Source of the DNA: Candidatus Gemmiger excrementavium
Lineage (GTDB): Bacteria > Bacillota > Clostridia > Oscillospirales > Ruminococcaceae
Direction of reading: 5' to 3'
NCBI GenBank assembly: GCA_019116485.1
Contig: DXBO01000009.1
Span: 1-37,616 of the forward strand
Length of the DNA: 37,616 nucleotides
Shown here one piece after another: positions 1 through 37,616 of this stretch; the stretch's first letter is position 1; each line of letters begins with the position of its first letter. The translations under genes were made by a program, and so were the position numbers. The notes under the pieces are model-generated. The model saw nothing but the letters and a program-made list of their open reading frames with translations. It was not told the DNA's origin and searched no databases.

Positions 1-399
1 TTTTTGAGGAATTTTGCAAGGGGGCGCCGCGCAAATCTACGGCTTTCGGGGGGGAAAAAGGCACAAAAAAGCCAAAGCGGCCCGGGCCTGCGCCCGCGCC
101 GCTTCAGCGTCAAAAGAAAAGAGGAGTATGGATGAAAAAACTTGGGGTTCCTGCCCTCGGAGTCGGGTCCCTGCTTCCTTCCCTGAGGACACTTATAGTA
201 TAACGGGGGGATGTGATAAAGTGGTGAAAGAAGTTTCAAGAAATTGCAAAAGAAATAAAAACAAATCGTGTAAAACCGCCGCAAAAAGTCATAAAAAATC
301 CCGGGAACCTGATGCAAAACCACGCCGCATATGCTATGATGATGGTGAATGGTCCCCCGGTGGGGCCGCGCATCCAAACCACACCAGGGGGACGGCCAT

Positions 400-1017
400 A
401 TGTCGAATCGGATCAATTACCAGCGCGAAATGGAACAGGTGCTGCAGCAGCTGGCGGCGCAGGGGCAGCGCCCGCGGCTTCTGCTCCATGCCTGCTGTGC
501 GCCTTGTTCCAGCGCCACGCTGGAACGGCTGGCGGAACATTTTGAACTGACGATCTTGTATTATAACCCCAACATTGACCCGCCGGCGGAATATCACCGC
601 CGCGAGGCCGAACTGGAGCGATTTGTGGAAGAGGCCGGGTATCGGTTCCCGGTGGTGGAACTGCCCTATGAACCCAGGGAATTTTACGATGCTGTGAAAG
701 GCCTGGAACAGGAGCCGGAAAAGGGGGCGCGCTGCACCATATGTTATCGCCTTCGTCTGGAACAAACGGCCCGGTACGCGGCAGAACATGGGTTTGACTG
801 GTTCTGTACCACCCTGTCTATCTCACCCCTGAAGGACCCGGTACGCATCAATGACCTGGGGGCGCAACTGGGGGCGCAGTACGGCGTGCGCTTTTTGCCC
901 AGTGAATTCCGCAAAAAGGATGGCTACAAGCGCAGCCTGCAGCTCAGCGCCGAGTATGGGCTCTACCGGCAGGAATACTGCGGCTGTGTGTTCAGCAGGC
1001 GGCAGCGGGGGCTTTGA
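400..1017 (+). CDS. queH: Epoxyqueuosine reductase QueH (DUF208)
   Basis: Translation RLLLHACCAPCSSATLERL...YYNPNIDPPAEYHRREAELERF...GARCTICYRLRLEQTA...FCTTLSISPLKD...YCGCVFS matches the QueH family. Start chosen at ATG 400 rather than upstream 349. Confidence 0.93.
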   Translation: MSNRINYQREMEQVLQQLAAQGQRPRLLLHACCAPCSSATLERLAEHFELTILYYNPNIDPPAEYHRREAELERFVEEAGYRFPVVELPYEPREFYDAVKGLEQEPEKGARCTICYRLRLEQTARYAAEHGFDWFCTTLSISPLKDPVRINDLGAQLGAQYGVRFLPSEFRKKDGYKRSLQLSAEYGLYRQEYCGCVFSRRQRGL

Positions 1018-1071
1018 TACGCCGTTTCTGCATTTTGCAGAAAGTACAGAGGATAGAGGTTAGGGATAGCC

Positions 1072-2067
1072 ATGGAAAAACACATTCTGGTGGCGCTGCC
1101 GCTGTCGGCGGCTCAGCGCGACACCATCAGGCAGGCGGTGCCCGGGTTTCAGTACCGGTTCACCACCCAGGAGGCCGCCACCCGGGAGGAAATCCTCTGG
1201 GCGGATGCCATCCTGGGCAATGTGCCGGTGGAACTGATCCGGCAGAATCGGAAACTGGCCTGGTTTCAGTCCAACTTTGCGGGGCCGGACCCTTATCTGG
1301 AACCCGGCGTTTTGCCGCCGGACTGCATTGTCACCAACGCCACCGGGGCCTATGGGCTGGCTATCAGCGAGTGGATGCTGGGCATGTGGCTGGCTCTGGC
1401 CAAGGATTTGCAGCTTTACCGGGACCGTCAACACCGCCATCAATGGGATGTCATCCAGCGCCCGGTGCGCTCCGTTGCAGGGGCACGGGTACTCTGCGTA
1501 GGGCTGGGGGACATCGGTTCCAGCTTCGCCCGGCGGGCGCATGCCCTGGGCGCCCAGGTGGTGGGGGTGCGCCGGCGCGCTGCCCCGGCCCCTGACTACT
1601 GCCTGCGGGTGGTGGGCATTGACCACCTGGACGAAGAACTGCCCCAGGCGGACCTGGTGGCGCTGAGCCTGCCGGGAACGCCCGAGACTGCCGGCCTGTT
1701 TGATGCGGCGCGGCTGGCCCGGTGCAAGCCGGGCGCCATCCTGCTCAACGTGGGCCGCGGTTCGGCGGTGGATTGTGACGCCCTGGCCGAAGCGGTGAAC
1801 AGCGGCGCCCTGTACGGCGCAGCGCTGGATGTCACCGAGCCCGAGCCGCTGCCGCCGGAACATCCCCTGTGGGACCTGGACACGGTACTCATCACCCCCC
1901 ACATCTCGGGCCGGTTCAGCCTGCCCCGCACCCTGGAAAACATCGTGGGCATTTTTGCCCATAACCTGCGGCTGTACGCCGCGGGCCAACCGCTGGATAA
2001 CCAGATCAGCCGCCGTACCCGCTATGTCAGTGACGATGTGCCGGGTTGCCGCCTGACCTGTGAATAA
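1072..2067 (+). CDS. D-2-hydroxyacid dehydrogenase (NAD-binding, phosphoglycerate dehydrogenase-like)
   Basis: GLGDIGSSFARRAHALGAQVVGVRR Rossmann motif, LLNVGRGSAVDCDALAEAV, ALDVTEPEPLPPEHPLWDLDTVLITPHISG. Confidence 0.9.
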   Translation: MEKHILVALPLSAAQRDTIRQAVPGFQYRFTTQEAATREEILWADAILGNVPVELIRQNRKLAWFQSNFAGPDPYLEPGVLPPDCIVTNATGAYGLAISEWMLGMWLALAKDLQLYRDRQHRHQWDVIQRPVRSVAGARVLCVGLGDIGSSFARRAHALGAQVVGVRRRAAPAPDYCLRVVGIDHLDEELPQADLVALSLPGTPETAGLFDAARLARCKPGAILLNVGRGSAVDCDALAEAVNSGALYGAALDVTEPEPLPPEHPLWDLDTVLITPHISGRFSLPRTLENIVGIFAHNLRLYAAGQPLDNQISRRTRYVSDDVPGCRLTCE

Positions 2068-2079
2068 GAGGATACGATT

Positions 2080-3384
2080 ATGACATTTTACTCTATGCTC
2101 TATCTGTTTTTTGTCTACTCCTTCCTGGGGTGGCTGGGCGAGGTAGTCACCACCGCCGTGCGCAAACGCCGCTACCAGGACCGCGGCGTACTCAACGGGC
2201 CGCTTTGTATCCTGTATGGTATCGGTGCAATCGTCATCACCTTCGCCCTGCGGGACCTGCACGAGCGCTGGTTCTTCTTGTTTATTTTCAGTGCTGTGTA
2301 CGCTACCGTCATTGAATGGGTGGCCGGCCATGTGCTGGAACGCTTTACCAATACCCGCTGGTGGGATTACAGCGATCACCGTTTCCACCTGGACGGCTAC
2401 ATCTGCCTGAGCGCCTCCCTGTTGTGGGGCCTGTTGGGCGTGGTGGTGCTGCGGTGGGGCAATCCGCTGCTGCTGGCCCTCTATCACCTGATCCCCGTGG
2501 GGGTGCGGGTGGCTGTGCTGTGGGTGCTGCTGGTACTGCTTCTTATTGACGTAGCCGGTACGCTGCTGACGCTGCTGGGCCTGCGGTATACCTGGCCCCC
2601 GGCCGAGGCTGTGAGCAACCGCCTGGCTAACCTGACGCTGCGGGCCGGCATGTGGATTCTGGACCGTGTGGAACGCCGCATGACCCGCAGCTACCCTGTG
2701 CGCACCTTTGTGCACGAAAAACAGGCCCGGTCCACCACTTTTGCCGAAGGCTGCAGCCCGTACAAGATCATTTTGTTGTTTTTCATCGGTGCTTTCCTGG
2801 GGGATGTGACCGAAACCATTTACTGCCGCCTTACCGCCGGGTACTGGATGAGCCGTTCCAGTGTGGTGTGGGGGCCCTTCTCCATCGTGTGGGGGCTGGC
2901 CATCGCGCTGGTCACGCTGCTGCTCTATCGGTATAAGGATAAATCCACCAGCTGGCTGTTCGTGGCAGGCACCTTGCTGGGCGGTGCCTATGAATACCTG
3001 TGCAGCGTCTTTACCGAGGTGGTGTTCGGCACGGTCTTCTGGGATTACAGCAAAATCCCCTTCAACCTGGGCGGGCGCATCAACCTGCTGTACTGCTTTT
3101 TCTGGGGATTTGCGGCGGTTGCCTGGTTCAAACTTTTTTACCCGCCCATTTCCGCCCTCATTGAACGCATTCCCCGCCGCGCCGGCACCGTGCTGACCTG
3201 GGGGCTGTGCCTGTTCATGATCGCCAACGTGGCGGTCAGTTCCCTGGCGCTGGCCCGGTACACTGCCCGTGTGGCGGGCACACCGCCCCAGAACCAGCTG
3301 CAGGTCTATCTGGACGAACACTACGACGATGCCCGCATGAAGAAAATCTACCCCATGGCTGTACACACCGGCCAAAAGGACTGA
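2080..3384 (+). CDS. Putative ABC transporter permease/CmpB-type membrane protein with two tandem copies of the domain
   Basis: Two repeats: YSFLGWLGEVVTTAVRKRRYQDRGVLNGPLCILYGIGA and IGAFLGDVTETIYCRLTAGYWMSRSSVVWGPFSIVWGLA, both multi-TM. Confidence 0.75.
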   Translation: MTFYSMLYLFFVYSFLGWLGEVVTTAVRKRRYQDRGVLNGPLCILYGIGAIVITFALRDLHERWFFLFIFSAVYATVIEWVAGHVLERFTNTRWWDYSDHRFHLDGYICLSASLLWGLLGVVVLRWGNPLLLALYHLIPVGVRVAVLWVLLVLLLIDVAGTLLTLLGLRYTWPPAEAVSNRLANLTLRAGMWILDRVERRMTRSYPVRTFVHEKQARSTTFAEGCSPYKIILLFFIGAFLGDVTETIYCRLTAGYWMSRSSVVWGPFSIVWGLAIALVTLLLYRYKDKSTSWLFVAGTLLGGAYEYLCSVFTEVVFGTVFWDYSKIPFNLGGRINLLYCFFWGFAAVAWFKLFYPPISALIERIPRRAGTVLTWGLCLFMIANVAVSSLALARYTARVAGTPPQNQLQVYLDEHYDDARMKKIYPMAVHTGQKD

Positions 3385-3397
3385 CCCAGAAATTGTT

Positions 3398-3426
3398 TTG
3401 TATCTTGGGCTGCGGTGTGCTATAAT
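3398..3426 (+). promoter_or_regulatory. Sigma-70-type promoter for the BMP-domain gene
   Basis: TTGTAT (3398-3403), 17-nt spacer, TATAAT (3421-3426). Confidence 0.7.
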
Positions 3427-3494
3427 CATTTTGTATAAAGTTTTGGATGTAAATTTGTGGAACATGTCGCCCAAAAGGCGAGAAGGAGACCGCT

Positions 3495-5462
3495 ATGACC
3501 CGTGCAGAGGCAATGGAATACTATGTCAAGGCACAACGGATGGGACAGCGCAACTACCGTGAAAAGACGGCGGCCGGCCAGTCGCCCTATCTGCCCGTGC
3601 TGGATGATATCCTGCAAAATGTGGATGTGGAGAGCCAGATCCCCCTGGGCCTGATCGAAGTGCCGCTGGAACTGCTGGTAGGCACCAAGACCGCCGGGCG
3701 CACGATGGCCTTTGCCAGCGACTTTATGCCGCTGCTGGACCTTAAGACCGAGTTTGGCACCAAGTGGACCAGCCTGTGCATCGCCCATGTGGAAGAGGGC
3801 ATCCGCGACCCCGTCCGCTGCTTTGAATACCTGGGTCGGTTCTATGTGCAGGAGGGCAACAAGCGGGTCAGCGTACTCAAGTATTTTGGCGCCAGCAGTA
3901 TCCCGGCCAACGTGACCCGGGTGGTGCCCCGCTACAGCGACGTGCCCGAAGTGCGCCTGTACTATGAGTTCATGAACTACTACCCCCTCATCAAGACCTA
4001 CACCCTGCGCTTTACCAAGCCGGGCAGCTTTGCCCGCCTGCAGAAACTTATGGGCAAGGCCCCCGAAGAGGCATGGACCGACGATGACCGCGCCGATATC
4101 CTCTCGCTGTACAACTGGGTGAAAAAGGCATTTCTGGCCCACGGCGGCGGACATCTGCGCTGCACCACCGGCGACGCCCTGCTGCTGCTGCTGCGTGTGT
4201 ACCCCCGCAAGGAACTGGCCGAAAGTTCCCCCACGGAACTGAGCCAGAAGCTGGACGCCCTGTGGGATGATGTGCTGGCCCTGCAGAACGACGACCCGGT
4301 GACGGTGAGCGTCAAACCGGCGGAACCTGCCAAGGAAAAACTCATCGACAAGCTGCTGCCCAGCATGCGCACGGCGCCCACCCACCTGAAGGTGGCCTTT
4401 GTGCATGAGCGCAACCCCGAGACCAGTGCCTGGACCAGCCAGCACGAGTTTGGCCGCACCCAGCTGGATACCGTGTTTGCCGGCAAGGTGGAAACGGCGG
4501 TCTACTGCGACGCCGTGCCGGGCGAGAATGCCGACGAACTGGTGGAAAAAGCCATCGCCGATGGTGCTGATATCGTATTCACCACCAGTCCCAAACTGGT
4601 GGGGGCTTCGCTGCGGGCCGCAGTCAAGCATCCCACGGTGCGCATCCTCAACTGTTCTATGGAGATGCCCTACGCCAGCATCCGTACCTATTACACCCGC
4701 GTGTACGAAGCCAAGTTCATCACCGGCGCCATCGCCGGAGCCATGGCGGCAGGGGACCGGGTGGGCTATGTGGCGGATTATCCCAGCTTCGGCGTACCCG
4801 CCAACATCAACGCCTTTGCCCTGGGCGCCCGCATGGTCAACCCCCGGGTCAAAGTAGACCTGTTCTGGACCTGCCTGCCCCAGCATGAGGACCCGCTGAC
4901 TGTCTTTGCCCGCAAAGGGATCAGCGTGGTGTCGGGGCGGGATGCGCCGGTGCCGGGTCGTCCCCGGCGGGAATTCGGCACCTTCCTGATCCGGCCGGGC
5001 GGCATGCTGCAGGACCTGGCCACCCCCTTCTGGCATTGGGGTCAGTTCTATGAAAACGTGGTGCGCAGCGTGCTGGACGGCGGCTGGACCCGGGACAAAT
5101 CCGGTACTGACGGCCGGGCCGTCAACTACTGGTGGGGCATGAACAGCGGTGTTATGGATGTGCTGCTCAGTCGGGAATTGCCCGCGGGCGTACAGCAGAT
5201 GGCCAAAATTTTGCGCGCCGGCATCACCAGCGGTATGATCGACCCCTTTGCCTGCCGTATCACCGCCCAGGACGGCACACTGAAAAACAGCGGCCGCAGC
5301 GGGTTGGAACTGGAGCAGATCGTGCACATGGACTGGCTGTGCGACGCAGTGGAGGGCTGTGTGCCGGAGTATGACGATCTGGCGGAGGAATCCCGCGCCA
5401 TGTACCGCATGCAGGGCATCCACCGTGACCGTCTGCCCGCCGAGAAGGAGGCCGAACTATGA
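3495..5462 (+). CDS. BMP/PnrA-like domain protein with N-terminal ParB-like region; no signal peptide
   Basis: C-terminal half: LKVAFVHERNPETSAWTSQHEFGRTQLD...ADIVFTTSPKLVGASLRAAVKHP...ITGAIAGAMAAGDRVGYVADYPSFGVPANINAFALGARMVNP (BMP family). N-terminal half contains FYVQEGNKRVSVLKYFGA (ParB-like). N-terminus MTRAEAMEYYVKAQRMGQRN is hydrophilic. Confidence 0.8.
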   Translation: MTRAEAMEYYVKAQRMGQRNYREKTAAGQSPYLPVLDDILQNVDVESQIPLGLIEVPLELLVGTKTAGRTMAFASDFMPLLDLKTEFGTKWTSLCIAHVEEGIRDPVRCFEYLGRFYVQEGNKRVSVLKYFGASSIPANVTRVVPRYSDVPEVRLYYEFMNYYPLIKTYTLRFTKPGSFARLQKLMGKAPEEAWTDDDRADILSLYNWVKKAFLAHGGGHLRCTTGDALLLLLRVYPRKELAESSPTELSQKLDALWDDVLALQNDDPVTVSVKPAEPAKEKLIDKLLPSMRTAPTHLKVAFVHERNPETSAWTSQHEFGRTQLDTVFAGKVETAVYCDAVPGENADELVEKAIADGADIVFTTSPKLVGASLRAAVKHPTVRILNCSMEMPYASIRTYYTRVYEAKFITGAIAGAMAAGDRVGYVADYPSFGVPANINAFALGARMVNPRVKVDLFWTCLPQHEDPLTVFARKGISVVSGRDAPVPGRPRREFGTFLIRPGGMLQDLATPFWHWGQFYENVVRSVLDGGWTRDKSGTDGRAVNYWWGMNSGVMDVLLSRELPAGVQQMAKILRAGITSGMIDPFACRITAQDGTLKNSGRSGLELEQIVHMDWLCDAVEGCVPEYDDLAEESRAMYRMQGIHRDRLPAEKEAEL

Positions 5463-6103
5463 AACTGCTGGCCATTGCGGACGAGGAGTGCAAAGCTCTG
5501 TGGGACTATTATACCCCCGACAAGCTGCAGGACGTGGAACTGATAATCGCCTGCGGCGATCTCAACCGCAATTACCTGGAATACCTGACCACTATGGCCC
5601 CTGTGCCGGTGGTCTATGTCCACGGCAATCACGATGAGAAGTATGATATCCGCCCGCCGGAAGGGGCGCTTTGCATCGACGACGATGTGCTGCTCTATCG
5701 GGGGCTGCGCATTGCCGGGTTGGGGGGCTCCTGCCGTTACCGCACCGGCCCCTGGCAGTTTACCGAAGCCGAAATGAAAAAACGGGTGCGCCGTCTGCGC
5801 AGCAAGATCGAGCGGTATCGCGGCCTGGATATCCTGGTCACCCATGCGCCGCTGCACGGGTACGGGGACCTGAATGATCTGGCGCACCGCGGATTTAACG
5901 TGTTCCGTGAGTTGCTGGACCGCTACCGCCCCCAGCTGATGCTGCACGGGCATGTACATATGAATTATGGCGCCAATATCCCGCGGGAGCATCAGTACGG
6001 CCCTACCCGGATCGTCAACTGCTTTGAGCGGGTCTACCTGGAAGCGGAGCCTGCGCTGCTGCAGCCGCAGCGCGGGCTGTTCCAGAGCCTGTGGCGCCGA
6101 TAA
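5459..6103 (+). CDS. Metallophosphoesterase (calcineurin-like)
   Basis: IIACGDLNRNYLEYL, VYVHGNHDEKY, ILVTHAPLHGYGD, LMLHGHVHMNYG metal-binding motifs. Overlaps the upstream stop (ATGA). Confidence 0.88.
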   Translation: MKLLAIADEECKALWDYYTPDKLQDVELIIACGDLNRNYLEYLTTMAPVPVVYVHGNHDEKYDIRPPEGALCIDDDVLLYRGLRIAGLGGSCRYRTGPWQFTEAEMKKRVRRLRSKIERYRGLDILVTHAPLHGYGDLNDLAHRGFNVFRELLDRYRPQLMLHGHVHMNYGANIPREHQYGPTRIVNCFERVYLEAEPALLQPQRGLFQSLWRR

Positions 6104-6148
6104 CCCCGGCCGCCCCGGCGGCCCGATGATCGAAGAAGGAGAGCAGCT

Positions 6149-7147
6149 ATGTTGAAAATTGCAGTATTCGGCGCAGGCACCTGGGGGATTGCCCTGGCCC
6201 GCTTGCTGGCGGCCAATGGACGCGATGTGACGGTGTGGAGCGCCATTCCCGCCGAACTCAAGGCGCTGAGCACCACCCGCCGCCACCCCAATCTGCCCGG
6301 TATGGAGCTCCCCTCGTCGATGCACTACACCGCCGACATTGCGGAGGCCTGCACCGGCAAGGATATCCTGCTGTTTGCGGTGCCGTCCCCCTTTGTGCGC
6401 GCCACCGCCAAAAAGGCGGCACCTCATATCCCCGATGGCCAGCTTATTGTGGAAGTGGCCAAGGGTATTGAGGAAAAGACCCTGATGACCATGAGCGAGA
6501 TCATTGAGGATGAACTGGCCCGCCAGAAGCGCACCGCCCGCGTGGTAGCGCTGTCCGGCCCCACCCACGCCGAGGAGGTGGCCCGGGATATGCCCACCCT
6601 CATCGTGGCGGCCAGCGAAGACGAAGCCGCCGCCAAACAGGTGCAGAAAGCCTTCTCCACCCCCACCTTCCGGGTCTACACCAACACTGACCGCCGGGGC
6701 ACCGAGCTGGGCGGTGCGGTGAAGAATGTCATCGCCCTGGCGGTGGGCATTGCCCTGGGCCTTGGCTACGGTGACAACGCCAAGGCTGCCCTCATCACCC
6801 GCGGCAATGCCGAACTGGCCCGTCTGGGCGCCGCCATGGGCTGCAAGCCGGAGACGTTCTCCGGTCTGTCCGGCATGGGGGACCTGATCGTTACCTGTAC
6901 CAGCATGCACAGCCGGAACCTGCACGCCGGCATGCTGCTGGGCCGCGGCCAGAGCGCCGAGCAGGCCCGGGCCGAGGTGGGGCAGGTGGTGGAAGGCATG
7001 AACGCCCTGCCTGCTGCCAGCAAGCTGGCCAAAAAGTACAAGGTGGACATGCCCATCGTCCAGAGTGTGGAGGCAATCCTGAATGGCCGTTTGCCTGCCG
7101 CCGGGGCCCTGGCCGCCTTGATGGGCCGCGACCTTAAACGGGAGTGA
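6149..7147 (+). CDS. gpsA: Glycerol-3-phosphate dehydrogenase [NAD(P)+]
   Basis: IAVFGAGTWGIALARLLAANGRDVTVW, LSGPTHAEEVARDMPT, GAVKNVIALAVGIALGLGYGDNAKAALITRG, LSGMGDLIVTCTS. Confidence 0.97.
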   Translation: MLKIAVFGAGTWGIALARLLAANGRDVTVWSAIPAELKALSTTRRHPNLPGMELPSSMHYTADIAEACTGKDILLFAVPSPFVRATAKKAAPHIPDGQLIVEVAKGIEEKTLMTMSEIIEDELARQKRTARVVALSGPTHAEEVARDMPTLIVAASEDEAAAKQVQKAFSTPTFRVYTNTDRRGTELGGAVKNVIALAVGIALGLGYGDNAKAALITRGNAELARLGAAMGCKPETFSGLSGMGDLIVTCTSMHSRNLHAGMLLGRGQSAEQARAEVGQVVEGMNALPAASKLAKKYKVDMPIVQSVEAILNGRLPAAGALAALMGRDLKRE

Positions 7148-7148
7148 G

Positions 7149-7952
7149 GTGACCCCCGTGAGCGAGACCATCCGCGCCGCCTTTTTTGACATCGACGGTA
7201 CGCTGCTGCCTTTCCGGGCTACGCAGATCCCCGCCTCCACCCGGGCGGCCCTGGCGGCACTGCGACGTCGGGGCGTGCGCATTTTCATCGCCACCGGCCG
7301 CCCACCCATCCATCTGCCCCGGCTGCATGCGCTGGACGGTGTGCCTTTTGACGGATATGTGACCATGAACGGCCAGTACTGTTTTCTGGCCGACGGAACC
7401 GAGTTGTACCGCCACGCCATCGAACCGGCGGCGTTGCGCACGCTGCTGCCCTACATCGAAAAAAATCGGCTCTCGGTGGGATTCATAGAAAAGGACCGTT
7501 CCACCTTTAACCTGATCGACAGCCGCAGCGAAGCCCACTGCCGCGCTATGGGCTTTACCACGGGGAATGTGGCGGCCCGCATTGAGGCGGCGCCCATCTA
7601 CCAGCTCAGTGCCTTTTTCCCGGCGGAACAGCAGGCGGAATTTTTAGCCCATTGTCCCGGCTGCACGGCGGTGCGCTGGAACGATGATTTTGTGGATATC
7701 CTGCCGTCCGGCGGCGGCAAACCCCAGGGACTTGCCCATGTGCTGCAGGCACTGGGGCTGCACCGGGAACAATCCATTGCTTTCGGCGATGGCGGCAACG
7801 ATGTGGAGATGCTGCGCTACGCCGGCATTGGGGTGGCCATGGGCAATGCCTGCCCTGAGGCCAAGGCGGCGGCGGACTACGTCACCGGTGACTGTGACGC
7901 TGACGGCCTGGCCGACGCCCTGCGCCATTTCGGTCTGATCGGGGCGGAATAA
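7149..7952 (+). CDS. HAD-superfamily Cof-type phosphatase
   Basis: FFDIDGTLLPFR, FIATGRPPIHLP, SIAFGDGGNDVEMLRYAGIGVAMGNACPEAKAAADYVT. Confidence 0.9.
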   Translation: MTPVSETIRAAFFDIDGTLLPFRATQIPASTRAALAALRRRGVRIFIATGRPPIHLPRLHALDGVPFDGYVTMNGQYCFLADGTELYRHAIEPAALRTLLPYIEKNRLSVGFIEKDRSTFNLIDSRSEAHCRAMGFTTGNVAARIEAAPIYQLSAFFPAEQQAEFLAHCPGCTAVRWNDDFVDILPSGGGKPQGLAHVLQALGLHREQSIAFGDGGNDVEMLRYAGIGVAMGNACPEAKAAADYVTGDCDADGLADALRHFGLIGAE

Positions 7953-7967
7953 CTGCATAGCCTGCCC

Positions 7968-8001
7968 ATCCCCCGCGTATACTGGACGCGGGGGGATTTT
8001 T
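7968..8001 (+). promoter_or_regulatory. GC-rich stem-loop plus T5 abutting the ftsW start codon (terminator-like; contains the SD)
   Basis: ATCCCCCGCGT (7968-7978) / loop / ACGCGGGGGGAT (7986-7997), then TTTT directly followed by ATG 8002. Confidence 0.6.
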
Positions 8002-9141
8002 ATGTTGTCCGGTCTGCAACGGCTGCGGGGGCGTCTGGGGGCCCGCCCCGCACTGGATGTGCCCTTTCTGGCCCTGCTGCTGATCCTGCTGTGCTACGGG
8101 CTGCTCATGCTGTTCTCGGCGGGGTATGCGGTGGCACTGTACCGCCGGGGGGATGCCTATACCTACATCCGCCCGCAGCTGCTTTTTGCGGCGCTGGGGG
8201 TGGTTGCCATGTATGGGGCCAGCCTGATCGATTACCACGTCTGGCACAAACTGGCCTGGCCCATGCTGGGCCTTTCCCTGGTGTTGCTCACCGTGGTACT
8301 TTTTATGCCGGAATATAACGGCTGCAAGCGGTGGATCGTATTACCGGGGTTGGGCACCCTGCAGCCCAGCGAGATCGCCAAATTCTCGGTGGTGCTGGTG
8401 TTTGCCCATATCATCTCGCTGAATCATGACCGCATGAAAACCTTTTCCACCGGCGTGCTGCCCTTTGGGGTGATCCTGGGCACCGTGGCGGTGCTTATGC
8501 TGCTGGAACCTCACCTGTCCGGTACGCTGCTGATCCTGTCCATCGGGGCGGTGCTTATGTTTGTGGGGGGCACCGGGCTCAAATGGTTTGGCATTGCAGG
8601 TGGTTTGGGGGTGGGGGCCATTGCGGCGGCGGTCATTGCCCTGCCCGAACTGGTGCCCTACGCTACCGACCGTCTGGTTTCCTGGCGGGACCCTTTCGCC
8701 GACCCGCTGGGGGAGGGGCACCAGACCATTCAGAGCCTGTACGCTATCGCTTCGGGAGGCATAGCCGGGCTGGGGTTGGGCAACAGCCGCCAGAAATACC
8801 TCTATGTGCCGGAACCCCAGAACGATTTCATCTTCTCCATCCTGTGTGAGGAACTGGGCTTCATCGGCGCGGCGCTGGTGGTGGTGCTGTTTTTGCTGTT
8901 GCTGTTGCGGGGCATTTCCATCGCCGTGCGCGCCCGGGATAAATTCGGTGCGCTGCTGGTGGTGGGATTCGTGGTGCAGGTGGTACTGCAGGCGGTCCTT
9001 AACATCGCCGTGGTCACCAACACCATCCCCAATACCGGCATCAGTCTGCCGTTTTTTTCCTCGGGCGGCACCAGTTTACTGATGCTGCTGGGGGAGATGG
9101 GCATTGTGCTGTCGGTTTCCCGCCAGACCGATCTGGTCTGA
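8002..9141 (+). CDS. ftsW: FtsW/RodA/SpoVE-family peptidoglycan glycosyltransferase (FtsW-like)
   Basis: NGCKRWIVLPGLGTLQPSEIAKFSVVLVFA, EGHQTIQSLYAIASGGIAGLGLGNSRQKYLYVPEPQNDFIFSILCEELGFIG, TNTIPNTGISLPFFSSGGTSL. Confidence 0.92.
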   Translation: MLSGLQRLRGRLGARPALDVPFLALLLILLCYGLLMLFSAGYAVALYRRGDAYTYIRPQLLFAALGVVAMYGASLIDYHVWHKLAWPMLGLSLVLLTVVLFMPEYNGCKRWIVLPGLGTLQPSEIAKFSVVLVFAHIISLNHDRMKTFSTGVLPFGVILGTVAVLMLLEPHLSGTLLILSIGAVLMFVGGTGLKWFGIAGGLGVGAIAAAVIALPELVPYATDRLVSWRDPFADPLGEGHQTIQSLYAIASGGIAGLGLGNSRQKYLYVPEPQNDFIFSILCEELGFIGAALVVVLFLLLLLRGISIAVRARDKFGALLVVGFVVQVVLQAVLNIAVVTNTIPNTGISLPFFSSGGTSLLMLLGEMGIVLSVSRQTDLV

Positions 9142-9241
9142 AGCGGTGCAAAAAGGGACAAAATTTCACAAGGCCGCGGTTGAAACCCGCGGCCATTTGC
9201 CGTATAATAGCTCTGTATTTTGTGGAAAGCGGGGTGACGCG

Positions 9242-10555
9242 ATGCAGCCAAAACCAAACCGGAAACCGCCCTTTGCGCTGCGGGCCCTGGCGGCTTTCGG
9301 CGTTACCCTTTGTCTGTTGTTCCTGCTGCTGTTGGGGGCTTACGCGCTGCCCGGCGGCCCGGTACGGGCGCAGCTGGTGTCTTCTGCCGCCGCTGTGCAG
9401 GAGGAAGGGCTGTACCCCGCCTTTTTCGGGTGTAAGTTGTTCCAGATGGACAACTATACCGATACCCTGATGCTGTTCGAGGCCGCCACCGCCGACGAGA
9501 CAGACCCGCTGACGGCCATGATGACCAACACGGCCTACAGCGTGGACAATTTTGAGACCCTGGCCGACGATCTGCAGACCTACCTGGCGGCCCGGGAAAC
9601 CGGTGCCGATCCGGGGTTGGAGCCTTTCTCCTACGCACGGTACTGGCACGGGTATCTGATCTGGCTGCGGCCACTGCTTTGCCTTATGGACTACCCCGGT
9701 GTGCGGCTGGTGCAGTACGCTGTGCTGGCGGCGCTGTTTGCTGCCGTGCTGGTACTGCTGCGCCGCCGCTGCGGCCTGTGGGCCGCCGTGTGGTTTGCCG
9801 TCAGTCAGCTGCTGGTCACGGTGTTCTGGGCGCCCCACCAGGTCCAGTATTTTACCTGTTTTGCTGTGGCCTACGGCGGCTGTGCCTGGGTGTTGGCCCG
9901 GCCCCGCCGCAGCGACAGTTTCTGCCTGGCCCTTGTGGTGCTGGGCGTGGTGACCGCTTTCTGCGATCTGCTGGTCACACCGGTGCTGACTCTGGGGCTG
10001 CCGTTGACCTGCTGGCTGCTGGAACCCCAGCAACGCTTGCGGGCCGGGGGGCGCCAGTGTGCCCTGGTTCTGGGCGGCTGCTTGTGCTGGGGTACGGGGT
10101 ATGGCCTGTGTTGGGCTGCCAAGTGGGTGCTGGCCGCCCTGGTCACGGGCAACAACGTCATTGCCGACGCTTTGCATCAGATCGGCGTGCGCACGGCAGC
10201 CGATACCTGGCACGGTATGGAATTAACATGGAGTAATATATTCCAGTTTGTATATTCCACGCTGCAGAGCCGGGGGCTGTTCTGGCCGCTGGTGGCGGCG
10301 GCGCTGCTGGCAGTGGCGGCTTTCGCCCTCACGGTACGCAGCCGGGCTGCGCTGGTCCGGGCCGCGCCGCTGGCATTTGCGGCGGTGTTGCCGCTGGTGT
10401 GGTTCGCTGTGCTGCGCACCCACAGCATCCAGCACGGCTGGTTTACCTGGCGCGCCCTGGGGGTAACACTGTTTGCCGGGGCCGCTTTTCTCTACTACGC
10501 CTGCAGCCCGCGGGACGCGGTGCGGCGGCTGCATCAAAAAAAGGAACGTTTATGA
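9242..10555 (+). CDS. Multi-pass membrane protein, possibly glycosyltransferase-C-like; uncharacterised
   Basis: About 10 hydrophobic segments with a long extracytoplasmic loop after TM1 (QMDNYTDTLMLFEAATADETDPL...YARYWHGYLIWLRPLL). Start chosen at ATG 9242. Confidence 0.7.
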   Translation: MQPKPNRKPPFALRALAAFGVTLCLLFLLLLGAYALPGGPVRAQLVSSAAAVQEEGLYPAFFGCKLFQMDNYTDTLMLFEAATADETDPLTAMMTNTAYSVDNFETLADDLQTYLAARETGADPGLEPFSYARYWHGYLIWLRPLLCLMDYPGVRLVQYAVLAALFAAVLVLLRRRCGLWAAVWFAVSQLLVTVFWAPHQVQYFTCFAVAYGGCAWVLARPRRSDSFCLALVVLGVVTAFCDLLVTPVLTLGLPLTCWLLEPQQRLRAGGRQCALVLGGCLCWGTGYGLCWAAKWVLAALVTGNNVIADALHQIGVRTAADTWHGMELTWSNIFQFVYSTLQSRGLFWPLVAAALLAVAAFALTVRSRAALVRAAPLAFAAVLPLVWFAVLRTHSIQHGWFTWRALGVTLFAGAAFLYYACSPRDAVRRLHQKKERL

Positions 10556-12918
10556 ACACAACGGAAGAACAGAAAAAGAAAGGTATTTTTACTGTCCTGG
10601 GGGACCGGTTTGGCAAATTGCCCCGGTGGGGCAAGGTGCTTTCGGTACTGGGGGTGCTGGTGGTGGTTCTGGCGGTGGCGGGCTTTGCCTATGTCAACGG
10701 CAAACTGGACCTGCTGCGCTACAGCGACGGTACCATCGACGGCATAGGCACCATCGATGCCGATGAGGACCAGGACCTGGATGGCACCGGCCTGGTACAT
10801 AACAACGGCGAGATGGAAATGCCGGAAGGCAGCCCTTTCTCGGATGAGGACGTGCTGAACATCCTGCTCATCGGCACCGATGAGCGCACCGAGGCTGTCA
10901 ACGATGCCGACGCTTTCACCCACCTGAATCAGCTGGACGGTACCGAGGATACCACCGAATTCAGTGAGGACGCCCGTGCCGACACGTTGATCCTGGTGTC
11001 GCTGAATATCCGGGATCACACCATCCGGCTGGTCTCCATCGAGCGCGGCACCGGCGTGCCCATCCTGCTGGACGGCTACGAGGGTGAGTACGACTGGATC
11101 ACCCACACCTTCCGTTATGGCGGAGCCAAGCTGGCCATGGACACGGTGGAGGACTGTTTCAACGTGCAGGTGGACCACTACGTCCGGGTCAATTTCAACT
11201 CTTTTGTGCAGATCGTGGATGCTGTGGGCGGTGTGGATATCGAGATCACTGAGCTGGAGGCCAAGGCCCTGAACTGGGAGGTGCCCTCCAACTCCATGCT
11301 CATCGTCAACAAGGTGGAACCCGGCCTCAATCACTTTGACGGTTACACGGCGCTGCAGTACGCCCGTCTGCGCAAGATCGACAATGACTGGAAACGCATC
11401 GAGCGCCAGCGCACCGTCATCAAAGCGGTTCTGGACCAAGTCAAGAACGCCAGTGTGGTGGAACTGGACAACCTGCTCAACACGGTGCTGCCCCTGGTGC
11501 AGACCAACTTTACCAAATCTGAGATCACGGCTCTGCTGGTACAGCTGCCCGGGTTCCTGGGGGCGGAGGTGGAGCAGATGTCCATGCCGCTGCAGGGCAC
11601 CTACGGTGTGCGCACCGGCATGGATAACCGCCTGATGTACGACCCCGACTGGGCCGTGAACATCAAAGCGCTGCAGGATTTCCTGTATAACGGCAAAACC
11701 GCCGAGGAAGTCATTGCCGCCACGCCGGAAACCGCGGCAGCCGCCACGGCGGAGACCGCCGAACCGGCAGTGGATGCCTGGGACCGGGAGATCGACCCTA
11801 CAGATCAGTATTTCATGCAGAACCTCCACAGCGTGGACCTGGAATACCCCCTCAGCGTCAGCGACTTCGGCAGCAGCGACTACCAGTTGTTTATGGTGGG
11901 GCAGGGCGGCAGCCGGGATGCTGATGTGCAGCAGGCCATGGTGCAGTACCTGGCCGCCCAGGGGGTGCGTACGGTAGCGCTGCCCTGCGGGGCGGCGGCG
12001 GGCATCCTGCTGGATGATTACCTGCAGACCGGCCATACCGCCAGTCTGGAGCAGTATCTGGACACCCTGCCTGCCGACGGGCGGGCTGATCAGCGGGATG
12101 TGTGGCAAAGCCTCTATGCCGTCTACCCCGGCGCACTGCACGTGGTCGGTCTGGGGGCCGATGATACCCAGGCCGTGACGGCCCATGCCATGTCGGTATT
12201 GCTGCGCAGCTGTTATACTTATCCTGAAGAAGAAATCATTGCAGCGGTGGAGGGGATGAACTCCGGCAATGTGCGCAACGCGGTGTATTGGTTCCGTGCC
12301 GCCATGCAGCAGTATCCCCGCCAGATGCAGCGGTATCTGGGCGACGGCTACACCGTGGCGCTGCGGCTCTATCAGGGGCTGCAGGGCAGCGTGAACACCG
12401 GCGCGGGGGAGGACCTGGCCGCCTATGACCTGCGCCGCGCGGTGGAAGAAAACCCCGATACCCGTATGATCGTCTTTGCCGATACCGATGCTGTGCTGCG
12501 GACCGGCGATTCCCTGGCAGACGCTATGGAGCAGCTGCTGCGGGAGAACGCCGAACCGGCGCAGGAGACCGGGGAACCGCAGATGGCTGAATCGGCCGCC
12601 GCCGAGACGGAACGCCCGCTGGTCTGTTCCATTGCAGTAGCTTACGGCGAATGGGGCTACGACGGCACCTACACGCCGGAAGAAGGGGATACCCGCTGGA
12701 ACGCCGACACGATGGCAGCCCGGCTGGGTGAGTATGCCACCCCCGGCAAGGACCTGCTGCTGGCCCTGGACGGTGAGGACAGCCCGCTGACGGAAGGAAA
12801 AGCCCTGCTGCAGGGCAGCGACACCGCCCCCGCTGGAACGGTGCAGAAGCTGTTGGTGCTCAGCACCGACAACAAGGTCCAGCACTCCACGCCGGAGAGC
12901 GGCATGGAAGCCGAGTGA
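10552..12918 (+). CDS. LCP (LytR-CpsA-Psr) family protein with ~330-aa C-terminal extension
   Basis: VLNILLIGTDERTE, RADTLILVSLNIRDHTIRLVSIERGTGVPI, FNVQVDHYVRVNFNSFVQIVDAVGGVDIEITELEAKALN, GYTALQYARLRKIDNDWKRIERQRTVI. Start overlaps the stop of the previous gene. Confidence 0.9.
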   Translation: MNTTEEQKKKGIFTVLGDRFGKLPRWGKVLSVLGVLVVVLAVAGFAYVNGKLDLLRYSDGTIDGIGTIDADEDQDLDGTGLVHNNGEMEMPEGSPFSDEDVLNILLIGTDERTEAVNDADAFTHLNQLDGTEDTTEFSEDARADTLILVSLNIRDHTIRLVSIERGTGVPILLDGYEGEYDWITHTFRYGGAKLAMDTVEDCFNVQVDHYVRVNFNSFVQIVDAVGGVDIEITELEAKALNWEVPSNSMLIVNKVEPGLNHFDGYTALQYARLRKIDNDWKRIERQRTVIKAVLDQVKNASVVELDNLLNTVLPLVQTNFTKSEITALLVQLPGFLGAEVEQMSMPLQGTYGVRTGMDNRLMYDPDWAVNIKALQDFLYNGKTAEEVIAATPETAAAATAETAEPAVDAWDREIDPTDQYFMQNLHSVDLEYPLSVSDFGSSDYQLFMVGQGGSRDADVQQAMVQYLAAQGVRTVALPCGAAAGILLDDYLQTGHTASLEQYLDTLPADGRADQRDVWQSLYAVYPGALHVVGLGADDTQAVTAHAMSVLLRSCYTYPEEEIIAAVEGMNSGNVRNAVYWFRAAMQQYPRQMQRYLGDGYTVALRLYQGLQGSVNTGAGEDLAAYDLRRAVEENPDTRMIVFADTDAVLRTGDSLADAMEQLLRENAEPAQETGEPQMAESAAAETERPLVCSIAVAYGEWGYDGTYTPEEGDTRWNADTMAARLGEYATPGKDLLLALDGEDSPLTEGKALLQGSDTAPAGTVQKLLVLSTDNKVQHSTPESGMEAE

Positions 12919-12938
12919 AACTTTTTTGCCCCGGGGCG

Positions 12939-12967
12939 TTGACAAACGCCCCGGGGTGTGGTATAAA
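12939..12967 (+). promoter_or_regulatory. Sigma-70-type promoter of the T-box/trpXYZ unit
   Basis: TTGACA (12939-12944), 17-nt spacer, TATAAA (12962-12967). The -35 sits at the centre of a 12-bp-arm inverted repeat (12929-12956). Confidence 0.85.
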
Positions 12968-12972
12968 AGCTG

Positions 12973-13255
12973 TAAACCAATGAAGCGAAGGTAAAACTGC
13001 AAGCGCAGCCACAGAGAGCCCCCGATGCTGGAAACGGGGCGCAGAGCGGTGCAGCACAATGGTTCGCTGAGGGCACGGGGAAAGGGCAAGGCCCAAGTAT
13101 CCGCTGACGGGCAGCTCCCGTTACAGGGCAGGGGAATGTTGGTTCCCTACAGAGTGGCCGCGCTGCAGAAATACAACGCGCGGCAAGCAAGGTGGCACCA
13201 CAGATCGAAGTATCTGCCCTTGCACAGAAGAGCATTCTGTGCAGGGGCAGTTTTT
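12973..13255 (+). promoter_or_regulatory. T-box leader, tryptophan-specific
   Basis: Stem I base AGCGA (12984-12988) pairs with TCGCT (13064-13068). AGAGAG bulge at 13013-13018. TGG specifier at 13060-13062. T-box core AGCAAGGTGGCACCAC at 13186-13201, with UGGC complementary to a G-discriminator NCCA end. Terminator CTGCCCTTGCACAGAA...TTCTGTGCAGGGGCAG-TTTTT ends at 13255. Confidence 0.93.
13214..13255 (+). terminator. T-box-controlled intrinsic terminator
   Basis: CTGCCC-TTGCACAGAA / GAGCA / TTCTGTGCA-GGGGCAG followed by TTTTT. Confidence 0.9.
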
Positions 13256-13286
13256 GTTACCCGCGCACACAAGGGGGAGGGCAACC

Positions 13287-13328
13287 ATGAAATACATCCT
13301 GCTGAAAGAGCGATGGCGGCGCTCATGA
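13287..13328 (+). CDS. Candidate 13-aa leader peptide MKYILLKERWRRS
   Basis: ATG at 13287 preceded by a strong SD (AAGGGGGAGGG). 13 codons plus TGA, containing one Trp codon. Lies between the T-box terminator and trpX. Confidence 0.35.
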   Translation: MKYILLKERWRRS

Positions 13329-13382
13329 GATCGCAAGACCGGCCATGACTCACTATATCAGTACAAAAAGGAGCGTTTACCC

Positions 13383-14408
13383 ATGAAAAAGTTTGTTGCC
13401 ATTCTGTCCGCTGCCGCCATGCTGTCCACCCTTGCTGCCTGCGGCGCTACCGCTGATATCACCGGCACCTCCGCAGCCGCCTCTTCTGCTGCCACGGCAG
13501 AAGCCACCGGCGCCGGAAGCTACCGCATCGCCATCGTCCAGCAGCTGGACCATGCCAGCCTGGACGAGATTCGCACCGCCATTGAGGCGGAGTTGGACGC
13601 CAAGGCCGCCGAGAAAGGCATCACCATTGAGTACAAGGACTTCAACGGCCAGAACGACGCCACCACCCTGAACCAGATCGGTACGCAGATCATGGCGGAC
13701 GGCTACGATGCTGTGATTCCCATCGCCACCCTGGCGGCCCAGGTCATGACCACTGTCAGCGAGGACAGCAAGACCCCGGTGATCTACGCGGCCATCTCGG
13801 ACCCTGAGAGCGTGGGCCTGACCGGTATCGACTACGTTACCGGCACCTCCGACGCGCTGAACACCGCCTCCATCCTGGATATGATGCTGGCGGTGCAGCC
13901 GGATGTCAAGACGGTGGGGCTGCTCTACTCCAACTCGGAAGCCAACTCCACCACCCCCATCGCCGAAGCCAAGGAGTACCTGGAGTCCAAGGGCATCGCC
14001 TACCTTGAAAAGACCGGCAACACCAACGATGAGATCATGACCGCTGCCGCCAGCATGGTGGGCCAGGTGGACGCTGTCTTTACCCCCACCGACAACGTGG
14101 TCATGAACGCCGCTGCCGCTGTCTCTGAGACACTGACCGACGCCGGCATTCCCTTCTACACTGGGGCAGACAGCTTTGTGCAGGCCGGTGCGTTTACTAC
14201 CAATGGGGTGGATTATACCGAGCTGGGCACCTACACCGCCGACATGGCCCTGGAAGTGCTGGAGACCGGTGTGGTGCCGGAATACCATGTGATGGACGGC
14301 GGCATCATCACCGTCAACACCGAGACCGCCCAGGCCCTGGGGCTGGATGTGAGCACCCTGAAGGACCTGGCCGCCAAAGTGGTGGAGGTCACCACCGCCG
14401 CTGAATAA
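13383..14408 (+). CDS. trpX: Tryptophan ABC transporter substrate-binding lipoprotein (TrpX-like)
   Basis: Lipobox LSTLAACGA; YRIAIVQQLDHASLDEIRTAIEAEL, NQIGTQIMADGYDAVIPIATLAAQ, PVIYAAISDPESVGL. Assignment to Trp supported by the upstream Trp-specifier T-box. Confidence 0.88.
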   Translation: MKKFVAILSAAAMLSTLAACGATADITGTSAAASSAATAEATGAGSYRIAIVQQLDHASLDEIRTAIEAELDAKAAEKGITIEYKDFNGQNDATTLNQIGTQIMADGYDAVIPIATLAAQVMTTVSEDSKTPVIYAAISDPESVGLTGIDYVTGTSDALNTASILDMMLAVQPDVKTVGLLYSNSEANSTTPIAEAKEYLESKGIAYLEKTGNTNDEIMTAAASMVGQVDAVFTPTDNVVMNAAAAVSETLTDAGIPFYTGADSFVQAGAFTTNGVDYTELGTYTADMALEVLETGVVPEYHVMDGGIITVNTETAQALGLDVSTLKDLAAKVVEVTTAAE

Positions 14409-14491
14409 CTTACGCAGCTGCAAAGGGGAAAAGGGCCGCGGGTCCTTTTCTCTTTTGTGTGCCCATTCCAACAAAAGGAGCGTTTTGTCCC

Positions 14492-15409
14492 ATGTTTACC
14501 GCTGCCACTGTGCTCAGCGCACTGGAACTTGGCTTTATCTACGCCCTGGTGGCTATGGCGCTGTTTCTGAGTTTCCGGGTACTCAATATCGCCGATATGA
14601 CAACCGACGGCGCCTTTACCCTGGGCTGTGCGGTGTCCGCCACCGCCGCCGTGGCGGGCCACCCTTTCCTGGGTCTGCCTTTGGCCATGCTGGCGGGGGC
14701 GGCTGCCGGGTTCATCACGGCCTTTTTGCAGACCCGGTTGGCGGTGCCTTCCATCCTGGCGGGCATCATCACCAACACCGGGCTGTACACCATCAACCTG
14801 GCGGTCATGGGCTTTTCCTCCAATGTGCCCATGCTCAAGACCGAAACGGTCTTTACTGCCGCCCAGGCCCTGCTGGGGGAGGGGGCGCCCTATAAACTCC
14901 TGGTAGCCGTGCTGGTCACGGTTGTGGTCTGCGTGCTGCTGATCCTGTTCCTGGGTACCCGGCTGGGTCTGTCCATCCGGGCCACCGGCAACAATCCAGA
15001 CATGGTGCGTGCTTCCTCCATCAATACCACTTTCACTATCACGGTGGGTCTGTGCATTGCCAACGCCATGACGGCGCTGTCCGGTGCGGTGCTGGCCCAG
15101 TACCAGAAATCCGCCGATATCAACCTGGGCACCGGCATGGTGGTCATCGGGCTGGCGTCGCTTATCATCGGCGAAACGCTGTTCGGCCGGGGCGGTTTGT
15201 GGACCAAGGCCGTGGCCGCCGTGGCGGGCAGTGTCATCTACCGTTTCATCATCGCCCTGGCATTGCGGGCCAACGTCCCCGCCGAAAGCCTTAAACTGAT
15301 CTCTGCCGTCATCGTGGCTTTGGCGATTGCGGCTCCTGCCCTGCGGGACCGGGCGGCTTTCCGCCGGCGCCGCGCCCATGCCGAGAAAGAAGGTGCCCGT
15401 CATGCTTGA
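14492..15409 (+). CDS. trpY: ABC transporter permease (TrpY-like)
   Basis: LELGFIYALVAMALFLSFRVLNIADMTTDGAFTLGCAVSA; LSIRATGNNPDMVRASSINT; GLASLIIGETLFG. Confidence 0.88.
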   Translation: MFTAATVLSALELGFIYALVAMALFLSFRVLNIADMTTDGAFTLGCAVSATAAVAGHPFLGLPLAMLAGAAAGFITAFLQTRLAVPSILAGIITNTGLYTINLAVMGFSSNVPMLKTETVFTAAQALLGEGAPYKLLVAVLVTVVVCVLLILFLGTRLGLSIRATGNNPDMVRASSINTTFTITVGLCIANAMTALSGAVLAQYQKSADINLGTGMVVIGLASLIIGETLFGRGGLWTKAVAAVAGSVIYRFIIALALRANVPAESLKLISAVIVALAIAAPALRDRAAFRRRRAHAEKEGARHA

Positions 15410-16208
15410 TCTGAAAAACCTGAGCAAGACTTTCAACCCTGGCACCGTCAACGAAAAGGTGGCCCTGCAGGGGGTCAGCCTGCATCTGGAGGAAGGGGAC
15501 TTTGCCACCATTGTGGGGTCCAACGGCGCGGGCAAATCCACCCTGTTCAACGCCATTGCGGGTGGTTTTATCCCCGATACCGGCACCATCACCCTGGACG
15601 GGAAGGACATCACCTTCCAGCCGGATTACCGCCGCTCCAAGGTCATTGGCCGCATGTTCCAGGACCCCCTCAAAGGCACCGCGCCCCATATGACCATCGA
15701 GGAAAACCTGGCGCTGGCGTTCCTGCGGGCCTCCCGGCAGACCTCGCCGTTTTCCCGCATCACCAAGGCAGACCGGGCCCTTTTTGCCGAAAAGTTGTCC
15801 GCCCTGGGCCTGGGGCTGGAGGAACGCATGAAACAGCCGGTGGGGCTTTTGTCCGGCGGCCAGCGCCAGGCCCTGACGCTGCTGATGGCGACGCTGGTTA
15901 CCCCCAAGCTGCTGCTGCTGGACGAACACACAGCGGCTCTGGACCCTGCCACTGCCGACAAGGTGCTGGAACTGACCAAGCAGATCGTGGCGGAACACCA
16001 TATCACCTGCCTGATGATCACCCACAACATGCACGATGCCCTGACCCTGGGCAACCGCACCCTGATGATGGACGGTGGCCGCATCGTGCTGGACATTGGT
16101 GGGGCAGAGCGCGCCCACATGACGGTGCCGGAATTGCTGGAACGGTTTGCGGCCAATGCGGGCCATGCCCTGGACAATGACCGTATCCTGTTGAGCAAGG
16201 GCAAGTAA
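15402..16208 (+). CDS. trpZ: ABC transporter ATP-binding protein (TrpZ-like)
   Basis: Walker A VGSNGAGKST, signature LSGGQRQAL, Walker B LLLLDEHTAALDPAT. Overlaps trpY by 8 nt. Confidence 0.92.
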   Translation: MLDLKNLSKTFNPGTVNEKVALQGVSLHLEEGDFATIVGSNGAGKSTLFNAIAGGFIPDTGTITLDGKDITFQPDYRRSKVIGRMFQDPLKGTAPHMTIEENLALAFLRASRQTSPFSRITKADRALFAEKLSALGLGLEERMKQPVGLLSGGQRQALTLLMATLVTPKLLLLDEHTAALDPATADKVLELTKQIVAEHHITCLMITHNMHDALTLGNRTLMMDGGRIVLDIGGAERAHMTVPELLERFAANAGHALDNDRILLSKGK

Positions 16209-16214
16209 GAAATG

Positions 16215-16256
16215 CAAAAAGGACCATCCCTCTGCATGGGGGATGGTCCTTTTTTG
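16215..16256. terminator. Bidirectional terminator between convergent trpZ and apbE
   Basis: AAAAAGGACCATCCC-TCTGCATG-GGGGATGGTCCTTTTTT. Confidence 0.9.
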
Positions 16257-16257
16257 G

Positions 16258-17298
16258 TTATTGTACAGGCTGTCCCGGCCAGCCGTCGGTGGCAGAGGTG
16301 CTGCCGTCTGGGTACATCCACAGCGCCTCGTAGCCTTCGGGCAGCAGGGCGCGTCCCTCGGCCTCCGGCAGACAGAACAGGGCGGTGGAAAGGGCGTCTC
16401 CGTCGCCGCCGCCCTGGCGGGGTGTCAGCACGGCCACGCTGCTGCAATACCGGGCCGGATACCCGGTGGTCAGGTCGATCAGGTGAGAGTAGCGCATACC
16501 CTCGTACTCAAAATACCGCTGGTAGTCGCCGCTGACGATCAGGCTGCACCCGTCGGGCAGCTCCAGCGCCTGAATGTAGGTCGGGTCGCTGCCCCAGGGG
16601 TTCTCCACTCCGACGGTCCAGGGTCCGTCGGGTTTTTCTCCAATGGCCCGCAGGTTGCCCCCGATATTCAAAAGGGCGCTGTCCAGTCCCCGCTTTTCGG
16701 CAGCTTCGGCGGCCATTTCCACGGCGTACCCCTTGGCCACGGCTCCCACGTCCAGCGTCATTTCGGGGTCGGCAAAATGCAGCGTCCCGCCGTCAGTGTC
16801 CAGCAAAAGATCCTCCGGGGCAATATGGGTCAGAGCCTGCCGGATCAAGGCAGCCGCCGGCGGGGCAGGGGAGGCGCTCTCCCGGGCGTCGTGCCAAAGA
16901 GAGAGCAGGGCCCCGGCGGCAATGTTCACCGCACCGCCGGTCTCCTGCCGGGCCCCGGTGATGTACCACTGGAAAAAGGCCAGCAGGTCATCCCCCAGCG
17001 CCACCGGGCTCGCGGAAGCCTGTGCGTTCACGTCATACAGGTTCACCATGCCGTCGTAAGGGTGGTAGATATCGAACAGCTGGTGGTAGTACAGCAGGTC
17101 GGCGTGCAGGGCATCCATCTGCCTGTCCCATTCTTCCTGGCTGGTGGCATAGCCCTTTACTACCGCTACGGTGTCGAACAAGTCAAACCAGGTGGAGGTG
17201 TACAGCGTCCGGCGGTGGCGCTGGGCTACCAGCAGCACCAGGGTCAGCGCCATGGCCGCCACCAGGGCCAGCCCCAGGCGGCGCAGTTTGGGCATCAT
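16258..17298 (-). CDS. apbE: FAD:protein FMN transferase (ApbE)
   Basis: FDTVAVVKGYA, DVGAVAKGYAVEMAAEAAEKRGLDSALLNIGGNLRAIGEKPDG, YSHLIDLTTGYPA. Confidence 0.92.
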   Translation of the reverse strand: MMPKLRRLGLALVAAMALTLVLLVAQRHRRTLYTSTWFDLFDTVAVVKGYATSQEEWDRQMDALHADLLYYHQLFDIYHPYDGMVNLYDVNAQASASPVALGDDLLAFFQWYITGARQETGGAVNIAAGALLSLWHDARESASPAPPAAALIRQALTHIAPEDLLLDTDGGTLHFADPEMTLDVGAVAKGYAVEMAAEAAEKRGLDSALLNIGGNLRAIGEKPDGPWTVGVENPWGSDPTYIQALELPDGCSLIVSGDYQRYFEYEGMRYSHLIDLTTGYPARYCSSVAVLTPRQGGGDGDALSTALFCLPEAEGRALLPEGYEALWMYPDGSTSATDGWPGQPVQ

Positions 17299-17696
17299 GC
17301 CTTGTCACCCTGCACGGCGTCATGTTCGCTGTTCAGTTCCAGCAGCAGTTGGGCCAATGTCCAGCCTTTGCTGGTGGGGGTCACCATGGCCCGCAGCGGC
17401 AGGGTGACGCCTGCTGCCTGCAGCTGGTCCAGAAATGCCCCCAATTCCCCGGTCTGGTGGCTCAACCCGCTGAGGATCAGCGCCGGACGATCCGGCACGG
17501 CGATCAGCGGTGCGGCGGCAGGCGTGGGCTTACCCGCGCACAAATCGCCTACCGTGGCGCCCAGGTCTCCGTTGCCCACCGGGCGCAGTGTCAGGTGGGC
17601 GTCGCCGGCGGCGCGGCGCAGGGCGGCCAGGCCGGATTCGTCGTGGTAGTTCCAGACCAGGGCGCAGCGTGGTTCGCGTACAATGTGTGCTTTCAT
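17295..17696 (-). CDS. DUF3783 domain-containing protein
   Basis: PALILSGLSHQTGELGAFLDQLQAAGVTLPLRAMVTPTSKGWTLAQLLLELNSEH. Overlaps the apbE start by 4 nt. Confidence 0.75.
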   Translation of the reverse strand: MKAHIVREPRCALVWNYHDESGLAALRRAAGDAHLTLRPVGNGDLGATVGDLCAGKPTPAAAPLIAVPDRPALILSGLSHQTGELGAFLDQLQAAGVTLPLRAMVTPTSKGWTLAQLLLELNSEHDAVQGDKA

Positions 17697-17757
17697 GGCG
17701 TATACCTCGTTACAAAAAGGCGCGCCGTCGGGTGGGCGGCGCGCTGAAAAATTGAGA

Positions 17758-20628
17758 TTACAGGTCGGGATGATATTCCTTGCAGGTGCACTTCTTCCAC
17801 TTCAACCCGCTGCCGCAGGGACAGGGATCGTTGCGGCCAATCTTGGTTACCCGCACCGGGGCGGCGCCCTTGGTGCCGGGCCGGGTGGGCGCACCTTCGC
17901 CGGTGGGCTTGGCAACCTGTTCCCGCTTGGGCTCAGGGCTCTGCTGGCGGATTTCGATGGTCAGCAGCATGTGGACGGCGTCCTCCCGGATGGAAGCGAT
18001 CATTTCGTCGAACATGGCAAAACCTTCGATGCGGTACTCCACCACGGGGTCATGCTGCCCATAGCCGCGCAGGCCCATGCCCTGCTTGAGCTGGTCCATG
18101 TTGTCAATGTGTTCCATCCACTTGGAGTCCACATTGCGCAGCAGGCAGATACGCTCCAGTTCCCGCATGGTCTTGGCGCCGTACTTGGCCTCTTTGGCGG
18201 TCAGGATGTCCATGCCCCGCTTGTACAACTCGTCGGCAATGCCTTCCCGGGTCACATCATTGAGCTGGGCGGTGGTGTAGTTGAAATCGGTGGGCAGGCA
18301 CAGCCAGTTCATGAAATGACGGCGCAGACCGGCAAAATCCCAGTCGTCGGCGGTTTCGCCGCTCAGGTAGTTGTTGCAGGCGTCGTCAATGCTCTGGCGC
18401 ATCATCTCGTGCAGCTTGCCGGAGATATCCTCCCCGTCCAGCACCATCTGGCGCTGCTTGTAAATGATCTCACGCTGCTGGTTCATCACGTCGTCGTACT
18501 GCAGCACCTGTTTGCGGATGGCAAAGTTGGAGGCTTCCAGCTTTTTCTGGGCGCTCTCGATGGTGTTGGTGATGAGCTTGTTCTCGATGGGCATGTCTTC
18601 TTCCAGGCCCAGGGAGTCCATCAGGCTCTGCACCCGCTCGCCGCCGAAAATACGCATCAGGTCGTCTTCCAGGCTCAGGAAGAACCGGGAGGCGCCGGGG
18701 TCGCCCTGGCGGCCCGCGCGGCCGCGCAGCTGGTTGTCGATACGGCGGCTCTCGTGCCGCTCGGTGCCGATGATGAACAGACCGCCGGCTTCCCGCACGG
18801 CTTCGGCTTCCCGCTTGATCTCGGGCTCAAACTCGGCGCACAGTTCGTCAAACCGCTTGCGGGCGGCCAGCACCTCGGCGTTGTCGGTGTCGGCGTGGCC
18901 GTCGCACTCGGTCAGCAGAAATTCCAGTTTCTCGTCGATATCCGCTTCCGGCGGGGTAGGCAGTTCGGTGCCGGTGGCTTTGGCCCGGGCCTTGGCGTGC
19001 TCGTACTCGTCCTTGCGGGCGTCCAGGTCCTTGGTCAGCTCTTTGGCCAGTTCCTTTTTCAGGGCGGCTTTGGCCATGTAGGTCACGTTGCCGCCCAGCA
19101 TGATGTCGGTGCCGCGGCCCGCCATGTTGGTGGCGATGGTCACGGCGCCCTGCTTGCCGGCCTGGGCTACGATCTCGGCCTCACGCTCGTGCTGCTTGGC
19201 GTTCAGCACATTGTGTTCGATGCCGCGCTTTTTCAGCAGTTTGGACAGCGCCTCGCTCTTTTCCACGCTGACGGTGCCCACCAGCACCGGCTGACCCTTG
19301 GCGTGGCATTCCGCCACCTGCTCAATAACGGCGTTGTACTTGCCGTTGACGGTCTTGTACACGCTGTCCGGCAGGTCCTTGCGGGCCCGGGGCTTGTTGG
19401 TGGGGATGCTCACGATCTGCAGACCGTAGATCTCGCTGAATTCGTCCGCCTCGGTGGAAGCCGTACCGGTCATGCCGGCCAGCTTGTCGTACATGCGGAA
19501 GTAGTTCTGGAAGGTGACGGTGGCCAGCGTCTTGCTCTCGGCAGCCACGGTGACCCCTTCTTTGGCTTCGATGGCCTGGTGCAGACCCTCATTGAAGCGG
19601 CGGCCGTACATCAAGCGGCCGGTGAATTCGTCCACGATGATGACTTCGCCGTCTTTGACGATGTAGTCGGTGTCCCGGTGCATGACGCCCCGGGCCTTGA
19701 TGGCACCGTCGATGTAATGGCGCAGGGCCATGTTGTCGGCATCGGCCAGGTTCTCCACGTTGAAGTAGGCTTCGGCCTTCTGCACGCCGGACTCGGTCAG
19801 GGTGGCGGTCTTGCGCTTTTCGTCCACCACGTAGTCGCCGTCCACCTGTTCTTCGGCTTCCACCTTGTCGTCCAGCTCCACGATCACGCTCTTTTTCAGC
19901 GTCTTGGCAAAGTCGTCGGCGCGTTTGTACATCACGCTGGAATCCTCGCCCTTGCCGCTGATGATCAGCGGGGTACGGGCCTCGTCCACCAGGATGGAGT
20001 CCACCTCGTCCACAATGGCATAGGCGTGGCCGCGCTGCACCATGTTGGCCTTGTACACCACCATGTTGTCGCGCAGGTAATCAAAGCCGAACTCATTGTT
20101 GGTGCCGTAGGTCACGTCGGCGGCGTAGGCTTTTTTGCGCTCGGCGGGTTCCACGCTGTGCACCACCAGGCCCACAGTCAGCCCCAGGAAGCGGTACACC
20201 TTGCCCATCCACTCGCTGTCGCGGCGGGCCAGATAGTCGTTGACGGTGACCACATGGACGCCGCGCCCGGTCAGGGCGTTCAGATAAACGGGCATGGTGG
20301 CCACCAGGGTCTTGCCTTCACCGGTCTGCATCTCGGCAATGCAGGCGCGGTGCAGCACAATGCCGCCGATGATCTGTACCGGGTAGGGTTTCAGGCCCAG
20401 TACGCGCCAGTCAGCCTCCCGGCAGACGGCGAAAGCCTCGGGCAGCAGGTCGTCCAGGGTCTCACCCTTGGCCAGCCGCTCCTTGAACTGGGCGGTCTTG
20501 CCCCGCAGTTCATCGTCGGTCAGCTGCTGCATTTCCGGCTCCAGGGCCAGCACCTTGTCGGCCAGCGGCTGGATGCGCTTGAGCTCTTTGTCGGAGAAAG
20601 TGCCGAACAGTTTTTCAAAAAAAGACAT
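17758..20628 (-). CDS. secA: Preprotein translocase subunit SecA
   Basis: [47 protein letters not shown]-type region, [16 protein letters not shown]-terminal SEC-C zinc motif [17 protein letters not shown]. Confidence 0.98.
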
Positions 20629-20689
20629 AGGAAAACTCCTGTATTTTCCGCCGCCGGGCCCGGCGGCAGACTATTTTACACACTATACT

Positions 20690-20732
20690 ATAATACACCC
20701 GCGCAGGGCTTGCTGTCAAACCTGCGCGGGTG
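20690..20732 (-). promoter_or_regulatory. secA promoter embedded in a GC-rich inverted repeat
   Basis: Minus-strand TTGACA (20719-20714), 18-nt spacer, TATTAT (20695-20690). Arms CACCCGCGCAGG/CCTGCGCGGGTG (20696-20707, 20721-20732). Confidence 0.6.
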
Positions 20733-20736
20733 CATT

Positions 20737-21654
20737 TTAGAATTTATTTACGGGTTTCGGGTGGGCGGGCAGGCTCAGCAAAACCAGCATCACAAAGATG
20801 CAGCCAAAGCCCAAAGCATCCCACAGGGTAAAGGGGGAACCCAGCACCAGCGTGCTGATAATGGCGGCGGTGACCGGTTCGGCAAAGCTGTACAGGCTGG
20901 CCCGCTGGGGGCCGATGAGCGGCACGCCGGACATATACAGGCTGAACGCCAGCACGTTGCCCACGATGACCACTACCGCGATGCCCAGCACCCCCACCGG
21001 GCCGGGCAGATAGCCCATCTCCCAGGGGCGGAACACCAGGTGGAACAACGCCCCGCCCATCAGGAACGCCCAGCCCTGCAGCATGGGGGTAGGGTACTGC
21101 TTTTGCAGGTTTTTGGGCCACATGGTGTAGATCATCACCGCCACGGCAGACAAAAGCCCTGTACCCAGCGCCGCCGGGCTGATGACCAGGCTGGTGAAAC
21201 TGCCGTGGGTGGTCAAAAGAAAGACCCCCACCAGCGCCAGCAGGATAGAGAGCAGTTCAAACACCCGGGGGCTGCGGCGCTGCTGCAGGCAGACCGCCAG
21301 CAGAATCAACACAGGGGAAACGTCCTGCAAGATGGTGGCGATCCCTGCCGAGGACAGCTGGATGGTCAGGAAATAGAGGAACTGGCAGCAGCTCACGCCG
21401 GCCAGGCCGTAGATCAGCAGGTCCAGGGCGTTGCGGGGATTTTTCTTTACGTTCCAGGGGTCGAACAGCAGACGGCGATCCCTGGCACAATAGAAGCCGC
21501 ACAGCAGCAGCCCTGCCAGAAGCAGGCGGATGGGCACCAGCCAGGTGGAGTCCATCCCCTCCCGCGTGAAGAGGTACTGCCCCATACAGCCGGATATGCC
21601 CCAGCAGGCCGCGCCGCCCATGGTCAGGCAGGCGCCCTTTACCCGGTCAGACAT
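20737..21654 (-). CDS. EamA/DMT-family transporter
   Basis: Ten hydrophobic segments; MGGAACWGISGCMGQYLFTREGMDSTWLVPIRLLLAGLLL; YSFAEPVTAAIISTLVLGSPFTLWDALGFGCIF. Confidence 0.88.
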   Translation of the reverse strand: MSDRVKGACLTMGGAACWGISGCMGQYLFTREGMDSTWLVPIRLLLAGLLLCGFYCARDRRLLFDPWNVKKNPRNALDLLIYGLAGVSCCQFLYFLTIQLSSAGIATILQDVSPVLILLAVCLQQRRSPRVFELLSILLALVGVFLLTTHGSFTSLVISPAALGTGLLSAVAVMIYTMWPKNLQKQYPTPMLQGWAFLMGGALFHLVFRPWEMGYLPGPVGVLGIAVVVIVGNVLAFSLYMSGVPLIGPQRASLYSFAEPVTAAIISTLVLGSPFTLWDALGFGCIFVMLVLLSLPAHPKPVNKF

Positions 21655-22309
21655 GGCAATTTCCTCCTTCCAGTATATACGCGGCGGCTTCCCGCAGGTT
21701 ACGCACCACCGGCGCACCTGTGGTGCGCAGTGCCTCAGGGGACTGGTGACCGCTGCTTTGCAGTACGCAGCCTACGCCCAGGGCCCGGGCCACCTCAAAA
21801 TCATGGGTGGAATCCCCGATCATCACGGTACGGGCCGGGTCCACACCGCCCTCCTGTAAAAAGCGCAGTCCCAGGTCCACTTTGCTCTTGGCGTAAATGT
21901 CGCCCAGGCCCAGCAGCCGGTCAAAGCAAGGGGCCACGCCCCGCTCGGCCACCTGGCGCTCCAGCGTGGTCACGGGGCTGGCCGACAAAATCACCTGGCG
22001 CAGCCCGGCGGCGGCAAAGGCGTCCAGGGCATCCCGGGCGCCGTCGGCCAGGGGACAGGCGACACTGGCGGGGATATAATCTTCCATATAGCTTTGGGCC
22101 AGGTCGGCAAAGGGATGGCGGGCAAAGTCAAAACCCGCCCGCTGGTAGTATTCCTCTACAGGAAAGCCAAAAATCGCCCGGTACTGATCGCGGTCGTACC
22201 GCTGCGGATAACCGTACCGCGCCAGCAGACGGTTGAGCGCGTCCACGCACAGTTGTACATCATCCAGCAGGGTGCCGTTCCAATCCCACAAAATCAGTTC
22301 CGGGCGCAT
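21647..22309 (-). CDS. HAD-superfamily hydrolase (phosphoglycolate phosphatase-like)
   Basis: LILWDWNGTLLDDV, VILSASPVTTLERQVAERGV, TVMIGDSTHDFEVARALGVGCVL. Confidence 0.88.
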   Translation of the reverse strand: MRPELILWDWNGTLLDDVQLCVDALNRLLARYGYPQRYDRDQYRAIFGFPVEEYYQRAGFDFARHPFADLAQSYMEDYIPASVACPLADGARDALDAFAAAGLRQVILSASPVTTLERQVAERGVAPCFDRLLGLGDIYAKSKVDLGLRFLQEGGVDPARTVMIGDSTHDFEVARALGVGCVLQSSGHQSPEALRTTGAPVVRNLREAAAYILEGGNCHV

Positions 22310-22319
22310 AGAATACCTC

Positions 22320-22922
22320 TTATTTTTCCACGAAGATGCCGTTGAGTCCCGCATTGGACTCGATGAGTTTTACCAGGGCCACGCCCAGCACGGTGCAGCT
22401 GACCAGTTCCCCGACACCCACCGAAATGCCGTTGCTCAGGCAGAGCAGCCAGAGCGGGGCGCTCATGACATGGTAATCAGTGAAGAAAAGGGTGATCTCG
22501 ATGCCGATGATAACGGCATTGAAGAACACCGGCGGCAGGGACGCCGGGATCGCCAGGCCCTTAAGGCGCAGATGGCGCAGGCGGTAGGTGACCAGGCAGG
22601 CCAGCAAAGTGGCGATGGTGCCGAAGATCACGTCGATGATGGTGGAGCCGAACAGGTTTGCCAGAAAGCAGCCCAGTGTGACGCCGATGATATATTCGGC
22701 GCCAAAAACGGGCAGCAGGCAGAGGGCCTCGGCCACACGGACCTGGACGGCGCCGTAGCTGAAAGGCGCCAGCACCAGGCACAGCACCACATACACGGCG
22801 GCGATGACGGCGCAGCGCACCAGGCGACGCACCGAGGCATGGCTGTCGTTGCGGGGCAGAGCCAGCCGCACAGCGACACAGGCCGCCAGTACGGCGGCCA
22901 CGGAAGCGATAAACAGATACAT
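22320..22922 (-). CDS. queT: QueT-family queuosine-precursor transporter
   Basis: Multi-TM; APFSYGAVQVRVAEALCLLPVFGAEYIIGVTLGCFLANLFG is characteristic. Preceded by a preQ1-III riboswitch. Confidence 0.9.
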   Translation of the reverse strand: MYLFIASVAAVLAACVAVRLALPRNDSHASVRRLVRCAVIAAVYVVLCLVLAPFSYGAVQVRVAEALCLLPVFGAEYIIGVTLGCFLANLFGSTIIDVIFGTIATLLACLVTYRLRHLRLKGLAIPASLPPVFFNAVIIGIEITLFFTDYHVMSAPLWLLCLSNGISVGVGELVSCTVLGVALVKLIESNAGLNGIFVEK

Positions 22923-22929
22923 ACAGACA

Positions 22930-23025
22930 CTCCGGCGGATAGATTTTGACCGCATGCCAGACCGCCAGCCTGGCACCGGTTTGCGCCGCGCAAAGCACGG
23001 CGGAGCCTAAAATCCTAAGTTGCTC
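22930..23025 (-). promoter_or_regulatory. preQ1-III riboswitch upstream of queT
   Basis: Minus strand GAGCAACTTAGGATTTTAGGCTC...CGCCGTGCTTTGCGCGGCGCAAACCGGTGCCAGGCTGGCGGTCTGGCATGCGGTCAAAATCTATCCGCCGGAG. Loop GGCGG can pseudoknot with CCGCC directly abutting the SD GGAG, 7 nt from the queT ATG. Confidence 0.92.
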
Positions 23026-23036
23026 AACAAAAAATC

Positions 23037-23065
23037 ATTATAGCAAAGCGGCGCAGCGCTTGCAA
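23037..23065 (-). promoter_or_regulatory. Promoter of the preQ1-III/queT transcript
   Basis: Minus strand TTGCAA, 17-nt spacer, TATAAT. Confidence 0.75.
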
Positions 23066-23106
23066 GGGGGCCGGGCGGGAATTTTGGCGCAAAAGCGCAA
23101 ACGGTC

Positions 23107-23135
23107 TTGACTTTCCCAGGCAAACAGTTTATAAT
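23107..23135 (+). promoter_or_regulatory. tRNA-Leu promoter
   Basis: TTGACT (23107-23112), 17-nt spacer, TATAAT (23130-23135), 13 nt before the tRNA 5' end. Confidence 0.8.
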
Positions 23136-23148
23136 TCAAGAGTTACAA

Positions 23149-23232
23149 GCCGGTGTGTTGGAATTGGCAGACGAGACGGACTCAAAATCCGTTGGTGGTG
23201 ACACCGTGTGGGTTCGACCCCCACCACCGGCA
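23149..23232 (+). tRNA. tRNA-Leu (anticodon CAA)
   Basis: Acceptor GCCGGTG/CACCGGC-A, anticodon stem ACGGA/TCCGT with loop CTCAAAA, long variable arm, T-loop GTTCGAC. 3' CCA not encoded. Confidence 0.95.
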
Positions 23233-23234
23233 TA

Positions 23235-23275
23235 CAAAAAGCCCCCGGGAACTTAGGTTCCCGGGGGCTTTTCGT
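23235..23275 (+). terminator. tRNA-Leu transcript terminator
   Basis: AAAAAGCCCCCGGGAAC-TTAG-GTTCCCGGGGGCTTTT. Confidence 0.9.
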
Positions 23276-23320
23276 ATAGCCGTGGTGAGGGGGCGAACAG
23301 GGCGGCGCGCCGCAGCGCGC

Positions 23321-23347
23321 AACCAACAGTCCGGTGGACTGTTGGTT
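23321..23347. repeat. Perfect 12-bp palindromic hairpin
   Basis: AACCAACAGTCC-GGT-GGACTGTTGGTT. Confidence 0.85.
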
Positions 23348-23434
23348 AGCCAGCGGGAGACCCCATCGGCGGCGAAAGGTACGCGATGATAAGGTGCGGG
23401 GACGAGGCGCGCCGCAGCCCTGGGCCGTTGGGGT

Positions 23435-23593
23435 GTAGGGCGGGGTCTTGACCCCGCCGCGGGGCCCGGCGGCAGCCCGCCGCGCTGCCGTTTTTGCTTG
23501 TGCCGCCGTTGAGCGCCGGGAAAGCCTGCGGGCTGTCCGGGGGGGGCTGTGGCTGGGGCTACACGGTCCGGCGGGGTCAAGACCCCGCCCTAC
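23435..23593. repeat. 159-bp element bounded by 25-bp perfect inverted repeats (MITE/REP-like?)
   Basis: GTAGGGCGGGGTCTTGACCCCGCCG (23435-23459) and its exact reverse complement CGGCGGGGTCAAGACCCCGCCCTAC (23569-23593). Each arm is also self-palindromic. Confidence 0.75.
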
Positions 23594-23677
23594 GTTTGGC
23601 GGTTTGTAGGCGCTCCTATATGAAAGTCTGGGGAGTTGATTTCATTTTGGAGGCCATATCAATCGCTTAATGGATTA

Positions 23678-24384
23678 TCAATTATTGAGGCTTGCTTTAT
23701 ATTCAAGGAAGTCCTGAATATAAGGATTGTTCGGATCATAAAGATCGTCAAAAGCTTCTTGAGTTTTTTCCTCAGATATTTTTTCTAAATCATCCCAGCT
23801 TACGCCGCCGAGCTCCTTTGCCACAGCATCTGAGTAAGCTCTCTTCTCTTCTATTGTCATATTCTCTACTTCTTCAGGCGTTAACTCTCTAGTAGTACCG
23901 TCGTTATAAACTCCAGGGGAGACTTCGTATTTCTCACCTGTATCTGCGGGGGTCTCGGTAGCGGTGGGGTCCGGTATCTGTTCAAGGTTACGGCCAAGGC
24001 TGTACTGCCTGAACTCCTCAATAAACTCGTGGGTACAACCCTCTTCCTGCTCCTTCGCTGCATCCCAGTGGTCATACCCACTTGAATAAATATCCTCATA
24101 CATCACATACCGGGTATCCTGACTGCTCCGAAGGTCCTCGTAGGTTACACATTATCATATTTGTAGGTCTCAACATATACGTCAAATTCGTAATCCGGGC
24201 TGTCCGCATTCACAGGGGTGGCGGCAGGCGCCGGTTCCGGGGTGGGAGCGGGGGTCGCCGTAGGGGCCGGGGTGGCGGCTGTCTCCGGGGTCTCAACCAC
24301 GGCAGGGGCAGACCCCGCTTTGTACCAGACCGCAGCAGCCAGGACAAGGACAACCACCACTGCCGCAGCGATCCATTTTTTCAT
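23678..24384 (-). pseudogene. Membrane-anchored acidic protein, apparently split by a frameshift (ORFs 24384-24145 and 24106-23678)
   Basis: ORF1 MKKWIAAAVVVVLVLAAAVWYKAG + Pro/Thr/Ala linker ends ...YVETYKYDNV*. The second frame is open through VTYEDLRSSQDTRYVMYEDIYSSGYDHWDAAKEQEEG.... Removing one GT from AATGTGTAACC would fuse them. Confidence 0.6.
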
Positions 24385-24509
24385 CTTCTTTTCCTCCTCC
24401 ACCGGATGATCTCACGGGTAATTATAACGCCGGGCGGTTCGCCTGGCAAGGGAACGCGCCGACTTTTCTGTACCCGGCGCATGTTTCGGTTGGCAGCGCC
24501 CGCATGTAT

Positions 24510-24558
24510 AAATCCCTCCCCCGGGTGGCATACTGCTACCCAAAGGGAGGGATTTTTT
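24510..24558 (+). promoter_or_regulatory. Terminator-like hairpin containing the SD and abutting the start codon of the DUF378 gene
   Basis: AAATCCCTCCC (24510-24520) / GGGAGGGATTT (24545-24555) with inner GGGTGGC/GCTACCC stem, T-run then ATG 24559. Confidence 0.6.
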
Positions 24559-24780
24559 ATGTCCGTATTCAAAAAACTGTTGCTGCTGCTGGCCATTGTG
24601 GGCGGCATCAACTGGGGTATCTACGGCATCTGGGGCTTCAACGCCGTGGGCTGGCTGCTGGGCGGCAGCCTGACCTGGGTGGCCCGCACCGTGTTTATCG
24701 TGGTGGGGGTGGCGGCGCTCTGCCTGGTGCCCAGCCTGTTTATGAGCGATACCCCTCAGGCGCAGCCCGGTTCCCGCTGA
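24559..24780 (+). CDS. DUF378 small membrane protein (73 aa)
   Basis: MSVFKKLLLLLAIVGGINWGIYGIWGFNAVGWLLGGSLTWVARTVFIVVGVAALCLV. Confidence 0.85.
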   Translation: MSVFKKLLLLLAIVGGINWGIYGIWGFNAVGWLLGGSLTWVARTVFIVVGVAALCLVPSLFMSDTPQAQPGSR

Positions 24781-24784
24781 ACCT

Positions 24785-24804
24785 GGGCGGGCAGCGGCCC
24801 GCCC
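24785..24804. repeat. GC-rich palindrome between convergent genes, same CCCGCCCTAC end as the 23.5 kb repeat
   Basis: GGGCGGGC-AGCG-GCCCGCCC followed by TAC. Confidence 0.6.
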
Positions 24805-24811
24805 TACATAG

Positions 24812-25975
24812 TTACAGGATGGGTTCGGCGTCCAGGCGGGGGCCCTGGGCGTGCAGCCCTACGCTGAGCACCAGCCCCACGCACAGGTACATCATGACCA
24901 CGCTGGACCCGCCGGCTGAGAAGAAGGGCAGCGTCACCCCAATGACCGGCAGTACCTGCAGATTCATGCCCAGGTTGATGACGCACTGTACAAACAGCGC
25001 TGCAAAAATGCCCACGCAGATGTTGCGGCCCAGGGCGTCCCGGCTGCGCAGCGCCGTGCGCAGCGTGCGCAGGCACAGCACAAACAGCAGTGTCAGCACT
25101 GCCGCCGCGCCCACAAACCCCAGCACGTTGGCCAGGTAGGCAAAGATAAAATCGTTCCAGGCGTTGGGCACAAAAATATGCTCTCCGCTGAACAGCCCCT
25201 GCCCGGTCAGCCCGCCGGTGCCAATGGCCATGGCGCCCTTGTTCTGCTGGTAGGTAATGTCGGACAGCGCCGGATCTTCCGGCGTCAAAATCGCCATGAT
25301 GCGCTGGAACTGGTAGCCTTTCAGGATATCGGGTTTCAGGACCAGCAGCGCACCGCCGCCTACAATACCCCCGGCCAGCACGCCGCCCACCAGCCAGTGG
25401 GACAGCCCGCCCGCGTACAGCATAATCAGCCCGATGCCCAGAAACACCAGGGCGGTGCCGTCGTCGCCCTGCAGGTGGATCAAGAACGGCGGTACGATCA
25501 CATGGACCAGCAGCGGCAGCAGGTTGCGGGGGCGGTTGACCTGGCCCCGCAGGTGGCTCAGATGCAGCGCCAGCGTCAGGATAAAGCTGATTTTGGCCAG
25601 CTCGGCGGGCTGAAAGGTCATACCCCCCACCCGATACCAGCTGTAGTTGGAGGTGCCGCCCGCGTCGTAACCAACCGTTACCACGCCGAACCGGACGTTG
25701 TGCAAAAACAGGGTGGGCAGCACCAGCCCCCAGGCCACCGTGCCGTGCAGCGGCCAGGCCCGCGCCAGGGCGCGGTAGTCCACGGTGGAAAAAATGATGG
25801 CCAGCATGACCCCCAGCAAACTGGCGATCAACTGTACCGATGCTTTGTTGTTAGACCCCAGCTGGCTTTGCCCCAGCGAGACCAGAACCACCACGCTGAG
25901 CGCCGAACACAGCAGGCAGACCGCCAGATACAGCGCGTCCATGCGGCGCAGGTAGCGGCGGATCAGTGGATACAT
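24812..25975 (-). CDS. rodA: Rod-shape-determining protein RodA (FtsW/RodA/SpoVE family)
   Basis: MTFQPAELAKISFILTLALHLS, GAMAIGTGGLTGQGLFSGEHIFVPNAWNDFIFAYLANVLGF, GMNLQVLPVIGVTLPFFSAGGSS. Confidence 0.88.
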   Translation of the reverse strand: MYPLIRRYLRRMDALYLAVCLLCSALSVVVLVSLGQSQLGSNNKASVQLIASLLGVMLAIIFSTVDYRALARAWPLHGTVAWGLVLPTLFLHNVRFGVVTVGYDAGGTSNYSWYRVGGMTFQPAELAKISFILTLALHLSHLRGQVNRPRNLLPLLVHVIVPPFLIHLQGDDGTALVFLGIGLIMLYAGGLSHWLVGGVLAGGIVGGGALLVLKPDILKGYQFQRIMAILTPEDPALSDITYQQNKGAMAIGTGGLTGQGLFSGEHIFVPNAWNDFIFAYLANVLGFVGAAAVLTLLFVLCLRTLRTALRSRDALGRNICVGIFAALFVQCVINLGMNLQVLPVIGVTLPFFSAGGSSVVMMYLCVGLVLSVGLHAQGPRLDAEPIL

Positions 25976-26050
25976 AGGCAAACTCCCTTCGGGTAGATTA
26001 TCCCTATTATAGCGCATTGGGGGGCGTTTGACCACGGCTGCAAATTAAAT

Positions 26051-26079
26051 TTTACAAATCGCCCGTTGTGTACTATAAT
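26051..26079 (+). promoter_or_regulatory. Promoter of tsaE unit
   Basis: TTTACA, 17-nt spacer, TATAAT. Confidence 0.7.
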
Positions 26080-26111
26080 ACATACGACTACGCTGTAAGG
26101 AGTATGCCGCC

Positions 26112-26525
26112 ATGCAGGAATATACCACCCACTCCCGGGATGAGACCGTGGCCCTGGGCCGGGAATTTGCCAAAACGCTGCCTGCCGGGGCACTCATCGC
26201 CTTTACCGGCGGCCTGGGAGCGGGCAAGACCGCGTTCTGCCAGGGCCTGGCCGAGGGCCTGGGCTGCACCGACCCGGTGAGCAGCCCTACCTTTGCCATC
26301 GTCAACTACTACCGGGGCCCCCGGCCGCTGGCCCACTTTGACCTCTACCGCATCCACACCGAAAACGACCTGGCCGCTGCCGGGTTCTATGACTACCTGG
26401 ACATGGGCGCTGTGGTGGCCTGTGAGTGGAGCGAAAACTGTGCCGAATTGCTGGCCCAGGAACAGCCTATCCCCGTGCATATCGAGCGCATTGACGAGAC
26501 AACGCGCAAAATCACCATCGGGTAA
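26112..26525 (+). CDS. tsaE: tRNA t6A biosynthesis ATPase TsaE
   Basis: GALIAFTGGLGAGKTAFCQGLAEGLG, VSSPTFAIVNYYRGPRPLAHFDLYRI, VACEWSENC. Confidence 0.95.
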   Translation: MQEYTTHSRDETVALGREFAKTLPAGALIAFTGGLGAGKTAFCQGLAEGLGCTDPVSSPTFAIVNYYRGPRPLAHFDLYRIHTENDLAAAGFYDYLDMGAVVACEWSENCAELLAQEQPIPVHIERIDETTRKITIG

Positions 26526-26582
26526 TTTTTTACTACATATCGGACAAAAGAGATAAAATATACATTTTGTACAGGTGATACC

Positions 26583-27296
26583 ATGAATTTACTGGCTGTA
26601 GACACCGCGGGCAAGACCGCCGCTGTGGCGGTGCTGCGGGACGATACACTGCTGTACGAGACCCAGTGCAACAACGGCCTGACCCACAGCGAAACGCTGC
26701 TGCCTATGATCGACACGGCGCTGCGCGCCTGCGGACTGACCGTGAACGACCTGGATGTGCTGGGGGCCACCAACGGTCCCGGCAGCTTTACGGGGCTGCG
26801 CATCGGGCTGTCGGTCATCAAGGGGCTGGCACTGCCCCGGCAGATTCCCTGTGCCCCGGTGTCCACCATGGCGGCACTGGCCTACGGGCTGGCCGGGCAG
26901 GGGACTGTCATCGGTGCCCAGGACGCCCGCCGGGGCCAGGTCTACTGGGCCGCTTTTGACCTGGAAAGCCATGCCCGCCTGACCGAGGATGCCGCCGCGC
27001 CGGTGACTGCACTGCAGGATTTTGTACAGAACTGTAAAAAACCTTTGTTTTTTGTTGGCGACGGCGCCGCTTTGTGTTACAATACCTATGGACAGGTGCC
27101 TGGCGTGGCAGCCTGCCCGCCGGCGCTGCAGGTGTTGCGCGGGGCGGGTGTGGCGCTGGCGGCCAGAGCCCTGTGGGAAAGTGGAGGCTGTGTGCCCCCC
27201 GCCGCGCTGCTGCCGGATTACCACCGGCTGAGCCAGGCGGAGCGGGAACGGGCCGAAAAAGAAAAACAGCAGGGGGAAACGACCAATGCAATTTGA
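26583..27296 (+). CDS. tsaB: tRNA t6A biosynthesis protein TsaB
   Basis: LLAVDTAGKTAAVAVL, THSETLLPMIDTAL, ATNGPGSFTGLRIGLSVIKGLA. Confidence 0.93.
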   Translation: MNLLAVDTAGKTAAVAVLRDDTLLYETQCNNGLTHSETLLPMIDTALRACGLTVNDLDVLGATNGPGSFTGLRIGLSVIKGLALPRQIPCAPVSTMAALAYGLAGQGTVIGAQDARRGQVYWAAFDLESHARLTEDAAAPVTALQDFVQNCKKPLFFVGDGAALCYNTYGQVPGVAACPPALQVLRGAGVALAARALWESGGCVPPAALLPDYHRLSQAERERAEKEKQQGETTNAI

Positions 27297-27738
27297 CAAA
27301 CCCATCGCCTTGGCCGCCGATCACGGCGGCTATGAACTGAAAGAGGCCATCAAGGCCCACCTGACCGAGCGCGGCATCGCCTTTGAGGATTTCGGCACCG
27401 ACTCCGCCGCCAGCGTGGACTATCCCGACTACGCTGCCGCCGGCTGTGCGGCTGTGCAGGAGGGACGCTGCACTTTCGCCATTCTGTGCTGCGGCACCGG
27501 TGTGGGCATGTCCATGTGCGCCAACAAGATGCAGGGCATCCGCGCCTGCTGCTGCAGCGACACTTTCAGCGCTGAGTTTACCCGCCGCCACAACGACGCC
27601 AACGCCCTGTGCCTGGGTGGCCGGGTGGTGGGCGCCGGGTTGGGCTGCCAGATCGTGGACGCCTTCCTGAATGCCGAATTTGAGGGCGGGCGCCACCAGA
27701 AACGTATCGACAAAATGATGGCACTGCAGGGCCGCTGA
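27286..27738 (+). CDS. rpiB: Ribose-5-phosphate isomerase B
   Basis: [69 protein letters not shown]. Confidence 0.95.
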
Positions 27739-27806
27739 ATCCCCGGTTTTCTTTTGCCTGTACCGACAGGCTGACGATAAAATTCATTCAACAAGGAGAT
27801 TGTACC

Positions 27807-28436
27807 ATGAGCGTTGTCGAAATCGTAGATCATCCCCTGATTCAGCACAAGATCAGCCTGCTGCGGGACCGCAATACCGGCACCAAGGAATTCCGTGACC
27901 TGGTTAGCGAAGTGGCCATGCTGCTGTGCTATGAGGCTACCCGGGACCTGCCTACCGAGGAGGTCGAGGTGGAGACCCCCATTGCGCTGTCCCGCACCAA
28001 GGTCCTGGCCGGGCGTAAACTGGCGCTGGTGCCCATTCTGCGCGCGGGCCTGGGTATGGTGGATGGCATGCTGTCCATGATCCCCGCCGCCAAGGTGGGT
28101 CACATCGGCCTCTACCGCAATGAGGAGACCCTCAAGCCAGTGGAATACTACTGCAAACTGCCCAGCGACATCGACGAGCGCGAAGTGCTGGTACTGGACC
28201 CCATGCTGGCCACCGGCGGCAGCGCCTCCGATGCCATCAGCCAGATCAAGAAGCGCGGCGCCAAGCACATCAAGTTCATCGGCCTCATTGCTGCGCCCGA
28301 AGGTCTGAAAGCCCTGCATGAGAACCACCCCGATGTGGATATCTATGTGGGCGCCCTGGACGAGAAACTCAACGACCTGGGCTACATCGTGCCCGGCCTG
28401 GGCGATGCCGGTGACCGCATTTTCGGCACCAAATAA
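27807..28436 (+). CDS. upp: Uracil phosphoribosyltransferase
   Basis: [70 protein letters not shown]. Confidence 0.96.
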
Positions 28437-28449
28437 CAGCGATACCACG

Positions 28450-28491
28450 CCAAAGGGCGCGGGCCTATGGGCCTGCGCCCTTTGCTTTTTA
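28450..28491. terminator. Terminator between convergent upp and Crp/Fnr gene
   Basis: CAAAGGGCGCGGGCC-TATG-GGCCTGCGCCCTTTGCTTTTT. Confidence 0.85.
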
Positions 28492-29154
28492 CAGCGCTTC
28501 CGGTTCCGTGTGCAGTTCCACTGTGCGGCGGCCCAGTTCCAGCAGCCCTTCGCGCTGCATCCGGGACAATGTGCTGCTCAGTGCGCTGCGGTCCACCCCC
28601 AGAAAATCCGCCAGCTGCTGCCGGTCAAAGGGCAGTGTGAACCGCAGGCTGCCTTGCTGCACCGCCAGCGCTGAGAAGTAGGCTGTTACCCGCCCGCGGA
28701 TGGTCTTGGGTGCTGTGTACAGATTGCGCCGGGCCAGACCAAGATTTTTGCGCGCCGCGATCTGCAGCAGGTTGCGGGCCATCTGCTGGCGCCAGCGTTC
28801 TGTGCCGGGGGCCAGCAGCCGCCCGGCCGCCAGAAACAGCACTTCACCGTCACAGGCGGCTGTTACATTCACCAGCAGCGGCTCCCCGGGCAGGCAGGCG
28901 TAGGTTTCGGCAAACAGGTCGCCCTCCCCGGCCTGGCCCAGCAGGGTGGTGCTGCCCCATACATCCAGGTGTTCAATGTGTACCTGCCCGGCCAGTATCA
29001 ACCCCAGGTGAGTGACCCGTTGCCCGGCCTGCAGCAGCAGTTCATCTTTGACAAAGGGGCGGCGGCGGGTATCCAGGGCCGCCAGTGCGGCCCGGACCTC
29101 CTCTTCTGTTAACCCCAGGAACAGCGGTGTGGCGGGCAAATCGCGGATTTCCAT
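28489..29154 (-). CDS. Crp/Fnr-family transcriptional regulator
   Basis: cNMP-binding-like N-terminus (LLLQAGQRVTHLGLILAGQVHIEH) and HTH LPFDRQQLADFLGVDRSALSSTLSRMQREGLLELGRRTVEL. Confidence 0.9.
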   Translation of the reverse strand: MEIRDLPATPLFLGLTEEEVRAALAALDTRRRPFVKDELLLQAGQRVTHLGLILAGQVHIEHLDVWGSTTLLGQAGEGDLFAETYACLPGEPLLVNVTAACDGEVLFLAAGRLLAPGTERWRQQMARNLLQIAARKNLGLARRNLYTAPKTIRGRVTAYFSALAVQQGSLRFTLPFDRQQLADFLGVDRSALSSTLSRMQREGLLELGRRTVELHTEPEAL

Positions 29155-29169
29155 GGCTTTCCTCCCGAA

Positions 29170-29187
29170 ATGTTGTAGCTACAACAT
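29170..29187. promoter_or_regulatory. Perfect 18-bp palindrome, putative Crp/Fnr operator
   Basis: ATGTTGTAG|CTACAACAT between divergent crp/fnr and ferredoxin genes. Confidence 0.75.
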
Positions 29188-29200
29188 ACAATCTGCCTGT

Positions 29201-29229
29201 ATTGTAGTAAACTGGCGGTACAAAGTCAA
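29201..29229 (-). promoter_or_regulatory. Promoter of Crp/Fnr gene
   Basis: Minus-strand TTGACT (29229-29224), 17-nt spacer, TACAAT (29206-29201). Confidence 0.65.
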
Positions 29230-29246
29230 TACGGAGGCAATTCTTC

Positions 29247-29936
29247 ATGAAAAGACGCATCATTGAGATCGATCAGGAAAAATGCAACGGCTGCGGCGCC
29301 TGTGCCGCGGCCTGCCACGAGGGCGCCATCGGTATGGTAGGGGGCAAGGCTCGCCTGCTGCGGGACGACTACTGCGACGGCCTGGGCGACTGTCTGCCCA
29401 CTTGCCCCACCGGGGCGATCACCTTTGTGGAGCGGGAGGCCGCCCCCTACGACGAGGCCGCCGTCCAGGCCGCCAAGGCTGCCCAAGCACCCCTGGCCTG
29501 CGGCTGCCCCGGCAGCATGGCCAAGGCCATCCACCGGCAGAACGATGCCCCGGCGGCCCCCACAGCGGCGCCCAGCCGCCTGACCCAGTGGCCGGTGCAG
29601 ATCAAGCTGGTGCCGGTGGAGGCCCCCTACTTCGATGGCGCCAAGCTGCTGGTGGCAGCAGACTGCTCGGCCTACGCCTATGCGGCGTTCCATGAACGGT
29701 TCATCCGCGGGCATATTACCCTGGTGGGCTGCCCCAAGCTGGACGGGGTGGACTACAGCGAAAAGCTCGCCGAGATTTTGCGCCGCAACGACATCCGGGA
29801 ACTGACCGTGGTGCGCATGGAGGTGCCCTGCTGCGGCGGGTTGGAAAACGCTGCCAAGCGGGCGCTGCAGGTCAGCGGTAAGTTCATCCCCTGGCAGGTG
29901 GTGACCGTCTCCACCGACGGACGGATTCTGGACTGA
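29247..29936 (+). CDS. 4Fe-4S binding ferredoxin-domain protein
   Basis: CNGCGACAAACHEGAIGM and CDGLGDCLPTCPTGAITF clusters plus C-terminal domain. Confidence 0.88.
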   Translation: MKRRIIEIDQEKCNGCGACAAACHEGAIGMVGGKARLLRDDYCDGLGDCLPTCPTGAITFVEREAAPYDEAAVQAAKAAQAPLACGCPGSMAKAIHRQNDAPAAPTAAPSRLTQWPVQIKLVPVEAPYFDGAKLLVAADCSAYAYAAFHERFIRGHITLVGCPKLDGVDYSEKLAEILRRNDIRELTVVRMEVPCCGGLENAAKRALQVSGKFIPWQVVTVSTDGRILD

Positions 29937-29951
29937 TTTTGACAAAACCTC

Positions 29952-29982
29952 TTGACTTCAAGTGCGCTTTAAGTGCTACCAT
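29952..29982 (+). promoter_or_regulatory. MerR-type long-spacer promoter with dyad
   Basis: TTGACT (29952-29957), 19-nt spacer containing an ACTTCAAG-TGCG-CTTTAAGT dyad (one mismatch), TACCAT (29977-29982). Confidence 0.6.
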
Positions 29983-30016
29983 GTAGACAAAGCAAAGATG
30001 TCAGGAGGTTTTCTTT

Positions 30017-30778
30017 ATGGAAGATCGTATTCAGCGCTGCACCGAAAAGTTCGGCATGCTGTTCGGCTGCGCCCCGGCAGGGGACGAGGGGACCGACCCC
30101 GAGTTTATGCAGATTTTGCAGCGGTTTATCTTTGGGGAAGTGTGTTATACCGGCGAGCTCAGCGACGCTGACCGGGAACTGGTCACGGTCACGGTGCTGG
30201 CTGTCAATCAGACACTGCCTCAGCTGAAATCCCACGTGGGGGCGGCCCTTAATGTGGGCTGCACACCGGTGGAAATCCGGGAGGCAATTTATCAGTGCGC
30301 ACCGTTTATCGGGTTCCCCAAGACCCTCAACGCCATTGCCGCTATGAACGAGGCGTTCACCGCTGCGGGTATTGCGCTGCCGCTGCCCGCCCAGCGCACG
30401 GTGGCCGATGAAGACCGCTACGAGGCGGGACTGGCCTTGCAGAAGCCCCTCTACGGCACCGAGATTGCTGACCGCTATGCTGATTTGCCGCCTGTCTATG
30501 CCGAAGCGGTCCCACGGCTGCTGACCGAGTTCTGCTTTGGCGACTTCGCCACCCGTACCGGCCTGGATGCTGCCCGGCGGGAACTGCTCACCGTGGTGAT
30601 GCTGGCCGCTCTGGGCGGGGCGGAACCCCAGGTACAGGCCCATGTGCTGGGGGCCGAAAAGGCGGGCAATTCCCGTGACCTCATCCTGGCGGCACTGGTA
30701 CACGCCATGCCCTACATGGGGGTGCCGCGGCTGTTCAACGCCCTCAACGCCGCCCGCACGGCTTGGGATCAGGCGTAA
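30017..30778 (+). CDS. Carboxymuconolactone decarboxylase-family protein, two tandem CMD domains
   Basis: DRELVTVTVLAVNQTLPQLKSHVGAALNVGCTPVEIREAIYQCAPFIGFPKTLNAI and RRELLTVVMLAALGGAEPQVQAHVLGAEKAGNSRDLILAALVHAMPYMGVPRLFNAL. Confidence 0.9.
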   Translation: MEDRIQRCTEKFGMLFGCAPAGDEGTDPEFMQILQRFIFGEVCYTGELSDADRELVTVTVLAVNQTLPQLKSHVGAALNVGCTPVEIREAIYQCAPFIGFPKTLNAIAAMNEAFTAAGIALPLPAQRTVADEDRYEAGLALQKPLYGTEIADRYADLPPVYAEAVPRLLTEFCFGDFATRTGLDAARRELLTVVMLAALGGAEPQVQAHVLGAEKAGNSRDLILAALVHAMPYMGVPRLFNALNAARTAWDQA

Positions 30779-30790
30779 ATCCACAACGAA

Positions 30791-30824
30791 AAAGAACCGT
30801 TCCCAACCGGGGACGGTTCTTTTG
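30791..30824. terminator. Terminator between convergent CMD and DUF711 genes
   Basis: AAAGAACCGTTCCC-AACC-GGGGACGGTTCTTTT. Confidence 0.85.
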
Positions 30825-30836
30825 TTTGCAGCAAAC

Positions 30837-32204
30837 TCAGTTTTTCAGCGCCTGCATGGGGGCAGGGATGCGCCCGCCCCGGTGGATCATTACAGCGGGG
30901 CTGTATTTGCTGATGGGCATGATGGGGGCGTGGCCCAGCAGACCGCCGAAGTCCAGCACGTCGCCGGCCTGGTGGCCGATGGCGGGGATCACGCGGACCG
31001 CCGTGGTTTTGCTGTTCACCATGCCGATGGCCGCTTCGTCGGCGATCAGCGCACTGATGACCTCGGCACTGGTATCACCGGGGATGACCACCATGTCGAT
31101 GCCCACCGAGCAGACAGCGGTCATGGCTTCCAGTTTTTCCAGCGTCAGGCTGCCGCACTCAGCGGCTTGGATCATGCCGTCGTCCTCCGACACCGGGATG
31201 AAGGCGCCGGACAGACCGCCTACATGGTTGGAGGCCATGACACCACCCTTTTTCACGGCGTCGTTGAGCAGGGCCAGGCAGGCGGTGGTGCCGCAGCAGC
31301 CGCAGCTTTCCAGGCCCATCTCCTCCAGGATGTTGGCCACGCTGTCGCCGATGGCCGGGGTAGGCGCCAGGGACAGGTCGATGATACCCGCGGGCACACC
31401 CAGCCGTTCACTGGCCAGGTTGGCCACCAGCTGGCCCAGCCGGGTGATCTTGAACGCCGTGCGTTTGACCAGTTCGGCTACCTCGTCCATGGGGGCATCC
31501 TTGGGCAGTTTGGCCAGGGCGGCGCGTACCGCACCGGGGCCGGAGACACCCACATGAATCTCACAGTCCGGTTCGCCGGGGCCGTGGAACGCGCCCGCCA
31601 TAAAGGGGTTGTCCTCCGGCGCGTTGCAGAATACCACCAACTTGGCGTCGCCCATGCACATGTTGTCTTTGGTCAGTTCGGCGGTCTCGCGCACCACCTG
31701 GCCCATCAGCTTGACGGCGTCCATATTGATGCCGGACTTGGTGGAACCTACGTTGACGCTGGAACAGACGATGTCGGTTTCGGCCAGTGCCCGGGGAATG
31801 GCTTGGATGAGCCGCTTGTCCCCGGCAGAAAAACCTTTGTGTACCAGCGCGCCGAAACCGCCGATGAAGTTGACCCCCACGGCTTTGGCGGCACGGTCCA
31901 GCGCCTTGGCGTAGGCCACGGGGTCGGCGTCGGGGGCGGCGCCCAGCAGCATGGCGATGGGGGTCACGCTGATGCGCTTGTTGACGATGGGCACACCGTA
32001 TTCGGCGCTGATACCGTCCACCACCGGCACCAGGTTGCCGGCCAGCCGCACGATTTTGTTATAAATCTTCTCACAGGCCTTGTCACCGTCCGGGTCGATG
32101 CAGTCCAGCAGGCTGATGCCCATGGTAACGGTACGCACGTCCAGATTTTCGGCGGTGAGCATCTCGATGGTTTCCAGGATGTCGCCGCTGTTCAAAATTC
32201 TCAT
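30837..32204 (-). CDS. PFL-family protein (DUF711/UPF0210)
   Basis: DIETIEM-type start; [61 protein letters not shown]. Confidence 0.92.
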
Positions 32205-32222
32205 GGCTCGCAGCTCCTCCCG

Positions 32223-32492
32223 TCAGATGGTGTGCATGGCATCAAAGACTTCCTGACGGGTCATGGTGACCTGCATCTTCATCTCGTCGCCCAGGGCGGT
32301 GAAGCGGTCACGCACGGCGGCAGAGTCCACAGTGCATTGGTTCAGGCTGACCAGCATAATCATGCAGAACATTTCCTGCATGATGGACTGGGAGATGTCC
32401 TCGATGTTGATGTTCAGCTCGGCGCAAACGGCGCTGACTTTGGCCACGACGCCCACGGTGTCGCGCCCGATGACGGTAATGACGGCTTTCAT
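32223..32492 (-). CDS. ACT-domain protein (UPF0237)
   Basis: MKAVITVIGRDTVGVVAKVSAVCAELNINIEDISQSIMQEMFCMIMLVSL. Confidence 0.92.
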   Translation of the reverse strand: MKAVITVIGRDTVGVVAKVSAVCAELNINIEDISQSIMQEMFCMIMLVSLNQCTVDSAAVRDRFTALGDEMKMQVTMTRQEVFDAMHTI

Positions 32493-32568
32493 AACAATAC
32501 CAACCCCTTCTATGGAATGTCTGTATTATAGCAGAATTTGCCGGTCTGCGCAACCAAACCCACCACAA

Positions 32569-32601
32569 AACCGGGCGAAGGGGAGAACCCTTCGCCCGGT
32601 T
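32569..32601 (-). terminator. Terminator downstream of degV
   Basis: Minus strand AACCGGGCGAAGGG-TTCT-CCCCTTCGCCCGGTTTTG. Confidence 0.75.
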
Positions 32602-32613
32602 GAAACAGGTCTG

Positions 32614-33516
32614 TTACGGCAGTTCGGGGGCGTAGTCCTCCAGTCGGCGGGGGCTGCCCTCAAAAGCAATGGCGATGGCGTCGGGGCCGGTGTTGGCACT
32701 GACCACGCCGCCCAGCTGGAAGAAAGTCACCGGCGCATGCCCGAATGCCTTCTTGCACAGCTTGGCCAATTCATCCCGCTTGGCGGTGCTGGAAGAATAG
32801 CCGATCATGTAGGGTACATCCCGCATGTTTTCCACACGGCCCTGTACCCACTTTACCATGGCGGGGGGCACGGCGGCATCACCGCGCACTTTGGCCTCCA
32901 CCTTGGAGATACCATCGTTCAGGCTGATGATGGGCCGGATGCCCAGCAGGTCGCCGACCACGGCAGCCGCGGCGCTGACGCGGCCGGATTTTTTCATCTG
33001 CTTCAGGCTGTAGGCAGCCAGGCAAATTTCCACACAGTCCAGCTTGCGCATCATCTCATCCACGCAGGTGCCCAGCTCACCGCCGTTGCGTACCTTGCGG
33101 GCACACTCGCACAGATACCAGCCAAACGGCATGGAATAGGTATGGCTGTCCAGCACACGGATGCGCAGCGAATGACCGGGACGTTCCTCAGCCAGCATCT
33201 CCACAGCTTTCAGGGCATTGTTGTAGGTGCTGGACCCGCCGCTGTTGATGGACAGGTGCACCAGGTCGGTGTAGCCCTCATCCACATAACGGCCGTAGAT
33301 TTCGCACCACTGCAGCTGGGTGATGGCGGCGGTGGTGGGTACACCCTGGGCGTCGCGCATCATCTGGTAGAACTGTTCATTGGTGAAATCCTTGCGCTCC
33401 ATGTATTCCACGCCGTCCAGGTTGATAGGGAATCCCACCACCTCGATGCCGTACTTGTCGGCCAGCTCCTGGGGAATATCGGAAGAAGAATCTGTAATAA
33501 ATCCGATCTTGCTCAT
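32614..33516 (-). CDS. DegV-family (fatty-acid-binding) protein
   Basis: KIGFITDSSSDIPQELADKYGIEVVGFPINLDGVEY, TAAITQLQWCEIYGRYVDEGYTDLVHLSINSGGSSTYNNA. Confidence 0.92.
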   Translation of the reverse strand: MSKIGFITDSSSDIPQELADKYGIEVVGFPINLDGVEYMERKDFTNEQFYQMMRDAQGVPTTAAITQLQWCEIYGRYVDEGYTDLVHLSINSGGSSTYNNALKAVEMLAEERPGHSLRIRVLDSHTYSMPFGWYLCECARKVRNGGELGTCVDEMMRKLDCVEICLAAYSLKQMKKSGRVSAAAAVVGDLLGIRPIISLNDGISKVEAKVRGDAAVPPAMVKWVQGRVENMRDVPYMIGYSSSTAKRDELAKLCKKAFGHAPVTFFQLGGVVSANTGPDAIAIAFEGSPRRLEDYAPELP

Positions 33517-34022
33517 TGTACATCCTCACTCCATGTGTAACGGGTCAACTGCCCATGGGTCTCCAGCCCGGCAAAATCCCATTGCCGCAGCGCTTCGTAT
33601 ACACCCACAGCCACCGCGTTGGACAGGTTCAGGCAGCGCTCTCCGCGGCGCATGGGCATACGCACGCAGTCAGCTTCGTGGGCGGCCAGCAGATCTTCCG
33701 GCAGGCCGGCGTCCTCCCGGCCAAATACCAGGTAGGCACCGTCCGGGTACTGTACATCCACATGGCGGCGAGGCCCCTTGGAGGTGAAGTAAAAAAACGG
33801 TCCGGCATTCCTGGCAAAAAAGTCTGCAAGGTCTTTATAATATGTTATATCAAGCTGGTGCCAATAGTCAAGACCGGCACGTTTTAATTTTTTGTCGTCG
33901 ATGGTAAAACCCATGGGCCCCACCATGTGCAGCCGGGCACCGGTTACAGCGCAGGTGCGTGCTACGTTGCCGGAATTCTGCGGAATCTGGGGCTCCACCA
34001 GTACAATGTTCAAAGTCGGCAT
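33513..34022 (-). CDS. trmL: tRNA (cytidine(34)-2'-O)-methyltransferase TrmL
   Basis: LNIVLVEPQIPQNSGNVARTCAVTGARLHMVGPMGF, YLVFGREDAGLPEDLL, CVRMPMRRGERCLNLSNAVAVGVYEALRQ. Confidence 0.95.
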   Translation of the reverse strand: MPTLNIVLVEPQIPQNSGNVARTCAVTGARLHMVGPMGFTIDDKKLKRAGLDYWHQLDITYYKDLADFFARNAGPFFYFTSKGPRRHVDVQYPDGAYLVFGREDAGLPEDLLAAHEADCVRMPMRRGERCLNLSNAVAVGVYEALRQWDFAGLETHGQLTRYTWSEDVQ

Positions 34023-34049
34023 GGTTCCACTTCCTGTATATTCCTTTTC

Positions 34050-34880
34050 TTACGGGGTCATCAGCCGGGGCAGGGTGGGCTCCAGCCACACGCCCAACCG
34101 TTCATCGGCGCCTTCCGGTGTGGCGCGGATGCAGTCTGCCACAAAGGCGGCGGCCGCCTGCACGGCAGCCTGGGGCACATTTCCCTGCAGGATGCGTCCC
34201 ACCAGCACGGCGCCGAAGATGTCCCCGGTGCCGTGGTACATCCGGGGAATCAGGGGCGTTTTTACAAAATAGCCCTGACCGCCCCGGGCAGCGCCTACGC
34301 AGCCGATGCTTCGGCTGTCGGCCGGGCCCATCACGCCGGTGACTACTATCTGAGGGGCGATGCGGGTCAGACGGGCAGCTTGCTCGGCGGCTTGTTCGGC
34401 ACTGCCTACCCCGGGCAGCGCGTCGCCCAACAGCAGGGCGGCTTCGGTCACATTGGGGGTGATAAGGTCGGCCTTGCTGCACAGGTTGTACATGGCGGGC
34501 ACCATCTCGGCACCCAGGCCTTTGTACAGGCGGCCACCGTCGCCCAGCACAGGGTCCACCACTTTCAACGCCCCGGGCCACAGGGTGAAAGCCTGTTCCA
34601 CCAGCTTGGCCTGGGCGGGATCGGACAGATAACCGGAGTAGATGCAGTCGAACCGCAGCCCCAGCCGCTGGTAGTGGGCCAGCGCGGCGGGGCCGTACCC
34701 GGGATTGGAGAGTTTGGCCGGGGTACCCAGCCCTCCAGTGTGGGAGGACAGCACCGCTGTGGGCAGTGCTACGGCCTGTACCCCCAGGCAGGAGAGGACC
34801 GGGACAATGACCGACAGGGCGGCCCGGCCAAATCCGGGCAGGTCGTGAATGGCTAATACGGTTTTGGGTGCGTTGGACAT
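34050..34880 (-). CDS. pdxY: Pyridoxamine/pyridoxal kinase
   Basis: AIHDLPGFGRAALSVIVPVLSCLGVQAVALPTAVLSSHTGG, VVDPVLGDGGRLY, LITPNVTEAALLLG, GTGDIFGAVLVGRIL. Confidence 0.88.
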   Translation of the reverse strand: MSNAPKTVLAIHDLPGFGRAALSVIVPVLSCLGVQAVALPTAVLSSHTGGLGTPAKLSNPGYGPAALAHYQRLGLRFDCIYSGYLSDPAQAKLVEQAFTLWPGALKVVDPVLGDGGRLYKGLGAEMVPAMYNLCSKADLITPNVTEAALLLGDALPGVGSAEQAAEQAARLTRIAPQIVVTGVMGPADSRSIGCVGAARGGQGYFVKTPLIPRMYHGTGDIFGAVLVGRILQGNVPQAAVQAAAAFVADCIRATPEGADERLGVWLEPTLPRLMTP

Positions 34881-35079
34881 AGGATCAGGTTCCTTTTGTT
34901 ATGGTGTTGGGCGGTATTTCCTAACGATTCTACCACAAACCGACCTACAAAAAAAGGCACTTTGGGGCGAAAGAAAACTTTTCTGCGGTTTTTTTTCGGC
35001 GTATTTCGTATATTCCTGCCCGTTGGTGGCAAGCTAAGGGCGTACCTCAATCCAAAAGGAAAAAAGGAGCGTGGCATCT

Positions 35080-35253
35080 ATGAATCTTTCTACCATGGCA
35101 ACGGCGGCGGTCGGTATGGCGGTGGGGGCTGCTGTGGTCGGTCTGGCTACTCAGGACCAGCGCCAGATGCGCAAAACAGTGCACAAATTGGCCAAAGGGG
35201 CCGAAAAGACCCTCGATGATCTGGACAAGACAATGCGCCAGATGCACTGGTAA
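35080..35253 (+). CDS. Small hypothetical protein (57 aa), hydrophobic N-terminus, basic helical C-terminus
   Basis: MNLSTMATAAVGMAVGAAVVGLATQDQRQMRKTVHKLAKGAEKTLDDLDKTMRQMHW; upstream AAAAGGAG. Followed by terminator. Confidence 0.6.
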   Translation: MNLSTMATAAVGMAVGAAVVGLATQDQRQMRKTVHKLAKGAEKTLDDLDKTMRQMHW

Positions 35254-35257
35254 GGCA

Positions 35258-35288
35258 AAAGGCTCCCGGCGAAAACGCCGGGAGCCTG
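35258..35288. terminator. Terminator between small ORF and serA
   Basis: GGCTCCCGGCG-AAAA-CGCCGGGAGCC. Confidence 0.8.
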
Positions 35289-35298
35289 AGCTTTTATA

Positions 35299-36459
35299 TC
35301 ACAGGATGCGCACACGGATGGCGGCTTCGATACCGCTCAACTGAGAGGCCAGGGCCTCGTTCACATCGCCGGTCACGTCCAGCAGGGTGTAGGCTACGTC
35401 CTTTTTGCTTTTGTTGACCATGTTTTCGATGTTCAGGTGGGCGGCAGTCAGAATGCCGGTGATGGCCGAAATGGCGCCCGGCGTATTCTTGTGGATCATG
35501 CAGATGCGCCGCCCGCCTACGCGGGGCTGGCTCACATCGGGCAGGTTGACGCTGTGGGTGATATTGCCGTTTTTCAGGTAGTCGCTCAGCTCGGCGGCGG
35601 CCATCACAGCGCAGTTGGTCTCGCTCTCAGGGGTGCTGGCACCCAGGTGAGGGGTGCACTCCACTCCTTTGACACCCAGCAGTTCCTCGGTGGGGAAGTC
35701 GCAGAAGTAGTGGGCAACCTTGCCGCTGTCCAGCGCATCCAGCAGGGCGGCATTGTCTACCAGCTCGCCCCGGGCAAAGTTCAGCACCCGCACGCCGTCC
35801 TTGCACATGGCCAGGGTCTGGGCGTTGATGGTGTGGCGTGTAGTGGGCAGGTAGGGGACATGGATGGTCAGGTAATCGCAGCGGGGCAGCATGTCACCCA
35901 GGCTGACGCAGTGCTGTACGCTGCGGGACAGGCTCCAGGCGGCATCGATGGAGATGTAGGGGTCGTAGCCCAGCACCTCCATACCCAGAGAGACGGCGGC
36001 ATTGGCCACACGGGCGCCGATGGCTCCCAGACCGATGACGCCCAGCGTCTTGCCCCGGAGTTCGGGGCCCACAAACTGCTTTTTGCCTTTTTCCACGTCC
36101 TTGGCAATGGTGTCCCGCCCTTTCAGGCTCTGGGCCCATTGCACGGCGCTGACAATGTTGCGGCTGCCTGCCACCATCGTGCCGATGACCAGTTCCGCCA
36201 CGGCGTTGGCATTGGCGCCCGGCGTGTTGAACACCACGATGCCGGCGGCGGTGCATTCCTCAATGGGGATGTTGTTGGTGCCGGCGCCGGCCCGGGCGAT
36301 GGCCAGCAGGCTTTCGGGCAGCGGTGCGCCGTGCATGTCGGCACTGCGCACCAGAATGCCCTGGGGGGCAGCGGCTTCGTTGTCGATCTCAAACTGGCTG
36401 GCGGGCAGTTTGGCCAGACCCACCGGCGAAATGGCATTCAGTGTCTTGATGGTATACAT
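35299..36459 (-). CDS. serA: D-3-phosphoglycerate dehydrogenase with C-terminal ACT domain
   Basis: LGVIGLGAIGARVANAAVSLGMEVLGYDPY, VLNFARGELVDNAALLDAL, TPHLGASTPESETNCAVMAA, C-terminal HKNTPGAISAITGILTAAHLNIENMVNKS. Confidence 0.95.
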   Translation of the reverse strand: MYTIKTLNAISPVGLAKLPASQFEIDNEAAAPQGILVRSADMHGAPLPESLLAIARAGAGTNNIPIEECTAAGIVVFNTPGANANAVAELVIGTMVAGSRNIVSAVQWAQSLKGRDTIAKDVEKGKKQFVGPELRGKTLGVIGLGAIGARVANAAVSLGMEVLGYDPYISIDAAWSLSRSVQHCVSLGDMLPRCDYLTIHVPYLPTTRHTINAQTLAMCKDGVRVLNFARGELVDNAALLDALDSGKVAHYFCDFPTEELLGVKGVECTPHLGASTPESETNCAVMAAAELSDYLKNGNITHSVNLPDVSQPRVGGRRICMIHKNTPGAISAITGILTAAHLNIENMVNKSKKDVAYTLLDVTGDVNEALASQLSGIEAAIRVRIL

Positions 36460-36480
36460 AATGATCGTCCCTCTTCCGCG

Positions 36481-37578
36481 TTATTGATGTTCCCGGCGGA
36501 ATTTTTCCATAAAGTCCACCAGTTTGTCCACACCCTCGGCGGGCATGGCGTTGTAGATGGAAGCGCGCATACCGCCCACCAGGCGGTGCCCCTTCAGGTT
36601 GACGAAACCGGCCTCGGCGGCAGCGGCGCAGAACGCCTTGTCGGTGTCGGCGTCGGGGCTGGTAAAGGTCACGTTCATCAGGCTGCGGTATTCTTTTTGT
36701 ACAGGGTTGTGGTAGAAATCCTGGCTGTCCAGATAATCGTACAGCACTTTGGCTTTGGCTTCGTTACGTTTCTTCATTTCCGCCAGGCCGCCCACTTCCT
36801 GCTCCAGGTAGCTCATCACCAGCCCGGTCATATAGATGCACCAGCAGGGCGGGGTGTTGTACATGCTGTCGGCGTTCAGCAGCGTGGTGTAGTTCATCAT
36901 GGTGGGAATCTGTTCAGGGGTGATGCCCTTGGCACTCTTGCCCAGCAGGTCCTCCCGCACGATGGCAACCGCCATACCGGCGGGGGCGATGTTTTTCTGT
37001 ACGCCGAAGTAGATGGCACCGTACTTGCTCACGTCGATGGGTTCGGAGCAGATCATGGAACTCATATCGGCCACCAGGGGAATGCCCTCCACCTGGGGAA
37101 CCTCCACAAACTTGGTTCCGAAGATGGTGTTGTTCTGGCAGATGTGGATATAGCTGGCATTGGGATCGTAGTCGATGGCCTTCACATCGGGGATATAGGT
37201 GAAGTTTTTGTCCTTGCTGCTGGCGGCGATGCGGGCCTTGCCGAATTTGGCGGCCTCCTCGGCAGCCTTTTTGCTGAAGTTGCCGGTCACCAGGTAATCG
37301 GCTGTGCCGGTGGTCATGAAATTCAGCGGCACCATGGCGAACTGCTGGGTGGCGCCGCCCTGGAAAAAGCCAATTTTATAATTGTCGGGGATGTTGAGTA
37401 CCCGGCGCATAGAGGCTTCGGTGTTCTGGATGATTTCGTCGAACCACTTGCTGCGGTGGCTCATTTCCATTACGCTCATACCGGAACCATGGTAGTCCAG
37501 CAGTTCTGCCTGAGCGGTTTTCAGAACAGCCTCCGGCAGCATGGAAGGGCCGGCGCTGAAATTGTAAACTCGTGCCAT
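36481..37578 (-). CDS. serC: Phosphoserine aminotransferase
   Basis: RVYNFSAGPSMLPEAVLKTAQAELLDYHGSGMSVMEMSHRSKWFDEII, FFQGGATQQFAMVPLNF, YFGVQKNIAPAGMAVAIVRED. Confidence 0.97.
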   Translation of the reverse strand: MARVYNFSAGPSMLPEAVLKTAQAELLDYHGSGMSVMEMSHRSKWFDEIIQNTEASMRRVLNIPDNYKIGFFQGGATQQFAMVPLNFMTTGTADYLVTGNFSKKAAEEAAKFGKARIAASSKDKNFTYIPDVKAIDYDPNASYIHICQNNTIFGTKFVEVPQVEGIPLVADMSSMICSEPIDVSKYGAIYFGVQKNIAPAGMAVAIVREDLLGKSAKGITPEQIPTMMNYTTLLNADSMYNTPPCWCIYMTGLVMSYLEQEVGGLAEMKKRNEAKAKVLYDYLDSQDFYHNPVQKEYRSLMNVTFTSPDADTDKAFCAAAAEAGFVNLKGHRLVGGMRASIYNAMPAEGVDKLVDFMEKFRREHQ

Positions 37579-37616
37579 AGTACATTCCTCCGTCCTATCC
37601 AAACCCGCCGGTGTCC

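Follow-up and report, generated by a model that had tools for sequence, protein, structure and literature searches.

The attC sites of integron cassettes possess a central spacer, extrahelical bases and a variable terminal structure (PMC8946536), in the attP(+) site of CTXphi a forked hairpin arises from two attP sites that face opposite ways and are separated by about 90 bp (PMC3089051), and Ms6 uses an attB site in the T-loop of a tRNA (PMC1762012). Prophages, ICEs, genomic islands and PICIs that integrate at tRNA genes are characterized by a direct repeat of the tRNA 3′ end, a restored gene and a displaced native end, while MITEs and REP-like palindromes are short, gene-less, palindromic, multi-copy and presumably mobilised in trans. 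The units described here, one of which lies at a tRNA-Leu(CAA) gene in the window (the whole 37.6-kb stretch of DNA analysed), resemble both of the latter classes in these respects. In contrast to tRNA-integrating elements, they span only 140-175 bp, are gene-less, and include both a covarying fork and a tRNA end in inverted orientation. In contrast to MITEs and REP-like sequences, they enter one position of tRNA genes, carry long tRNA-derived direct repeats and adapt their sequence to the target; instead of terminal inverted repeats and the short target duplication of a DDE transposase, a single target position and direct repeats of 12-40 bp are found.

Genome comparisons show, at the level of sequence, that a unit of ~140-175 bp inserts at the T-loop of tRNA and tmRNA genes, where it brings a replacement 3′ end and terminator, displaces the native 3′ end and terminator downstream, and repeats into arrays, and that it has crossed families. 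We consider it likely that the palindrome at tRNA-Leu(CAA) is the left part of such a non-autonomous, gene-less cassette, which would move by site-specific recombination via a folded single-stranded attachment site. The family seems to represent a so far undescribed type of minimal mobile element; no earlier description of it was found in the literature searched, the incomplete coverage of which makes this weak evidence of novelty.

The original prediction of a palindrome across the tRNA-Leu terminator, extending from 23212 to 23298, identified a genuine feature and not a chance one. Its arms (23218-23252 and 23257-23291) are 35 nt long and 86% complementary around a 4-nt loop, and gapped extension recovers the full extent to 23212/23298. 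No other inverted repeat of this quality (at least 30 of 35 arm positions matching, loop of 3-12 nt) occurs in the window, and none was found in eight Markov shuffles of it. Folding of the palindrome region as RNA gives z = -7.1, with 0 of 200 shuffles equally stable. The palindrome is, however, only half of a larger module that ends well beyond 23298, running on to approximately 23372 as GAACA-GGGC-HP1-HP2-GCCA-GCGGGAGA and then a direct copy of the tRNA end that has decayed (Table 1). The ends of the window unit were assigned from homologous units, the limits of which are given by direct repeats and by an empty/occupied tRNA-Tyr pair. The orthologous tRNA-Leu in six genomes of the same genus has the same arm, with differing terminator stems, and the sequence 3′ of the arm recurs in those genomes behind other tRNAs. 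The window copy is probably an old, inactive and partly decayed insertion, inactivity being suggested by the broken last pair of its P0 stem (GGGC/GCCA) together with its decayed direct repeat; the CCCCATCGGCGG form of this repeat starts alike in several relatives.

Table 1. Parts of the tRNA-Leu(CAA) insertion in the window (junctions marked ^; a full stop denotes strand unassigned).
Feature	Position	Strand	Remarks
Host gene tRNA-Leu(CAA)	23149..23232	+	ARAGORN call; 3′ end supplied by the inserted unit
Inserted unit, 143 bp	23218..23360	+	By homology; T-loop crossover GTTCGA^ to right end GCGGGAGA^
a, tRNA 3′ end from the T-loop	23212..23232	+	GTTCGACCCCCACCACCGGCA; first arm of the palindrome
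Terminator hairpin	23236..23273	.	A and T tracts on both sides; centre of the palindrome
a′, imperfect inverted tRNA 3′ end	23275..23298	-	Extra base after CCCC relative to the tRNA
Forked-module covariance-model match	23285..23370	+	93.3 bits
GAACA	23295..23299	+	Left side of internal loop; invariant except fourth base
P0 5′ strand, GGGC	23300..23303	+	Family stem G-N-N-C, covarying
HP1	23305..23320	.	GCGCGC-CGCA-GCGCGC
HP2	23321..23347	.	AACCAACAGTCC-GGT-GGACTGTTGGTT; 12-bp stem, 3-nt loop
P0 3′ strand, GCCA	23349..23352	+	
Right end	23353..23360	+	GCGGGAGA; crossover inferred immediately 3′
Displaced target	23361..23372	+	CCCCATCGGCGG; decayed direct copy of the tRNA 3′ end

Across the family, units are ordered as the new tRNA 3′ end (a), terminator, a′, P0 enclosing HP1 and HP2, GCGGGAGA and the displaced native tRNA 3′ end, and the part common to all copies reads GAACA-GNNC-HP1-HP2-A-GNNC-GCGGGAGA. 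Whichever tRNA lies upstream, the arm preceding GAACA is a reverse copy of its 3′ end, and the module is often followed by a direct copy as well; the best match is the copy’s own tRNA for 43 of 53 arms and for 38 of 53 right copies. Host genes comprise tRNA-Leu, Gly, Glu, Met, Pro, Arg, Ser, Lys, Val, Tyr, Ala and Asp as well as tmRNA. A same-strand tRNA lies within 330 nt upstream of 65 of the 105 copies, and no upstream tRNA on the opposite strand was found for module copies. For most copies inspected, the explanation lies in a tRNA, a tmRNA or a neighbouring array unit, or in an element that has inserted between these and the copy, and some copies sit behind displaced tRNA 3′ halves left by anticodon-loop integration; a few (e.g. 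L192, L116 and L095) have no recognisable tRNA within the sequence stretch examined. Many arms contain an extra base at the same place, between tRNA nucleotides 62 and 63, and about half pair perfectly, so the bulge is not universal. The pairing had been expected to be coincidental should the downstream arm belong to a dispersed repeat found away from tRNA genes. The arm is indeed part of a dispersed repeat, but this repeat is located where tRNA genes end, or where displaced tRNA ends lie, and its copies each bear the sequence of their own tRNA, so the pairing is not coincidental. Being a conserved half of a dispersed module, the arm is not the stand-alone decayed inverted tRNA copy that had been suggested.

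A longer version of the module is found at L057 (1250-1530), L060, L065 (1450-1640), L115 (13560-13750), L136 and L138, with an extra conserved domain of ~150 nt (CTGCGCAGGCGACCGCCGCC...GGTACAGGGC), probably structured, between the arm and P0; this domain is possibly a second mobile repeat nested in the module. At L106 (132-531), an array of four modules with a 106-bp period lies behind tRNA-Ser and has an unrelated imperfect hairpin in place of the tRNA end and terminator.

In about fifty distinct examples, units are flanked by 12-40-bp direct repeats of the tRNA 3′ end, with unit lengths mostly of 137-176 bp. The repeat begins in the T-loop, reading GGTTCGA^NNCC in the tRNA and GCGGGAGA^NNCC or GCGGCTTGCGA^ATCC at the right end, and the native end, once displaced, usually then has its own terminator. 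At tRNA-Tyr, a natural pair is provided by two genomes: exactly 144 bp are present in the T-loop of G006 and absent from G027, the two sharing 90% identity across 1,382 bp upstream, with homology that resumes downstream and continues through the displaced native terminator. At tRNA-Glu, one native flank follows different cassettes in G026 and G034, and two cassettes stand in a row in G000 and G019. Tandem arrays are regular, with periods of 106 to about 320 bp and one pair at 595 bp. At tmRNA, a 149-bp unit and its repeats are identical at 175 of 175 letters in a pair of genomes from separate families. The tmRNA bodies of this pair are 88% identical (288/328) and the surrounding DNA is unrelated; metagenome binning errors could mislabel the two families, but could not create the contrast between unit and tmRNA. 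The empty and occupied tRNA-Tyr sites, the identical tmRNA unit across families and the regular tandem arrays together show that the units are mobile, and the tRNA 3′-end direct repeats, restored tRNA and precise empty site are those expected of a tRNA-integrative element. The proposal that the palindrome marks a tRNA-targeting integration scar was close to right, the feature being an integrated unit at a tRNA T-loop.

We propose that integration proceeds by site-specific recombination with an enzyme supplied in trans, and that the attachment site would be the unit itself, as a single strand folded into a forked hairpin. Here, a′ would pair with a to generate a double-stranded copy of the target tRNA end, crossover would take place at the inner end of the a′/a stem, beside the internal loop formed by GAACA and GCGGGAGA, and P0 with HP1 and HP2 would constitute the fork at the far end, while imperfections of the stem would select one strand and direction. 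The need for a′ to pair with a would explain why each arm matches its own tRNA. Among 26 diverse copies, 94.1% of cells in the a′/a outer stem, P0, HP1 and HP2 are paired, and double-sided changes are present in 94 cells, as compared to 29 in shuffles and 6-33 in slid controls. P0 occurs as GGGC/GCCC, GGCC/GGCC, GCAC/GTGC, GCCC/GGGC, GCTC/GAGC and GGAC/GTCC. Predicted DNA folding around the 144-bp unit gives the a′/a stem on both strands.

Integron cassettes are likewise small, occur in arrays and are flanked by an imperfect palindrome that forms a stem with an internal loop, unpaired bases and a variable end, the crossover lying at the outer stem’s inner end (PMC8946536). The topology and covariation of the module fit the attC fold, with the qualifications that not every arm has the extra base, although many do, and that the folding is predicted. 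In contrast to the attC core, RYYYAAC/GTTRRRY, the module core is T-loop/acceptor sequence that varies with each tRNA; integron cassettes usually carry a gene, whereas the units are without ORFs; and integrons have IntI, whereas the integron integrase model TIGR02249 has 0 matches above the cut-off in 35 genomes and the receiving site of the module is the tRNA T-loop. In CTXphi attP(+), opposite core sites flank a segment of comparable length and yield a forked hairpin with a stem that copies the target (PMC3089051). Correspondingly, a′ and a flank P0, HP1 and HP2, and the fork is predicted for DNA of both strands. CTXphi differs in targeting dif, using XerC/XerD and carrying a filamentous phage genome, whereas the module occupies tRNA/tmRNA T-loops and has no phage genes. 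Whether the family amounts to a previously undescribed, integron-like system of gut Firmicutes, in which gene-less cassettes would use T-loops as platforms, a tRNA-tailored folded single-stranded site, arrays, transfer across families and a missing recombinase, appears to us evenly balanced.

The same unit might instead travel in ordinary double-stranded form, moved by the tyrosine or serine integrase of a larger element, with the stem-loops acting as binding sites or end protection and a′ serving only as an inverted accessory core site. In favor of this scenario, tRNA T-loops are standard integrase targets, as exemplified by Ms6 (PMC1762012), and large serine recombinase elements, with genes ending in a T-arm mimic, are found at the same tRNAs. 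Those elements, however, cross over near CCA and not in the T-loop, the compensatory change in four stems far exceeds the need of spaced binding sites, and the requirement that a′ match the host tRNA is left unexplained; we therefore regard movement as double-stranded DNA as unlikely. The very stable fold, the strong covariation and the constant placement of the module on the tRNA’s strand would also be compatible with a structured RNA produced by read-through from the tRNA gene, e.g. one acting as regulator or decoy through the antisense tRNA end. RNA from either strand is expected to give an excess of one mispair type. Among 2,587 cells of 108 distinct copies, G-T mispairs are as rare as A-C mispairs (34 vs 31), while acceptor stems of nearby tRNAs, a small control, have 12 G-T vs 4 A-C; neither strand thus behaves as RNA, an indirect indication that the stems pair as DNA. 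Furthermore, Rfam contains no family matching the module, there is no RNA-type G-U wobble excess, and the module is situated past the terminator, bears the direct repeats of integration and, in a relative, is missing with a precise boundary, making an RNA role very improbable. An earlier suggestion that the structure affects tRNA 3′ processing finds no support either, given that the pairing looks DNA-level, the arm is located past the terminator and the unit is missing at the same tRNA in a relative (tRNA-Tyr).

A replication accident, in which fold-back template switching at the terminator hairpin produced the inverted tRNA 3′ end, could account for a perfect a-terminator-a′ palindrome matched to the tRNA, and a′ could first have arisen in this way at each new tRNA. 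Such an accident leaves unexplained the conserved P0/HP1/HP2 fork, GCGGGAGA, the direct repeat and the set unit length in several families, and for the whole unit it is contradicted by the tRNA-Tyr pair and the tmRNA identity. Template switching might fit a′ alone, but as an explanation of the feature we find it scarcely credible. Recombination through a folded single strand remains our preferred reading.

Such recombination would require an enzyme encoded outside the unit, which has no room for its own integrase gene, and no neighbouring gene is consistently linked to the copies; no link between XerC/XerD and the module was found. A tyrosine recombinase, P0001, located 0.6 kb from one copy, is present in 24 of the 35 genomes but not at other copies, and a second, 1-1.6 kb upstream of the L095 copy, is found in 16 of 394 genomes with a distribution that differs from that of the module; both candidates were rejected. 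Large serine recombinase genes adjoin several copies, where they belong to other elements at the same sites, and were discarded as mobilisers, since their elements are distinct ones that recombine close to CCA or within the module’s right end. At L114, L115, L125-L132, L190 and L201, large serine recombinase genes end in a tRNA T-arm/acceptor mimic (GGTTCGGATTTGG...GCACCA), so that the reading frame runs into the attachment site. At L264 (tRNA-Glu of G034), L237 (tRNA-Glu of G015) and L107, a serine recombinase element of ~21 kb lies at the module’s right end, which it appears to take as its integration site (GCGCGGG^AGATTCCC).

The covariance model detects copies in 34 of 35 genomes of Gemmiger, the genus of the window, with up to 13 each. 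Under the stricter filters of the family and order searches, with which weak copies are lost, copies are detected in 15 of 249 genomes of the family and, patchily, in 25 of 394 genomes and 19 of 169 genera of the order. A pattern scan of named genomes places the module mainly in Gemmiger and also in Faecalibacterium, Subdoligranulum and rumen Oscillospiraceae. The genome from which the window derives has five copies, namely the one in the window and four on contig C114. A search of IMG/VR with one strict pattern returned no match, and a viral origin was rejected, as viral matches to a looser pattern fail the covariance model and viral collections hold no true match. Two virome records (L072 and L073) contain the module with tRNA-Leu or a displaced tRNA-Ser 3′ half and no autonomous element.

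At ~145 bp and with no gene, the module would rank among the smallest site-specific integrative elements, and it would enter an essential gene class without breaking genes and cross family lines. If the folded-site reading is true, integration of single-stranded hairpins extends beyond integrons and dif phages, and tRNA genes can serve cassettes as integration platforms. The family is a tool with which to hunt the missing recombinase, it accounts for repeats and spurious tRNA fragments that follow tRNA genes in the genomes of gut bacteria, and its compact attachment sites lend themselves to genetic tools for a major genus of the gut.

Several further features lie close to the insertion. The sequence GGCGCGCCGCAGC, seen in HP1, occurs a second time at 23406-23418 of the window and may be what is left of a further unit from a decayed array. 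The repeat GTAGGGCGGGGTCTTGACCCCGCC, a perfect palindrome, is present in two inverted copies at 23435-23459 and 23569-23593, and this REP-like sequence also occurs near tRNA-Glu in L055 and L117. Divergent from tRNA-Leu, a PreQ1-III riboswitch (22930-23025, minus strand, 87 bits) is located upstream of a QueT transporter gene.
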